A stretch of 64,000 bases of DNA, from positions 1 to 64,000 of the forward strand of contig CAJOHZ010000019.1 in assembly GCA_905234695.1 (NCBI GenBank), written 5' to 3'. The number at the start of each line of letters is the position of its first letter. Positions within the stretch are counted from its first letter, which is position 1. This DNA comes from an uncultured Bacteroidales bacterium (GTDB lineage Bacteria; Bacteroidota; Bacteroidia; Bacteroidales; P3). A program made the translations under genes and the position numbers. Under the pieces are notes generated by a model, which was not told where the DNA came from, searched no databases, and saw nothing but the letters and a program-made list of their open reading frames with translations. This document shows positions 1 to 64,000 of the stretch, in pieces.

Positions 1-691
1 CACCGTTCACGATACCCATGTTGGCGTCGTTCGCGTTCAGCGTCACCGTGTAGTTCTGCACCGGAGGCACGCTGTCGGCGGCGAAGAGGGCCGTGTAGGT
101 CACGTCGCCCGTCACCACGAAGACACGCGGGTTGTCCACGTTGCCGTCGTTCCAGCTACGGAAGTAGTAACCCGTATTGGCCGTGGCGGTCAGGGTGACC
201 GTGTCGCGGAAGTTGTAGGTGCCGCCGCCCGTCACGGTGCCGTAACTGGCGTCGTTGGCCGTCGCCGTCACCGTGTACTGGTTCACGCCGAAGCTCGCCG
301 TGAAGGCCGTGTCGCTCGTCACCACAAGGGTACGCACAATGTGTGTGTCGCCGTCGTTCCACTGCGTGAAGTGGTAGCCCGTGGCCGCCGTGGCGGTCAG
401 CGTGGCGGTGTCGCCGTAATAGTAAGTGCCGTTACCCGTGACGGTGCCTCTCGTCTGGTCGGCGCTCGTCACTGTGACGGTGTACTGGTTGCGGGTGAAG
501 AAGGCCGTGAAGGCCGAGTCGCTGGTCACCACAACGCTGCGCGGGTTGAGCGTCACGTTGTCGTTCCAACGGTTGAAGGTGTAGCCTGCGTTGGCCGTGG
601 CGGTCAGCGTGGCGGTGTCGCCCTGGGCGTAGACACCCGTGCCGGTGACGGTACCCGCGTTGGTCGGGTTGACCGTGGCGGTGATGTTGAA
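1..691 (-). repeat. Tandem ~68-75 aa protein repeats (divergent InlB B-repeat / Listeria-Bacteroides-type) within the giant protein
   Basis: Units read as FNITATVNPTNAGTVTGTGVYAQGDTATLTATANAGYTFNRWND..., QYTVTVTSADQTRGTVTGNGTYYYGDTATLTATAATGYHFTQWNDG..., QYTVTATANDASYGTVTGGGTYNFRDTVTLTATANTGYYFRSWNDG..., NYTVTLNANDANMGIVNG... Confidence 0.75.
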
Positions 692-3600
692 GGTCGTCGA
701 CGGGGCGGTGAGGGTCGTGACGGTCACCAAGGCGCTCCAGTTCTCACTGTGCCAGTTGGTGCCGCAGACGGCGCGGACATAGAAGTCATACTGCGTCTCG
801 TCCATCAGGCCGGAAACCGTGAGGCTGTTCGTCGCGGCGGGCAGCGAAGTGCCGTTGCCCTGCGTGAAGCCGTGCATGCCGTATTCCACTTCGTAGCCCT
901 GGGCAAGCGTCGCGGCCGGCCAGTTGAGGGTCACACTGTTGAAGGTGACATTGCTGGTCGTCACACCCGTGACGGTCGGGCAGATCTGCGTGGCGAACTG
1001 GATGCTGTCGCTCCAGTCGCCCGGGATGTTCTGCGCGTTGCCGCAGAGGGCGCGGATGGCGGCGTAGTAGGTCACGCCGGCGTGCAGGCCACCGACAGTG
1101 GCCGGGTTGGTCGTCACCGTGTAGGTGGTGTCGGTCGTGGTGCTGAAGACGCGGATGTCCCAAGCCGTCTCGTTGCCGCGGGCCGTCCAGCCGAAGGTGG
1201 CGGTGGTGTTGGTGGTACTCAAGGCAGTCAGGCTGTCGGGAGCCAGGCAAGGCAGGCTGTCGGTAGTGAAGAAACCTTCCACCCAGTTGGAGTAACCCAG
1301 ACTGTCGATGGTGCAGTCTTGACGCACGCGGAACATATATACCGTGGCGGGCTGCAGGCCGGTGAAGGTCTTGCTGGTGGTGGTCACCGTCTCGGCGGTG
1401 GGCCAAGTGGGCGTGTCGGTCGTCTTGCAAGCCACCTCGTAGGCGGTACCGTTGCCGCTCCAAGTGATGGTGTGCGACTGGTAGTCTCCTGTGCTGGAGG
1501 TGAGATTCGGCTGACGGCAGCCAGTAGCGCCACAGGAGTACAGACGAATGTTACCCAGTGTGCTGGTGGTAGTACCTCCAGTAACAGTGTTGATGTCATA
1601 GGCATTGTCATCGTTGTAAACGTAGCACATCTTGTTGCCACTTGCGGAGTGAGCCTCGAAGTTGGCCGTGCAACTATAAGTGCCCATCAGACGGTTGATG
1701 GCGACAAGCACGTTGCTATGGCCGTCCCAAGTGAAGTTGGTGTCGAAAGACTTAATCTGCCAATTGTCGTCGGTGAAGTTCCAGTTGCCGTTATTCACCA
1801 CCTGGACAAACTGGTGAGTTGTCGAGTCGGGATGGATAAAGCCTGAGAGCGTGCTCTCACTGACGTTGGCCAGATAGACGTTGATTTGGTTGAAGTAACT
1901 ACCGTAGTCGGCGGCCGTGCCAGACACTGGCTTGAAGCTCATGGCCGAGATGTCACCAGCGATGGCAGCCATGTCGGCGGAGTCGATAATCATCTGGACA
2001 TAGCTGTAGTTGTAGCAGCTATAGCCCGGGAAGTAACTTGTTGTGGAGCTTGAGCTTGTGAAATTGCTGGCAATGGTAGCATTGTCGCACATGGAGGTCA
2101 TCAGGTCAACCGGACTGCTCCAACGGCCAGTATCGCTGCCCGAGCAAATCGGGCGAACCGAGACACTGTAGGAAGTCAACGTGTCGAGGCCCGTGAGGGA
2201 AACTGGATGCGAGGCGACATTGATGATGGTGTCGTTGCTCGTACCTGCAAGACCATAGCGGAGCTGCCAACTGACTGTACCGGAATCAACATCGGTCCAA
2301 TCGACATCGAGATAGGTCGTACCAGCGGTGACAGCGGTGATGTTGACAGGAGCGGCGCAGGAGTTGCGGAACACTTCGATATTGTCAACAGCAGCCGGAG
2401 GATTGGAACCGCTGCTGCCATCGTTGCCCCAGTAGAACACCAAGTGGTAGGTACCGGAGGTGGCAATGGAGACATCGGTACTGAGGCTCTGCCATGAGGA
2501 ATTGCCACGCAGAGGTGCGCTGCCGTCAAGCGAAATCCAACCCGCGGGCGTCACGTTCCAGAAGTTGTAGGAGGAGGTGGTACCGTCGGGGCAGTAGCCA
2601 GCCTCGATGTTGGCATCACCCGGAGCCAGGAAGGCTCTCAGGTAGTCGTAAGCATAAGTAGAGCCACCTTCACCGTTGGCCATCCAGTTGAAGCTGATGT
2701 TGTAGCTACCGGCGGGCATGTTGAAGCTACGGTAGGCATAGGTGTGGCTGGTGTTACTGGTATTATAGCTGTTGGATGTGCCGTTGTCGTTGGAGATGTA
2801 CATACCCATGTTGTCGGCGGTGCCGTAATGGGCGGCGGTGCCGACGTACCACTTGTTAGCCTGGGTGCCGTTGACAGGCTCCCAAGCGTTGGCAATGGTC
2901 GAGTCAGAGAAGTCGCAGATGTAGGGATAGGTCATCACCGGAGCGGCACGCATGGTGGTGAAGGTGAAGACAGTGGTGTCGCTCACCTCGGTGGCGCTGC
3001 AGAGGCTCACCAGACGCACGTCGTACTGCGTCAACGGCGTGAGGCCGGTAAGGCTGAGGCTACGTGTGGTCACCGTCGAGGCTGTGCCGGTACCCGGTAC
3101 AAAGCCGTGAGGACCGTACTCAACGCTGTAGCTCGCGGCCTGGCTGGTGCGCCAAGTGATGTCGGCACTGACGTTGGTCAGCACGGCACACTGCACACGC
3201 TGCGGGGCGATACAGCTGGGGATGCGGTCGATGACGAGGTTGTCAATATAGTGGCTGACGCCCGTGCCGCTGTTGCCATAGGCCTTGAGGGCGATACGGG
3301 TGTCGGTGCCGGTGTAATCGGTCAAGTAAGAGCTGACCGTGGAAGCATTGACTCCGTGCTCGAAGAGGATGGTGTCAACCGGCACGAAACTGGTGGCATA
3401 GCCGCTGGTTGCACTGGCATCGATGGTACCTACCACAAGGCCGTAGCCATTGACATTATAGTCATGGAAGGTGACCATGAGGGAATCCAGCGGGACACCC
3501 ATCTCAGGCAGGACAACGATGCCGCTGCCCATCAGCTGCAGGGCATAGCTCTGCGAGGGGGCCTGGCTGTTGTTGGTGTTATAATAGATGTAGGCACCCG

Positions 3601-6600
3601 TGGCCTCCGTGTTCCAGCAGGTGGGCAGGATGTTGGTGGCGGTAGAGCCGGCACTCACATAGCCCTCGAAGTTCATCGTGTAGGGCAATGCCGTGATGGC
3701 ACCGCACGCGGTGGAGAAGTTGATCACCTGCGAGGCGATGGCGGTGTCGGTACCGCAGACGGTGTAGACATAGGCATCATACGAGGAACTGTGGTTCAGA
3801 CCCGTGAGGGTATACGGTGCCATGGCGGTGTTGACCCTCGTGCCGGTACCGGCGGTGAAACCGTGGAGGCCGTACTCAACAACATAGCCGGTACTGGCGG
3901 TGTTGTTGTCCACCCAGTCAATATCGGCACTGGAGGCAGTCACGTTGGTAGCAGTGAGACCCGTGACAGGCTGGCAGTTCGGGATATATTCCACCACGAT
4001 GTTGTCGAGGAACGAGTAGTTGTCGTTGAAGGCATCCCAGAAGGCAATGTGGGCTGCCGAGTCAGACTCCGCGAGGTTGTCGAAACGGTAGGTGTAGTTG
4101 ATATAGGAAGTTGTGGAGTCAATTTGGCTGCGGATGATGGTGTCGAGCACGCGCATGGTGCTGATGGGGGCATTGGGGTCGTCCATCAAGCCCATAAGGA
4201 AGCGCACATTGTTGCCACCCTGCACAAAGTAGAAGCGAATCTGCAGCTGGTTGAGCGGAGCGTCCATGCGAGGCATAATGGCGTAGGCACCGTTCCAGAA
4301 GAGACAAAGTTTGTTGGGGTCGCCCGTCAGGTTGACCACCGTGGGATTGGGATAGCTGCTGCCGAGGTTGGTGGAGCCAATGGTCCAGCAGGTACGGTTG
4401 TAGACGCCGCTGTGGTTCTCGAAGTCCTCGGTATAGGGCAGGGCGGCAGGAGCACAGAGGGTGCTGAAGCTGACGGTGCCCGAAAGGATCTGGCTGTTGC
4501 AGTCGGTGCTCACGCGGGCCACATAATCCAATGCCGGGGCAAGACCCTGGAAGGTGTAGGTGCCGGTGGTGTTGGTCGAGTCGACGATGGTCCAGGCGGT
4601 GTCAGTGGCAAGACGGTAAGCCACCGTGTAGACCTGACCTGCCTCGGGCTCCCATGCGATGGTGGCTTGGTTGGCCTGCACATCAGTCACAGTAGGTGTC
4701 GGCGTGCCGCAGTCGGGGATGACGCAAGTGAGGTTAGTCAGCTTGATCTGGTTGACATAGTTGACTGCTCCACTGTTGCTGGCGCTGGGGCTGGCGGGGG
4801 TGATGTCCGTATCATCCTGGTAGAAGTAGAGGGCGCGGGCATTCGAGGTGGCCGTAGCCGTCCAACTGATGGTACTGGTATAGGAACCCGTGTTGTCATC
4901 CACAGCCACAACGAGGTTGCTGCCAGCCGTACGGATGAACTGGGTGGTCAGGTGGAACGAGAGCCAACCCGTGCCGCTCAGCGTGCCAGTATAGACCTGC
5001 TGGAGGTTGGCCGCCGGGATATAGTTGCTCGTGCTGCTGAAGGAAGACTGGGTCGTGTTGCCCATGTAGATGACGATATTGCGGCTGCTGCAGGTATACC
5101 CATCCTCGACATGGAATGCGATGTCGGTGATGGTGTCGAGACCGGTGAGCTCGCTATTGAGGTAAATCTGCTGGGTGTAGCTGTATTCATAGTACTGCTG
5201 TGTGGGGAGGTAATTGTGGGTAGCACCGCCCTCGGTGACGAGAGTGGCACAGCCGCTGGTCTGTACGCTGCCGCTGACATTGGTGCTGTTCACCGTGTCG
5301 CACTCGGTGTGGACGCGATAGTCATAGAGCGTGTTGGGAGTCAAAGAACCCACATAGTAGTAGTTGTTGGTGGTGGTCGCCGTGGTCCACGTGGAAGCGG
5401 AGGCGAGTTTGTACTCGACAATGTAACCCGTCACAGGCTCACCCGTGGTGGGAGCATCCCAGCTGAGGGTGAAGGAATGGTAATCGGGCGTAGCATGCAG
5501 GTTACTCACCGGCACGCAGTCCACACTGGTGGTGAAGTCGATGCTGCGGAAGCGGCTGTCGGCATCATAGCAGACACCCTTCACCCAGACATAATAGTGC
5601 GTGTTGCCATGCAGGCCGGTGAAGGTATAGTTGGTGGCACCAATCACACTGGCACTGTCAAATGCCGCAGCGATATTGTCGGTAGTGGCGATATAGACCA
5701 TGTATTCCACATGCTGGGCACTGGCCGTGTCGGTCCAGGCCACAGTGGCAAAGCTGTTGCTGACGGCACTCGTGCGCAAGCCCTCGATGGCGGGGCAGGT
5801 GCTGGCGCGGTCAATCACCAGGTTGTCCATCCAATAGTACCAGGCAGTGGAACCATCGGGACGCCACACGAGGTAAACAGTATCGGCGCAGGAGTCGTTG
5901 CTGAGGTCAAACTCGTAGTGATAGTACGTATAGGTTGATGCAGGGGTAAAGACATGAAGGTCGACCATGCTATCCACCGAGTTGGGGTTGCGGGTGTAAC
6001 CAAAATGCATGGCTCCGGAACTGGAGGTGCTTTCCACCTGCAGGTCGAAGGAGACTACCACTTGGTTCAGCGGCACACTCAGTCTCGGCGTAATGGCCGA
6101 GGCCAAACCGCCGAACTGAATGCAGTTGCCGTAGCTGGTGGTGATGTAGGGGTAGTTGTTGCTGTTGAGGATACGGGTCCAGCAGGCAGGGAACGAGTTG
6201 GCCGCATAGCTGTTGAAGTCCTCACTGAAGGGCAGCATCATGGCACCGCAAGCGGTGCGGACTGCCAAACTAGTGGCAATACTGGTGTCGCCATTGTCGC
6301 AAAGAGCCCACACTAAGATGTTGTAGGGAGTGTTGGCAAAGAGGTTGTCGAAGGTATAGGTAGTGTCGTACACCTCGGTAGTGTCAACTCCGTTGCTGAC
6401 AATCCAGATCGTCTCACTGCCGCCCGGTTGCCACACGACGACAATGCTGTCACTCGTGACATAGGAGGCCTCGAGACCCTGCACACCAGGGCATGTATTG
6501 TGTACGAGAGAGACATTGTCGATGGCCGCCGGGGGAGTGGAACCGCTGCTGCCGTCGTTGGCCCACATGAACACCAGTTGATAGGCACCCACTTGGTTGA

Positions 6601-9337
6601 GCTGGAAGGTGCTGGTACGATTCTGCCAACTGCTCTGCAGGTTCAGTTTCGTGCCACCGTCAAGGGAAATCCAACCCGTGGGGGTAGTGGAGGTGTAACC
6701 GGACGTAGAGGTGTTACCATTGGGCAGCTGTCCGGCGGTAAGCGTAGCCGTGGCAGGAGCCAGCCACGCACGAATATAGTCATAGTTGCTTTCGCCATAG
6801 GCCTTCCAGTCATACGAGTAGAGGTATTCGCCCGTGTCGGCCAGGTTGAAGATGCGGGTGGCGTAGACGATGCTCTGACTACCCACAGTGTAGGCGTTGG
6901 CAGTGCCGTTGTTGGTAATGTACATGGACTTGGTACCACCGTTATTGGTGGCAGTGCCCACCATCCAATGGTTGGTCTGGGAGCCGTTGACGAAGTCCCA
7001 GCCGTTGGTGCCGCTGCCCTCGAAGGTGCAGCTGTAAGGCATCGTGGCGGGGAGGCTGGTCAGCGTGAGGCTTTCCCACGGACTGGGGTCACCGTTGCAG
7101 TCGGCGGCCACATACACATAATAGGTTCGACCCGTATCGAGGTAGTTGAGCAAATAGGTGGTGTCATAGGCCACATCGGTGAAAGTGGCGGTACCGGCGC
7201 CAGGGGTGAAGGCCACGGTATCGTACTCAACATACCAAGAAGAGGCGGTGCCTACTTCCGTCCAGCCGATAGCCGCCCAGTCGACACTCATACTGTCAAA
7301 GTGGAGATTGCCGACATGCGGGCAAGCAGGTATCTCCATCAGAGTGATGTCATCGACACTGGCATACCAACTGCTGGTGGGGCGGTTGGCCCGGATGGCG
7401 ACATACTGGCCATTACCCGTGAACGACGAGAAGGGAATCTCAAAGATATTCCACTGTCCGGAATTACCCACATTAACCGTCTGAACCAGCTGGAAAGTAC
7501 TTATGTCGTTTGGATTCGTCATCACACCCACCTGGAAAACGGGGGAGTAACTGGTGCTGGTGGCCTTGGCCCAGAAATTGAGCTGCAAGGTATTCATGGC
7601 ATACATATCGGTATCCACACCCGGCAGGACAACTATCTGGTAGTCGCCATAGGTGTTGGTGGTAATGCTATTATACCAATAGAGGCCTTTGCCGCCTCCC
7701 GTAGTATGGTTGTAGGAAGCAGTGCTGCTCACATAAGGCCAACCATAATAGGAGGAACCGTTGTTAAGACGGGTCATGCAGTTTACAAAAGTGGCCGACT
7801 GGCTACCGCCTACGGTGGCTGCCTCGAAGTCCTGTGTGTAGGGAAGGCTGTCGAGAGCGACACAGGGTGTACGAAGCGTGAGGGTCACGGCCAACGAGGT
7901 GTCGTCGACTCCGCACACGCCACGCAATGTGAAGGTATAATTGGTGTTGGGGGTAAGATTGTAGAAAGTAGCTGTGCTATCGTAGAAATCATTACTCACG
8001 CCGTTGGTGTCGATAGTCCACTGTATGTCATTGATGCCCGGAGTCCACCCGAGGGTAACCTCGTCAGAAGATACGGCCACGGCATGGAAATTGGAGGAAC
8101 GAGGACAGCTATTTGAGAAACAATTGACACTCAACTCATAGCCTCCATTGTTGACGCTAACGTCGGAAGTGAAGACAATAGTAAAACCCATTTCCGAAAT
8201 AAGGGGACCAATGTTGACGACCGTTCCGCTAGAGGGGCTGCTACCATAGTGCAGACGGGTTCCATTGGTGCCAACACCTTCATATATGGAGAGGTAGTCA
8301 CAGCACCCTTCTCCCACATAGGTACCAGAGAGTATCAGTGCCGAGTCGGGAGAGTTGGAACGAATCACAAGTGTATTATTGGAATTGTTGGCATAGCTGC
8401 CGTTAGGGCCACCATTGTCGTAAATGACAGCATTGCAGGTACGGATGGAGTCGAACGATGCCGTCATATTGTAGTGCAGCACTGTCGACAGGGTCTGGAA
8501 AGTTATCTGTGTAAGAAAACTTTCTTCGGTGGTGCAGAGAGATTTGACTTTGACCACGTAGTTCTCATACTCATAGAGACCAGTAATAGAATAGGCAGTG
8601 TCGTAGACATCCACCGAATCAATCAGGCTGAGGGTGTCGGCCGGAGCCCAATAAAGGCGGTAGGCACCGGCGTTGGCGGTGTCCCTCCAGGTGATGTCGG
8701 CCGAGGAAAGGGTGATGTTGGAGGCCGTCAAGCCGAAAGGCATGGGGCAACTCTGGCTGCTTGGGGCGTAGGTGAAAGTAACCTTGGGAAGGAAGTCCTG
8801 CTGGTCGGCATAGGCATCGCTGACATCAGAGTAGTCATAGCCCTGAACACTGGAGCCGGTGCTCGTGATGCCGTACCAGTAACTATGTTCATAAGAATCT
8901 GTCGAGGTCGAGACAAATTCAACCAGCAGATTGCCGCCCGTGTACGTATAGGGCGAAGTGAAGGTAATCACCATTTGGTTGCTGCTGTTCATGCTCGGAA
9001 CACCGTTGTAGACGGTGGTAAGGGTTTCCGTGCTCCAGTCAGAGAGGGTCGAGGCCGCGGTGGTGCCGACCTTCACCTGAAAAGTCACACTACCCCAATC
9101 GGCAAAGGCATTGGCATAGAAGGTCATCGAGGTGATGGTCCCTCCTGTCATTGCCGCCAAGTCGGAGCCTGGGTAAATCATCTGCGCACGTAAATATGCG
9201 TCACCATAGTAGCCATAGATGGGGACATACTCGTTGGTCGCTGTCCCGTTGGCCACGGTCAACTGCACTTGCGCATTCACTGCCCAAGGCATCAGAAACG
9301 CCACAAGGAGCAGAAGTTTTTGTAGATGTTTTTTCAT
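1..9337 (-). CDS. Giant secreted modular surface/adhesin-like protein (signal peptide, FN3-like modules, CUB-like and choice-of-anchor/MAM-like modules, divergent InlB B-repeat-like tandem units); 3' end lies outside the window
   Basis: Translating the minus strand from ATG at 9337 gives MKKHLQKLLLLVAFLMPWAVNAQVQLTVANGTATNEYVPIYGYYGDAYLRAQMIYPGS..., and the parts I translated stay open. The ORF track lists only out-of-frame minus ORFs here, as expected if this frame has no stop and runs off the edge. Repeated 'CPxxxGLxxSNITxxSADITW..' FN3-like modules and 'YTVTATANDASYGTVTGGGTYNFRDTVTLTATANTGYYFRSWNDG' repeats are visible. Confidence 0.85.
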   Translation of the reverse strand, partial: MKKHLQKLLLLVAFLMPWAVNAQVQLTVANGTATNEYVPIYGYYGDAYLRAQMIYPGSDLAAMTGGTITSMTFYANAFADWGSVTFQVKVGTTAASTLSDWSTETLTTVYNGVPSMNSSNQMVITFTSPYTYTGGNLLVEFVSTSTDSYEHSYWYGITSTGSSVQGYDYSDVSDAYADQQDFLPKVTFTYAPSSQSCPMPFGLTASNITLSSADITWRDTANAGAYRLYWAPADTLSLIDSVDVYDTAYSITGLYEYENYVVKVKSLCTTEESFLTQITFQTLSTVLHYNMTASFDSIRTCNAVIYDNGGPNGSYANNSNNTLVIRSNSPDSALILSGTYVGEGCCDYLSIYEGVGTNGTRLHYGSSPSSGTVVNIGPLISEMGFTIVFTSDVSVNNGGYELSVNCFSNSCPRSSNFHAVAVSSDEVTLGWTPGINDIQWTIDTNGVSNDFYDSTATFYNLTPNTNYTFTLRGVCGVDDTSLAVTLTLRTPCVALDSLPYTQDFEAATVGGSQSATFVNCMTRLNNGSSYYGWPYVSSTASYNHTTGGGKGLYWYNSITTNTYGDYQIVVLPGVDTDMYAMNTLQLNFWAKATSTSYSPVFQVGVMTNPNDISTFQLVQTVNVGNSGQWNIFEIPFSSFTGNGQYVAIRANRPTSSWYASVDDITLMEIPACPHVGNLHFDSMSVDWAAIGWTEVGTASSWYVEYDTVAFTPGAGTATFTDVAYDTTYLLNYLDTGRTYYVYVAADCNGDPSPWESLTLTSLPATMPYSCTFEGSGTNGWDFVNGSQTNHWMVGTATNNGGTKSMYITNNGTANAYTVGSQSIVYATRIFNLADTGEYLYSYDWKAYGESNYDYIRAWLAPATATLTAGQLPNGNTSTSGYTSTTPTGWISLDGGTKLNLQSSWQNRTSTFQLNQVGAYQLVFMWANDGSSGSTPPAAIDNVSLVHNTCPGVQGLEASYVTSDSIVVVWQPGGSETIWIVSNGVDTTEVYDTTYTFDNLFANTPYNILVWALCDNGDTSIATSLAVRTACGAMMLPFSEDFNSYAANSFPACWTRILNSNNYPYITTSYGNCIQFGGLASAITPRLSVPLNQVVVSFDLQVESTSSSGAMHFGYTRNPNSVDSMVDLHVFTPASTYTYYHYEFDLSNDSCADTVYLVWRPDGSTAWYYWMDNLVIDRASTCPAIEGLRTSAVSNSFATVAWTDTASAQHVEYMVYIATTDNIAAAFDSASVIGATNYTFTGLHGNTHYYVWVKGVCYDADSRFRSIDFTTSVDCVPVSNLHATPDYHSFTLSWDAPTTGEPVTGYIVEYKLASASTWTTATTTNNYYYVGSLTPNTLYDYRVHTECDTVNSTNVSGSVQTSGCATLVTEGGATHNYLPTQQYYEYSYTQQIYLNSELTGLDTITDIAFHVEDGYTCSSRNIVIYMGNTTQSSFSSTSNYIPAANLQQVYTGTLSGTGWLSFHLTTQFIRTAGSNLVVAVDDNTGSYTSTISWTATATSNARALYFYQDDTDITPASPSASNSGAVNYVNQIKLTNLTCVIPDCGTPTPTVTDVQANQATIAWEPEAGQVYTVAYRLATDTAWTIVDSTNTTGTYTFQGLAPALDYVARVSTDCNSQILSGTVSFSTLCAPAALPYTEDFENHSGVYNRTCWTIGSTNLGSSYPNPTVVNLTGDPNKLCLFWNGAYAIMPRMDAPLNQLQIRFYFVQGGNNVRFLMGLMDDPNAPISTMRVLDTIIRSQIDSTTSYINYTYRFDNLAESDSAAHIAFWDAFNDNYSFLDNIVVEYIPNCQPVTGLTATNVTASSADIDWVDNNTASTGYVVEYGLHGFTAGTGTRVNTAMAPYTLTGLNHSSSYDAYVYTVCGTDTAIASQVINFSTACGAITALPYTMNFEGYVSAGSTATNILPTCWNTEATGAYIYYNTNNSQAPSQSYALQLMGSGIVVLPEMGVPLDSLMVTFHDYNVNGYGLVVGTIDASATSGYATSFVPVDTILFEHGVNASTVSSYLTDYTGTDTRIALKAYGNSGTGVSHYIDNLVIDRIPSCIAPQRVQCAVLTNVSADITWRTSQAASYSVEYGPHGFVPGTGTASTVTTRSLSLTGLTPLTQYDVRLVSLCSATEVSDTTVFTFTTMRAAPVMTYPYICDFSDSTIANAWEPVNGTQANKWYVGTAAHYGTADNMGMYISNDNGTSNSYNTSNTSHTYAYRSFNMPAGSYNISFNWMANGEGGSTYAYDYLRAFLAPGDANIEAGYCPDGTTSSYNFWNVTPAGWISLDGSAPLRGNSSWQSLSTDVSIATSGTYHLVFYWGNDGSSGSNPPAAVDNIEVFRNSCAAPVNITAVTAGTTYLDVDWTDVDSGTVSWQLRYGLAGTSNDTIINVASHPVSLTGLDTLTSYSVSVRPICSGSDTGRWSSPVDLMTSMCDNATIASNFTSSSSTTSYFPGYSCYNYSYVQMIIDSADMAAIAGDISAMSFKPVSGTAADYGSYFNQINVYLANVSESTLSGFIHPDSTTHQFVQVVNNGNWNFTDDNWQIKSFDTNFTWDGHSNVLVAINRLMGTYSCTANFEAHSASGNKMCYVYNDDNAYDINTVTGGTTTSTLGNIRLYSCGATGCRQPNLTSSTGDYQSHTITWSGNGTAYEVACKTTDTPTWPTAETVTTTSKTFTGLQPATVYMFRVRQDCTIDSLGYSNWVEGFFTTDSLPCLAPDSLTALSTTNTTATFGWTARGNETAWDIRVFSTTTDTTYTVTTNPATVGGLHAGVTYYAAIRALCGNAQNIPGDWSDSIQFATQICPTVTGVTTSNVTFNSVTLNWPAATLAQGYEVEYGMHGFTQGNGTSLPAATNSLTVSGLMDETQYDFYVRAVCGTNWHSENWSALVTVTTLTAPSTTFNITATVNPTNAGTVTGTGVYAQGDTATLTATANAGYTFNRWNDNVTLNPRSVVVTSDSAFTAFFTRNQYTVTVTSADQTRGTVTGNGTYYYGDTATLTATAATGYHFTQWNDGDTHIVRTLVVTSDTAFTASFGVNQYTVTATANDASYGTVTGGGTYNFRDTVTLTATANTGYYFRSWNDGNVDNPRVFVVTGDVTYTALFAADSVPPVQNYTVTLNANDANMGIVNG

Positions 9338-9600
9338 AACAAGTACTTTTGATTAATAATTGAATAATTTGATGTTGTTTTCTTTGTTTTGGTTTTGTTT
9401 TCGCCCATCCCGTTTCGTTGCAGAAAATATGTTAACTGTTGCATATCAACAGCATACCCTTTCCCGCAGGAGTGCGGGGCGTGCGATGATTAAGTGGACA
9501 AAAATAATACTTTTTTTTCACTTTTACGGCTTTTTTCATCGCCCACAGAAGATTTAACATTTATTCGCAATCTCTATCATTTTTCACCCCTGTGTGTCGT

Positions 9601-9790
9601 AGGTTCTCTCGGTGTGCCTTTTATGTTCCTTTTTCCTTCCTTCGGTTCTTATCTTACACATTTCCAACACTTCTCCCTCTGTTCTCCCCTATATACGTTG
9701 GAGAACTGTTGGAGAACTGTAGGAGAACTGTTGGAGAACAACCGAAGGAACACCGAAAGATCATAAAAGGAAGACCGAAAGAACTCCCTC
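9601..9790 (+). repeat. Structured intergenic repeat element, copy A (contains a 4-unit 11-bp tandem array GTTGGAGAACT at 9697-9739)
   Basis: Shares TTTTATGTTCCTTTTTCCTTCCTTCGGTTCTTATCTTACACAT...CTTCTCC...array...CCGAAGGAACACCGAAAGA..CATAA with the copies at 43578 and 43874. Confidence 0.75.
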
Positions 9791-9816
9791 ATCAGTATGT
9801 AAAAAAATAGTGGAAA

Positions 9817-11358
9817 TTATTCGCGGTTTTTCACCAGACGAACAGAACAACCAAAGGCACGAGAAACCTCAACATTCTCAACTATTACCATAGATGGTGG
9901 AGTATCTAGCACCTTGAGCGCATAACTTTGTGTATTATTGCTTCTTTCCGACGACCAATACCAGCCCTGTTCATTAACCGAATGGAGAGTAGCAACATCA
10001 CGGTAACCCGAAGCAGGGAGGAAGAGCGCCCCGTGCCGCTGCATCTGCGTCCACTGGGCGGAATTGTATCGGTTGGTGTCGGAGGTGGTGAAAGTACAGT
10101 TGGCAGGTAAAATCCAATAATCGGGCAAAAGCAACAATCCTCGTACATCGTACACCACGGCGGCTGCCTTTTTGTTGGCCGCATCAGGACGGCCGTTGAT
10201 AAGGTACTCCCATTCGCTCCTTGAAGGGGTACGCCAACCCCTGGTACCACTAATCGTATTGGCACCCCAGTCGTGGGAGGCATCCATACTGTTATTCAAA
10301 TTGTTATTTATCACATATTCACTCGTATTACTATACGTATACCACGGCTTTGGGCATTCACTTTGTCCTGTGGTGCCCCAGCCGAAGAGGTCTATCCAAC
10401 CAGTGTAACCCTCGGCGATATTACGGTTGTCGTCACCCAAAACGATGTATTGCGCGGGAGCAAACTGCCAAGCGGGAGATGAACCTCGGTATTGCAAATT
10501 GCCCTTAGAGAAGTAGACCTGCGTGGAAGCCCCCAGGCTGAACACCTCGGCCAGGGCGTTGGTCGGCGGGGTAATATCGGTCATGGAGGCGAGGTTGAAG
10601 GAGAGCAGCGCCGGGCCGTACTGGCTGACAGCAAGGCTGGCGGCGGACCGCTGGGTGACGGAGCGGCGGTAGGTGTGGCCGTTGTCAACAACACAGAGGG
10701 TAATTGTGAACCGCTTGCCGCTGACGGCAGGGACGGTGATATAAAACTTGTTGTCGGCCCGGACAACGCCATTGCCACAGTCGAGTCGGGTATAGGGATA
10801 GGTATGCCCCACGGTGAAGGCAAAGGCGGGGGTAGCTCCGGCAAAAGTGACCTGTCCCTGCCCGCTGAGGGGCGCAGCATCGGTGGTGGCAAGGTCGATA
10901 TACTTGACCTTCATGCCAGCGGGCACCTGCACCTGGACCAGCGCACAGAGGTTGTAGAAGTCAAGCCTGTCGGAACCGGTAGCGGCCATCGGGGCCGCAA
11001 GGCACTGGTGGCCGGAGGCATCGACAGTGTAGGTCTGGACGGTGGGCAGGGTGATGTCGAAGCTGGCTGCATGATAGCTATTGACCGCCGAGGCGGGATA
11101 GCAGGCATAGAGGGTGGCGTCGGAGGTGGTGACGACGACTGTGGCGTTGGGCACATCGACAGTCTCGGCATTGCCGTTGATATTGATTTGGTCGCCATCG
11201 TTCCAAACGGGAGCGATATTGGCGTCGAGATATACCTTCGCGCCCGACGAGAAGGGCTGTAGACGCACCGGCAGACGGCGGACACCGTCTTTCTCGCACC
11301 CCGCAAAGAGGAGCGCGACGGCCAGCAGAGAGAGGATTGTGCAGTGGGAGCGTTTCAT
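9817..11358 (-). CDS. Lipoprotein with fimbrillin-like N-terminus and FISUMP-like C-terminal domain
   Basis: MKRSHCTILSLLAVALLFAGC lipobox; 'SSGAKVYLDANIAPVWNDGDQININGN' fimbrillin-like; C-terminal 'GTRGWRTPSRSEWEYLINGR' and 'SSERSNNTQSYALKV' resemble FISUMP-type domains. Confidence 0.6.
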   Translation of the reverse strand: MKRSHCTILSLLAVALLFAGCEKDGVRRLPVRLQPFSSGAKVYLDANIAPVWNDGDQININGNAETVDVPNATVVVTTSDATLYACYPASAVNSYHAASFDITLPTVQTYTVDASGHQCLAAPMAATGSDRLDFYNLCALVQVQVPAGMKVKYIDLATTDAAPLSGQGQVTFAGATPAFAFTVGHTYPYTRLDCGNGVVRADNKFYITVPAVSGKRFTITLCVVDNGHTYRRSVTQRSAASLAVSQYGPALLSFNLASMTDITPPTNALAEVFSLGASTQVYFSKGNLQYRGSSPAWQFAPAQYIVLGDDNRNIAEGYTGWIDLFGWGTTGQSECPKPWYTYSNTSEYVINNNLNNSMDASHDWGANTISGTRGWRTPSRSEWEYLINGRPDAANKKAAAVVYDVRGLLLLPDYWILPANCTFTTSDTNRYNSAQWTQMQRHGALFLPASGYRDVATLHSVNEQGWYWSSERSNNTQSYALKVLDTPPSMVIVENVEVSRAFGCSVRLVKNRE

Positions 11359-11364
11359 CGTGAT

Positions 11365-11571
11365 TTAAAAGTGGGGACTGTTGGCAGGCTCGTCGGTGCT
11401 GAAGGCATCGTTGCCCCAGCCGTCGGAGGCGGCGGAATAGGAGTGGGTGCCTAAACTTTCAAGGGGAAGGTTGGCAGGGCCGCTGGCGGAAAAGCCCCGC
11501 TCCATGCGGAACTCCACCACGGTAATGCGCGGCGGGCGGTACTCAGGCAAGGCGTTGACGGAGGTCGGCAT
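11365..11571 (-). CDS. Small hypothetical protein (68 aa), overlapping the 3' end of dxr
   Basis: ORF MPTSVNALPEYRPPRITVVEFRMERGFSASGPANLPLESLGTHSYSAASDGWGNDAFSTDEPANSPHF, 6 bp upstream of the lipoprotein start and same strand; ITVVEFRMERGFSASG looks protein-like. Confidence 0.45.
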   Translation of the reverse strand: MPTSVNALPEYRPPRITVVEFRMERGFSASGPANLPLESLGTHSYSAASDGWGNDAFSTDEPANSPHF

Positions 11572-12709
11572 CGGTGTGGAATAGGTCGTCGAGCGACGGG
11601 TTTTTAATAAAGGGGGCCTGCTGCATCTGCCGCTCCACGAAGTCGGCGATTTGCAGGAAGCTAATACGTCCTTCGATAAACTGTTGGACGGCCACCTCGT
11701 TGGCGGCGTTCATGATACAGGGCATGTTGCCGCCTTGCCGGTCGGCCTCATAGGCCAAGGGAAGGCAGCGGAAGGTATCGGTATCGGGAGCCTCGAAGGT
11801 GAGCTGCGGGTAGCGGACGAAGTCGAGGCGCGGAAGATGGCTCTCCAGTCGCTCGGGAAAGCTGAAGGAATACTGGATGGGAGTTTCCATGGTGGGCACA
11901 CCCAGCTGGGCCTTGATGCTGCCGTCGATATACTGCACCATGGAGTGGACTACCGACTGGGGGTGGACGAGCACCTGTATCTTGTCGGCGGGGACGTCGA
12001 AGAGCCAGCGGGCCTCAATGACTTCGAGCCCCTTGTTCATAAGTGTGGCGGAGTCAATGGTGACCTTGCGCCCCATGCTCCAGTTGGGATGCTTGAGGGC
12101 ATCGGCAAGGGAGGCCTGCTGCAACTGCTCGCGGGAACGGCCGCGGAAAGCGCCACCCGAAGCGGTAAGGAGAATCTTATCGACGGTGGTATGCCAGCGG
12201 CCCTCGTCGTCCTGCCAACGGGCCCCTTCGCCCACGAGGCTCTGGAAGATGGCCGAATGCTCGGAATCGACGGGCAGGATGGGAACGCGGTGGCGTAGGG
12301 CAGCCTCGGTGACGATGGCACCGGCGACGACCATGGTCTCCTTGTTGGCCAAGGCCACGGGCTTGTGGTGCTCGATGGCCGCCAGGGTGGGACGCAGCCC
12401 CGCAAAACCGACGATGGCGGCCAACACAAGGTCGATGCTCTCCATGGACATGAGGTCGATGATGGAACTCTGGCCGGCGAAGACCTTGATGTCGTGGGGG
12501 GCGAGGGCTTCCTGCACTTTCGGATACTGCGACTCGTCGGCGATGGCCACGGCGTTGGGGTCGAATTCCAGCGCCTGCGCAATCAGCAAGTCGGCATTAT
12601 GGCCGGCGCAAAGCACCTCGACCGAGAAGCGGTCGGGATGGCGGCGGATGACGTTTAAGGCCTGCGTGCCGATGGAGCCTGTGGAGCCGAGAATGGCGAT
12701 ACGTTTCAT
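11543..12709 (-). CDS. dxr: 1-deoxy-D-xylulose-5-phosphate reductoisomerase
   Basis: MKRIAILGSTGSIGTQALNVIRRHP..., LPVDSEHSAIFQSL, TIDSATLMNKGLEVIEARWLF. Confidence 0.95.
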   Translation of the reverse strand: MKRIAILGSTGSIGTQALNVIRRHPDRFSVEVLCAGHNADLLIAQALEFDPNAVAIADESQYPKVQEALAPHDIKVFAGQSSIIDLMSMESIDLVLAAIVGFAGLRPTLAAIEHHKPVALANKETMVVAGAIVTEAALRHRVPILPVDSEHSAIFQSLVGEGARWQDDEGRWHTTVDKILLTASGGAFRGRSREQLQQASLADALKHPNWSMGRKVTIDSATLMNKGLEVIEARWLFDVPADKIQVLVHPQSVVHSMVQYIDGSIKAQLGVPTMETPIQYSFSFPERLESHLPRLDFVRYPQLTFEAPDTDTFRCLPLAYEADRQGGNMPCIMNAANEVAVQQFIEGRISFLQIADFVERQMQQAPFIKNPSLDDLFHTDADLRQRLA

Positions 12710-13224
12710 TTCTTCTTGGTCTTGGCGTTGCGTTGTTCGACTTCGGCGCGGAGGGCGCTATCGGCCGGCGAGCGGCGGTAGACGACGGTGCCCTTGTCGC
12801 GGGAGGCGGCGGCAGCGGCCGTGTCGACGGCCAGCGGCTTACCGCTGATGAGGGCCTGCATGTCGCCAATCATGCGCTCCTGCGCCGCAAGGGCGTGTTC
12901 AAGCGAGTCGAGGGTGCGGGCATTGCGGTAGGTCTGTTCCACCATCTCGGGGTTGACGTAGCCCGGCACGATGGCCCGCAGGGGAGTGAAGGCGATAAGA
13001 AGGGCTGTGAGGGTAATCAGGAGGATGGCCCCAAGGCCGACAACGGCGAAGACATTGGTGCCCGAGAGCTCAAAGGAGTATTTCTCCTTGAAGCTGTCGC
13101 TGTCCATCACCACAAGGCGGTGCTTGCGGTTCATGGACTCGCGAAAGGACTGCCACTTGGCAACAAGGCGCAGCCAAAAGGTTGCGCCTTGTGCAGAGGG
13201 GGTTTCCTGATTGTTGCGCTCCAT
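12706..13224 (-). CDS. Single-TM protein resembling the N-terminal part of Bacteroidales M23-peptidase-associated membrane proteins (no LytM domain)
   Basis: 'HRLVVMDSDSFKEKYSFELSGTNVFAVVGLGAILLITLTALLIAFTPLRAIVPGY' followed by a short coiled region; ends at 172 aa, overlapping the dxr start. Confidence 0.5.
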   Translation of the reverse strand: MERNNQETPSAQGATFWLRLVAKWQSFRESMNRKHRLVVMDSDSFKEKYSFELSGTNVFAVVGLGAILLITLTALLIAFTPLRAIVPGYVNPEMVEQTYRNARTLDSLEHALAAQERMIGDMQALISGKPLAVDTAAAAASRDKGTVVYRRSPADSALRAEVEQRNAKTKKK

Positions 13225-15336
13225 TTAGAAGAATCTGTAGCGCGAATCGATAATCTTGACGTTGTCTTTCAACACCTGCATCACGCCCCGCATCTTCTGA
13301 GCATAGCTCTGCTGCATCTGGCTGCGGATGGCGTCGGCGGGAACCGCCTGCGGGTTCTGGGCACGGCTGTTGATTTTGACCATATAGACACCGCTGGCAC
13401 CCTGGATGGGGCCGATGAAGGCGTTGTCGGGGGCGGCAGCGATGGCGGCCTGGAGCTTGGGCTCCATGCCATACTGGCCCACAAAGTAGTCGTTGAAGGA
13501 GATGCTGTCGAGCGTATCCACGGCCACATTGAGTTTGGCGGCCACGGAGGCGATATCGGAGGCTGTCTTGCGGGCCTCTTCGGCACGGGCGATGAGCAAC
13601 TCGGCGCGCTTCTCAATACGCACCTGGTTCTCCATCATGTTGCGCACCTGTTCGAGGGTGGCATAACCTTGCTTGTAGACATCCTTCAGTGCCACGACGA
13701 TGTACTGGTCGTCGGCCTGGAAGACCTGGTCGGCCACTTCGCCGATCTCGGTCTTGTCGGAGAAGGCCCACTGCATGATGGAACGGGCGTTCTGGATGCC
13801 ACCGAGGGTGTAGGACATGGAGTTGACCATACCGTTGCGCACTTGGAGGTTCTCGGCCTGTGCAGCAGCGGCCATCTCCTGGTAGGTGCGGTTGTTGCCG
13901 GCAAAGATATTGGCGGCATTATAGACGGCACGGGAGGTGGCTTCAGAGGCCACGATGGCGCGCTCAATGGCAGCGACACGGTATTTGCGGTTCGGTGTGG
14001 TTTTGCCCGTCACCTTGACGATGAAATAGCCCAACTCGTTGGGATGTTGCATAAGGAAGATGCCTCCCACAGGGGTGGCGAGGATGCGCTCGTTGAGGAA
14101 ACCATAGGCACCATCGAGCTGCCATTTGCCATCGCCGTCGTCGCGCGGGTCATCGGAGAATTGACGCACCGCAGCCTCAAAGGTCATGGCACCGCTGTTG
14201 AGGATATTCATGACGCTATCGGCAAGGGTCTTGGCTTGCTCGTCGCCACGGGTGATGTTGCCACCCACACGCTCGTTGAAGATGTAAATGGTGCTGGCGC
14301 GGAGGCTGTCGGGACGGTTCTCGATCTTCAGCACCTTGGCCATCATCCATTCATTGCCCACGATGCGGGGGCTGATGAACGAGCCTTCTGGGGTCGCCAG
14401 AATGGCGGAATCCATCGGAGCGGGGAACTCGCTGGCCTTGCGGTAAGCGGAGTCATAGGAGTGGTCGGACTCGGCATTGACGAAGAACTCCAAGCTGGAA
14501 GCGGGCTCCTCTTGGAACTCCACCCAAGTCTTCTGGACGCTCTCGGCAATCTTGGCGATATCCTCTTCGCTCGGAAGCACGGGATAGACAATGTAGTCGA
14601 GTTCGCGCAACTCCTCACGGATGCGGTACTCGGATTTGTGTTTCTCGTAGTAGGCGGCGTAATCTTCCTCGGTGAGGGTGATGTCGCCGTCGTTGACCGA
14701 CTGGTAGGGGAGGTTGATGGCATAGACGTTGCTCACCTTGCTGCCCATCTCGGCAATCTGGTTGGCGATGGCGGTAGGCATGTACATGCCCTGGGAGAGC
14801 AGCGTATTGTATTTCTGCTGACGACGGTCGGCAGTGACGGCCTCTTCGAGGTCGATCCACTCCAGCCGCTGGGCGGTGTCGAGCTTGTCAAAGTTGTCGA
14901 CATACTGGCGGATGGCCTTCACCTGGTATTCGCCGGTCTGCGGGTCGGTGAAGACTTGACGCAGATAGGGGTGGATGAAGGTGCCGTAGTACATGTCGTT
15001 CAACTCGGCCTCGGAGACGGTGAGACCCAGTTTATCGTACTGCTTGCCGGTGAGGGTTTCGCCCACGAAGTTCTGCCACACCTGCTCGCGCAGTTGGTTC
15101 TCGACTTCGGGTTTGATTTGGGCGACATTCTGCTGCCGCTTGTAGGTGTCTTCGGCCTCTTCGCTGAGTTCAAGGAAATGGCGGTAGGTCAACACGACCC
15201 CGTCAACCTTTCCGACATCCTGGGTGTTGGCTCCTTGTCTGGACCAAACATCGCCGATAATGAATGCCACGATAGCGAGGGCCACAAATCCGACAGTTAT
15301 CTTCGGATGTTGTCTGATTTTTCCTATAATTCCCAT
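13225..15336 (-). CDS. PpiD/SurA-N-like peptidylprolyl isomerase, membrane anchored
   Basis: N-terminal TM (MGIIGKIRQHPKITVGFVALAIVAFIIGDVWS) and SurA_N / parvulin-like regions; 703 aa. Confidence 0.85.
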   Translation of the reverse strand: MGIIGKIRQHPKITVGFVALAIVAFIIGDVWSRQGANTQDVGKVDGVVLTYRHFLELSEEAEDTYKRQQNVAQIKPEVENQLREQVWQNFVGETLTGKQYDKLGLTVSEAELNDMYYGTFIHPYLRQVFTDPQTGEYQVKAIRQYVDNFDKLDTAQRLEWIDLEEAVTADRRQQKYNTLLSQGMYMPTAIANQIAEMGSKVSNVYAINLPYQSVNDGDITLTEEDYAAYYEKHKSEYRIREELRELDYIVYPVLPSEEDIAKIAESVQKTWVEFQEEPASSLEFFVNAESDHSYDSAYRKASEFPAPMDSAILATPEGSFISPRIVGNEWMMAKVLKIENRPDSLRASTIYIFNERVGGNITRGDEQAKTLADSVMNILNSGAMTFEAAVRQFSDDPRDDGDGKWQLDGAYGFLNERILATPVGGIFLMQHPNELGYFIVKVTGKTTPNRKYRVAAIERAIVASEATSRAVYNAANIFAGNNRTYQEMAAAAQAENLQVRNGMVNSMSYTLGGIQNARSIMQWAFSDKTEIGEVADQVFQADDQYIVVALKDVYKQGYATLEQVRNMMENQVRIEKRAELLIARAEEARKTASDIASVAAKLNVAVDTLDSISFNDYFVGQYGMEPKLQAAIAAAPDNAFIGPIQGASGVYMVKINSRAQNPQAVPADAIRSQMQQSYAQKMRGVMQVLKDNVKIIDSRYRFF

Positions 15337-15487
15337 ATTGATATTGTTTTGATTTTCGTTTGTACTGACTGCTTTTTTAAGCGTGCAAAATTACAAAGAA
15401 AATTCAGTGTAGCAAGGGTTTTTGCCGAAAAATATTTTCCCGACATCCGCAGCGCGTTAATGCACAGGCTTTTGCGACTCCATTGAT

Positions 15488-15967
15488 TTACCCTAGTTCG
15501 GCTCCGAAAGCAAACGGAAGCAGGCTGTCAACGCCTATGATACGACGAATTTTGCCCCCTTGCAGATAGCAGAAAAGTTCGATGGGATGGCCATGGCGCG
15601 CCTCGCATTCGGCCATCACCTGTCGGCAGGCCCCACAGGGGGAGGCCTCGACCAAACGCCCCTCGGCATCGCGTCCGACGACGGCCAGCGCCGCCACCGC
15701 CTGGTGGGGGTGCTGCGCCGCGGCACTGAAGAGGGCGGTGCGCTCGGCACAGAGACCCGAAGGATAGGCGATATTCTCCTGGTTGGAACCGGTGACGATC
15801 GTGCCATCGGCCAGCCGCACCGCCGCCCCCACGTGGAAATGGGAATAGGGAGCGTAGGCCGTATCGGTGGCCTCGATGGCGCGCTGCATCAACTCGCGGT
15901 CGGCGGCGGGCATCGCCTCCAGCGACGCGTATTCACAGTAATCGATTGTCAATTGTTTCTTCTCCAT
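15488..15967 (-). CDS. cdd: Cytidine deaminase
   Basis: AYAPYSHFHVGAAV..., CAERTALFSA, PCGACRQVMAE zinc-binding motifs. Confidence 0.93.
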   Translation of the reverse strand: MEKKQLTIDYCEYASLEAMPAADRELMQRAIEATDTAYAPYSHFHVGAAVRLADGTIVTGSNQENIAYPSGLCAERTALFSAAAQHPHQAVAALAVVGRDAEGRLVEASPCGACRQVMAECEARHGHPIELFCYLQGGKIRRIIGVDSLLPFAFGAELG

Positions 15968-15988
15968 AGGACAGATAATGACAGATAA

Positions 15989-16020
15989 TTTGTGTATATC
16001 GGATTTTTCATGTACCTTTG
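15989..16020 (+). promoter_or_regulatory. Bacteroidota-type promoter upstream of dus (TTTG-N20-TACCTTTG)
   Basis: TTTG at 15989-15992, TACCTTTG at 16013-16020; ATG 10 nt downstream. Confidence 0.6.
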
Positions 16021-16029
16021 CAGCCGGAA

Positions 16030-16998
16030 ATGAAAACGCTGGATTTCGGAAAATATTGTGTGCTCGGTCTCTCGCCCATGGACGACATCACGGACATGCC
16101 CTTCCGCACGCTGTGCAAGGAGTTCGGAGCCGACTTGGTGGTGACGGAGTTCATCGCCTCGGAGGCGCTGAACCGCGAGGCGGAGAAGAGCTATCGCAAG
16201 ATGCAGTTCGGCGAGGGGGAGCGGCCGGTGGGCATCCAGATTTTCGGCGCGGACCGCGAGGAGCTGTTGCGTTGTCTGGAGGTGGTGGAGGCCCGTGAGC
16301 CGGATTTCATCGACATCAACTGGGGCTGTCCCGTGCGCAAGGTGGCCGGGAAAGGGGCCGGCAGCGGCATCCTGAAAGACATTCCCAAGATGATTGACAT
16401 CACCGCCGCCCTCGTGCGGCAAGCACACCTGCCGGTGACAGTGAAGACACGGATTGGATACGACGAGGGCGACAAGCCCATCGTGGAGCTGGCCGAACGG
16501 CTGCAGGACGTGGGCATCGCCGCCCTGAGCATCCACGGCCGCACCAAGACACAGATGTACCGCGGCACGGCGGACTGGAGCCTCATCGGCGAGGTGAAAA
16601 ACAACCCACGGATGCATATCCCTATTTTCGGCAACGGCGACATCGTGACCCCTGCCCAGGCCGTCGAGGCCCGCCGCCGCTACGGCGTGGACGGCGTCCT
16701 GATAGGCCGCGGGGCCATCGGGAACCCATGGATTTTCGAACAGGCACAGCGGCTGCTGCGCGGCGAAGAGGAGCGGCCCGTGACGGTGGCCGAACGCGCC
16801 GAGGTATGCAGTCGGCACCTGCAGGCCGCCGTGGCCTTCAAAGGCGAGCGTACCGCCATGTTCGAGATGCGCAAACATTATGGCGGCTACTTCAAAGGAC
16901 TGCCGGATTTCAAACAATTCCGCCTGCCACTGGTGAACACCACCACCCTCGACGAGGCACTGGACATCCTTGCCCGCATCAAAGCACACTACCAATAA
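16030..16998 (+). CDS. tRNA-dihydrouridine synthase family protein
   Basis: LSPMDDITDMPFR, DINWGCPVRKVAGKGAGSGIL, IHGRTKTQMYRGTADW, GNGDIVTPAQA. ATG chosen over the track's alternative start at 16018. Confidence 0.9.
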   Translation: MKTLDFGKYCVLGLSPMDDITDMPFRTLCKEFGADLVVTEFIASEALNREAEKSYRKMQFGEGERPVGIQIFGADREELLRCLEVVEAREPDFIDINWGCPVRKVAGKGAGSGILKDIPKMIDITAALVRQAHLPVTVKTRIGYDEGDKPIVELAERLQDVGIAALSIHGRTKTQMYRGTADWSLIGEVKNNPRMHIPIFGNGDIVTPAQAVEARRRYGVDGVLIGRGAIGNPWIFEQAQRLLRGEEERPVTVAERAEVCSRHLQAAVAFKGERTAMFEMRKHYGGYFKGLPDFKQFRLPLVNTTTLDEALDILARIKAHYQ

Positions 16999-17000
16999 AA

Positions 17001-17026
17001 AACGCTGCAAGAATTCTTGCAGCGTT
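17001..17026. terminator. Perfect inverted repeat, likely bidirectional terminator
   Basis: AACGCTGCAAGAATTCTTGCAGCGTT immediately after the dus stop. Confidence 0.6.
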
Positions 17027-17034
17027 TCCTTTGG

Positions 17035-17122
17035 CGGAAAGGAAGGGATTCGAACCCTTGAAGCGCTTTTAACGCTTACTCGCTTTCCAGGCGGGCCTCT
17101 TCAACCACTCGAGCACCTTTCC
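17035..17122 (-). tRNA. tRNA-Ser (GGA)
   Basis: GGAAAGG...CCTTTCC acceptor, long variable arm, loop CTGGAAA (anticodon GGA), GGTTCGAATCC T-arm. Confidence 0.9.
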
Positions 17123-17278
17123 GTAAGTTGAACAGTGAGAGTTGAAAAAATGCAATTTCCAACAGATTTTCGCCTCTCAAAATCGGGTGCAAAAGTACTA
17201 CTTTTTTTACAAATAGCAAAAAAAAATGTATATTTGCAACGAAAGTTTTTTTCAATTAATATATTAAACAAACTAACA

Positions 17279-18913
17279 ATGAAGAAATTACTTATTCCTG
17301 TAATGACCATCGCACTGCTTGCCACAGTGGGATGCAAAGACAACAAAAAAGGAGAAAAGATGGACCTTCAACAGAAAGTGGATGAATATGCTGAATTCAC
17401 CCTGACCACCGACCTCAGCGTACTGAGCGAAAAAGAGAAACAGCTGCTGCCCCTTTTCGTGCAGATTGCCGACATCATGGACGACCTGTATTGGGACCAG
17501 TATTTCGGCAACGCCAACCGCGCCAGCCTCGACACCCTGAGCGACCCCGCCATGAAGGAGTTCGCCCTGATTCAGTACGGTGCATGGGACCGTCTGGGCG
17601 AGGAGAAACCCTTCATCCCCGGCTACGGCGAGCGGCCCGCGGGCGCCAACTTCTACCCGACGGACATGACTGCCGAGGAGTTTGAGGCACTAGCCGACCC
17701 CGAGAAGAAGAGCCAGTACACCGTCATCCGTCGCGACGAGACGGGTGCACTGAAGGTGATTCCCTACCACGTGGCTTATGCTGAGCAGCTGGCCAAGGTG
17801 GACAGCCTGATGGGACTGGCCATTGAGCTGGCCGAGGACCCTGGCATGAAGAACTACCTGACGGAACGCCGCAAAGCCCTCATGACCGACGACTACTACG
17901 CCAGCGACCTGGCTTGGATGGACATGAAGGAAAGCAAAATCGACTTTGTGGTGGGCCCCATCGAGAACTACGACGACGCCCTGTACGGCTGCAAGACCTC
18001 GTATGAATCGTTCATCCTGGTGAAGGACCAGAAATGGAGCAACGACCTGGCCAAGTTCGTGGCAATGCTGCCTCGCCTGCAACAGGAGCTTCCCTGCGAC
18101 CCGAAATACAAACCCGAGATGGCCGGCGCCGCCAGCGACCTGAACGTGTATGACGTCATCTACTACGCCGGCGACTGCAACGCGGGCTCCAAGACCATCG
18201 CCATCAACCTGCCCAACGACGAGCGCATCCACAAGGAGAAAGGTGCCCGCCGTCTGCAACTGAAAAACGCCATGCAGGCCAAGTTCGAGACCATCCTCCA
18301 GCCCATCGCCAACCTGCTGATATGCGAAGACCAGCTGGACAACGTGAACTTCAACGCATTCTTCAGCAACGTCTGCTTCCACGAGGTGGCCCACGGTTTG
18401 GGCATCAAGGAGACCGTCACCGACGGTAAGAACCTGCGCGAGGCGCTGGGCAACCAGTACAGCGCATGGGAAGAGGCCAAGGCAGACATCTGCGGCCTGT
18501 TCCTGACCGTCAAACTCATCGAGATGGGTGAGATTACCAACTGCACCGCCGAAGACGCTTACGTGACCTTTATCGCGGGCATCCTGCGCAGCGTGCGCTT
18601 CGGTGCCACCGAGGCCCACGGCATCGCCAATATGATGTGCTTCAACTACCTCCAGGATAACGGCGCGTTCACCCGCAACGCCGATGGCAAATATGTCGTC
18701 GATGTGCAGAAGGCCGAAGCAGCGATGAAGAGCTGGGCGGCCCTGATTCTGCGCGTGGAGGGCGAGGGCGACATCGCCTACGCCAAGAAGTATTCCAGCG
18801 AGAACGGCAAGATTCGCCCCGACTTGCAGAAGGACCTCAACCTCATCAGCACGAACAACATCCCGCGGGACATCCGCTACAACCAAGGGCTGAAAGCCCT
18901 GGGTCTGGAATAA
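17279..18913 (+). CDS. M49 (dipeptidyl-peptidase III)-like lipoprotein zinc peptidase
   Basis: MKKLLIPVMTIALLATVGC lipobox; HEVAHGLG zinc motif followed by WEEAKADICGL (EExxAD). Confidence 0.75.
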   Translation: MKKLLIPVMTIALLATVGCKDNKKGEKMDLQQKVDEYAEFTLTTDLSVLSEKEKQLLPLFVQIADIMDDLYWDQYFGNANRASLDTLSDPAMKEFALIQYGAWDRLGEEKPFIPGYGERPAGANFYPTDMTAEEFEALADPEKKSQYTVIRRDETGALKVIPYHVAYAEQLAKVDSLMGLAIELAEDPGMKNYLTERRKALMTDDYYASDLAWMDMKESKIDFVVGPIENYDDALYGCKTSYESFILVKDQKWSNDLAKFVAMLPRLQQELPCDPKYKPEMAGAASDLNVYDVIYYAGDCNAGSKTIAINLPNDERIHKEKGARRLQLKNAMQAKFETILQPIANLLICEDQLDNVNFNAFFSNVCFHEVAHGLGIKETVTDGKNLREALGNQYSAWEEAKADICGLFLTVKLIEMGEITNCTAEDAYVTFIAGILRSVRFGATEAHGIANMMCFNYLQDNGAFTRNADGKYVVDVQKAEAAMKSWAALILRVEGEGDIAYAKKYSSENGKIRPDLQKDLNLISTNNIPRDIRYNQGLKALGLE

Positions 18914-18931
18914 TCCACACTCACAACCCAA

Positions 18932-18967
18932 ATACCGGGGGTGCCTTAGAAAGGCACCCCCGGTATT
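18932..18967. terminator. Strong hairpin terminator
   Basis: AATACCGGGGGTGCC-ttagaaa-GGCACCCCCGGTATT. Confidence 0.75.
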
Positions 18968-18970
18968 TAT

Positions 18971-19282
18971 TTATCCAACTTGATTTGCTAAACTTCTAGG
19001 TTCACGCCGGCAGTCCCAAAAAGCTGCGATTTCAATACGGTCATCTATGATTCGATAAACCATCTTACTAAGACGGGTAACTACCACACTACGGTACGTC
19101 GTCGGCAAATCAGATAATAATGGCTCAATTGCTCCACTATAAGGGTTGGTTTCAAGAAGTTGTTTCGTCTCAAGAACCTTCTGCATAAAGCTCTCTCGGG
19201 GCTTCTCACCAAACTCCTTGGCGATGTAATTAGCGGTTTCGCGTAGTTGCTGTCGCGCAAAACCTGTCATGGTTACCTTCAT
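18971..19282 (-). CDS. RelE/ParE-family toxin
   Basis: 103 aa: ARQQLRETANYIAKEFGEKPRESFMQKVLETKQLL..NPYSGAIEPLL..YRSVVVTRLSKMVYRIIDDRIEIAAFWDCRREP. Confidence 0.8.
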   Translation of the reverse strand: MKVTMTGFARQQLRETANYIAKEFGEKPRESFMQKVLETKQLLETNPYSGAIEPLLSDLPTTYRSVVVTRLSKMVYRIIDDRIEIAAFWDCRREPRSLANQVG

Positions 19283-19554
19283 ACGGCTTCGGCCACTTGA
19301 AGTTCTTCTTTCTGAGAAAACTCTTCCTCAAATTCGCACATCACATCATCAAAATCATATACTTTTCCCTCAGCAGAATCATGCTCTGATTGTGCAATCA
19401 TTCTATGAATTTCTTCGATAGTATACGGTTTCTGCGAAAGCGCTTCTACACTATCTGCGCACTCAATAAGATGTTCTGCCACCCAACGCATATTGTTCGG
19501 AGTGAGGGTCCCACAAAGGTAATCAAGAAGTCCCTGCAATGCTGTAGTACTCAT
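19279..19554 (-). CDS. Cognate antitoxin of the RelE/ParE pair
   Basis: Small acidic protein whose stop overlaps the toxin start; start set at MSTTALQGLLDYL. Confidence 0.65.
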   Translation of the reverse strand: MSTTALQGLLDYLCGTLTPNNMRWVAEHLIECADSVEALSQKPYTIEEIHRMIAQSEHDSAEGKVYDFDDVMCEFEEEFSQKEELQVAEAV

Positions 19555-19716
19555 AAATAATTTCTCCCTTTCTGTCGGAATGACGGTGCAAAGATATGAT
19601 ATTTTTTTGAATTGCATAACTTTTTTCTTCAATGATTTCCATTACAACAAAAAATAAGGGGAACACCCGTTCGGATATCCCCCTAGTTTAAACCGTGAAA
19701 TAATTTCGCGATAATC

Positions 19717-20205
19717 TTAACCAATAATCAGCCAGATGTTGTTGTCTCTCTTCAACGGGAAAGAGCATTCGACATCAGACTTGCCCTCTTGCGTGGTAAT
19801 ATGAATCTTTGTCTTCACCTTCGCAGAGTTGGGGTCGGTGTTGGAGATTTCCTCCGAGACAATTTCCCAGCTATCCAAAGAATAGTTTTCACTCAGCGTT
19901 TCCATCTTGCCAATCAGGAAAGACTTCCACTCTTCGCTGGTGATGATGATTTTTTCATTCTCTACAGGATTGCTCTGGAACTGCTCATATATTTTCCCTC
20001 CTTCAGCCAGCTTGATCTTGACGGTGTCGGGAATCCTGTTGTACGAAGCGGCCATGGCAAAGTCTTTTGCCTGGATGGCTTGATACATCTTCTCCACGAC
20101 AGAAGAGGGGGTATTTCCATTAGCGTCTTCACGGGTGCCCGTCTGGCACGAGGCGAAGAGGAGTGCCGACACGGCACATACGATTACTAATGATATCTTT
20201 TTCAT
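19717..20205 (-). CDS. DUF4878-like lipoprotein
   Basis: MKKISLVIVCAVSALLFASCQTG lipobox, 'TPSSVVEKMYQAIQAKDFAMAASY'. Confidence 0.6.
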   Translation of the reverse strand: MKKISLVIVCAVSALLFASCQTGTREDANGNTPSSVVEKMYQAIQAKDFAMAASYNRIPDTVKIKLAEGGKIYEQFQSNPVENEKIIITSEEWKSFLIGKMETLSENYSLDSWEIVSEEISNTDPNSAKVKTKIHITTQEGKSDVECSFPLKRDNNIWLIIG

Positions 20206-20244
20206 CTTGAGTTACTATTAAAATTACACGTTATACCATTATCG

Positions 20245-21810
20245 TCATTTCGTGACCCTCTCGAGCCATTTCACCATGCAGAACATCACAATCATCGAGA
20301 GCAGACAAACACCGGCAAAGATTGCCCAGCACTGCCACAACGGGATGCTGTTGTAGAGCAGCGGTCCAATCCAGAGCAGTCCATTGCCCACGGCGGTTGC
20401 ACCCAGCCACAGACCTTGACAGAGGCCCAACATGCTCTTGGGGGCGACCTTCGACACAAACGAGAGTCCCAACGGCGAGATGAACAACTCGGCCACAGTC
20501 ATAAAGAAGTAGTAGATAATCAGCACCCACGGGCCTGCCTTCATGGTGGCCGTCTCAGTGGCGGGCAACGCCTTGAACGAGGTGGCCGAAGGATAGCCAT
20601 AGGAAGCGCAAATAGCAGTGATGAATACATAGGCTATGGCCGCCACACCCATACCGATGGCAATCTTCTTGGGGGTGGAAATCTCCTTGCCCTTACGGGT
20701 CAGAGAGCCGAAGAGCCACATGATGAGGGGCGTCAGGACAATCACAAAGAACGGATTGACAGCCTGCCAAACCTCAGGCGGGAAGATGGAGGTGTTGACG
20801 AAGTCTTTTGCGAACAACGACATGGAAGTACCATTCTGGTGGAAGGAGAACCAGAAGAAGACGGCGATAATCAGCACGGCAAACAGGGCATACAGACGCT
20901 GCTTGAGTTCTTTGGCCATGGCAGCCTTCTCTTCGGGGGTATAGGTGACACTCTCGGCAGCAGTTCTCTTGGCGGGCGTCGGGAATTTCTTCTTGGTGGT
21001 GAGGAAGATGGCCAGCGAGATGAACATGGCGATGACCGAGGCAATGAAGGAGTAGTGGACACCTTCGTTGAAGATTTTCAGGTAATTATTGGAGAACTCC
21101 GTAAGATTCAAGGTGTTTACGTCGAGCGTGGTGGCGGCGGGAATGATTTCCATCATCTTGGACATGGCCGCAGCACCCATCGCAACACCTTCGTTCATGA
21201 ACTGATGGCACAGTGCAGGAAGGTCTGCATTGTACACCATACCGTTGGCAGACAACCACCAGTTGCGGAGTAGCGGGGCGACGAAGGGGGCAATCAGGCC
21301 ACCCACGTTGATGAACATGTAGAAAATCTGGAAGCCGCTGTCGCGCTTTTCCTTTGCCTGACGCAACTCGTCGGGACCAATCTTGGCAGCTTCGGCCTCG
21401 AAGTTGTCGTACATCTGACCCACGATGGCCTGCAGGTTGCCCTTGAACAGACCGTTACCGAAGGCAATCAAGAACAAGGCCAAGCAGGTGAGGGGCAGCA
21501 GCCAACTCATGTTGGTCGCGGTGGCCAAAATCGGGATGGCCAGAATGACATATCCACTGGCCATGATGAACAGACCCGTCATGATGGTGCCCTTGTAGTT
21601 CATCGAGCGGTCAGCGATGATACCGCCTACCAAACTTAGAATGTAAATTCCTGCGTAGAAAATGGAATAGATGAGCGTTGCCTTCTCATCCGCCAAGCCA
21701 AATTTTGAACACAAGAACAAAACCAAGACTGCGTTCATAATATAGTAGCCGAAGCGTTCACCCATATTACTCAGTGCAGCCGCAATTAGACCTTTTGGAT
21801 GTCCTTTCAT
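20245..21810 (-). CDS. POT-family peptide MFS transporter
   Basis: MKGHPKGLIAAALSNMGERFGYYIMNAVLVLFL, GNGLFKGNLQAIVGQMY, multiple TMs. Confidence 0.9.
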   Translation of the reverse strand: MKGHPKGLIAAALSNMGERFGYYIMNAVLVLFLCSKFGLADEKATLIYSIFYAGIYILSLVGGIIADRSMNYKGTIMTGLFIMASGYVILAIPILATATNMSWLLPLTCLALFLIAFGNGLFKGNLQAIVGQMYDNFEAEAAKIGPDELRQAKEKRDSGFQIFYMFINVGGLIAPFVAPLLRNWWLSANGMVYNADLPALCHQFMNEGVAMGAAAMSKMMEIIPAATTLDVNTLNLTEFSNNYLKIFNEGVHYSFIASVIAMFISLAIFLTTKKKFPTPAKRTAAESVTYTPEEKAAMAKELKQRLYALFAVLIIAVFFWFSFHQNGTSMSLFAKDFVNTSIFPPEVWQAVNPFFVIVLTPLIMWLFGSLTRKGKEISTPKKIAIGMGVAAIAYVFITAICASYGYPSATSFKALPATETATMKAGPWVLIIYYFFMTVAELFISPLGLSFVSKVAPKSMLGLCQGLWLGATAVGNGLLWIGPLLYNSIPLWQCWAIFAGVCLLSMIVMFCMVKWLERVTK

Positions 21811-21909
21811 AAGTTGTAATTGTTTAGTTAATAAATTATTGTATTGGTTAATTGTATTTTCTTTCGGTGTAAATTATCTGCAAATATACGATTTTTTCCC
21901 GATTCTTCG

Positions 21910-21917
21910 TATCTTTG
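21910..21917 (+). promoter_or_regulatory. Bacteroidota -7 box TATCTTTG upstream of tsaC-like gene
   Basis: TATCTTTG about 24 nt upstream of ATG 21941. Confidence 0.5.
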
Positions 21918-21940
21918 CACGCAATTTTTACACGAAAACA

Positions 21941-22510
21941 ATGGATACTTTGCTGAAAACCGCTTTGGACGCCCTGCGCAACGGAGAGACGCTGCTCTAC
22001 CCCACCGACACCATCTGGGGCATCGGTTGCGACGCCACCGATGCGACGGCGGTAGAACGGATATATGCCCTGAAGGAGCGCGACCACAGCAAGAGTATGC
22101 TGGTATTGTGTGCCGACTTGGCGATGGTGGAGGCGTTTGTGGGGAAGGTGGGCGAAGCGTGCGCCCAACTGCTGCTGCATAGCGACCGCCCGACGACGGT
22201 GATTCTGCCGTTGCAGTCGCATCGGCTGGCGGACAACCTGGCCGCCGCAGACGGCACCCTCGGGGTGCGGATTCCAAAGATGGCTTTCTGCCAACAGCTG
22301 CTGCATGCCTTCGGGAAGCCCGTGGTGAGCACCTCGGCCAACTTCTCAGGTACCCCCTCCCCTACCGGCTATGCCGACATCGACGAGGCGCTGAAGGCCC
22401 GCGTGGACTGCTGTCTGCCCGACAACGAGGCATTCCACCACTCCGCCACAGGCAGTTCGCGGATAGTGAAAATAAACGCTACGGGCGAGATGATAATCAT
22501 CCGCCCGTAG
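21941..22510 (+). CDS. tsaC: L-threonylcarbamoyladenylate synthase (Sua5/YrdC/TsaC)
   Basis: LLYPTDTIWGIGCDA, KPVVSTSANFSG. Confidence 0.88.
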   Translation: MDTLLKTALDALRNGETLLYPTDTIWGIGCDATDATAVERIYALKERDHSKSMLVLCADLAMVEAFVGKVGEACAQLLLHSDRPTTVILPLQSHRLADNLAAADGTLGVRIPKMAFCQQLLHAFGKPVVSTSANFSGTPSPTGYADIDEALKARVDCCLPDNEAFHHSATGSSRIVKINATGEMIIIRP

Positions 22511-22538
22511 CAAGTGTCATTCTATCAATCGGAGGCCG

Positions 22539-22862
22539 TCAGGCCTGACCCAAAAGGTCGTAAGGGGCTGTGTCGCCACCCAGAGGCGCGGCAGGTTCGA
22601 CAATGGTGCCGAAATTCTGCTCGTATTTCTTGATATTGTCGGTAAGGGCGGCCAGCAGCCGTTTGGCATGGATGGGGTTCATGATGACCCGCTGGCGTAC
22701 CACAGGATTGGGAGTGCCGGGCATCATCTGGGCAAAGTCGAGGGTGATTTCCGTAGGACTGTGGGAAATGACAGCGAGATTGCTGTAGGTGCCGACGGCC
22801 ACGTCGGGCGACATATCGATTTTAAGGTTGTTGGCGGGAGGGTTGTTGTGGCTGTTGCTCAT
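22539..22862 (-). CDS. DUF3467 domain protein
   Basis: 'YSNLAVISHSPTEITLDFAQMMPGTPNPVVRQRVIMNPIHAKRLLAALTDNIKKYE'; internal ATG at 22862 preferred. Confidence 0.8.
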   Translation of the reverse strand: MSNSHNNPPANNLKIDMSPDVAVGTYSNLAVISHSPTEITLDFAQMMPGTPNPVVRQRVIMNPIHAKRLLAALTDNIKKYEQNFGTIVEPAAPLGGDTAPYDLLGQA

Positions 22863-22882
22863 ATTCTTTCTGGATAAAAAAA

Positions 22883-22912
22883 GCACTCCCCATGCAGAAA
22901 CAAGGGGAGTGC
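22883..22912 (-). terminator. Hairpin terminator of rpoC operon
   Basis: GCACTCCCC-N12-GGGGAGTGC followed on the minus strand by a T-run. Confidence 0.7.
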
Positions 22913-22926
22913 GGTGATACTTTCGG

Positions 22927-25900
22927 TTAGTTGTTCTTGGCGGCCTCAACCTCGGCACGGTTGCCGACGATAAGGTTCTCGTACTCGCGCAAACCGGTAC
23001 CGGCGGGAATGAGGTGACCGACGATAACGTTCTCCTTCATGCCCTCCAGGAAGTCCTGCTTGGCGTTGATGGCGGCTTCGGTGAGGACCTTGGTGGTCTC
23101 CTGGAAGGAGGCAGCCGAGATGAAGCTCTTGGTCTGCAACGAGGCCCGTGTGATACCTTGCAGAATCTGCTTGGCCGTGGCGGGACGTGCGTCGCGGACG
23201 GTGACGAGTTTCTTGTCCTGACGGCGGAGTGTGGAGTTCTCGTCGCGCAAGCAACGGGCGGTGATAATCTGACCGTTCTCCAACGTCTCGCTATCGCCCT
23301 TGTCCTCGACGACCTTCATACCAAAGATTTCGTCGTTGGTCTCGTGGAAGTCGATTTTGTTGACCAGTTCGCCTTCCAGGTAACGGGTATCGCCCGGGTC
23401 TTCGATTTCGACCTTGCGCATCATCTGACGCACAATGACCTCGAAGTGCTTGTCGTTGATTTTCACACCCTGCAGGCGGTAAACCTCCTGCACCTCGTTG
23501 ACGATGTATTCCTGCACCTTCATCGGGCCCTTGATGGAGAGGATGTCGGCGGGAGTGATGGCACCGTCGGAGAGAGGCGTACCGGCCTTGACGTAGTCTT
23601 GGTCCTGTGCCAAAATCTGCTTGGAGGTGCTGATGAGGTAGGTGCGCTGTTCGCCGGTCTTGCTGGTGATGGTAATCTGACGGTTGTTGCGTTTCAGTTT
23701 CTTGTCGATGCTGACAATACCGTCGATTTCGGCCACCACGGCGGGATCGGACGGGTTACGGGCCTCGAAGAGCTCGGTGACACGGGGCAGACCGCCTGTG
23801 ATATCGCCGGCCTTACCGAAGCTACGCGGTATCTTGACCATGATGTCGCCCGCCTTGAGTTCCTGACCCTTGTCGACACCGATATGGGCGCCCACGGGAA
23901 GGTCATAGACCTTGAGGATGTTGCCCTCACTGTCGATGACATTAAGGGTGGGGTTCTTGGTACGCTGACGCGACTCGATGATGACCTTGTCCTGCAGACC
24001 CGTCTGGGCATCGCTCTCGACACGGTAGGTGACGTTCTCAATCACATTCTCGAAGGAGACGCGACCCGCCACATCGGAGATGATGACGGCATTGTAAGGA
24101 TCCCACTCGGCAATGAGTTCGTTCTTGTCCAGATGATCGCCAGAGGATTTGTACAGTTTCGCACCATAGGGAATCAGGGCGGAGAAGAGCACCACATCGG
24201 TCTTCTCGTCCACCACACGCATTTCGGCGGAACGGCCCATGACAACCTGGTAGTTGTTGCCCTCGTCGTCGGTGTAGGGGATGGCGCGCAGCTCGTCGAT
24301 TTCCAGACGGCCTTCGTATTTGGCCACGAGGCTGGAGGTGGTACCGATGTTTCCACCGGCCACACCACCCACGTGGAAGGTTCGCAGGGTAAGCTGTGTA
24401 CCAGGTTCACCAATGGCCTGTGCAGCAATCACACCTACCGCCTCGCCCTTCTGAACCATCTTGCCAGTGGCCAGGTTACGACCATAGCACTTGGCGCAGA
24501 CACCATGCTTGGCTTCGCAGGTGAGCACGGAACGGATTTCCACCTCTTCGATGGGGGATTCTTCGATTTTCTTGCAGATTTCCTCGGTCAGCTCCTCGCC
24601 GGCAGAGACGATAAGTTCGCCCGTGTGGGGATGGAAGATGTCGTGTACCGAGGTACGGCCGAGCAGTTTCTCGCCCAGCGAGACCACCACGTCCTCACCC
24701 TTCTTCAGAGCGGTGGTGGGCAGTCCGCGCAGGGTGCCGCAGTCCTCTTCGGTGATGATGACATCGTGGGCCACATCAACCAGACGACGGGTGAGGTAAC
24801 CGGCGTCAGCCGTCTTCAGAGCGGTATCGGCCAAACCCTTACGGGCACCGTGGGTGGAGATGAAGTACTCCAACACGGAGAGGCCCTCCTTAAAGTTGGA
24901 GATAATGGGGTTCTCAATAATTTCATTACCGGCGGCACCAGCCTTCTGCGGCTTGGCCATCAGACCACGCATACCGGAGAGCTGACGAATCTGCTCCTTA
25001 CTACCACGGGCACCGGAGTCGTACATCATGTAGACGGGGTTGAAGCCCTGGTTATCGGCCTTGAGTTGTTTCATCAAGGTCTCGGTCAACTGGTTATTGG
25101 TATTGGTCCAAATATCGATGACGTGGTTGTAACGCTCGTTGTTGGTGATAAGACCCATCGCGTACTGGCCCATAACCTCTTCGACCTCCTCATTGGCTTT
25201 GGCAATCATCTCTTCCTTCTCGGCAGGGATAAGCACATCGCCCAGGTTGAACGAGAGACCGCCGCGGAAAGCCTGACGGTAACCCATGTTCTTGATGTCG
25301 TCGAGGAAGTTGGCCGTCACAGCGTTGCCGCTAGCGGTGAACAGATCGCCGATGATGTCACGCAAGGACTTCTTGCCAAGCACCATGTTGACATATCCGT
25401 ATTCTTTGGGCACCACCTCGTTGAAGATGACACGGCCCACCGTGGTACGGAGACGGTCGGTCTTGATGAAGTGCCCCTTGGCATCCACCACGGGATAGCC
25501 GTCGCGGTCGCGCACCACTTCGTATTCGGTACGGCTGCGCTCGGCCACCTCAGCAGGCGTGTTGCAGTCGATATCGGTCAGCACATTGCCATTCTTGTCC
25601 TTGATGACTTCCATGAAGGTCTTGTCAGTCTTGACAAACTGGAACTCGTCGAGGCCGCCGGCATCCAGCTTCACACTGATGCAGGCATTCAGCGAGACGC
25701 GTTTCTCGTTGTAGGCGATGATGACCTCCTCAGGGGAGTAGAAACGATAGCCTTCGCCCTTGACCACCTCGGTGGCGGTAGTGCGACGCGGTTTGGTCAT
25801 GTAGTACAGACCCAGCACCATGTCCTGCGACGGCACGGTGATAGGAGCACCGTTGGCCGGGTTGAGGATGTTGTGCGTGGAGAGCATGAGCAGCTGTGCC

Positions 25901-27399
25901 TCGAGCACGGCGGCATTGCCCAGCGGGACGTGAACAGCCATCTGGTCACCATCGAAGTCAGCATTGAAGCCGGTACACACCAACGGGTGCAGACGGATGG
26001 CCTTGCCCTCCACCAACTTGGGCTGGAACGCCTGGATACCCAGACGGTGCAGCGTAGGAGCACGGTTGAGGAGAATCGGGTGACCTTTCAGGATGTTTTC
26101 GAGGATTTCCCACACCACGGGGTCTTTGCGGTCGACCACACGTTTGGCCGACTTAACGGTCTTCACCATACCGCGCTCAAGGAGTTTGCGGATGACAAAG
26201 GGTTTGAACAACTCGCTGGCCATATCCTTCGGCAGACCGCACTCGTGCATCTTCAGCTCGGGGCCGACCACGATGACCGAACGGCCAGAGTAGTCAACAC
26301 GCTTACCGAGCAGGTTCTGACGGAAGCGGCCCTGCTTGCCCTTCAGAGCATCGGAGAGGGACTTGAGGGAGCGGTTGCTGTCGGACTTCACGCTGGAAAC
26401 CTTGCGGCTGTTGTCGAACAGCGAGTCGACGGACTCCTGCAACATACGCTTCTCGTTGCGCATGATGACTTCCGGAGCCTTGATTTCCAGCAGTCTCTTC
26501 AGACGGTTGTTACGGATGATAACACGACGATAAAGTTCGTTGATATCGGAGGTGGCGAAACGGCCGCCATCCAGCGGCACCAGGGGACGCAACTCGGGAG
26601 GCGTGACGGGGATAATGTTCATAATCATCCACTCGGGACGGTTGTCCATGCCACGGGCCTGCATACGTCTGCGGCTTTCGCGGAACGACTCCACCACATT
26701 GAGGCGCTTCAGAGCGTCCTGCTTGCGCTGGTTAGAGGATTCCTTGGAGGCGCGATCGCGGAGTTCGTAGCTAATCTTGTCGAGATCCAGTTCACAAAGC
26801 AGCTTGTACAGCGCCTCGGAACCCATACCAACGATGAACTTGTTGGGATCGCTGTCGTCCAGCTGGTCGTTGCCTTCGGGCAGCGACTCGGTCACCGCGT
26901 AGTATTCCTCCTCGGCCAAAAGGTCGAGTTTCTTCACGGGCACCTCGTTCAACATCGCCTTGCCGGGCTGAATCACGATATATTTCTCGTAATAGATAAC
27001 CTGCTCCAACTTCTTGCTGGGGATGTCGAGCAGGGTACCGATCTTGTTGGGCAGGGAACGGAAGAACCAGATATGGGCGACAGGGACTGTCAGCTCGATA
27101 TGGCCCATACGTTCACGACGCACCTTCTTCTCGGTGACTTCCACGCCGCAGCGGTCGCAGACGATACCCTTGTAGCGGATACGCTTGTACTTGCCGCAAT
27201 GGCACTCCCAGTCGCGGGTGGGGCCGAAGATCTTCTCGCAGAAAAGACCGTCGCGCTCGGGCTTATAGGTACGATAATTGATAGTCTCGGGCTTGGTCAC
27301 CTCGCCATAAGAACGCTTCTTGATGGACTCGGGGGAAGCCAGACTAACGGTTATCGAATTAAAATCATTCTTTATCTGTGATTCTTGTTTAAAAGCCAT
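22927..27399 (-). CDS. rpoC: RNA polymerase subunit beta'
   Basis: [12 protein letters not shown] active-site motif; [13 protein letters not shown] zinc-binding; 1490 aa. Confidence 0.98.
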
Positions 27400-27457
27400 T
27401 TTTCTTTCTGAATGTTACGTTCTGATTTCTATTGAACTTGTATGACGGGGCGTGGGT

Positions 27458-31264
<3,807 letters not shown>

Positions 31265-31389
31265 GGGACTTCGATATTAAATAAAAACTATGAATATGCT
31301 ATTCAGAACGATAATGGCTACTACTCCGAAGAGAGGGCAGAAGAGGGCTGTACGCCCGACAGGGATGCGATGCGAGTTGCATAGCAAAG

Positions 31390-31428
31390 AGGAATAGGCA
31401 CTCCGGACGTACCGGAGGCCTTATTCCT
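31390..31428 (-). promoter_or_regulatory. Strong hairpin in the rplL-rpoB intergenic region (attenuator / processing site candidate)
   Basis: AGGAATAGGCaCTCCGG-acgta-CCGGAGgCCTTATTCCT. Confidence 0.55.
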
Positions 31429-31451
31429 CGTAGAAATCAGATAGTACTGAA

Positions 31452-31835
31452 CTACTTGACCTCGACTTCGGCACCAGCCTCTTCGAGAGCCTTCTTCAGC
31501 GAGTCAGCCTCGTCTTTGCTCACGCCTTCCTTCACGGGCTTGGGAGCATTGTCAACGAGTTCCTTGGACTCCTTCAGGCCCAGGCTTGCCATATCCTTCA
31601 CAGCCTTCACGACGGCCAGCTTCTTGGTGGCATCGGGAACACCCTTCAGGATCACGTCGAAAGAGGTCTTCTCCTCAGCAGCGGCGGCACCGCCGGCAGC
31701 GGGAGCGGCGGCAACTGCGACTGCAGCGGCTGCGGGCTCAATACCATATTCTTCTTTCAGAACGTCAGCGAGTTCTTTTACTTCTTTAACGGTTAAGTTA
31801 ACCAGTTCTTCAGCGATAGCTTTGATGTCTGCCAT
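31452..31835 (-). CDS. rplL: Ribosomal protein bL12
   Basis: 127 aa with Ala-rich hinge and [26 protein letters not shown]. Confidence 0.97.
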
Positions 31836-31923
31836 GACTTATTAAATTTTAATGTGTTTTTACTAATTTTGATTTGTTTGTTTTGTTTTCCGGACTTTTG
31901 CGGAGTCCTAACCGTTGGGCCTC

Positions 31924-32457
31924 TTAGGCCTCTTTTTTCTCCTCTAATGTTTTCAGGACACCCGTAATCGTGTTGGCACCCGACTGAAGCTGAGAAATAA
32001 CGTTCTTGGCGGGGGACTGCAGAAGGGCCACCACATCGGCGATGAGTTCGTTCTTGGACTTGATGTTGACAAGAGCGTCGAGGTTCTCGGCACCGATATA
32101 GAAACTCTCTTCGACATACGCACCCTTCAAGACGGGCTTCTGGGCGGTCTTCTCGCTGGCGCGGAACTCCTTGATGAGCTTCGCGGGAGCGTTGTTGGTG
32201 TTAGAAAGCATTATGGCAGTTTCGCCCTTCACCACGGGGAACAGTTCGGAATAATCCTTTCCAGTCTGTTCCATCGCCTTAATGAGAAGAGCGTTCTTGA
32301 CTACTTCCAGCTTGACCTCCTTGCGGAAAGCGGCTCTGCGCAGCTTGCTGGTCATCACGGAGTTCAAGCCTCCGATGTCAGCAATGTAAAGATGCGGATA
32401 AGCCTTAATCTCTTCGCACAACTGGCCAATCAACTGGTCTTTCTGTTCTTTTCTCAT
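31924..32457 (-). CDS. rplJ: Ribosomal protein uL10
   Basis: Position and MRKEQKDQLIGQLCEEI..KGETAIMLSNTNNAPAKLIKEF. Confidence 0.95.
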   Translation of the reverse strand: MRKEQKDQLIGQLCEEIKAYPHLYIADIGGLNSVMTSKLRRAAFRKEVKLEVVKNALLIKAMEQTGKDYSELFPVVKGETAIMLSNTNNAPAKLIKEFRASEKTAQKPVLKGAYVEESFYIGAENLDALVNIKSKNELIADVVALLQSPAKNVISQLQSGANTITGVLKTLEEKKEA

Positions 32458-32480
32458 AATGTTCTTTCATTAATTAAGGG

Positions 32481-33176
32481 TTACACGGTAGCGGCTTTGG
32501 TGTCCACCTTGACGCCGGGGCTCATGGTACTGCTGATGGAGATGCTCTTCACATAAGTACCCTTTGCAGCGGCGGGTTTCAGCTTGATAATCGCCTGCAA
32601 CACCTCACGGGCATTGTCGACAATCTTGTTGTTGTCAAACGACACCTTCGCGACGGCGGTGTGGATGATACCAAACTTGTCGACTTTGAAGTCGATCTTA
32701 CCGGCCTTGGCCTCTTGGACAGCCTTGCCGACTTCCATGGTAACCGTGCCTGTTTTGGGGTTCGGCATCAGGCCACGGGGACCTAAGATACGGCCGAGCG
32801 CACCAACCTTGGGCATCACGCTGGGCATGGTAATGATAACGTCTACATCCGTCCAACCGCCTTTGATCTTGGTGATGTACTCATCGAGACCGTAATAATC
32901 AGCTCCGGCTGCTTTTGCCTCTTCCTCCTTGTCGGGGGTGCAGAGCACGAGGACACGGACCGTCTTGCCAGTGCCGTGGGGCAGCGTCACACTGCCGCGC
33001 ACCATCTGGTTGGCCTTACGAGGGTCGACACCCAAACGCACGTCGATATCCACGGAGGCATCGAACTTCGTGTAGGTGATAGACTTCATGACCTCAACTG
33101 CCTCCTCCAAAGTGTAGACCTTAGTCCTGTCGAATTTGGCGAAAGCTTCTTTTTGTTTCTTCGTTAATTTTGCCAT
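32481..33176 (-). CDS. rplA: Ribosomal protein uL1
   Basis: [26 protein letters not shown]. Confidence 0.97.
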
Positions 33177-33240
33177 GATTGTTTGTTTTTGTGGTCACCG
33201 CATCATTCGGTGATGATGCTACCACGGTTAATTAATCGAT

Positions 33241-33684
33241 TTACTTTGCAAGCGGATTCTCTCCTTTCACAGAGATACCCATGCTGCGGGCAGTGCCAGC
33301 CACCATACTCATTGCCGACTCGATAGTGAAGCAATTGAGATCCGGCATCTTGGCCTCTGCAATCTGACGCACCTGGTCCCAGGTGACGGAAGCCACCTTC
33401 ACGCGGTTGGGTTCGGCAGAACCCTTGGCGGCCTTGGAGAGTTCCTTCAGCTGGACAGCGACAGGAGGCGTCTTAACTACAAAGTCAAAGGACTTGTCGG
33501 CATACACAGTGATGATCACGGGGACAATCTTTCCCGCCTGATCCTGCGTACGGGCATTGAACTGCTTGCAAAACTCCATGATGTTCACACCCTTGGCACC
33601 CAGTGCGGGTCCCACGGGAGGAGCAGGGTTGGCAGCTCCGCCTTTGATTTGCAATTTAATCAATCCTGCAACTTCTTTTGCCAT
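33241..33684 (-). CDS. rplK: Ribosomal protein uL11
   Basis: [36 protein letters not shown]. Confidence 0.98.
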
Positions 33685-33724
33685 TGATGTAAATTTTTAG
33701 TTAGAATTGATACAGTTGATTTTA

Positions 33725-34270
33725 CTATTCTTTTTCCACTTGGTTGTAACTGAGCTCCAGGGGAGTTCTGCGACCGAAGATCTTGACCGTAACCTTCAAT
33801 TTCTTCTTTTCGTCGTTCACATCCTCAATCACGCCCACGAAACTGCTGAACGGACCGTCGATGACCTTGACGGACTCACCCACCAGGTAGGTGTCGTTGA
33901 TTCCGTCGATGGCATCCATCTGGTCGTCCATCTTACCGAGAATACGGTTGATTTCGTTCTGGCGCATGGGGATGGGCTTCCCTCCCGTCTCGCGCAGGAA
34001 ATCCAACACATTGGGAACATTCTGAATCACGGGGATGATTTCGTCGCGCAGATCGGCTTCAATCAATACATATCCGGGGAAATAGTTGCGGTCTTTCACC
34101 ACCTTCTTCCCGTTGCGGATCGCATAGACCTTCTCGGTAGGGATAAGTACTTGGGGCACATCTTCGCTCCAGCCACGTTTGGCCATCTCGCTCTCGATGT
34201 ACTCCTTCGCCTTCTTCTCTTTACCGCTTATCGCTCTGACAACGTACCATTTCTTAGACTGATGTTCCAT
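33725..34270 (-). CDS. nusG: Transcription termination/antitermination protein NusG
   Basis: KKWYVVRAISGKEKKAKEYIE, YFPGYVLIEADL, KOW region. Confidence 0.96.
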   Translation of the reverse strand: MEHQSKKWYVVRAISGKEKKAKEYIESEMAKRGWSEDVPQVLIPTEKVYAIRNGKKVVKDRNYFPGYVLIEADLRDEIIPVIQNVPNVLDFLRETGGKPIPMRQNEINRILGKMDDQMDAIDGINDTYLVGESVKVIDGPFSSFVGVIEDVNDEKKKLKVTVKIFGRRTPLELSYNQVEKE

Positions 34271-34407
34271 GTTGTTTCTTTAAGAATAGTGATTTATACT
34301 TTCACCACACGGCCAACGCCGCGGGGAACGTTCTCCTTTTCAGACAAACACAGCAGATGCCATAGTCTCAAAAAATTTGGGAAGCAAGACTTGGTACCTG
34401 TCGGGTT

Positions 34408-34635
34408 TTATCTGCGTAAGAAGTCATAAAAGAATCCCAATATACCTTTCCACACCGCATCCTGCTCACCGAACACTCCAAAGATAAGGTCCATCAGGAA
34501 TACCACGAGGGCAATAATGATTGATGCTACAGCCACCACAACGGCGCTGTTCTGCAGCTCTTTGAAAGTGGGCCACGACACTTTGTGCACTAACTCATCG
34601 TAGCTCTCTTTAACGTAATTACCGAACTTAGACAT
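34408..34635 (-). CDS. secE: Preprotein translocase subunit SecE
   Basis: ELVHKVSWPTFKELQNSAVVVAVASIIIALVVFLMDLIF. Confidence 0.95.
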   Translation of the reverse strand: MSKFGNYVKESYDELVHKVSWPTFKELQNSAVVVAVASIIIALVVFLMDLIFGVFGEQDAVWKGILGFFYDFLRR

Positions 34636-34654
34636 TTGATATCAATTATTTTTG

Positions 34655-34725
34655 CAGGGGCAGAGAGAATCGAACTCCCAACTACGGTTTTGGAGACCGT
34701 CATTATACCATTTAACTATGCCCCT
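34655..34725 (-). tRNA. tRNA-Trp (CCA)
   Basis: AGGGGCA..TGCCCCT acceptor, loop CTCCAAA, GTTCGATTC T-arm. Confidence 0.92.
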
Positions 34726-34764
34726 GTGTGAGTGATTAGCTCTTCACTAATCACTCTTCACGGA

Positions 34765-35967
34765 TTATTCAATAATCTTGGTCACCTGACCGGAACCGAC
34801 GGTACGGCCACCCTCGCGGATAGCGAAGCGCAGGTTCTCGTTCAGAGCGATGTCGCTGATCAGGTCCACAGTGATCGTCAAGTTATCACCAGGCATCACC
34901 ATCTCACGGCCTTCGGGGAGAGAGATCTCACCGGTCACGTCAGTGGTGCGGAAGTAGAACTGAGGACGATATTTGTTGTGGAACGGAGTGTGACGGCCGC
35001 CTTCCTCTTTCTTCAGGATATAGACGGTAGCCTCGAATTTGTGGTGAGGATGGATGGAACCGGGGGCGGCAATAACCATACCACGACGGATCTCGTCCTT
35101 GTCGATACCGCGGAGCAGCAGACCCACATTGTCACCAGCTTCACCCTGGTCGAGGATCTTGCGGAACATCTCGACACCGGTGACGGTGCTCTTCAGTTTC
35201 TCGGCACCCATACCGATGATGTCAACGGCATCACCAGTGTGGATAACGCCAGTCTCGATACGGCCGGTACCCACAGTACCACGACCGGTGATGGAGAAGA
35301 CGTCCTCAACAGGCATCAGGAAGGGCTTGTCAACAGCGCGCTGGGGCAGAGGAATCCAAGTGTCGACGGCTTCCATCAGTTTGTTGACAGCGGTAACACC
35401 CATTCCGTTGGGGTCTTCACCGTTCAGAGCGGCGAGGGCGGAGCCACGGATCACGGGGATATTGTCACCGTCGAAATCGTAGGAGCTGAGGAGCTCGCGG
35501 ATTTCCATCTCAACGAGGTCGAGAAGCTCGGGGTCATCCACAAGGTCGCACTTGTTCATGAACACCACCAGCTGGGGAACACCAACCTGACGGGCGAGCA
35601 GGATGTGCTCACGGGTCTGGGGCATGGGACCATCGGTAGCGGCCACAACGAGGATAGCACCGTCCATCTGGGCAGCACCGGTAACCATGTTCTTCACATA
35701 GTCAGCGTGACCGGGGCAGTCGACGTGAGCATAGTGACGGGTCTCCGTCTGATACTCAACGTGAGCGGTGTTAATGGTGATACCACGCTCTTTCTCTTCG
35801 GGAGCGGAGTCGATGGAGTCGAAGGACTTAATCTCAGCGAGAGTGGGGTCCTTTTCAGCCAGCACCTTGGTGATAGCAGCGGTAAGGGTGGTCTTACCAT
35901 GGTCAACGTGGCCGATAGTACCGATGTTGACGTGCGGTTTAGAACGATCGAATTTTTCTTTTGCCAT
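34765..35967 (-). CDS. tuf: Elongation factor Tu
   Basis: [35 protein letters not shown]. Confidence 0.98.
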
Positions 35968-36042
35968 TTTTAATACGTATTAATCTTTCACATCTCAAGA
36001 GGGCGAAATACCTTCGTCCTCTCTGGATTTTTGCATAAAGAA

Positions 36043-36117
<75 letters not shown>

Positions 36118-36168
36118 TTTTACTTTGAAGCGAAGGGGCTTCGCTTTCGCCCCTTCCCGCTTGACTTG

Positions 36169-36241
36169 AGCGGAAGACGGGGCTCGAACCCGCCACCTAT
36201 AGCTTGGAAGGCTATCGCTCTACCAAATGAGCTACTTCCGC
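36169..36241 (-). tRNA. tRNA-Gly (TCC)
   Basis: GCGGAAGTAGCTCATTTGGTAGAGCGATAGC CTTCCAA GCTAT.. Confidence 0.9.
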
Positions 36242-36255
36242 TTCTCTGTAGGTTG

Positions 36256-36337
36256 TGGGGAAGAGTGGACTCGAACCACTGAACTCCGAAGAGGACAGAT
36301 TTACAGTCTGTTGCAATTGCCACTATGCGACTTCCCC
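36256..36337 (-). tRNA. tRNA-Tyr (GTA)
   Basis: GGGGAAG..CTTCCCC acceptor, loop CTGTAAA, long variable arm. Confidence 0.92.
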
Positions 36338-36371
36338 AAGTTTGATGTATCTCTGTGGGGTGGAGATAACG

Positions 36372-36444
36372 AGCCGATGAAGGGACTCGAACCCCCGACA
36401 GGCTGATTACAAATCAGCTACTCTACCAACTGAGTTACATCGGC
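36372..36444 (-). tRNA. tRNA-Thr (TGT)
   Basis: GCCGATGTAACTCAGTTGGTAGAGTAGCTGA TTTGTAA TCAGC.. Confidence 0.9.
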
Positions 36445-36488
36445 TTTTACAGCTTGTCAAACAACTCTCTTCTCTAGTTTTGAGGCTG

Positions 36489-36519
36489 CAAAAATACAAC
36501 TTTTTCCAATACGTGCAAA
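36489..36519 (-). promoter_or_regulatory. Bacteroidota promoter for the tRNA-tuf operon (TTTG-N19-TATTTTTG)
   Basis: Plus-strand CAAAAATA (36489-36496) and CAAA (36516-36519), 19-nt spacer. Confidence 0.65.
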
Positions 36520-36735
36520 ATATTTTTTTCACTTTTGCACAAAAAATATTACATCACACTGATTACCAATAATATTCAAATTGAAATTTTTGACTCTCCC
36601 ACGCCTCTAGCCCTGCCGTTTTCCTATTGAAGGCCACCCTCGGAAACCATTTTTTGGGGTTCTGGGGGCACAATTTCGGCAGTATTCGCATTTCAACCTT
36701 AGCGTCAGCGTATTACGTGTTTTTCATTCACTCCC

Positions 36736-37221
36736 CTACCCTTGCATTTGCTCCTGTTCGGCGGGCTTGTCGTCGAACACCCCCATCGACTTCATCAGGA
36801 AGAAATAGTAGGCAATCACCAGCACGGCAATCATCATATCACCGATAGAGACATGCGAGCGACCCAGGAAGAGCATCGGCATCAGCATCAGCAACAACTT
36901 CGAGAGCGTATAGCAGTGGAACCCGCTCTTGCGGAGGTGGCACATCAGCACCAACCCGGCAATGGAGGCGGCATCCAGCACCGCCACCAGCAGGTAATAC
37001 CACTGGGGAACCTCCAGCAGCCGCTGCATGGCGATGGCATACATACTGTATTTCTCGGGCAGCTGGGCGTACCACTCCATCATCGCCTCGCGGAGGCCCG
37101 GCCCGCTGCAGGCCAGCAGCAACTCGCTCAGCAGACTGTTGCCCGTATTAAAGAAACTCACAATGAGAAGGACGGTCAGCGTGCGCCTGTTGACCTGGTA
37201 TTTCCTATCCTCAAAATCCAT
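36736..37221 (-). CDS. Hypothetical integral membrane protein
   Basis: 161 aa with several hydrophobic segments. Confidence 0.6.
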   Translation of the reverse strand: MDFEDRKYQVNRRTLTVLLIVSFFNTGNSLLSELLLACSGPGLREAMMEWYAQLPEKYSMYAIAMQRLLEVPQWYYLLVAVLDAASIAGLVLMCHLRKSGFHCYTLSKLLLMLMPMLFLGRSHVSIGDMMIAVLVIAYYFFLMKSMGVFDDKPAEQEQMQG

Positions 37222-37248
37222 GCTTTCGTCGCTTTATCGTTACTAAGA

Positions 37249-38070
37249 TCACAACACCGCCGCCATCTGCTGTTGCAGCTTCCGGGCCTCTTCGGCTGCC
37301 CGCTCGGCAAAGTCTCTCCCGTTCGAGGCGTAGATGATACCCCGTGAGGAGTTGACCAGCAGTCCGCATTCTTTCGTCAGGCCGTACTTGCACACCTCCT
37401 CGAGGCTTCCGCCCTGGGCACCCACGCCCGGCACCAGCAGGAAGCTGTCCGGCACGATGGCCCGCACCTGCGTCAGCATGTCGGCCTTGGTGGCACCCAC
37501 CACATACATCATATTCTCGGGTGTGCCCCACTGCTTCGAGGTCTCCAGCACCTGCTCGAACAGCTTCTTCTCTCCGTCCACGGGCAGGAACTGGAAATCA
37601 TACGCCCCCTTGTTGGAGGTCAGGGCCAGCAGAATCACCCACTTGCCGTCATACACCGTGAACGGCTGCACCGAGTCGGAACCCATGTACGGGGCAATCG
37701 TCAGCGAGTCGAAGTCGAAATCGCCGTTGGGGTCCAGGAACGCCTTGGCATACTGCTGCGAGGTGTTGCCTATGTCGCCTCGTTTGGCATCGGCAATCGT
37801 GAAAGCGCGCTTTCCGAGGCCGTGCAGATACTCCATCGTCATCTGCAGCTGCCGCAGGCCCTCGATACCCATCACCTCGTAGAAAGCCAGGTTGGGCTTG
37901 TAGGCCACGGCATAGTCGATGGTGGCGTCGATGATGGCTTTGTTGAAAAGGAACACGCCGTTCTCGGCATCGCGCAGATGCTCGGGCATCTTGTTCTTGT
38001 CCACATCCAGCCCCACACAGAGGAACGAGCGGCGGCTGTATATCAGGTCTATCAGTTCTTTTCTTGTCAT
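37249..38070 (-). CDS. pyrF: Orotidine 5'-phosphate decarboxylase
   Basis: SFLCVGLDVDKNKMPEHL, IADAKRGDIGNTSQQYAKAF. Confidence 0.95.
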   Translation of the reverse strand: MTRKELIDLIYSRRSFLCVGLDVDKNKMPEHLRDAENGVFLFNKAIIDATIDYAVAYKPNLAFYEVMGIEGLRQLQMTMEYLHGLGKRAFTIADAKRGDIGNTSQQYAKAFLDPNGDFDFDSLTIAPYMGSDSVQPFTVYDGKWVILLALTSNKGAYDFQFLPVDGEKKLFEQVLETSKQWGTPENMMYVVGATKADMLTQVRAIVPDSFLLVPGVGAQGGSLEEVCKYGLTKECGLLVNSSRGIIYASNGRDFAERAAEEARKLQQQMAAVL

Positions 38071-38087
38071 GGTATATATGTCGTTTT

Positions 38088-38780
38088 CTATTCTGTCACT
38101 TTATGGAATTTCTCCGTCAATTGCTGCGAGGTGGTGTTGGCAATCAAGTCGTCCGACACGAGGGTGCCGTGGTTGATGATGATGGCGCGGCTGCACATGG
38201 CCTCGACCTCCTGCATGATATGGGTGGAGAGCAGCACCACCTTGCTCTTGCCGGCCTGCCGTATCACATCGCGTATCTCTTCCAGCTGGTTGGGGTCCAA
38301 ACCCGTGGTGGGCTCGTCCAGAATCAGCACCTGGGGGTCGTGAATCAACGCCTGCGCCAGTCCCACGCGCTGCCGGTAGCCTTTCGACAACTGGCCGATG
38401 CGCTTGTTGCTCTCGGGCGTCAGGCCCACTCGTGCAATCATCGCCTCCACGCGGTCGTCCACATTGTCCATGCCGTGGATGCCTGCCGCGAAGCGCAGGA
38501 ATTCACGCACGTACATATCCAAATACAGCGGGTTGTGCTCGGACAGATAGCCTATCGCCCTCCGCACCGCCAGCGGGTCGTCGTAGATGCTGTGGCCGCA
38601 GATGGTGGCCTCTCCCTCCGTGGGCGGGATATAGCAGGTCAGTATCTTCATCAGCGTCGATTTCCCCGCCCCGTTGGGACCCAGCAGGCCCACCACTTCG
38701 CCCTCTTTCACAGAGAAGCTGACGTCGTTCAGCACCCGCTGGCTGTCATATATCTTCGTGATATGCTCTACTTGTATCAT
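38088..38780 (-). CDS. ABC transporter ATP-binding protein (GldA-like)
   Basis: Walker A GPNGAGKSTLMK, signature LSKGYRQRVGLAQ, Walker B VLILDEPTTGLDPNQ. Confidence 0.9.
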   Translation of the reverse strand: MIQVEHITKIYDSQRVLNDVSFSVKEGEVVGLLGPNGAGKSTLMKILTCYIPPTEGEATICGHSIYDDPLAVRRAIGYLSEHNPLYLDMYVREFLRFAAGIHGMDNVDDRVEAMIARVGLTPESNKRIGQLSKGYRQRVGLAQALIHDPQVLILDEPTTGLDPNQLEEIRDVIRQAGKSKVVLLSTHIMQEVEAMCSRAIIINHGTLVSDDLIANTTSQQLTEKFHKVTE

Positions 38781-38819
38781 CTCTCTTCTTTCTTGATTGG
38801 TTCTTTCACGCCGTGCTCT

Positions 38820-40205
38820 TTAGTGTTCCAGCAGCTCCTTGGCCCGCTGCAGCGAGATGCGCTCGCCGTTGTGGAAGGCCACGACAAAGGCATCCTTGAA
38901 GCCCTTCTCGCGCACCGTCTTCTGCAAGGCCACCGCCTCACGCGCCGAGCGGAACCGTCCGGTGGTATAGCGGTATACCCCTTTCTGCAGGTAGTATTCG
39001 TGGTCGGTGAGGCCTTTGAACTCGCGGTCGTTGTCCTTCAACGCCTTGTTGCTGCTGAGGAACTGCACCTTGTACACCACCCCTATCTGCCAGTCGTCGG
39101 CCTGCGCGGCGCCGGTCTGCTCCTTCTCGGTCTCGGTTCCGTCCACCCCTGTCGACGGCTCCGCCGCGGGGGTCTCTACCGTCGTACCCTTCAGGGGCTC
39201 CTCCTTGGGCAGCGGGGGCTCCACATGGGTCTCCTCGTTCGACACCACCAAGTCCGCCGGCGGAACCACCGGAGTCGTCGCCGCAGGGGCGGCGGGGGTG
39301 GCTTCCGTCACAGCCGGAGTCTCTGTGGCGGCAGGGGTTTCCTGGTCCGCGACAGGCACCTCATTGGCGGTGCCCTTCTGCTTCGATGACACCGGCAGGT
39401 CTATCTTCAGGTTCGTGGGCTTCTTGACCCCCTCCGTGGCACTCTTGTACGACACAAAGGCGTTGAAGATGCTCACCACGATGGAGGCTTGTCCCTCGTC
39501 CGACATCATGTACTGCTCCTCCTCGGGGTTGCTGATAAAGCCCACCTCGGTCAGCACCGCCGGCATGGCGGTCTTGTACAGCACGAATATCTCGGCCTGC
39601 TTCACTCCGCGGTTCACCGTCTTGATGGCTTTCTTGTACTGTTCCTGGATATACTGCGCAAAATCCAGACTCTTGTCCAGATAAGCGTTCTGATACATGG
39701 CAAACATCACATAACTCTCGGGAGAATTGGGGTCGAATCCCTGGTAGTCGCTGTTGTCCTTGTAGCCCTCTTCCAGCAGGATGTCGGCATTCTCTTTCTT
39801 GGCCACCTCCATGTTGGCGCGACTCTGCGAAAGACCCATCACGTAGGTTTCCACACCCGTGGGCGTGCTGTTGGTCCAGGAGTTGCAGTGGATGGAGATA
39901 AACAGGTCGGCCTTCGCCTTGTTGGCAATCCGTGCCCGCTCGGCCAGGTCGATGTCCACATCCGTGGTGCGGGTGTAGACTACCTTCACGTCGGAATAGT
40001 TGTCCTCTATCAGCTTGCCCAGCTTCAACGCCATCGACAGGGTGAGCTCTTTTTCCTGCGATTTCTTGCCCACGGCACCTGGTTTCGCACCCCCGTGACC
40101 GGCGTCAATGACCACTGTTTTCACCTGTCCCACGGCTTTTTTCTGTGCAAAAGCCACATTATTCACACACGCCAGCACAATAATAAGTAAGAATAAACGT
40201 TTCAT
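38820..40205 (-). CDS. N-acetylmuramoyl-L-alanine amidase (Amidase_3) with C-terminal SPOR-like region
   Basis: MKRLFLLIIVLACVNNVAFAQ signal; VVIDAGHGGAKPGAVG; FISIHCNSW. Internal ATG at 40205 chosen over the ORF-track start at 40505. Confidence 0.9.
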   Translation of the reverse strand: MKRLFLLIIVLACVNNVAFAQKKAVGQVKTVVIDAGHGGAKPGAVGKKSQEKELTLSMALKLGKLIEDNYSDVKVVYTRTTDVDIDLAERARIANKAKADLFISIHCNSWTNSTPTGVETYVMGLSQSRANMEVAKKENADILLEEGYKDNSDYQGFDPNSPESYVMFAMYQNAYLDKSLDFAQYIQEQYKKAIKTVNRGVKQAEIFVLYKTAMPAVLTEVGFISNPEEEQYMMSDEGQASIVVSIFNAFVSYKSATEGVKKPTNLKIDLPVSSKQKGTANEVPVADQETPAATETPAVTEATPAAPAATTPVVPPADLVVSNEETHVEPPLPKEEPLKGTTVETPAAEPSTGVDGTETEKEQTGAAQADDWQIGVVYKVQFLSSNKALKDNDREFKGLTDHEYYLQKGVYRYTTGRFRSAREAVALQKTVREKGFKDAFVVAFHNGERISLQRAKELLEH

Positions 40206-40252
40206 TTTCAATTTTATATTTTTTAATTTCTCTATATTGCGTAAATTATTGG

Positions 40253-40260
40253 TATCTTTG
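40253..40260 (+). promoter_or_regulatory. Bacteroidota -7 box TATCTTTG upstream of lptD-like gene
   Basis: TATCTTTG; GTG start 37 nt downstream. Confidence 0.5.
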
Positions 40261-40296
40261 CAATCCAATTGCAAAGATACAAGTAAAATCGGGAAA

Positions 40297-42939
40297 GTGA
40301 AAAAGTCTGTGTGGAAAGTTTTGAACATCTGCCTGTTAGTCGCGTCCGTCGGGATGTGGACTCCGGCCTTTTCGCAGGTGGACACACCCCGAAATAATCC
40401 CGATTCGGCCGCCGCCGGGGCCGCTTTGCCCCCCTCCGTCGCCGACACCGCGGCAAAAAAAACAGCCCCCTCCGGCCTCGTCCCCATCTCGCCCAACGCC
40501 ATCACCCATATCGTCCACTACCTCTCCGAGGACTCCGTCACGTTCGACATCCGCGAGCGACGGGCGCAGCTCCACAACAACGGCAGCATCGTCTACGACG
40601 ACATGACCCTCGAAGCCGACGACATCCAGGTCGACTTCAACCGGCAGATGCTCTACGCCCGCCCCCTGGCCGACAGCAACGGCAAGGTGCGCGGCCACCC
40701 CTTCTTCAAACAGGGCGAGGCGGAATACATTGCCGACACCATTGCCTTCAACTACAACACCAAACGAGGGCTTATCTCGGGGGTCATCACCCAAGAGGGC
40801 GAGGGATTCCTCCACGGCTCGCGGGTCAAGAAAATGAACGACTCGGTGATGTACCTCAACAGCGGCCGCTACACCACTTGCAACTACGCCCATCCTCATT
40901 TCGCCATCAACTTCACCCACTCCAAGCTCATCACCGGCGACAAGATTGTCACCGGCCCCGCCTACGTCACCATCGAGGACGTCCCCACCCCCATCGCCGT
41001 TCCCTTTGCCTTCTTCCCCATGACCCACGGCCGCGCCTCGGGCCTCATCATCCCCTCCTACGGCTGGATGAACAACCGGGGTTACTACCTCAAGGACGGC
41101 GGCTACTACTTTGCCGTCAACGACAACCTCGACCTCTCCCTCCTCGGCGAGGTCTACACCAACCTCAGCTGGGCCGCCGAAGCCAAGAGCAACTACTACC
41201 GCCGCTACAAATACAAGGGGGCCTTCGACATCCGCTACGGCATCACCAAGGAGGGCATCTACGGCGACACCAACACCTATAACCGTTACAGCGACTTCAA
41301 GGTCACCTGGCAGCACACCCAAGACGCCAAAGCCAACCCCTACAGCCGCTTCTCAGCCAACGTTAACCTCCAGAGCCGCAACTACAACAAGAATACCTCC
41401 AACCGCAACGACTACTTCAACAGCACCACCACCTCCTCCATCTCCTACTCCGCCCAGCTGGGCCGCTCTTTCAGCCTCGCAGCCTCCCTGCGCGAGTCCT
41501 ACAACGTCCAGACAGGCCTCATGAACCTCAAACTGCCTTCCCTCTCCCTCAGCTCCACCACCTTCTACCCCCTCCGCCGTCGCCATCCTTCCGGTGCCTA
41601 CCGCTGGTACGAGAACATCTCCCTCTCCTACTCCCTCTCGGCCGACAACAACATCACCGCCCAGGACTCCGACCTCTTCAAACAAGCCACCCTCGACCGG
41701 ATGCAATACGGTGTGCAGCACTCCATCCCGCTGAGCAGCAGCATCAAGGTACTGAAATACTTCAACTGGACCAATTCCGTGAGCTATAACGAGCGGTGGC
41801 ACTGGAGCACCATCCACAAAAGCTTCGACACCGTCACCTACCGCACCGTCATCGACACCGTGCGCGGTTTCCGCTCCAACCGCGATGTCAGCCTCAACAC
41901 CTCTCTCTCCACCCGCATCTACGGCATGTTCCAGTTCAAATACGGTCCCCTCAAGGCCCTGCGCCACGTCATCAACCCCTCCGTGTCCTTCAATTTCCGC
42001 CCCGACTTCGGCAGCGACCGTCTTGGCTACTGGCAGTCCTACTCCGACCCCAGCGGCTACGTCTACCGCTACTCCATCTTCGAGCAAAGCCTCTACGGAG
42101 GCCCCTCCGACGGCCGCTCGGGACAGGTGCGTTTCAATATCGGCAACAACCTTGAAATCAAAGTCGCCAACCCCAAGGACACCGTCACCGGCATGAGGAA
42201 AATCACCCTGCTCGAAAACCTCAATTTCTCCATGAGCTACGACGTCACCCGCGACTCCCTGCGCTGGTCCGACCTCGCCATCACCGGGCGCACCACCCTC
42301 TTCAAGAACATCATCCTCAACTACTCCGGCTCCTTCAGTCCCTACTACATCGACACCATGGGGCGCAAACACGACCAATACCTCTGGGACGTCCACCAGA
42401 AACTCTTCCAACGCACCAACTCCACCTGGAGCACCCAGGTGGTCCTCTCGCTCAACAACAACACCTTCAGCGACGGGGAGACGAAGTCCGACGCCGGCCA
42501 GCAAATCGTCGCCCCCATCATGCAGTCGCCCTACAACTACAACCCGGCCCTGCTCATGGGCACCTACGCCGACTTCTCCGTGCCTTGGAACCTCTCGCTC
42601 AACTACACCCTCAGCTACGTGAGCACTTACGTCGCGGCCCAATACGACCTCCAGAACGACCTCGTCCAGACGCTCAGCGTATCTGGCAATTTCAATCTCA
42701 CCCCCAACTGGCGTGTGGCCATCTCCACCGGCTACGACTTCGTCAATAAAGGCATGTCCTACACCTCCGTCGACATCTACCGCGACCTCCATTGTTGGGA
42801 GATGCGTTTCAACTGGGTCCCCTTCGGCTACTACAAAAGCTGGAACTTCCAAATCAACATCAAGGCCAGTTCCCTGCGCGACATCAAATACGAGAAACGG
42901 CAGACCTATCAGGACAACCACGGCTACTACTCCTATTGA
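40297..42939 (+). CDS. LptD/OstA-like outer-membrane LPS assembly protein
   Basis: GTG start yields signal peptide (V/M)KKSVWKVLNICLLVASVGMWTPAFSQ; OstA-like N-terminus ('RRAQLHNNGSIVYDDMTLEADDIQVDFNRQMLYA'), large beta-barrel. Confidence 0.85.
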   Translation: MKKSVWKVLNICLLVASVGMWTPAFSQVDTPRNNPDSAAAGAALPPSVADTAAKKTAPSGLVPISPNAITHIVHYLSEDSVTFDIRERRAQLHNNGSIVYDDMTLEADDIQVDFNRQMLYARPLADSNGKVRGHPFFKQGEAEYIADTIAFNYNTKRGLISGVITQEGEGFLHGSRVKKMNDSVMYLNSGRYTTCNYAHPHFAINFTHSKLITGDKIVTGPAYVTIEDVPTPIAVPFAFFPMTHGRASGLIIPSYGWMNNRGYYLKDGGYYFAVNDNLDLSLLGEVYTNLSWAAEAKSNYYRRYKYKGAFDIRYGITKEGIYGDTNTYNRYSDFKVTWQHTQDAKANPYSRFSANVNLQSRNYNKNTSNRNDYFNSTTTSSISYSAQLGRSFSLAASLRESYNVQTGLMNLKLPSLSLSSTTFYPLRRRHPSGAYRWYENISLSYSLSADNNITAQDSDLFKQATLDRMQYGVQHSIPLSSSIKVLKYFNWTNSVSYNERWHWSTIHKSFDTVTYRTVIDTVRGFRSNRDVSLNTSLSTRIYGMFQFKYGPLKALRHVINPSVSFNFRPDFGSDRLGYWQSYSDPSGYVYRYSIFEQSLYGGPSDGRSGQVRFNIGNNLEIKVANPKDTVTGMRKITLLENLNFSMSYDVTRDSLRWSDLAITGRTTLFKNIILNYSGSFSPYYIDTMGRKHDQYLWDVHQKLFQRTNSTWSTQVVLSLNNNTFSDGETKSDAGQQIVAPIMQSPYNYNPALLMGTYADFSVPWNLSLNYTLSYVSTYVAAQYDLQNDLVQTLSVSGNFNLTPNWRVAISTGYDFVNKGMSYTSVDIYRDLHCWEMRFNWVPFGYYKSWNFQINIKASSLRDIKYEKRQTYQDNHGYYSY

Positions 42940-42969
42940 ATCCCTCCACCACCAAATATCCCCCGCATC

Positions 42970-43284
42970 ATGAACAACAAGCTCTACTACTCCATCGGCG
43001 AAGTCTCGCGAATGCTTAACGTCAACAGCTCCCTGCTGCGTTTCTGGGAAACGGAGTTCCCTAACCTCCGACCCCACAAAAACAAAAAAGGCAACCGCTA
43101 CTATACGGAAGAGGACATCGCCCTGCTGCGCCATATCTATCACCTGACGCGCGACTGTGGCTACACCCTCGACGGAGTCCGCGAGCAGTTGCGGCACACC
43201 GGCCCCGACGACGACCGCATGGCGGTTGTCCAGACCCTCACCGAGACCCGCGAGTTCCTCCTCTCGCTGAAAGAGATTCTGTAG
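42970..43284 (+). CDS. MerR-family transcriptional regulator
   Basis: YYSIGEVSRMLNVNSSLLRFWETEFPNLRPHKNKKGNRYYTEEDI. Confidence 0.9.
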   Translation: MNNKLYYSIGEVSRMLNVNSSLLRFWETEFPNLRPHKNKKGNRYYTEEDIALLRHIYHLTRDCGYTLDGVREQLRHTGPDDDRMAVVQTLTETREFLLSLKEIL

Positions 43285-43297
43285 CTTCTTAATGTTA

Positions 43298-43315
43298 ACA
43301 GGCCTTCGGCCTTTT
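43298..43315 (+). terminator. Terminator after merR gene
   Basis: AGGCC-TTC-GGCCT followed by TTTT. Confidence 0.6.
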
Positions 43316-43464
43316 AGAAACTGTTTTAATTGATGAATTTTGTTATACAGCAAGGCGAGCAGATTTTTCTTCTTTTTGAGGGAGCAATGGGGGTCCATTG
43401 TGACCGAGAAAAGGAGGGAAAGAGTGTTAAGAAAAACATTGGATTAATTTTAAACAGTTTCTTA
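43316..43464. mobile_element. MITE-like element with ~19-20-bp imperfect terminal inverted repeats
   Basis: Left AGAAACTGTTTTAATTGAT and right end (reverse complement) AGAAACTGTTTAAAATTAAT; ~150 bp, no substantial ORF of its own. Confidence 0.5.
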
Positions 43465-43470
43465 GTTTAA

Positions 43471-43554
43471 GTGACCAGTGACCGGCGAACCACCGGATGT
43501 GATTGGTGATTAGTGATGCGTGACCAGTGATTAGTGACTCGTGATGCGTGAATT
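43471..43554 (+). repeat. Degenerate heptamer array (GTGANNN)x~12
   Basis: GTGACCA GTGACCG GCGAACC ACCGGAT GTGATTG GTGATTA GTGATGC GTGACCA GTGATTA GTGACTC GTGATGC GTGAATT in strict 7-bp phase. Confidence 0.8.
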
Positions 43555-43577
43555 TTTTTAGTTTTAATCTTCTCCCA

Positions 43578-43764
43578 ATCGTCTCTCGGAGTGGTTTTTA
43601 TGTTCCTTTTTCCTTCCTTTTACTCTTATCTTGCACATACCCAGTACTTTTCTTACACTTCTCCTAAGGTACGTTAGAGAAGTGTTAGAGAAATGTTAGA
43701 GAAGCGTTAGAGAAGGACCGAAGGAACACCGAAAGAACATAAGGACCACACCGAAGCCACTCCC
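43578..43764 (+). repeat. Structured intergenic repeat element, copy B (11-bp array GTTAGAGAANN x4 at 43673-43715)
   Basis: GTCTCTCGGAGTGGTTTTTATGTTCCTTTTTCCTTCC...CACTTCTCCTAA...array...CCGAAGGAACACCGAAAGAACATAA...GCCACTCCC. Confidence 0.8.
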
Positions 43765-43873
43765 TTGTTGGTGAGTTGTGAGTTTAAGTTTTTAGTTTCA
43801 GTTTGTAATGAAAAACAATTAAACAATCAACGATTAAACAATTTTTAGTTTTTACCTTTTAGTTTCTCCTAGC

Positions 43874-44046
43874 CGTCTCTCGGAGTGGCTTTTATGTTCC
43901 TTTTCCCTTCCTTCGGTTCTTATCTTACACATACCCAGCATTTTTCTCGCACTTCTCCCGACATAGGTCGGAGATACGTCGGAGAAACGTCGGAGAAGAG
44001 CAAAAGGAAGGGCGAAGGAAGATAAAAGGAACACCAACACCACTAC
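43874..44046 (+). repeat. Structured intergenic repeat element, copy C (11-bp array GTCGGAGANAC x3 at 43967-43998)
   Basis: GTCTCTCGGAGTGGCTTTTATGTTCCTTTTCCCTTCCTTCGGTTCTTATCTTACACATACCCAGCA...CACTTCTCCCGAC...array. Confidence 0.8.
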
Positions 44047-44095
44047 GATTGAAAATTGGATACCAGCCGATTGCAAATTATTCTCAACGCAATCT

Positions 44096-44126
44096 CTTGA
44101 CAATTGAAAAATAGGTTGTATCTTTG
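44096..44126 (+). promoter_or_regulatory. Bacteroidota promoter upstream of rseP (CTTG-N19-TATCTTTG)
   Basis: TATCTTTG at 44119-44126, TTG ending at 44099. Confidence 0.5.
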
Positions 44127-44164
44127 CACGTTAAAACATACACCTATCCTTTCAACAACCATTC

Positions 44165-45562
44165 ATGAAAGCTCTTGCCTTTTTAATCAGTTTGTCGCTG
44201 TTGGTGGTGACCCACGAACTGGGACATCTCTGTTTCGCCAAACTGTTCCACACCCGCGTACGGCGGTTCTATGTGTTCTTTAACTGGAAATTCTCTCTTT
44301 TCAAAGCCAAGAAATTCGACGGAAAATGGCATTTCCTTTTCTTTAACTCGCAGACTCCCGAGTCGTGGGACGAGAAGAACCTGAAACCCGAGGACCAGGA
44401 CAACACGTTGTGGGGCATCGGCTGGATACCGCTGGGCGGCTACTGCGACATCGCAGGAATGATTGACGAGACCAAGAGCGCGGAGGATTTGGAGAGCACC
44501 CCACAGCCGTGGGAATACCGCACCAAGCCCCGCTGGCAGCGGCTGTTCATCCTCTCGGGCGGCGTGCTGACCAACTTCATCTCGGCATTGCTTATCTTCA
44601 CGGCCATATTCTCGCACTGGGGCACCGACGAACTGCCCTTGCGGAACGCCAAGATGGGGTATGAATACCACCAGATACTGCTGGACGAGGGATTCCAAAA
44701 CGGCGATATCATCTATACCATCGACGGTGAGGAGCAGACCGACTACGAGGCCACGCTGAAGAAGCTGGTGATCGGGATGCCGCAGGAGGTGACCGTGATG
44801 CGGGGCGACAGCCTGGTGACCCTGCACCCGAGCAAGGAGATGCTGGCCCGCATCAACGCCGAGCAGCCCAAGACGCTGATGGATGTACGCTTTCCGTTCG
44901 TCATCAAGGACTTCACCGCCGGCTCGGCAGGCAAACGGTATGGCCTGCTGACGGGCGACAGCCTGGTGAGCGTGTGCGGCACCGCCACGCCCACGGCAAT
45001 GGACTTTATGACCACCCTGCCCCAGATTGCCTCCGACACCGCCGTAATCGGGTTCTACCGCAGCGGCGAATACCACGAGTTGAGCATCCCCCTGTCGAGC
45101 GACAAAAAAATCGGGGCGTATGCCAGGAACGTGCTTGAGATATACGAAGTGAAGCATGTGGACTACACCTTCTGGGAGGCCATCCCCGCGGGCATCAGCC
45201 ACGGATGGAGCAAGATGGTGGAGTATGTCTCTTCGCTGAAGATACTCTTCACGAAGAACGGCGCCCAGAGCCTGGGCGGCTTCATCAGCATGGGAAGCCT
45301 GTTCCCCAACACATGGGACTGGCTCCGTTTCTGGAACCTGACGGCTATGCTGGCACTGGTGCTCGCCTTTATGAACATCATCCCCATCCCCGGCCTCGAC
45401 GGCGGGCATATCGTGATTACCCTGTGGGAGATGATTACCGGCAAGGCGGTCAACGAGAAGGTACTGAACGTGATACAATACATTGGACTGGGGCTGCTGC
45501 TGCTGTTGCTGGTGGTGGCCAACGGAAACGACCTATTCCGTTTATTCAGTGGCATGTTCTAG
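44165..45562 (+). CDS. rseP: RIP metalloprotease RseP (site-2 protease family)
   Basis: VVTHELGHLCFAKLF zinc motif; PDZ region; IPIPGLDGGHIV. Confidence 0.9.
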   Translation: MKALAFLISLSLLVVTHELGHLCFAKLFHTRVRRFYVFFNWKFSLFKAKKFDGKWHFLFFNSQTPESWDEKNLKPEDQDNTLWGIGWIPLGGYCDIAGMIDETKSAEDLESTPQPWEYRTKPRWQRLFILSGGVLTNFISALLIFTAIFSHWGTDELPLRNAKMGYEYHQILLDEGFQNGDIIYTIDGEEQTDYEATLKKLVIGMPQEVTVMRGDSLVTLHPSKEMLARINAEQPKTLMDVRFPFVIKDFTAGSAGKRYGLLTGDSLVSVCGTATPTAMDFMTTLPQIASDTAVIGFYRSGEYHELSIPLSSDKKIGAYARNVLEIYEVKHVDYTFWEAIPAGISHGWSKMVEYVSSLKILFTKNGAQSLGGFISMGSLFPNTWDWLRFWNLTAMLALVLAFMNIIPIPGLDGGHIVITLWEMITGKAVNEKVLNVIQYIGLGLLLLLLVVANGNDLFRLFSGMF

Positions 45563-45563
45563 G

Positions 45564-46988
45564 ATGAAGAGAATCGACCGCTTGATATTGAAGTCCTTTC
45601 TGGGACCGCTGGCGCTGACCTTCGCGATATCGGTGTTCGTGCTGCTGATGCAGATTGTGTGGAAGTATATCGACGACCTGGTGGGCAAGGGGCTGGAATT
45701 CGGCGTCATCGTTGAGTTGATGGTGTATGCCGCCGCCACCGTTGTCCCGATGGCACTGCCCATCGCCGTGCTGTTCGCCTCGATTATGACCATGGGCAAT
45801 TTCGGCGAGAAGTACGAGCTGGTGGCCATGAAGGCGGGCGGTATCTCGGTGGGACGCATCATGCGGCCGCTGGCGCTGGTGGCTTTGCTGCTGACGGGCG
45901 TGGCATTCTATTTCGCCAACAACGTGCTGCCCGCGGCCATGTACGGCTACCGGTCAACGCTGTACGACATCCAGCGCAAGAAACCCGCGGTGAGCATCCG
46001 CCCCAGCGAATACTACAGCGACATCGACGGATATGTCATCCGCGCCAACAAGAAAGACCCCGACGGCCGCACGCTGCGCGACATCATTGTGTATGACCAC
46101 ACGCAGGGCATCAACCGCACCAATATCATCGTGGCCGACCACGGCTACCTGCAGTCGACCCCCGACGACCAGTATCTGCTGTTCACCCTCTACGACGGGC
46201 ATACCTACAGCGAGCCGTCGGACGGCGAGAACTATGAGTCGCGCCCCTACACAAGCATCGGCTTCGACGAGCAGATACTGACGTTCGACATCTCGTCGTT
46301 CGCCTTCCGGAAGTCGGACAACGAGCTTTTCATGGGGAGCTACCAGATGATGAATGTGAAGCAGCTGGACACCACGGTGCGGCAACTGAAGACCGCCCTC
46401 GACAAACGCTATGAAGATTACGACCTCGCCATTATAGAGAAAATGCGCGTGTACAAGACCCACTTGCGCGAGAAGCGCGAGCCGCACACCGTGGCGGGGA
46501 GCGGATATATCGAGGTGGCGAAGCGCATTGCCGACACCAACGTGACGGCGCGGCGCAAGATTCTGCAGCAAGGCCGTTCGGTGGCCAGCAACGCCATGAA
46601 CGATGTGCAGATGTACAACCAGATTGTCAGTTCGGACAACGAATTCATCAACCGTCACTATATCGAGTGGATGCGGAAATACACCCTTTCCGTGGCCTGC
46701 CTGCTGCTGTTCCTCATCGGAGCCCCCTTCGGCTCGATTGTGCGCAAGGGTGGCCTGGGACTGCCGCTGGTGGCGTCGGTAGGGTTCTTCGTGCTGTACT
46801 ATGTGGTGGGGATGATTGCGGAGAAGTCTGTCCGCGAAGGGGCGATGGGACCCGACGGCATGTGGGTGTCCACCTATGTATTCATCCCGATGGGAATATT
46901 GCTAACCTATTCGGCCACGACGGATTCGAGCATCTTCGACGGCTCCATCTGGAAGAAACGTATCCAGAAACTGTTCCGCCGCAAGTGA
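45564..46988 (+). CDS. LptF/LptG-family (YjgP/YjgQ) permease
   Basis: MKRIDRLILKSFLGPLALTFAISVFVLLMQIVWKYIDDLVGKGL..; ATG at 45564 used instead of the track start 45483. Confidence 0.85.
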   Translation: MKRIDRLILKSFLGPLALTFAISVFVLLMQIVWKYIDDLVGKGLEFGVIVELMVYAAATVVPMALPIAVLFASIMTMGNFGEKYELVAMKAGGISVGRIMRPLALVALLLTGVAFYFANNVLPAAMYGYRSTLYDIQRKKPAVSIRPSEYYSDIDGYVIRANKKDPDGRTLRDIIVYDHTQGINRTNIIVADHGYLQSTPDDQYLLFTLYDGHTYSEPSDGENYESRPYTSIGFDEQILTFDISSFAFRKSDNELFMGSYQMMNVKQLDTTVRQLKTALDKRYEDYDLAIIEKMRVYKTHLREKREPHTVAGSGYIEVAKRIADTNVTARRKILQQGRSVASNAMNDVQMYNQIVSSDNEFINRHYIEWMRKYTLSVACLLLFLIGAPFGSIVRKGGLGLPLVASVGFFVLYYVVGMIAEKSVREGAMGPDGMWVSTYVFIPMGILLTYSATTDSSIFDGSIWKKRIQKLFRRK

Positions 46989-46989
46989 A

Positions 46990-47631
46990 TCAGCCGGCCG
47001 GCTGTGTTTCCTCAAATTCTTTGACCCGCTGGGCGAAACGGCCGTTGGCACGGCTGAGGGCATCGTCTGCGTTGATATGGCGTTTATCGGCCCAGGCGAC
47101 AAGGCCCATCAGGAGGTCGCCGAACTGCTCCTCGGTCATGCCGTCGTGGGGCGAGAGGTCGCCCTCGGGGAGTTGGTAGCCTATGCCCGCCGCTTTCTCT
47201 TGGATGCGCACCGCCTTCACCAGCGTGGGGAGACTGGCGGGAACGCCCTCCAGCACGGATTTGCGCCCTTCGCGCATCTTGAGCTGCTCCCAGCTCTCGC
47301 CATCGTAGTCCTCACGGTGGTAAATAAAGGGATGCCGCTGCACCAGCTTGTCCGAGATGGTGTTGAGCACATCGGCCAGCGTGAAACGGTGCTCCTCCTC
47401 GGCAATTTTGGCATAGAACATCAAGTGCATGAAAAGGTCGCCAAGTTCTTTCTTCAGGTTCTCGGTATCCTCTTTGTCCAGGATGGCCTCGCTCAGTTCA
47501 TAGGTCTCCTCGATGGTGAGGTAGCGCAGGCTCTCCATGGTCTGCACACGGTCCCAGGGGCACTCCTTGCGGAGCGTGTCGAGGATGTCGCTCAGGCGTT
47601 GGAACGCCTCATGTGGGGCGGAGTTGTTCAT
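46990..47631 (-). CDS. mazG: Nucleoside triphosphate pyrophosphohydrolase MazG
   Basis: LRKECPWDRVQTMESLRYLTIEETYELSEAI, KELGDLFMHLMFYAKIAEE. Confidence 0.92.
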   Translation of the reverse strand: MNNSAPHEAFQRLSDILDTLRKECPWDRVQTMESLRYLTIEETYELSEAILDKEDTENLKKELGDLFMHLMFYAKIAEEEHRFTLADVLNTISDKLVQRHPFIYHREDYDGESWEQLKMREGRKSVLEGVPASLPTLVKAVRIQEKAAGIGYQLPEGDLSPHDGMTEEQFGDLLMGLVAWADKRHINADDALSRANGRFAQRVKEFEETQPAG

Positions 47632-49880
47632 ATACGGCGCACCTCCTCCATACCTTCCAGATGTTCGAGACTCTCCAGCAGATGGTTCAGGCTGTCCAGG
47701 TCGAGCACATAGAGCATTATCATGCCCCGGACAATGCCCTCGACGGCCTCCAGTGTGATGGCGCGCATGTTCATGTTCATCTCCTCCGAGACGATACGGG
47801 TGATTTCCTGCAGGAGCCCCTTGCGGTCAATGGCGGTGAAGGCAATGCCCGAGAGGAGAGCCACATGCTCGCCGGGACGCCAGCGTGCGCGGACGATATG
47901 GTTCTCGTGGCTGGCCATCTCGTCCATGGCCACCTTGCAGTTGGTGCGATGGACCATGATTTTGCCGTTGGTCACGATGCCCACCACGCGGTCGCCCTGC
48001 ACGGGGTTGCAGCAGGGCGCGGGTTCGGTGGCATAACGCTCGTAGGCCTCGTCGAGGAGGAACGAACGCTGCACGTCGCCCTGTCCGTCGGCGACCTTGC
48101 CGGCATGGATGGTCGTGCTCTGGTCGTCGAAGAGGTTCTTGTATGGCTCCAGGAAATAGAGGTTGTGGGGGTGCACCCCTTTGTGGCCGCCGCGGCCGAA
48201 ACATTCCGACACCTCCTGTTCGCCAATCCTGCCGGTGGCCACCTGATAGAAGAGGTCCACCTCGCTGGAGAGGTCGAAATAGCTCTTCATCTGGCCGAGG
48301 GCGGCCAGCGAGTTGCGTATCTTCAGCTTCTTGAGGATGCCGGCAAGAACCTTCTCGCCCTCCTCGCGGTAGCCTTTCCGCTGGTCGCGGAAATAGTCTT
48401 TCAGTGTCTCGCGGGCACGGGCGGTCTGGACGATGGAAATCCATTCCTCGGAGGGGAGGGTCTTGCGGCTGGTGAGAATCTGCACCTGCTCGCCGACACG
48501 AAGGCGGTAGCTGATAGGCTCCACCTTGGCGTTGACCTTGGCCCCAATGCAATGGAGGCCCAGGTCGGAATGGATGTAGAAGGCAAAGTCGAGCACGGTG
48601 GAGTGCGAGGGCAACTTGATGAGGTCCCCCTTGGGGGTGAAGACGTATATCTCGTTGATGTACAGTGTTTCCCTAAAGTCGCGTACAAGGTCTATGGCAC
48701 TCTTCTCGGAGTTCTCCAACGTGCTGCGTATCTGCTGCAGCCATTCCTCCACGGGGTTGGATTCGATGTTCTCTTCCGGATGCGCCTCTTTGTAGAGGAA
48801 GTGGGCGGCCATGCCTTTCTCGGCCAGGAGGTCCATCCGCTCGGTGCGGATCTGTATCTCCACCCAACGGCCGATGGGGGTCATGACGGTGGTCTGCAGG
48901 GACTCGTAGCCGTTGGGTTTGGGCTGCGAAATCCAGTCACGGAAACGGGAGGGGTTGGGCGAGAACTTGGAGGAGATAAGCGAGTAGACCTTGAAGCACT
49001 CCTGCTTCTCCACCTCGTGGGGCACGTCGAGGATGATGCGCATGGCGTAGAGGTCGAAAATCTCGTCGAACTTCACCCCTTTGCGCACCATCTTCTTCCA
49101 GCAGCTGTAGACCGACTTGACGCGGGTCTTGATGGTGTATTTGTAGCCGTTCTCGTCCAGCATCTGGCGGATGGGGGCGGTGAGGCATTCCTTCAGCTTG
49201 AGCTCGGTGCCCTCGGTCTGGGCGATGAGGGCGGCAATCTCGTTGTATTTCTCGGGGTTGGTGTACTTCATCACCAACTCCTCCAGTTCGGTCTTGATGG
49301 CATAGAGGCCCAGCCGGTGGGCCAAGGGGATGTAGAGGTACTGCGTCTCGGACGAGATGGCCAGCTTCTTGGTGTCCTTCATCGAGTCAAGCGTGCGCAT
49401 GTTGTGCAGCCGGTCGCAGAGCTTGAGGAAGATGACGTAGGCGTCGTTGCACATCGAGAGGAGTATCTTGCGGTAGTTCTCGGCCTGCTTCGACACGGAC
49501 TGCTGCATCATGATGACATCCTCTATCTTCGTCACGCCGTCGACGATGGTGGCCACGCGGTCGCCGAAGATGGTGCGGATTTCCTCCAGCGTGATGTCGG
49601 TGTCCTCGACCACATCGTGCAGCAGGGCGCTCACCACCGCTATCGAGCCCAGCCCGACCTCGCGCACGGCGATGAGGGCCACCGCCAGGGGGTGGAAGAT
49701 ATAGGGCTCGCCCGATTTGCGACGGGTGCCGGCGTGGGCTTTCTTGGCCAGCGAGAAGGCACGGAAAATCTCATCCTCCTCCCGCTGGGTGCAATGGAAG
49801 GTCTGCCGGCAGGTTTCTATCAGTTCGTCGTACCTGCGCTGGATTTCCAGTTCTTCCTGTTCCTCGTCAAGGGTATACAT
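47628..49880 (-). CDS. RelA/SpoT-family (p)ppGpp synthetase/hydrolase
   Basis: HD domain LLHDVVEDTDITLEEI, TGS and ACT regions, 750 aa. Confidence 0.93.
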   Translation of the reverse strand: MYTLDEEQEELEIQRRYDELIETCRQTFHCTQREEDEIFRAFSLAKKAHAGTRRKSGEPYIFHPLAVALIAVREVGLGSIAVVSALLHDVVEDTDITLEEIRTIFGDRVATIVDGVTKIEDVIMMQQSVSKQAENYRKILLSMCNDAYVIFLKLCDRLHNMRTLDSMKDTKKLAISSETQYLYIPLAHRLGLYAIKTELEELVMKYTNPEKYNEIAALIAQTEGTELKLKECLTAPIRQMLDENGYKYTIKTRVKSVYSCWKKMVRKGVKFDEIFDLYAMRIILDVPHEVEKQECFKVYSLISSKFSPNPSRFRDWISQPKPNGYESLQTTVMTPIGRWVEIQIRTERMDLLAEKGMAAHFLYKEAHPEENIESNPVEEWLQQIRSTLENSEKSAIDLVRDFRETLYINEIYVFTPKGDLIKLPSHSTVLDFAFYIHSDLGLHCIGAKVNAKVEPISYRLRVGEQVQILTSRKTLPSEEWISIVQTARARETLKDYFRDQRKGYREEGEKVLAGILKKLKIRNSLAALGQMKSYFDLSSEVDLFYQVATGRIGEQEVSECFGRGGHKGVHPHNLYFLEPYKNLFDDQSTTIHAGKVADGQGDVQRSFLLDEAYERYATEPAPCCNPVQGDRVVGIVTNGKIMVHRTNCKVAMDEMASHENHIVRARWRPGEHVALLSGIAFTAIDRKGLLQEITRIVSEEMNMNMRAITLEAVEGIVRGMIMLYVLDLDSLNHLLESLEHLEGMEEVRRI

Positions 49881-49947
49881 AGTTGTCTGCTTTAGCTGCT
49901 GCCGCTACACACAGATGAGGGGCTTCCGCCCGGTGGCAGCGGGGGTC

Positions 49948-50979
49948 TCAATCCAGGTTGTTCTTCTCGGCCAAGAGGGTGCGAATCTTCCCTTCCAGTT
50001 CGTCGCACAACTCGGGATTGTCGCGCAGCAGCTGCTTCAAGGCCTCACGGCCCTGGGCCAGCTTGGTGTCGCCGTAACTGAACCACGAACCGCTCTTCTT
50101 GATGATGTCGTGCTCGACACCGAGGTCGATGATTTCGCCCAGCTTGGAGATACCCTCGCCAAACATGAGGTCGAACTCGCAGTAACGGAACGGAGGGGCC
50201 ACCTTGTTTTTCACAATCTTCACCTTCACGCGGTTGCCGATATTCTGGTCGCCGTCCTTGATGGCCTGAATGCGGCGGATGTCGACACGGACAGAGGAGT
50301 AGAACTTCAGCGCGTTGCCGCCGGTGGTGGTTTCGGGGTTGCCGAACATCACACCGATTTTCTCACGCAGCTGGTTGATGAAGATGCAGCAGCAGTTGGT
50401 CTTGGCGATGGTGGAGGTGAGCTTGCGCATGGCCTGACTCATCAGGCGGGCCTGGAGGCCCACTTTGGAGTCGCCCATCTCGCCGTCGATTTCGGCCTTG
50501 GGAGTCAGGGCCGCCACCGAGTCGACCACAAGGATGTCGACTGCGCCGGAACGGATGAGGTTGTCGGCAATCTCAAGGGCCTGCTCGCCGTTGTCGGGTT
50601 GCGAGACCAGCAGGTTGTTGATGTCAACGCCCAACTTCTTGGCATAGAAACTGTCGAATGCATGCTCCGCATCGATGAAGGCCGCCACGCCGCCCGCTTT
50701 CTGGCATTCGGCAATGGCATGGATGGCCAGCGTGGTCTTACCCGACGACTCAGGGCCAAAAATCTCAATGATACGCCCTCTGGGGAAGCCTCCGACACCG
50801 AGGGCGGCATCGAGGTTGATACTGCCGGTGGAGATGACGTCGACTTTCTCCGTTGCCTGGTCGCCCAATTTCATCACGGAACCTTTCCCGTAGTTTTTCT
50901 CAATCTTGTCCAGCGTGCTCTGTAAGATTTTCAATTTTTCCAGTCTTGATGCCTCCGCATCTGTCATTTCTTTTGCCAT
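49948..50979 (-). CDS. recA: Recombinase RecA
   Basis: [54 protein letters not shown]. Confidence 0.98.
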
Positions 50980-51037
50980 AGTTTACAAACATTTATAGTA
51001 GGGTTTTACATACTCGTCTCTGGCTTCTCGCAAAGTA

Positions 51038-51070
51038 CAAATATACAATTTTTTTTCCAAATTCGGCAAA
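51038..51070 (-). promoter_or_regulatory. recA promoter, Bacteroidota type (TTTG-N21-TATATTTG)
   Basis: Plus-strand CAAATATA (51038-51045) and CAAA (51067-51070). Confidence 0.6.
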
Positions 51071-51086
51071 TGTGGAAAATAATGTG

Positions 51087-51094
51087 TACCTTTG
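51087..51094 (+). promoter_or_regulatory. Bacteroidota -7 box TACCTTTG upstream of aminotransferase
   Basis: TACCTTTG, 33 nt upstream of ATG 51127. Confidence 0.5.
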
Positions 51095-51126
51095 CACCCT
51101 CAAATCACGTATAATACACCACTACT

Positions 51127-52329
51127 ATGGAAATTTTAAGCAATAGAATCCTTGATATGGCCGAGAGCGAAACGCTGGCCATGACCGCGAAAGCCCGCGA
51201 ACTGAAAGCCCAGGGGAAGGACGTCATCAGCCTTTCCATCGGCGAACCCGACTTCGACACCCCCGAGACGGTGAAAGAAGCCGCCAAGAAGGCTATCGAT
51301 GACAACTTCACCCACTATCCCCCCGTGCCCGGCTATGCCGACCTGCGCGAGGCGGTGTGCACCAAATTCAAACGCGACAACAACCTCGACTTCAAACCGG
51401 AGCAGATTGTGGTCTCCACGGGTGCCAAGCAGAGCATCTACCAGCTCGTGCAGTGCCTTGTGAACCCCGGCGACGAGGTGATTATCCCCACCCCCTTCTG
51501 GGTGTCGTACAAAGAGATTGTCCGCGTGGCCGGCGGCAAGTGCGTCTATGTCAAGACCACCCTTGAGAACGACTTCAAGGTGACCCCCGCCCAGCTGGAA
51601 GCCGCCATCACACCCAAGACCAAACTCATCATGTACTCCAGCCCCAGCAACCCGACGGGTATGCTCTATACGAAAGAGGAGCTGAAGGGCATCGCCGAGG
51701 TGGTGGCCCGCCACGAGAACCTCTTCGTGATGGCCGACGAGATTTACGAGCACATCAACTTCGTGGGCAAGCACGAGAGCCTGGCCCAGTTCCCGGAGGT
51801 GAAGGACCGCGTCATCACCATCAACGGCGTCGCCAAGGGCTTCGCCATGACCGGCTGGCGTATCGGTTTCATCGCCGCCCCCACAGTCATCGCCAAGGCC
51901 TGCAACAAACTGCAGGGACAGGTGACCAGCGCCACCTGCTCCATCGCCCAGAAGGCCACCGTCCGCGCCATGCTGATGGACCCCGCCACGAGCGATGACA
52001 TCATCAACATGCGCAACACCTTCCGCGCACGGCGCGACATGGTGTACAAGCTCCTGTGCGATATCCCCGGCCTGAAGGTCCGCCTGCCGCAGGGCGCCTT
52101 CTATTTCTTCCCCGATGTCAGCTCGTACTACGGCAAGAGCTTCAACGGAACCACCATCAACAACTCCACCGATATGGCGTTCTACCTGCTGAACGAGGCC
52201 AATGTGGCCACCGTGATGGGTTCCGCCTTCGGCGACGACAGCTGCATCCGCCTGAGCTACGCCACCAGCGAAGACCAGCTGCGCGAGGCCCTGCGCCGCA
52301 TCAAAGAGGCCCTGGCCAACCTGAAATAA
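51127..52329 (+). CDS. PLP-dependent class I aminotransferase (aspartate aminotransferase-like)
   Basis: SLSIGEPDFDTPETVKEAAKKAI, SSPSNPTGMLYTKEEL, NGVAKGFAMTGWRIGF. Confidence 0.93.
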   Translation: MEILSNRILDMAESETLAMTAKARELKAQGKDVISLSIGEPDFDTPETVKEAAKKAIDDNFTHYPPVPGYADLREAVCTKFKRDNNLDFKPEQIVVSTGAKQSIYQLVQCLVNPGDEVIIPTPFWVSYKEIVRVAGGKCVYVKTTLENDFKVTPAQLEAAITPKTKLIMYSSPSNPTGMLYTKEELKGIAEVVARHENLFVMADEIYEHINFVGKHESLAQFPEVKDRVITINGVAKGFAMTGWRIGFIAAPTVIAKACNKLQGQVTSATCSIAQKATVRAMLMDPATSDDIINMRNTFRARRDMVYKLLCDIPGLKVRLPQGAFYFFPDVSSYYGKSFNGTTINNSTDMAFYLLNEANVATVMGSAFGDDSCIRLSYATSEDQLREALRRIKEALANLK

Positions 52330-52353
52330 CCTATTCGGCTTTAGGCTGTCATA

Positions 52354-52385
52354 GAACCGGGAGATTCCACCGAACCTCCCGGTTC
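52354..52385 (+). terminator. Hairpin terminator
   Basis: GAACCGGGAG-N12-CTCCCGGTTC. Confidence 0.65.
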
Positions 52386-52405
52386 TTATCCCCCGACGTT
52401 CGTAC

Positions 52406-53371
52406 ATGCCTTCCACCAGATTCGGCTTCCTCCTTGTGTGTCTCCTGCTGCCATGGCTGTCGGGAACATGCCAGACGGAAGCACAATGGCAGATTGCGTT
52501 CTGGAATGTGGAGAATTTCTTCGACACAGAAGACGACTCGCTGAAGAACGACGAGGCCTTCCTGCCCACGGGCGAGAACCACTGGAACCCCCGCCGCTAT
52601 AACGACAAGCGCAACAAGATTTACAAGGTGATTGCCGCCATGCAGTGGCCTGTGGCCGTCGGCCTGGCCGAGGTGGAGAACGACCGCGTGCTGCGCGACC
52701 TGTGCTACGGGACCCCCTTGCGACGCAAGGGCTACACCTTCGTCCATTTCGAGTCGCCCGACCGCCGCGGGGTGGATTGCGCACTGCTGTACCGCCGCGA
52801 CCAGTTCCGGCTGACCGAGACCCATCGGATTGAGGTCTCCGACAGCACCACCGGCTTCTTCACCCGCGACATCCTGTGGGTGGGAGGCGTGCTGACGGGC
52901 GGCGACAGCTGCTTCCTTCTGGTGAACCACTGGCCGTCGAAGTTGGGCGGCAGCGAGGCCGACCGCCACCGGATGGCGATTGCACAACGGCTGCGCCATA
53001 CGATGGACAGCCTGCAACAGGCACACCCCGGCGCACTGGTGCTGGCCATGGGCGACTTCAACGCCGCCCCCGACGAAGAGGCCATCCAGAAGGGGCTCGG
53101 ATTCGGAAAAGGAAAGCAGAACCCCGACGGCTTCTACAACCTGATGCACGGAATACCCAAGGGAACGGGTACATACAAGTATCACGACTACTGGTCCTGC
53201 ATCGACCAGATGATTGCCAACCGGGCGCTGGCGGTGCATATCTTCACATCCGATTTCCTCCTGGTGGACGACCCGAAATACCTTGGCAAGAAACCTTTCC
53301 GCACCTACTCGGGGATGCAGTACCTCGGCGGATATAGCGACCATCTGCCCGTAATCGTATCCATCCCATGA
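52406..53371 (+). CDS. Endonuclease/exonuclease/phosphatase family protein, secreted
   Basis: IAFWNVENFFDTEDD, AVGLAEVENDRVL, LVNHWPSKLGG, MGDFNAAPDEEAI, GGYSDHLPV. Confidence 0.88.
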   Translation: MPSTRFGFLLVCLLLPWLSGTCQTEAQWQIAFWNVENFFDTEDDSLKNDEAFLPTGENHWNPRRYNDKRNKIYKVIAAMQWPVAVGLAEVENDRVLRDLCYGTPLRRKGYTFVHFESPDRRGVDCALLYRRDQFRLTETHRIEVSDSTTGFFTRDILWVGGVLTGGDSCFLLVNHWPSKLGGSEADRHRMAIAQRLRHTMDSLQQAHPGALVLAMGDFNAAPDEEAIQKGLGFGKGKQNPDGFYNLMHGIPKGTGTYKYHDYWSCIDQMIANRALAVHIFTSDFLLVDDPKYLGKKPFRTYSGMQYLGGYSDHLPVIVSIP

Positions 53372-55494
53372 AACGGATCCTCATCATAACAGCCCTCATG
53401 GGTGCCCTGTGGGCAGGGCCTGCCGGCGCACAGGAATCGCTGCCCACCGTATGGCAGAACTATATCGAGCTTATTGCCGAGGACGACGAGGAGGCGGTGG
53501 ATGAGTTGCTGGAGATGTACGACAACTGCCGCGAGAACCCCCTCAACCTGAACGACACCGTCAACCCGTTGCCGGAACTGCCTTTCGTCAGCACCCTGCA
53601 ACGGGAGTGCCTGCGGTCGTACATCACACTGTACGGCCCCATCCTCACCCTCGAAGAGCTGTACGGCATCAACGGATTCGACAGCCTCACGGTCGAACTG
53701 CTACGCCCGATTGTACACACCTCTACGGCCGAGGATTCGGGGCCTCCCTCGCTGGGCAGGATACTCAAATACGGACGGCATAACCTAGTGACGGGATGCA
53801 GCGGGACCGTCGAGGAGGCCCGCGGCTACCGCGACAGCATCTATGCGGGCGACAACCTCCGCATCATGTGGCGGTACAGCTTCAAATACAAAGACCTCAT
53901 CCAGCTGCAACTCTCGGGCGACAAAGACCCCGGGGAGGCGTTCTTCGGCGAACGGCAGCCGCAAGGGTTCGATTTCTACGGCTACAGCCTCATGGTGAAG
54001 AATATCGGCCTGTCGAACAGCCAGTGGGACGCCCAACGGCAACGGTGGACACATAGCACCTTCGGAATCCGCAAACTGGTGGTCGGCCAATACCACGCAC
54101 AATTCGGACAGGGGCTGACGCTGTGGTCGGGATACACCACCCGCACCCCGCTGGGCACCAGCATAAGCCGATACGCCCAGGGCTTCCGCCCCAGCGGCGC
54201 ATTCTCGGAGTACGGCTACCTGCGCGGAGCCGCCACCACGCTGGCGCTCACCCACCGCTGGGACCTGTCCATGTTTTACTCCTACGTGCAGCGCGACGCC
54301 ACCCTGCCCCGCAAGGCGGCGAAGGACAGCACCATCACATGGGTGCAGAGCCTCTACAACTCGGGCTACCACCGCACCGAGACCGAGATAAAGAAACAGA
54401 ACCAGCTGGACGAGCATTTGTTTGGCGGCCATCTGGAGTACCACAACAACATGCTGCGCGTCGGCCTGACAGGGGTCTCCATGATTCTGAACAAAGACAT
54501 CATTCCCGCCACGTATGTCTACAACGACAATGCCTTCCAAGGTGGGCACAACTTCAACACCGGAATCGACGCCACCTTCCGCTATAAGCACTGGCTGTTC
54601 TTCGGCGAGGCGGCGGCCTGCATCAACCACTACACCGATACCATTGCCTACAACATCAGTCCCGCCGCCATCGTGGGGACAGAGTTTATCGTGAACAGCA
54701 ACTACCGCGTCAGTGCCCTTTTCCGCCACTACTCCCCCACCTACCACAACCTCCACGCCAGCGCCATCGGGCAGAACGGCACCCCTCAGAACGAGACCGG
54801 CGGCGGCATTTACTATCAGGGGCTGCTGCCGCTGTCCGTCACGGCCACCCTCTCCGCCGACTGGGCGCAATTCCCTCACATGAAATACCTCATCTACGCC
54901 CCCAGCCACGCCAACGAGTACCGTGTGATGCTGTCGCGGCCGTCGGCATTCATCCGCGGACTGAAGGTGAACGTGCGTTACCGCTACAAGGAACGCGAGC
55001 GGAATATCACCCCTTCCCGAATGGTGGACGGAGAATACCTCCTGGAAAACACCTACCGCCACCAGATTCTAGGCGACATCGAATACAGCGCCGGCCCATG
55101 GAAACTGGTCTCGCGGCTGGCGTATGCCCATTATCGGGGCGACGTGACCCAGCCCGACTACGGCCTGCTGTTCTATCAAGACATCCAGTACCGGCCGTCG
55201 CGCATCCCGTTGACCGTCGCCACCCGTGTCACGCTGTTCGACGTAGACGACTACGAAGCCCGCCTGTACACCGTCGAGAGCGACTTCATCTATCAGTACA
55301 ACACCTCGTCGTTCCTCAACGAAGGCTATCGGTTCTACCTCCTGCTCCGCTACGACATCAGCACACATTGGAACATCGGCATCAAGTACGCCATCACCGC
55401 CTACAGCGACCGCGACACCTTCGGCTCCAGCTACGAACTAATCGACGCCAACCACCGCCAGCAGTGGCGCATCCAGATGCGCCTCAAATGGTAA
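53368..55494 (+). CDS. Helix-hairpin-helix outer-membrane beta-barrel protein
   Basis: Signal peptide; 'ILTLEELYGINGFDSLTVELLRPIV' HhH-like; beta-barrel-like C-terminus ending RIQMRLKW; 4-bp overlap with upstream gene. Confidence 0.75.
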   Translation: MKRILIITALMGALWAGPAGAQESLPTVWQNYIELIAEDDEEAVDELLEMYDNCRENPLNLNDTVNPLPELPFVSTLQRECLRSYITLYGPILTLEELYGINGFDSLTVELLRPIVHTSTAEDSGPPSLGRILKYGRHNLVTGCSGTVEEARGYRDSIYAGDNLRIMWRYSFKYKDLIQLQLSGDKDPGEAFFGERQPQGFDFYGYSLMVKNIGLSNSQWDAQRQRWTHSTFGIRKLVVGQYHAQFGQGLTLWSGYTTRTPLGTSISRYAQGFRPSGAFSEYGYLRGAATTLALTHRWDLSMFYSYVQRDATLPRKAAKDSTITWVQSLYNSGYHRTETEIKKQNQLDEHLFGGHLEYHNNMLRVGLTGVSMILNKDIIPATYVYNDNAFQGGHNFNTGIDATFRYKHWLFFGEAAACINHYTDTIAYNISPAAIVGTEFIVNSNYRVSALFRHYSPTYHNLHASAIGQNGTPQNETGGGIYYQGLLPLSVTATLSADWAQFPHMKYLIYAPSHANEYRVMLSRPSAFIRGLKVNVRYRYKERERNITPSRMVDGEYLLENTYRHQILGDIEYSAGPWKLVSRLAYAHYRGDVTQPDYGLLFYQDIQYRPSRIPLTVATRVTLFDVDDYEARLYTVESDFIYQYNTSSFLNEGYRFYLLLRYDISTHWNIGIKYAITAYSDRDTFGSSYELIDANHRQQWRIQMRLKW

Positions 55495-55524
55495 CGCCCC
55501 ACCCTCCATCTCAAAAACCTTTGG

Positions 55525-55554
55525 AAATATTTTCATTTGCAAATGAAAATATTT
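55525..55554. promoter_or_regulatory. 30-bp perfect palindrome, operator candidate at the island's left edge
   Basis: AAATATTTTCATTTG|CAAATGAAAATATTT, adjacent to TATCTTTG at 55558-55565. Confidence 0.6.
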
Positions 55555-55675
55555 TTGTATCTTTGCAAATGCATATATTATAATCCCGTGTACTCCTATA
55601 AACGATAATATCAAGATATTCAACCTCAAATCGTAATCACACAACATTTATTATATATAAAAAGGGAGAACATTC

Positions 55676-55738
55676 ATGGACGGCATCAAAAACATAGACA
55701 TATCGAACTTTAGAGGTACTCCAATGGTAGAGAATTAA
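55676..55738 (+). pseudogene. 20-codon ORF resembling the N-terminus of an AAA/SMC-like ATPase (5' stub) or a leader peptide
   Basis: MDGIKNIDISNFRGTPMVEN*; 'IKNIDISNFRG' is typical of the start of RecF/OLD-like ATPases. Confidence 0.35.
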
Positions 55739-55744
55739 AATGAT

Positions 55745-56779
55745 ATGGCTCCGAATAATATAACACAAATACCTGAAAGGTTTCTGAACGACATACGTTC
55801 CATCATTGAACATGGACGGCAAACAGCATACGCTGCAGCAGGTCAGGCGGCCATAATGACATACTGGAATGTAGGACAACGCATCGTGGAGGAGGAGCAG
55901 AACGGGAAGTCCAGAGCCGAATACGGAAAGCAAATCATACCCTTGTTGGCAAATCAGCTGACAAGGGACTATGGGACGGGATATGGCAGGCGCAACCTGG
56001 CATACTATCGTCAATTCTATCTCACATTCCCACAAAAGGAGATTTTGCACGACTTCGTGCAAAATCTTACATGGACACATATACGCCGCATCCTTTCGGT
56101 GTCAAATCCGGACGCACAACTATGGTATCTGAAAGCCGCTTCTGGCAATATGTGGAGTACCACGGAACTTGACCGCAACATCGCCACACAGTACTATGAA
56201 CGCCGCCTTGCGGCCCAATTGCCGGCAAATGTCGTCGACTTGCAGCAGAATACAGGGAAAGACCCACTGGATTATATCAAGAATCCTGTTGTGGCGGAAT
56301 TTATGGGCTTTCGTCGAGACAGCACATTCTCCGAGTCGGATTTGGAACAAGCCCTCATAGACAACCTTGAGCGGTTCATCCTGGAACTTGGACGTGGCTT
56401 TGCCTTCGTGGAACGGCAGCAGCATATTGTGACTGATACAGCCGACTTCTTTATTGATTTGGTTTTCTATAATTTCAAGATGAAACGTTTCGTGATTTTT
56501 GAACTGAAAACGCATAGGCTGACGCATCAAGATATAGGACAACTTGATATGTATGTTCGTATGTATGATGATTTGGTGCGGGGAGAAGACGACAAACCCA
56601 CTATTGGAGTGTTGCTCTGCACAGACACAGACAATACCATTGCACGCTACTCTGTGCTGCATGAAAGCGAGCAACTCTTTGCAGCCAAATACATGACTTA
56701 TATGCCAACCGAGGAAGAATTGCGCCGCGAGATTGAGCAGCAGAAACAATTTTTCCTGCAACAACACAATAGAGAATAA
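55745..56779 (+). CDS. YhcG/DUF1016-family PD-(D/E)xK nuclease
   Basis: N-terminal 'AYAAAGQAAIMTYWNVGQRIVEEEQNGKSRAEYGKQIIPLLANQLTRDYGTGYGRRNLAYYRQFY'; C-terminal 'DFFIDLVFYNFKMKRFVIFELKT'. Confidence 0.9.
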   Translation: MAPNNITQIPERFLNDIRSIIEHGRQTAYAAAGQAAIMTYWNVGQRIVEEEQNGKSRAEYGKQIIPLLANQLTRDYGTGYGRRNLAYYRQFYLTFPQKEILHDFVQNLTWTHIRRILSVSNPDAQLWYLKAASGNMWSTTELDRNIATQYYERRLAAQLPANVVDLQQNTGKDPLDYIKNPVVAEFMGFRRDSTFSESDLEQALIDNLERFILELGRGFAFVERQQHIVTDTADFFIDLVFYNFKMKRFVIFELKTHRLTHQDIGQLDMYVRMYDDLVRGEDDKPTIGVLLCTDTDNTIARYSVLHESEQLFAAKYMTYMPTEEELRREIEQQKQFFLQQHNRE

Positions 56780-56783
56780 ACTC

Positions 56784-56966
56784 ATGGCAAAGAATATAAA
56801 GATATACGGTTACCTTGAAGCCCTGTTGGGAGAAACGAAGAGTCAGAAAGAGTTGATAAAAGAAGCAAACCGCAACTACGAGAACACCCAGCACTGGAAT
56901 CTGGATGTAGAATATCTGGAGCCACTGAAAGCATTTATAGAGAAAAACATCATACAGCCAAAATAA
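56784..56966 (+). CDS. Small hypothetical protein (60 aa) between YhcG and MTase stub
   Basis: MAKNIKIYGYLEALLGETKSQKELIKEANRNYENTQHWNLDVEYLEPLKAFIEKNIIQPK, 4 bp after yhcG. Confidence 0.5.
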   Translation: MAKNIKIYGYLEALLGETKSQKELIKEANRNYENTQHWNLDVEYLEPLKAFIEKNIIQPK

Positions 56967-56967
56967 G

Positions 56968-57090
56968 ATGCCTGAACAAAGAGATAATAATAGGTTTAAA
57001 GCCATAGATTTTTTCTGCGGAGGAGGTGGTATGACACGGACGAGTATTTTTGTAAATACAAAAATGTCATTGGATATTAAACGAAAGTAA
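56968..57090 (+). pseudogene. N-terminal stub of a cytosine-5 DNA methyltransferase (motif I only)
   Basis: MPEQRDNNRFKAIDFFCGGGGMTRTSIFVNTKMSLDIKRK*: AIDFFCGGGGMT matches 5mC MTase motif I, then loses homology. Confidence 0.6.
57046..57065. promoter_or_regulatory. Inverted repeat overlapping a TATTTTTG -7 box, upstream of the GHKL gene
   Basis: ATTTTTGTA-AA-TACAAAAAT (9-bp arms); TATTTTTG at 57045-57052 fits TAnnTTTG; GHKL ATG at 57092. Confidence 0.5.
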
Positions 57091-57091
57091 T

Positions 57092-59824
57092 ATGGATAAC
57101 ATGACAAACACCTTAGTGTTGACTCAATACCGAGAAGGTGATGAATATAATGATTTCATCGGGAAATATTATCATTTCCCCGTAAATCAGGCTAAGTCTT
57201 ATCTTTCAATGTTTGATACGCTGCCAATAGAATTCGTGTATTATGAACCAATAAAATCAGGAAAAGGTGAGTTCTACGGATATGGCAGAATCACCACAAA
57301 ACCATTTAAAGATAAGAACAATGATGGGTATTATTTTGTAGAGATAGCCGACTACAAACCATTCAAGGAGCCTGTATCCTATAAAAATGCCCAAGGCGAA
57401 GTTATAGAAAAGATCCACAATCCAAACACTTATAATTCCAATAATGCAGTTAGACGCATTTCCAAATCATTTCTGGATGATGTTTGTTTAGACGGACATA
57501 TCCTTTTGAATTTTGAGTCAGATGCCCATTTGGTAAATATTTTAGGAGAGCAACTTATCGGCTCTGAAAAAGTTGGAATACTAGAACTAGTAAAAAATGC
57601 CATAGATGCATCTGCCAGTTACTGCAAAATCAGATTTGAGAAACTGCCCAATCTTCCTGCTGTAGACCCTTCACTTAACCAATTCAACAATCTCCCAGGG
57701 CCTGTAATTGTTATAGAAGACAATGGCGTTGGCATGAGTAGAGATGTCATTGAAAGAGGGTGGCTTCGCCCTGCCTCAACTATAAAAACAGAAATAAAAA
57801 ATAAACTTCGAGAAGAGAGAGAAAATGCCGAGAAGTCAGGTAATATTAGTGCTTATTTGTCTATAGTTGGCCAGTTAAAGAAAGAGCATGGCGGTAGAAT
57901 TCCTTTGGGGGAAAAGGGAGTTGGACGTTTTGCCACAAATAGATTGGGTACAAATTTAATTATCAGAACAAAAATCGCAGGTTCCCAAGAAGAACTTGTC
58001 CTGAGAATAAACTGGGACGACTTTGAGTTTACTGATGGCAGAAGCAAAAATTTGAGTTCAATAGGTGTTGAACTGACCAAGGAACCTCTTTCTCGCGATT
58101 ATGGGGAAAATGATTCTGGAACGCAGATTATTATTTTTGGAGGAAGAAAGGACTTTGAATTTGACGAAGAAAAAATCAAAGACATTAACAAGTCAATTAT
58201 GAGATTGAATTCGCCAAATCCAAGCCCCAAAATCTCCAACCCCAGTTTTCGCGCCTTCATAGAATGTCCTCAGATTGAGGATTTAGAGACGAAAGAGATT
58301 TATGAAGAATTCGTCCCTAACTTCAGTTTGGAAGCGTTGGTTGATGGGAATGGAATAGTTAGTGACTATTCGTTAAAATTTGTCTCACCACCTTCGGTTC
58401 CTCTACCAGATGAAGAATGGGAGGAAAAAGATTATGATTTACGAACTTCTAATTATACTTATTGGAAAGATCAACAAAATGGGCTTTTAAGAAAACCCAC
58501 CTGTGGCTCTTTTTACATTCATCTTGATGCGTGGTATAGAGGCAAGCCTTGGCTGGATGGCCCTGACCAGAAGGACATGTTGGAATACCTCTCTGATTAT
58601 GGAGGAATATCTATATATAGGGACAATGTTATCATCTTCCCTGCTGAATCTGGAACAAAAAACGATTGGTTGGGATTGTCGCAACGTAATATCAAACAAG
58701 GTTTCAGAATATCCTATTACAATATGATTGGTAATATTGAATTGGATCAATCCGAAAACCTAGATTTGATTGATAAAACAAATCGTGAAGGCTTAATTGA
58801 AAACCAAGCATATAAAGATTTATCCAAGTTGGTGGAGACCGTTGTACAGAACATCTTGGAGGTTAAGTATATAAGCAAACGTGACGAATATACAAACTTG
58901 ACTAAAGGAATCACCAGAGACCCAAAGAAACTTGGAGAAGCCACAAAAGCCAGTTCCGAAATCATAGATGGAATATACGAGCACTATTCCATTGAAGAAG
59001 ACCCGTGGAAAATTTTACGAAAACTAGGCAATTCGGTTCAAGAACGTAGGGCTGGACTTGTAAACTTATCAGAATCCATAAAGAATTTAAAAAAGAGTGT
59101 TGAGATTATAGAGGGAGTCCAGGATAAATTAACAGAGCAAGCGGGCTTTGGATTGGCTGCCGCAGTCTCTATTCATGAGCTAAACAAAATCGCCTCTAAT
59201 TTCTACATAGGCATTACGGAATTAATTAATGCAGGGAAAAAATATCAAGATTTCCAATTAGAAGATTTGCAATCAACATCAGATAGCCTCCGGTCAGAAC
59301 TGAAGCGTCTTGGTCCACTGAGAACAATTCGAAACGAAAGGGCCCGTGAAGTCAAACTGTCTCAGGCAATCAATTATGCTTTTGAGACATTTAAAAATAA
59401 ACTGGGAAAAAACAATATAAAGACTGATATTTCGCTTGACAACGACATAGTCGTTTATGCAAGATATTCGACATTATGCCAAGTTTTGGTGAATTTATTT
59501 GACAACAGCGTTTATTGGTTATCATTTGTGCCAGAAGATAGACGTTGCATATACATTAAGGTTGAAAGCGAAAAACGCATTGTTGTTTTTGGAGATTCTG
59601 GCAAGGGCATAGATGATGCGATAAGGCCTTATTTATTTGAAGCAGGATACAGTATGAAAATCCCGCCGAGTGGACTGGGACTTTATATTTGCAAGTCGTA
59701 TATGAGTGCAATGAAAGGTACTATATATGAAACACCTTCGCCAAATCGCCTTGATTATATTCAAGGGGCTCAATTTACTATTGATTTCAACCATGTTCCT
59801 GCAAGAAAGGAGGATGCAAAATGA
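57092..59824 (+). CDS. Double-GHKL ATPase: N-terminal PUA/EVE-like domain, Hsp90/MORC-type ATPase, C-terminal histidine-kinase-like HATPase with H-box-like motif
   Basis: First GHKL: ELVKNAIDA / VIEDNGVGM / GEKGVGRFATNRLG. Second: SIHELNKIASNF (H-box-like), NLFDNSVYW, VVFGDSGKGIDD, SGLGLYICKSYM. N-terminus 'YREGDEYNDFIGKYYHFPVNQAKSYLSMFDTLPIEFVYYEPIKSGKGEFYGYGRI' resembles PUA-like domains of restriction-associated HNH proteins. Confidence 0.8.
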   Translation: MDNMTNTLVLTQYREGDEYNDFIGKYYHFPVNQAKSYLSMFDTLPIEFVYYEPIKSGKGEFYGYGRITTKPFKDKNNDGYYFVEIADYKPFKEPVSYKNAQGEVIEKIHNPNTYNSNNAVRRISKSFLDDVCLDGHILLNFESDAHLVNILGEQLIGSEKVGILELVKNAIDASASYCKIRFEKLPNLPAVDPSLNQFNNLPGPVIVIEDNGVGMSRDVIERGWLRPASTIKTEIKNKLREERENAEKSGNISAYLSIVGQLKKEHGGRIPLGEKGVGRFATNRLGTNLIIRTKIAGSQEELVLRINWDDFEFTDGRSKNLSSIGVELTKEPLSRDYGENDSGTQIIIFGGRKDFEFDEEKIKDINKSIMRLNSPNPSPKISNPSFRAFIECPQIEDLETKEIYEEFVPNFSLEALVDGNGIVSDYSLKFVSPPSVPLPDEEWEEKDYDLRTSNYTYWKDQQNGLLRKPTCGSFYIHLDAWYRGKPWLDGPDQKDMLEYLSDYGGISIYRDNVIIFPAESGTKNDWLGLSQRNIKQGFRISYYNMIGNIELDQSENLDLIDKTNREGLIENQAYKDLSKLVETVVQNILEVKYISKRDEYTNLTKGITRDPKKLGEATKASSEIIDGIYEHYSIEEDPWKILRKLGNSVQERRAGLVNLSESIKNLKKSVEIIEGVQDKLTEQAGFGLAAAVSIHELNKIASNFYIGITELINAGKKYQDFQLEDLQSTSDSLRSELKRLGPLRTIRNERAREVKLSQAINYAFETFKNKLGKNNIKTDISLDNDIVVYARYSTLCQVLVNLFDNSVYWLSFVPEDRRCIYIKVESEKRIVVFGDSGKGIDDAIRPYLFEAGYSMKIPPSGLGLYICKSYMSAMKGTIYETPSPNRLDYIQGAQFTIDFNHVPARKEDAK

Positions 59825-61125
59825 AACACACAGTATGCTTTATAGATGATACAATACCAGTTTCTCAATATGGTGAGTATTTTAATGATACTGACATAAT
59901 AAGTAGCTCTGTTATCAAGTACCTGTTAAAAAAGGAAAATACAAAATGGAGAGATGACGTGGTAAAAAACATGTGTAAAAAACTGGTGGATGAACCTGAA
60001 AAATGGTCGGTGAGTGCATTCACATCTCCAGATTTCTACGACAATTACATAAAAGAGACAGTATATGCCCCAGAAATAGTCATATATGACTGGGATTATA
60101 ACTATGGACCAGGGTCTAACGAATCAGAGGAGCATTTGTTGGAGATTCTGAAAACATCGTACACAATGATTTTTGTCTTTTCTGAAAATGAACACATTGA
60201 TGATATTAATCAGATTATCCAAAATGATGAGTTTAAAAAATATGGAGACAGGCTGTGTGTTGTTGATAAAACCCAAGACAACAGCATTGAATATATTTTT
60301 TCTCAAATAGAACAGAAAGAACAAAACAATTTTTCGTTTGCATATGGTTTTGAAATTATACAGAAATCAAACAAAGCAATTAATAAGGTTTTATCCGAAC
60401 TATCAGAATTATCCATCTCAGATTTCATGGCTTTTATAGGTGTCCCTAATGGAAACACCTATAACACTTCTACCGAAGACTTTCTTGATGCCATTACTCC
60501 TAAATATAAGAGTCTATTGCAATCTGAGTCAAAAAATAGGGAGGTGGCAGTAAGCAAGTCGGACAATGTTGATTTACTGCACTTAAGAAAAATATGGGCC
60601 TATCGAATGTATGATAACCTCAATACTCAAAAGGTAAGGATGGGTGATGTGGTTAGGAATTCAGAAAATGATTTTTTTTTGGTTGTTTCCTCAGACTGTC
60701 ATTTAAACAAATTTCCAAAATCAAACTTTGGTTTCCTGACAATGGTTCCGATGTATCCGTGTGGCACAATAGAATCAATAAAAATCCTGAAAAAGAATGG
60801 GGTCTCTACCAAACTCACATCGTTGACAAGCAATAATAAATCTTCAATGACCATCCTTCCATGTATTCCTATCGACGGGAAACTAATTGATTTTATGATT
60901 GTCCCAAAGGGAATTGTGTCGGTTGCTCTAAAAGAGGAGAGTGGATCAAAAAATTTATTATATGATAATCTTGTTGGGTATACAAAAATCACATCAATTT
61001 CAGATCCGTTCAAGTCTCCATTAGTACAATACATCTTTGATAATATTACGGGATATGGGTGTCCAAATTTCCCTAATGAAATGATAGATAATATATACAA
61101 TAAGATAAAGCAGATGCTATCATGA
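59821..61125 (+). CDS. Atypical receiver-like protein with uncharacterised C-terminal domain (434 aa)
   Basis: Receiver-like strands TVCFIDDT, EIVIYDWDY, MIFVFSEN, LCVVDKT; ATGA overlaps with both neighbours. Confidence 0.55.
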   Translation: MKHTVCFIDDTIPVSQYGEYFNDTDIISSSVIKYLLKKENTKWRDDVVKNMCKKLVDEPEKWSVSAFTSPDFYDNYIKETVYAPEIVIYDWDYNYGPGSNESEEHLLEILKTSYTMIFVFSENEHIDDINQIIQNDEFKKYGDRLCVVDKTQDNSIEYIFSQIEQKEQNNFSFAYGFEIIQKSNKAINKVLSELSELSISDFMAFIGVPNGNTYNTSTEDFLDAITPKYKSLLQSESKNREVAVSKSDNVDLLHLRKIWAYRMYDNLNTQKVRMGDVVRNSENDFFLVVSSDCHLNKFPKSNFGFLTMVPMYPCGTIESIKILKKNGVSTKLTSLTSNNKSSMTILPCIPIDGKLIDFMIVPKGIVSVALKEESGSKNLLYDNLVGYTKITSISDPFKSPLVQYIFDNITGYGCPNFPNEMIDNIYNKIKQMLS

Positions 61126-62147
61126 AATATATATCTATAGATTTATTCTCTGGAGCTGGCGGCATGTCAGAAGGTCTCAAAATGGCAAAATTTAGAACAA
61201 AATATGCTTTTGAGATTGACCCTATTGCTGCCATGACCTACAGTTTGAATCATAGTAAAACAAAAGTTTTTACTCAGGATATCCGAACGGTTGATACTGA
61301 CGATATAAAAAAGGGCCTTCGTGGTAAAACCATTCATCTTTTGGCAGGTTGTCCCCCATGTCAAGGGTTCAGTTCCATCAGAAGACTTAATAGGAACAAG
61401 CCCGCAGAAGACGAAAGAAACTTTCTGATTAACGAATATGTAAGATTTGTTAACGATTTGCGCCCCTATACAATCATGCTTGAGAATGTTCCTGGATTAC
61501 AAATGTCCGACGACTTCAACAGGGCGGTAGATTATTTATGTGGGATAGGCTATAATATAGACTACAGGGTTTTAAATGTAAAAGACTATGGGGTACCTCA
61601 AAACAGAAAGAGATTAGTGTTAGTTGGTTCACGCATAGGTAACATCCATGTAGCCGAAGCAACAAATGAAAAGAACACAGTTCGTTCCACTATAGCAAAC
61701 ATGCCCTATCCCGAGTGCTGTGAAGATGAAGTACATAAAATATATCCACATCATATTCAAAGAATCCAGCAATTGATAAACCAAATTCCTCACGATGGAG
61801 GTAGCCTAAGGGATTTAGGGGAAGAATGGCAACTAGAATGTCATAAATCGGAAAATGTAGGATTTAATGATGTATATGGGAGATTACGATGGGATTCATA
61901 TTCTACAACCATAACAGGGGGATGTCTCAATCCCTCCAAAGGAAGGTTCCTACATCCTGAGCAAGACAGATGTATTTCTGCTAGAGAAGCTTCAATGCTT
62001 CAAACATTCCCTGTCGATTATATTTTTCCAGCAAATGTGGCAAAAACGAAAATTGCATTGATGATTGGCAATGCACTTCCTCCTAGATTCTGTTTTGTAC
62101 AAGCTTCGAATATAAAGAACCATTTGGACACCCTTCTTGACAACTGA
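61122..62147 (+). CDS. Cytosine-5 DNA methyltransferase
   Basis: Motifs I (IDLFSGAGGMSEG), IV (GCPPCQGFSS), VI (MLENVPG), VIII (QNRKRLVLVG), IX (REASMLQTFP), X (GNALPP). Confidence 0.95.
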   Translation: MKYISIDLFSGAGGMSEGLKMAKFRTKYAFEIDPIAAMTYSLNHSKTKVFTQDIRTVDTDDIKKGLRGKTIHLLAGCPPCQGFSSIRRLNRNKPAEDERNFLINEYVRFVNDLRPYTIMLENVPGLQMSDDFNRAVDYLCGIGYNIDYRVLNVKDYGVPQNRKRLVLVGSRIGNIHVAEATNEKNTVRSTIANMPYPECCEDEVHKIYPHHIQRIQQLINQIPHDGGSLRDLGEEWQLECHKSENVGFNDVYGRLRWDSYSTTITGGCLNPSKGRFLHPEQDRCISAREASMLQTFPVDYIFPANVAKTKIALMIGNALPPRFCFVQASNIKNHLDTLLDN

Positions 62148-62151
62148 ACCA

Positions 62152-62556
62152 ATGCCAAACTCAAAAATTACATTTATAGATTTGTTCACTGGTATTGGTG
62201 GTTCTCATCAAGCCATGACATCACTAGGTGGAAGATGTGTGTTTAAAAGTGATATTGATGAGGATTGCTTTAAAACATATGAAATTAATTATGGTATAAA
62301 GCCATCTGGTGATATAACAAAAATTGACGCAACGGATATTTCTGCACATGACGTACCGTGCGCAGGGCTTCTGTGTCAAACATTCTCTACGGGTGGGGAA
62401 AAATCGGTTTTGAGGATGAAACAAAAGGGAGATTTTTTTGATGCTAATAGAATCATATAATTCCATAAACCGGAATATGCCTTATTAGAAAACGATCGGA
62501 ATGTTTTGCAGATTGCAAAGAACGAAGGATGGAAATATGAAATAATAAGATAAAGA
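62152..62556 (+). pseudogene. Decayed cytosine-5 DNA methyltransferase (frameshifted, truncated)
   Basis: MPNSKITFIDLFTGIGGSHQAM...DVPCAGLLCQTFS; then the alternative frame reads GKIGFEDETKGRFF, then DANRII*, then HKPEYALLENDRNVLQIAKNEGWKYEIIR*. Confidence 0.75.
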
Positions 62557-62565
62557 CACAATATT

Positions 62566-63282
62566 ATGACCAGCAAAGACAAAAAATCCATTATTGAAAG
62601 CGGGAAAAACTATTTTCGTCAAATAATCATTCCTGCACATTTGAAAGGCTTGGAAAACCTTACATTGAAGGATTTTAACATCAATCCCTTTCTCATCAAT
62701 TATCTGGCCGCTTTTTTGTGTGGAAACACAGAATCAAAATCACTCGCAAAGGCATTGGTGTATCCCCGCGTATTAGGAACTAGTATCAATACAAGTTTTG
62801 GGTCTAATATTCAGTTTTTCATTGCCGGATTAAAAGAGATAACCAGTAGTGGATCTGCTGTCCCTGGTATTGATATTGAGTTCAAAGACGCCATTGACGG
62901 AAGAACAAAATATTGTCAATGTAAGGCTGGCCCTCAAACAATCAACCGTGATGACATTGACACCATATTAGGGCACTTCAAAGATTTCAAAGGAATTGCA
63001 CGACAAAACCGTTTGCGTGTTGCTGATGACGACTTGATTGTTGGTGTTCTTTATGGTGAACGCCAGAATTTATCGGCCAACTACAAAACCATCAATACTA
63101 CTTATCCCGTATACTGCGGTGCCGAGTTTTGGGAGCATTTAACCGGTGATAAGCATTTTTATCATCGCCTAACAAAGGCTTTTGGAGAAGTGGTGGAGGA
63201 AGAACATATTGATGGTAGTTTGTTGATTGAGGCCAAGATTGACGCAATAGCAAAAGAGATTGACGAGAAAGGCGGTATTTGA
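62566..63282 (+). CDS. Type II restriction endonuclease (PmeII-like family, tentative)
   Basis: PRVLGTSINTSFGSNIQFFI...GSAVPGIDIEFKDAIDGRTKYCQCKAGPQTINRDDIDTI: PD-(D/E)xK-like core; stop overlaps the downstream MTase start (TGATG). Confidence 0.65.
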   Translation: MTSKDKKSIIESGKNYFRQIIIPAHLKGLENLTLKDFNINPFLINYLAAFLCGNTESKSLAKALVYPRVLGTSINTSFGSNIQFFIAGLKEITSSGSAVPGIDIEFKDAIDGRTKYCQCKAGPQTINRDDIDTILGHFKDFKGIARQNRLRVADDDLIVGVLYGERQNLSANYKTINTTYPVYCGAEFWEHLTGDKHFYHRLTKAFGEVVEEEHIDGSLLIEAKIDAIAKEIDEKGGI

Positions 63283-64000
63283 TGAGAACTTTTCTATCTA
63301 CATCTAACTTAGCAGACATACTAGGTACGTCTATTGCCACCACACAAAGATGGGGTGAAACGGGGTTGTATCCATATCACTCTCATAATGGGAAACAGGG
63401 ATTCTACATGGAGGATCTGACGGACATCCCCCAGGTAAACCAAATGCTCAACAGCAAGTGGGAAGAAGAAATGCATGTCACACCTCTCCGCGATTTCACC
63501 TCGTTGGAGCTGTTTGCTGGTGCTGGAGGTTTGGCTTTGGGTATGCATTTTGCTGGGTTCCGTCACATTCTCCTGAATGAGATTGATCCTATGGCATCGG
63601 AAACCCTTCGATTGAATCGTCCCGATTGGAATGTGTTGGAAGGTGATGTTCACAAGGTGGATTTTACTCCATTGAGGGGCTTGGTGGATTTTGTTTCAGG
63701 AGGATTCCCCTGTCAGGCTTTTTCATACGCTGGAAAGAAGGGCGGGTTGAACGATACCAGAGGAACATTGTTCTTTGAGCTTGCACGTGCCGTCAAGGAG
63801 ATACAGCCAAAGGTCTTTATGGGAGAGAACGTGAAAGGACTCCTTTCCCATGATGACGGTAGAACGCTTGATGTCATCCGCAACGCTATTGCCGAGTTGG
63901 GTTACACATTGGTTGAACCCCGAGTGCTGAAGGCGGTTATGTATCAAGTTCCCCAAAAGAGGGAAAGACTTATACTAGTAGCCATTCGCAATGACATTGC
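63282..64000 (+). CDS. Cytosine-5 DNA methyltransferase with N-terminal HTH (MerR-like) domain; truncated by window end
   Basis: MRTFLSTSNLADILGTSIATTQRWGETGLYPYHSHNGKQGFYMEDL... then SLELFAGAGGLALGMHFAGF, GGFPCQAFSYAGKKGG, GENVKGLLSHD, VPQKRERLILVAIRN. Absent from the ORF track because it is open at the edge. Confidence 0.88.
   Translation, partial: MRTFLSTSNLADILGTSIATTQRWGETGLYPYHSHNGKQGFYMEDLTDIPQVNQMLNSKWEEEMHVTPLRDFTSLELFAGAGGLALGMHFAGFRHILLNEIDPMASETLRLNRPDWNVLEGDVHKVDFTPLRGLVDFVSGGFPCQAFSYAGKKGGLNDTRGTLFFELARAVKEIQPKVFMGENVKGLLSHDDGRTLDVIRNAIAELGYTLVEPRVLKAVMYQVPQKRERLILVAIRNDI

Follow-up and report, generated by a model that had tools for sequence, protein, structure and literature searches.

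The unit length of tandem repeats normally differs from one locus to another. The STRR heptanucleotide repeats of cyanobacteria do show short tandem units of fixed length (7 bp) at many intergenic loci, and we know of no inverted arms or promoter-upstream bias among them; REP/REPIN sequences, with their RAYT transposases, form many-copy intergenic palindromes, REP being found at 3' ends; and the repeat unit of parC, on plasmid R1, is 11 bp long. The parC repeats are tandem and direct, occupy two blocks around the promoter, and bind one ParR dimer each (PMC5016525). BrickBuilt, a MITE of Porphyromonas gingivalis, is likewise from the Bacteroidales, is intergenic, is present in about 20 copies per genome in one or two species only, and has spacer-free tandem units of 23 bp between a leader and a tail, with small inverted ends (GAGACCTTTGCA/TGCAAAGGTCTC), predicted long stem-loops and associated promoters (PMC4596501).

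The repeat family described here was found in a stretch of 64,000 nucleotides from a Bacteroidales genome (the window). Among known kinds it appears to be most like BrickBuilt: it shares with it the order Bacteroidales, an intergenic position, multiple copies, spacer-free tandem units, candidate inverted ends, predicted stem-loops, an association with promoters and a narrow species range, and like MITEs in general it is short, non-coding and multi-copy (about 50 intergenic copies of ~170-195 bp). It differs in having a unit of 11 bp in all copies rather than one of 23 nt, in the 11-bp periodicity of its flanks and arms, in having promoters outside the element, and in having counterparts in sister species whose period is the same and whose units are unrelated; the BrickBuilt ends have no match at the element (two-mismatch matches in the window numbered 5, with 5.3 expected). 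The element resembles REP/REPIN in forming many-copy intergenic palindromes, but its genome has no Y1 transposase match, its build is one of 11-bp tandems, and its place is in front of promoters, not at 3' ends. With parC it shares direct repeats arranged in tandem as two blocks close to a promoter, whereas parC is a single site per plasmid, beside parMR, and the element has about 50 chromosomal copies and several unrelated units per genome; with STRR it shares fixed-length short tandem units in intergenic DNA at many loci (11 versus 7 bp). A literature search on 11-bp arrays in Bacteroidetes, outside which most subscription journals fell, found nothing relevant. At about even confidence, we read the family as a dispersed, non-coding, MITE-like DNA element built of 11-bp units, and as one member of a genus-wide class of arrays whose units are largely private to species.

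The element in the window and in its source genome

The three copies in the window, and the features around them, are as follows (fold z refers to single-strand folding).

9600-9788, + strand: copy A of the element (subfamily A, unit GTTGGAGAACT; fold z -9.1)
9697-9739, + strand: 11-bp tandem of copy A (3.9 units; TRF)
40108-42939: LptD gene (Pfam PF19838), upstream of the MerR gene
42970-43284, + strand: MerR-family regulator gene (Pfam PF13411), the last gene before copies B and C
43499-43551, + strand: 7-bp-periodic repeat of GTGATTA type, left of copy B (TRF and flank comparison)
43584-43768, + strand: copy B of the element (subfamily B, unit GTTAGAGAAGT; fold z -4.8)
43588-43597 and 43754-43763: outer inverted ends of copy B
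43673-43715, + strand: 11-bp tandem of copy B (3.9 units; TRF)
43840-43879, + strand: A+T-rich leader module of AGTTTTT type, with CTCCTAGCCG at its end (flank self-comparison)
43880-44048, + strand: copy C of the element (subfamily C, unit GTCGGAGAAAC; fold z -6.3)
43967-43997, + strand: 11-bp tandem of copy C (2.8 units; TRF)
44097-44126, + strand: Bacteroidetes-type promoter TTG-N19-TATCTTTG, read from the sequence, between copy C and the M50 gene
44165-45562, + strand: M50 site-2-protease-type gene (Pfam PF02163), the first gene after copy C

A sequence-only reading of the window had described three copies whose 11-bp tandems are private to each and are matched by the opposite arm, and inverted outer ends in copy B; the sequence and TRF bear out all of this. 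The flanks that it gave as common to the copies are so only in part: the right flank CCGAAGGAACACCGAAAGA.CATAA is present in copies A and B, but copy C has GGGCGAAGGAAGATAAAAGGAACACC instead (its right outer arm also differs in sequence from those of A and B), and the left flank, as quoted, is exact for copy A and inexact for B and C. The A+T-rich leader module is common to the left flanks of about 15 copies. Repeats of the GTGATTA type also adjoin other copies of the element, again in the left flanks of about 15.

Autocorrelation is maximal at lag 11 in each of the three copies (0.56 in A, 0.55 in B and 0.53 in C), with lag 22 next, and never exceeded 0.38 at any lag in 100 shuffled copies. 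The period is not confined to the tandem. When the array was removed, lag 11 was still the strongest, at 0.515 for the left arm (n = 37) and 0.568 for the right outer arm (n = 32), so that the whole element, and not the array alone, has an 11-bp period, and its modules stay in one 11-bp register.

Copy C lies upstream of the TTG-N19-TATCTTTG promoter, which begins about 50 nt past its end. An open reading frame on the minus strand (41353-43398) is spurious: it overlaps the LptD gene and had no match in a Pfam search. In relatives, the locus orthologous to that of copies B and C is rearranged, the LptD-MerR genes and the M50 gene lying apart or on different contigs. The meeting of these genes across copies B and C (window 40108-45562) is thus unlike their arrangement in relatives, and it is possible that the repeats mark a rearrangement breakpoint.

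Copies A, B and C belong to a much larger family, with about 50 copies in the source genome (G000, 97% complete, from a gut-type bacterium), as befits the multi-copy intergenic repeat of mobile type that had been suspected. The copies, each of ~170-195 bp, fall into at least six subfamilies. Searched as DNA, the genome yielded tens of copies. A profile search gave 47 distinct matches in the fetched loci (45 without one divergent relative and one match from another species), and further array matches lie on contigs C9 and C11. Searching G000 with the array pattern gave 44 forward and 43 reverse matches, and both orientations therefore occur; reversed-pattern controls gave none in G000 or in another species of the genus, G012. 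Several copies are at contig ends, as is expected because repeats break assemblies. Near-identical copies are found at unrelated loci with different outer flanks. Many copies carry candidate terminal inverted repeats (GGAGTGGC/GCCACTCC), the ends of which vary and the outward flanks of which are non-complementary, and no clear target-site duplication was seen in the flanks of the 47 matches. When 37 copies were aligned (the species G121 supplied two), with six subfamilies defined by array type, the array and the facing arm were seen to change together across all six, and there were losses of exactly one 11-bp unit, as in the copies at L009 and L012; that arrays are homogenised within a copy, also part of the sequence-only reading, is upheld.

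Three loci (L008, L015 and L020) have in common a duplicated right flank of 75-160 bp (85-96% identity) with a promoter-like stretch in it, and the element and promoter of these loci may have been duplicated together. A second palindromic 11-bp family is present in G000 in about 13 copies (unit CATGGGAAGAT/ATCTTCCCATG, with inverted arms), at G000:C1:155320-155500 and some 12 more places; its outer arms carry a CACCGA motif, as does the main family.

Arrays of 11 bp across the genus

The genus is large (about 120 species were covered) and apparently uncultured. A search of 120 of its genomes with the element as query gave matches in 25, and those loci that were inspected held mostly 11-bp-periodic arrays, with different units and many inverted pairs. 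Since the query has an 11-bp period of its own, this outcome is to some extent built in, and a query-free scan for tandem periods of 5-60 was therefore run on contigs of five species (1.49 Mb). It found 59 period-11 arrays: 10 in G000, 11 in G098, 19 in G024, 12 in G012 and 7 in G132, the contigs of the last four having been picked after a match in the earlier search, so that their rate may be raised. G012 had only one weak match in that search and still has its 12 arrays. In the same scan, periods 10 and 13 gave no array and period 12 gave two, while no period-11 array was found in 0.70 Mb of sequence representing five further families in the order (Poisson p 1e-12 at equal rate). Other members of the genus, represented by loci fetched for an unrelated reason (L255, L258 and L260), also have 11-bp arrays, and it is on the five sampled species together with loci from such members that the genus-wide claim rests. 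At the sensitivity used, then, 11-bp arrays are restricted to the genus. Overall, period 7 came next after period 11 in frequency; in G098, where periods 8 and 9 occur too, it ranked first.

The units of the arrays are mostly unrelated between the five species, and often private to one. A palindromic family of the form (TACGGTAGTAT)n-(ATACTACCGTA)n is confined to G012, where the unit pair ACSGTAGTATTACSGTAGTAT has 91/88 matches, with none in the 119 other members of the genus, as expected of a lineage-specific burst. The unit TTCTTCGGTNNTTCTTCGGT is present in 12 of 120 genomes of the genus, and in none of 148 across the order. Across the order the element's own unit is found only in G000, apart from one two-mismatch match in G031; the same element family is carried by a sister species in the genus, G121 (L067/L070 and L095), and a pattern scan of contigs from genomes other than G000 gave 12 scattered matches, about the chance expectation, and one real relative, L067. 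Several unrelated units coexist within single genomes (G024, G098 and G000). Most arrays have 3-5 units, and many families show a two-block layout.

Hairpins are not universal among the 11-bp arrays. An inverted partner accompanies 9 of 12 arrays in G012, 3 of 10 in G000 and 4 of 11 in G098, but none of 19 in G024 or of 7 in G132, and the median fold z of the arrays is -10 in G012 (reaching -21), -3.0 in G000, -0.85 in G024 and -0.9 in G132.

A match to a catalogued Rfam entry had been named beforehand as grounds for abandoning the sequence-only reading; there was none at the copies of the element, nor at the arrays in loci sampled from four further species. Elsewhere on these loci, L165 of G012 has, at 14352-14397, a match to the Acido-Lenti-1 sRNA that scores 47.9 bits (cut-off 37) and has a palindromic 11-bp array (14148-14250) about 100 nt away, and L164 of G024 has a Cobalamin riboswitch (98-293) and a match to DUF805b RNA (7070-7105).

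Arm co-variation and position relative to promoters

Within copies, the inner arms have a mean duplex energy of -29.8 kcal/mol, versus -25.0 kcal/mol for arms taken from different copies, and when arms were swapped none of 20,000 permutations was as good as the real pairing; with one value for each of the six subfamilies, 6 of 720 permutations reached the diagonal. The same arm-swap test gave no co-variation for the outer arms (z = -1.4; 1713 of 20,000 permutations). RNAalifold found double changes, with A-U replaced by U-A in 12 sequences and C-G by G-C in 15, but its consensus fold was weak, with only 8 pairs kept at -2.3 kcal/mol, because the arms slip in 11-bp registers; for this reason the arm-swap test was used instead. 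As the subfamilies are related by descent, the independent events of co-variation are few, perhaps three to five. The compensatory covariation proposed from the sequence alone therefore holds for the inner arms and fails for the outer ones, and the selection on a hairpin that it was taken to suggest is not supported, in view of the outer arms, the weak consensus and the mostly hairpin-free arrays of the sister species G024 and G132. What the co-variation shows is arm and array drifting together, from which selection for a hairpin does not follow: the constant feature is the 11-bp period, not the pairing. A match between arms can arise by fold-back copying inside one copy, followed by spread of that copy, and the case warns against taking co-variation between the arms of a repeat family as a sure sign of selection on RNA structure.

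The arrays are not placed at random with respect to genes. In gaps classified with a simple codon-usage gene caller made for this analysis, the arrays of the five species lie 24 in divergent, 23 in tandem and 5 in convergent gaps, where intergenic length would predict 20.8%, 58.4% and 20.8%, respectively (divergent excess p = 4e-5). For the G000 family, outward-directed TANNTTTG boxes within 250 nt were found to the right of 24 of 42 copies and to the left of 15 of 42, compared with 1 of 42 inward on each side (p 2e-8 right, 1e-4 left; these counts are slightly inflated by the duplicated right flank common to three loci), and 15 of the 24 right-side boxes are 50-98 nt from the end of the element. 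In the other four species, pooled, the boxes were outward in 33 of 95 cases and inward in 12 of 95 (p = 5e-4). The preferred position of the arrays is therefore upstream of promoters, often between divergent genes. Since these promoters point outward and lie outside the element, the arrays are outside the transcripts that they drive, and this, with the preference for divergent gaps, makes a leader-RNA or terminator role unlikely.

What might measure 11 bp?

The dispersed-element reading is favoured because near-identical copies occur at unrelated sites and because families are private to species. Whole elements would be copied as DNA to new sites by a putative enzyme, and inside each copy units would be gained, lost and overwritten in 11-bp steps, through slippage and through fold-back copying from the opposite arm, the latter causing the array and its facing arm to drift together. 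Subfamilies would represent successive bursts of spread by altered copies, and copies would persist mainly upstream of promoters, where no transcript is interrupted. Against this, no clear target-site duplication was seen in the flanks, the ends of the copies are variable, and no autonomous partner was found (a search of G000 for Y1_Tnp, PF01797, gave 0 matches). The families of G024 and G132 are without inverted arms, so fold-back copying is not general. Enrichment in divergent but not convergent gaps, where insertions should likewise do no harm, is a hint of function, and slippage alone does not account for a period of 11 in species after species. The element reading by itself leaves the length of the unit unexplained.

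One unit length, of about one helical turn, dominates the intergenic arrays of the sampled species, while the sequence is free to change; a spacing kept without its sequence has no obvious known explanation, and the testable question that it raises is what measures 11 bp. We tentatively consider, at somewhat lower confidence than the element itself, a genus-wide constraint on 11 bp that is independent of sequence, in which a promoter-upstream period would be kept for function and the sequence of the unit would be replaced completely from species to species, and even from one family to another within a genome. The function might be that of a phased nucleoprotein or of a mechanism that copies 11 nt at a time. 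The former, if true, would give the Bacteroidales a promoter-region architecture of a new kind, and the latter would be a new way for repeats and arm co-variation to arise.

The persistence of the period beyond that of the sequence, together with the position upstream of promoters, makes a serious rival of the idea that the arrays are bound by protein, although we regard it as rather doubtful. A putative DNA-binding protein, such as one of the ribbon-helix-helix or nucleoid type, would lie along one face of the helix, one subunit to each 11-bp unit, and would regulate or insulate divergent promoters from upstream; the unit would drift with the specificity of the protein, giving each species its own. 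The usual size of the arrays, their two-block layout in many families, the closeness of the right-side boxes, the divergent excess and the parallel with parC of plasmid R1 (PMC5016525) are all in keeping with this. Yet the several unrelated units in each of G024, G098 and G000 would need several proteins, the inverted arms that are strong in G000 and G012 are unneeded by such a model, and some 50 copies identical by descent point to the spread of an element.

That the element is transcribed, its long hairpin acting as a leader, terminator, RNA-stability element or sRNA, seems improbable. The strong single-strand folds of copies A, B and C, the still stronger ones in G012, and the co-varying inner arms would agree with such a role, but the promoters face outward from outside the element, with almost none facing inward, there is no preference for convergent gaps (5 of 52 arrays), and the two strands fold about equally; nor do the weak consensus, the outer arms, the hairpin-free arrays of sister species or the lack of an Rfam match speak for a structured RNA. 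More improbable still is a REP/REPIN-like nature, with mobilisation by a Y1 (RAYT) transposase, for although the repeats are palindromic, intergenic and many in number, and Y1_Tnp genes are present in G012, G024, G132 and G121, no match was found in G098 or in G000, and tandem units of this kind and length are unlike REP; for G000, with its 97% completeness and about 50 copies, mobilisation by RAYT is rejected. Chance low-complexity sequence, to which purine-rich and pyrimidine-rich arms might have lent some self-matching, is refuted by lag-11 identities above those of all shuffles, by the reversed-pattern controls, and by the 59 arrays of the genus against none in other families.

A longer repeat is also present near the start of the window, where TRF reports a 207-bp tandem (143-622; 2.3 copies, 74% matches) that is probably within a repetitive coding region.

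Follow-up and report, generated by a model that had tools for sequence, protein, structure and literature searches.

A cassette of three overlapping genes was identified in a 64,000 nt stretch of DNA from an uncultured Bacteroidales bacterium (contig CAJOHZ010000019.1, assembly GCA_905234695.1; the whole stretch is referred to as the window). It specifies a protein with two GHKL ATPase domains and a kinase core (P1), an atypical receiver protein (P2) and a C5-cytosine DNA methyltransferase (P3). Judged by sequence, the trio belongs to the HEF_HK/Response_reg_2 family, of the kind predicted in 2021, and forms a divergent branch within it. The reading we favour, with a probability of roughly 45%, is that of a mobile, two-component-like cassette linked to restriction-modification (R-M), in which a modification-sensing phosphorelay would gate a nuclease or other effector, and the methyltransferase (Dcm) would mark self DNA. 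Much of the initial annotation held, namely the functional unit, the pair of GHKL domains, the receiver, the PUA-type fold and the R-M link, but its description of the trio as undescribed did not, as a 2021 paper had already put forward the combination of a double-HATPase kinase, an atypical receiver and a C5-methylase as a putative two-component system (PMC8011034). The trio had also not been recognised as a named system, and it matches no named defence system in PADLOC 2.0.0, which has no model for P1, and where P2 reached a sub-significant E value of 0.024 to PDC-S70.

All three genes lie on the forward (+) strand. P1 (910 aa; 57092..59824) comprises an EVE/YTH-like (PUA) domain at residues 1-136 (coding part 57092..57500, + strand, assigned from AlphaFold2 and Foldseek), a MORC-type GHKL domain (HATPase_c_3) at 162-327, a DHp-like helix bearing His695-Glu696, and HATPase_c at 794-899. 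P2 (434 aa; 59821..61125) consists of a receiver (approximately residues 1-160), a helical linker and a C-terminal output domain with a conserved Cys, while P3 (341 aa; 61122..62147) is a complete C5-cytosine DNA methyltransferase according to PF00145 and an alignment of 20 orthologues. The genes had been described as joined by 4-bp ATGA overlaps, and these were found exactly where they had been placed, between the P1 stop and P2 start (59821..59824, + strand) and between the P2 stop and P3 start (61122..61125, + strand).

The proposal that the trio forms one functional unit was supported by its co-inheritance across genomes, whereas separate inheritance of the three genes had been named beforehand as grounds for refuting it. 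A scan of genome contigs recovered 20 loci encoding an EVE-MORC-HK protein of the P1 type, from about six phyla, with titles naming Bacteroidota, Chlorobiaceae, Alphaproteobacteria, Planctomycetes, Desulfovibrio and Nitrospirae. In testable loci, meaning those where the contig extends far enough for the neighbours to be checked, the neighbours had been kept: a P2-type gene adjoined P1 in 18 of 18, and a P3 orthologue was present in 19 of 19. Recovery of the same gene set in 18/18 testable loci across about six phyla is more than would be expected by chance. A Vsr gene was clear in 10 of 19 loci and partial or weak in two more, and HNH or HNH_2 genes occurred in four. The distances of P1 correlated with those of P3 (Mantel rho 0.37, 0/2000 permutations) and with those of the P2 receiver (rho 0.52, 0/2000), and no correlation was seen between the P2 receiver and P3 (rho 0.09, 345/2000). 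Diverged versions of the trio occur on plasmids, and three of the four examined were typed as conjugative. Three of these four plasmids carried the HK, a gene in the RR position and Dcm, two of them with Vsr and one with a type II restriction endonuclease as well; on the fourth, the HK and RR-position gene were accompanied by another methyltransferase. Searches of plasmids and phages with P2 and with the N-terminal domain of P1 returned no match, and a search of IMG/VR with P1 gave no confirmed match.

The setting of the trio in this genome supports the connection to restriction-modification and defence islands that had been drawn at the outset. A DUF1016/YhcG nuclease gene lies upstream of P1 at 55745-56779, while P3 is followed by a truncated C5-methyltransferase gene and then by an EcoO109I-family restriction endonuclease with its own C5-methyltransferase. 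The G+C fraction drops from about 0.55-0.60 to 0.36-0.41 at the trio region, which fits horizontal acquisition. Directly abutting the 5' end of P1 is a 5' remnant of a C5-methyltransferase gene ('FKAIDFFCGGGGMTR'; 56968..57091, + strand) that retains motif I only, and an N-terminal C5-methyltransferase fragment of 107 aa (62137..62460, + strand) overlaps the end of P3, so that the trio sits among R-M debris. No Vsr gene is found beside the trio at this locus. One orphan Vsr gene is on another contig (C23), where it adjoins a gene for a DUF4143-like ATPase (a label taken from reading the sequence). It was considered as the missing neighbour of the trio past the contig end and rejected, as the first 300 bases of C23 did not overlap the end of the trio's contig (C19).

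The methyltransferase remnants on both sides, together with the lack of an adjacent Vsr, might be taken to mean that the trio is itself decayed R-M debris, carried along as a passenger after the loss of its partner nuclease. However, its three reading frames are intact and have kept their catalytic residues, and pN/pS values against the nearest relative are well below 1 in each of P1, P2 and P3. This indicates that the trio itself is maintained, and makes decay a very unlikely explanation.

P1 had been credited with two complete GHKL motif sets, and both domains scored above their Pfam cut-offs (HATPase_c_3, 50.8 bits against 25; HATPase_c, 63.6 bits against 26.4), with both models matched by 20/20 homologues. 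The N-box, G1 and G2 residues of the first GHKL domain (E165, N169, D172, D210/G212/G214, G273/G276/G278 and T344) were invariant in all 20, and those of the second were kept in all homologues that reach them, with the exception of position 839, which is G or D. The H-box-like motif noticed earlier proved equally constant, His695 and Glu696 being invariant in 20/20. Residues 687-744, which span this H-box ('SIHELNK'), gave a sub-threshold match to HEF_HK (13.9 bits against a cut-off of 24.1, E 0.078), a model that was matched weakly by 6 of the 20 members of the P1 family (best E 0.032).

The N-terminal domain of P1 is not part of the similarity to its more distant homologues (about 30% identity), where the match begins at residue 133 or later and leaves the first ~135 residues outside. 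AlphaFold2, supplied with 14 homologues, predicted a beta-rich domain with confidence (pLDDT 87.9, pTM 0.83). In a Foldseek comparison to the PDB, the N-terminal domain of McrB, EVE proteins, THYN1 with 5mC DNA, and YTH domains ranked highest, and VcaM4I came 13th. Foldseek probabilities were mostly 0.9-1.0 and TM scores about 0.5-0.6, with E values of 0.005-0.15, all above 0.001; the Pfam EVE model was touched weakly by 2 of the 14 members (best E 0.031). An EVE/YTH barrel fold (PUA superfamily) is supported by these predictions for residues 1-136, and agrees with the original guess of a PUA-like domain. EVE domains of this class flip 5mC or 5hmC, as in VcaM4I (PMC7897488), and we infer that the domain in P1 may likewise read a modified base.

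P2 alone matched no Pfam domain, including Response_reg_2 (PF19192), a model that was weakly matched by 8 of 18 P2 homologues (best E 2.4e-4). Its residues 1-160 were confidently predicted by AlphaFold2 to form a (beta-alpha)5 receiver (pLDDT about 90), and the receivers of PmrA and ArcA were among its Foldseek matches, at probability 1.0 and with E values above 0.001. Across homologues 18-66% identical to P2, Asp9 and Asp10 were present in 17/18, and Asp90, Ser/Thr121 and Lys150 in 18/18. The predicted fold and these conserved positions sustain the assignment of P2 as a receiver, which had been made from its acidic pair, Asp, Ser and Lys. Two forms of P2 occur in this branch, a long form of 434-512 aa, as in the window, and a short form of 281-297 aa that is followed by a separate protein of ~175 aa. 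The output domain of the long form has a conserved Cys in a [ST]xxC[DH]-like motif, and the Cys is also present in diverged relatives, including plasmid-borne ones of Rhizobium, Allorhizobium, Burkholderia and Campylobacter. No recognisable DNA-binding domain was found in the output domain. Identity to the nearest relative is 66% for P2, 88% for P1 and 93% for P3, and the divergence of P2 is concentrated in residues 181-434; positive selection was rejected, since pN is well below pS despite the fast change. In the genomes L003 and L004, residues 205-396 of P2 matched parts of unrelated proteins, and these matches were discarded.

PemK/MazF-like proteins appeared among the Foldseek matches of P2, at rank 12 in one library and at ranks 4 and 7 in another, and we infer that this similarity falls on the C-terminal domain. 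These are weak hints that the output domain may be PemK-like in structure. Catalysis of the MazF type involves catalytic Arg and Thr residues, which were not seen in the alignment of P2 output domains, and a profile comparison with two PemK sequences was no better than shuffled, so that the sequence does not support a true PemK/MazF toxin. A DNA-modification-sensing phosphorelay might also be imagined in which an EVE reader fused to a MORC-type ATPase/kinase turns on a receiver with a PemK-like, Cys-containing output domain, either a toxin or an effector acting on nucleic acids. Abortive defence would then be gated by phosphorylation, and Dcm would label self DNA; this scheme seems improbable to us.

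P3 matched PF00145 over residues 5-332 (193 bits), consistent with the full set of 5mC methyltransferase motifs reported for it. It is not exclusive to the trio: orthologues (56-64%) in other genomes of the phylum have other partners, either a helicase-like protein of ~970-984 aa (so labelled from reading its sequence) or a different GHKL ATPase, with Vsr in several. The varied ATPases suggest that this Dcm, in many cases accompanied by Vsr, forms a constant core to which one or another ATPase module can be joined, in line with the restriction modules built from MORC, Vsr and Dcm in Iyer 2008 (PMC2292703).

In the proposed phosphorelay, P3 would methylate a cytosine motif and so mark self DNA, as its intact methyltransferase domain suggests. 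P1 would dimerise via its MORC-type GHKL domain, and its EVE/YTH domain, if the predicted fold is a guide to its ligand, would read the modification state of DNA. An ATP-driven conformational change would be coupled to the DHp/HATPase kinase core, which would phosphorylate His695 and then Asp90 of P2, both of them invariant residues. Phosphorylated P2 would alter its own C-terminal output domain and/or a partner nuclease, such as those specified by the Vsr or HNH genes of relatives; as there is no operon-linked Vsr here, a nuclease output would have to come from P2 or from a nuclease whose gene lies away from the operon. The likeliest outcome would be restriction of foreign or wrongly modified DNA, or an abortive response to such DNA. 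Phosphorelay logic in defence would be shared with Detocs, a two-component-like phage defence system that is not known to contain MORC or EVE domains or to include a methyltransferase.

This explanation is favoured by the domain content, the invariant catalytic residues and the EVE/YTH fold, a class that includes the McrB sensor, as well as by co-inheritance, the P1-P3 and P1-P2 distance correlations, plasmid carriage, and the alternative ATPase partners of P3. It is weakened by the lack of an adjacent Vsr, the lack of a P2-P3 distance correlation, and Foldseek E values above 0.001, and a regulatory or repair role would fit the gene content nearly as well. As a regulator, P1 and P2 would sense methylation and tune the expression or activity of Dcm and the neighbouring R-M system without killing or cutting, as the authors of the 2021 study speculated (PMC8011034). 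A C5-methyltransferase is always beside the trio, an EVE-type reader could report methylation, and a type II R-M system abuts the trio in this genome, but the P2 output domain, fast-evolving, with a conserved Cys and without a recognisable DNA-binding domain, appears closer to an effector than to a transcription regulator, and we consider this role rather unlikely. A dedicated repair of 5mC deamination, with the MORC-type GHKL domain in the role of MutL for Vsr and with Dcm creating the need, draws on the presence of Dcm and Vsr together in many relatives and on the MutL-Vsr interaction and MutL-MORC kinship discussed in Iyer 2008 (PMC2292703). It is quite unlikely, as it would leave the receiver, kinase core and EVE domain superfluous, Vsr was not found in several loci nor beside the trio here, and the genes are plasmid-borne and lie beside R-M genes.

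The relationship of the trio to known systems is closest for the family of Bellieny-Rabelo et al. 2021 (PMC8011034). Of the 644 regions in that study, 91.6% had a receiver-like protein linked to a GHKL protein; the kinases were mainly built as HATPase_c_3 + HEF_HK + HATPase_c, enrichment was seen near C5-methyltransferases, Vsr and HNH, and the authors proposed a two-component-like system. Common to both are HATPase_c_3, a His-containing DHp-like helix and HATPase_c beside a receiver-like protein, neighbouring C5-methyltransferase, Vsr, HNH and type II R-M genes, and wide transfer. On the other hand, P1 falls below the cut-off of HEF_HK (PF19191), P2 has no Response_reg_2 match, the EVE/YTH-like domain of P1 lies outside the published architectures, and no output domain was described in 2021. 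The R-M-associated ATPases of the MORC and paraMORC type, which belong to the GHKL class (Iyer et al. 2008, PMC2292703), also have an N-terminal GHKL domain with intact motifs and occur with Dcm and Vsr, but P1 adds a C-terminal DHp and HATPase_c as well as EVE, and the trio lacks an SFII helicase. Modification-dependent restriction enzymes of the EVE type (VcaM4I, PMC7897488; McrB) share the N-terminal PUA-superfamily fold of modified-base readers, which in these enzymes sits on a nuclease or GTPase, whereas in P1 it sits on a MORC/histidine-kinase protein. The GHKL-Shedu protein VcSduA (PMC12137116), proteins similar to which were earlier annotated as paraMORC3, has a GHKL ATPase for which control of a defence effector has been proposed, but is a single protein with a Shedu nuclease, and has no kinase core, receiver or methyltransferase. 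A term search of the text of the EVE/DCD census (PMC7641849) did not find GHKL, HATPase or MORC. Within the literature surveyed, which was mainly open-access and may have been followed by later experimental papers, the fusion of an EVE-like domain to a MORC/kinase protein looks new, as do the PemK-like hints on a receiver and the pairing of the Dcm core with other ATPases elsewhere.

If the phosphorelay reading is right, one operon would combine the reading of epigenetic marks with a MORC-type ATPase and two-component signalling, and the family predicted in 2021 would gain a candidate input, the EVE domain, and a candidate output, the Cys-motif domain, having had neither. The role of prokaryotic MORC-type ATPases with DNA methylation was described as 'poorly understood' in the 2021 paper (PMC8011034), and the trio would offer a compact system in which to study how these ATPases deal with DNA methylation.

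Directly upstream of the P1 gene and on the same strand, a 40-aa ORF (56968-57091, +) was recognised as the remnant of a C5-methyltransferase gene, which has a C5-methyltransferase-like start up to motif I (FKAIDFFCGGGGMTR) and then stops short. This truncated remnant suggests that an insertion or deletion occurred at the left edge of the operon. Also 5' of the trio, the segment 55745-56966 (+) contains a gene for a DUF1016/YhcG PDDEXK nuclease (PADLOC PDC-S02) and, after it, a small ORF that is uncharacterised. At the right edge, an N-terminal C5-methyltransferase fragment of 107 aa (62137-62460, +) overlaps the end of P3, and the remainder of that gene is absent ahead of the EcoO109I-like restriction gene. 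The EcoO109I-family type II restriction endonuclease and its paired C5-methyltransferase begin at 62566 (+) and run beyond the window, which ends at 64000; this methyltransferase is 581 aa long, with about 70 aa preceding the methylase domain.

In the nearest relative (locus L040, 13052-18358; P1 88% identical), a second C5-methyltransferase gene and two McrB/McrC-like genes come after the trio; the McrB-like gene specifies an AAA protein and the McrC-like gene a DUF2357 and PDDEXK_7 protein. A few genes away from the operon of a Kordiimonas contig (L042) is a fusion of a GHKL ATPase with a Ymh (PF09509) domain (3571-5247, -), which corresponds to the paraMORC-HEPN type noted earlier (PMC3710099). 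The genome of the window itself carries an orphan Vsr endonuclease on another contig (L061, 2091-2654), with a short insertion relative to the operon-linked Vsr proteins, and the 8 kb of sequence examined there contained no methyltransferase.

Eight loci with the short receiver encode a protein of about 175 aa between the receiver and methyltransferase genes (for example L024, 5212-5754; L025, 6092-6619; and L043, 6060-6581). Two of these proteins were scanned and gave no Pfam match; possibly they represent a split-off output module of the receiver. In three further loci (L073, L074 and L075) the P3 orthologue is directly adjoined by a conserved helicase-like protein of 984 aa, with neither Vsr nor kinase next to the pair, and the two apparently constitute a distinct two-gene module.
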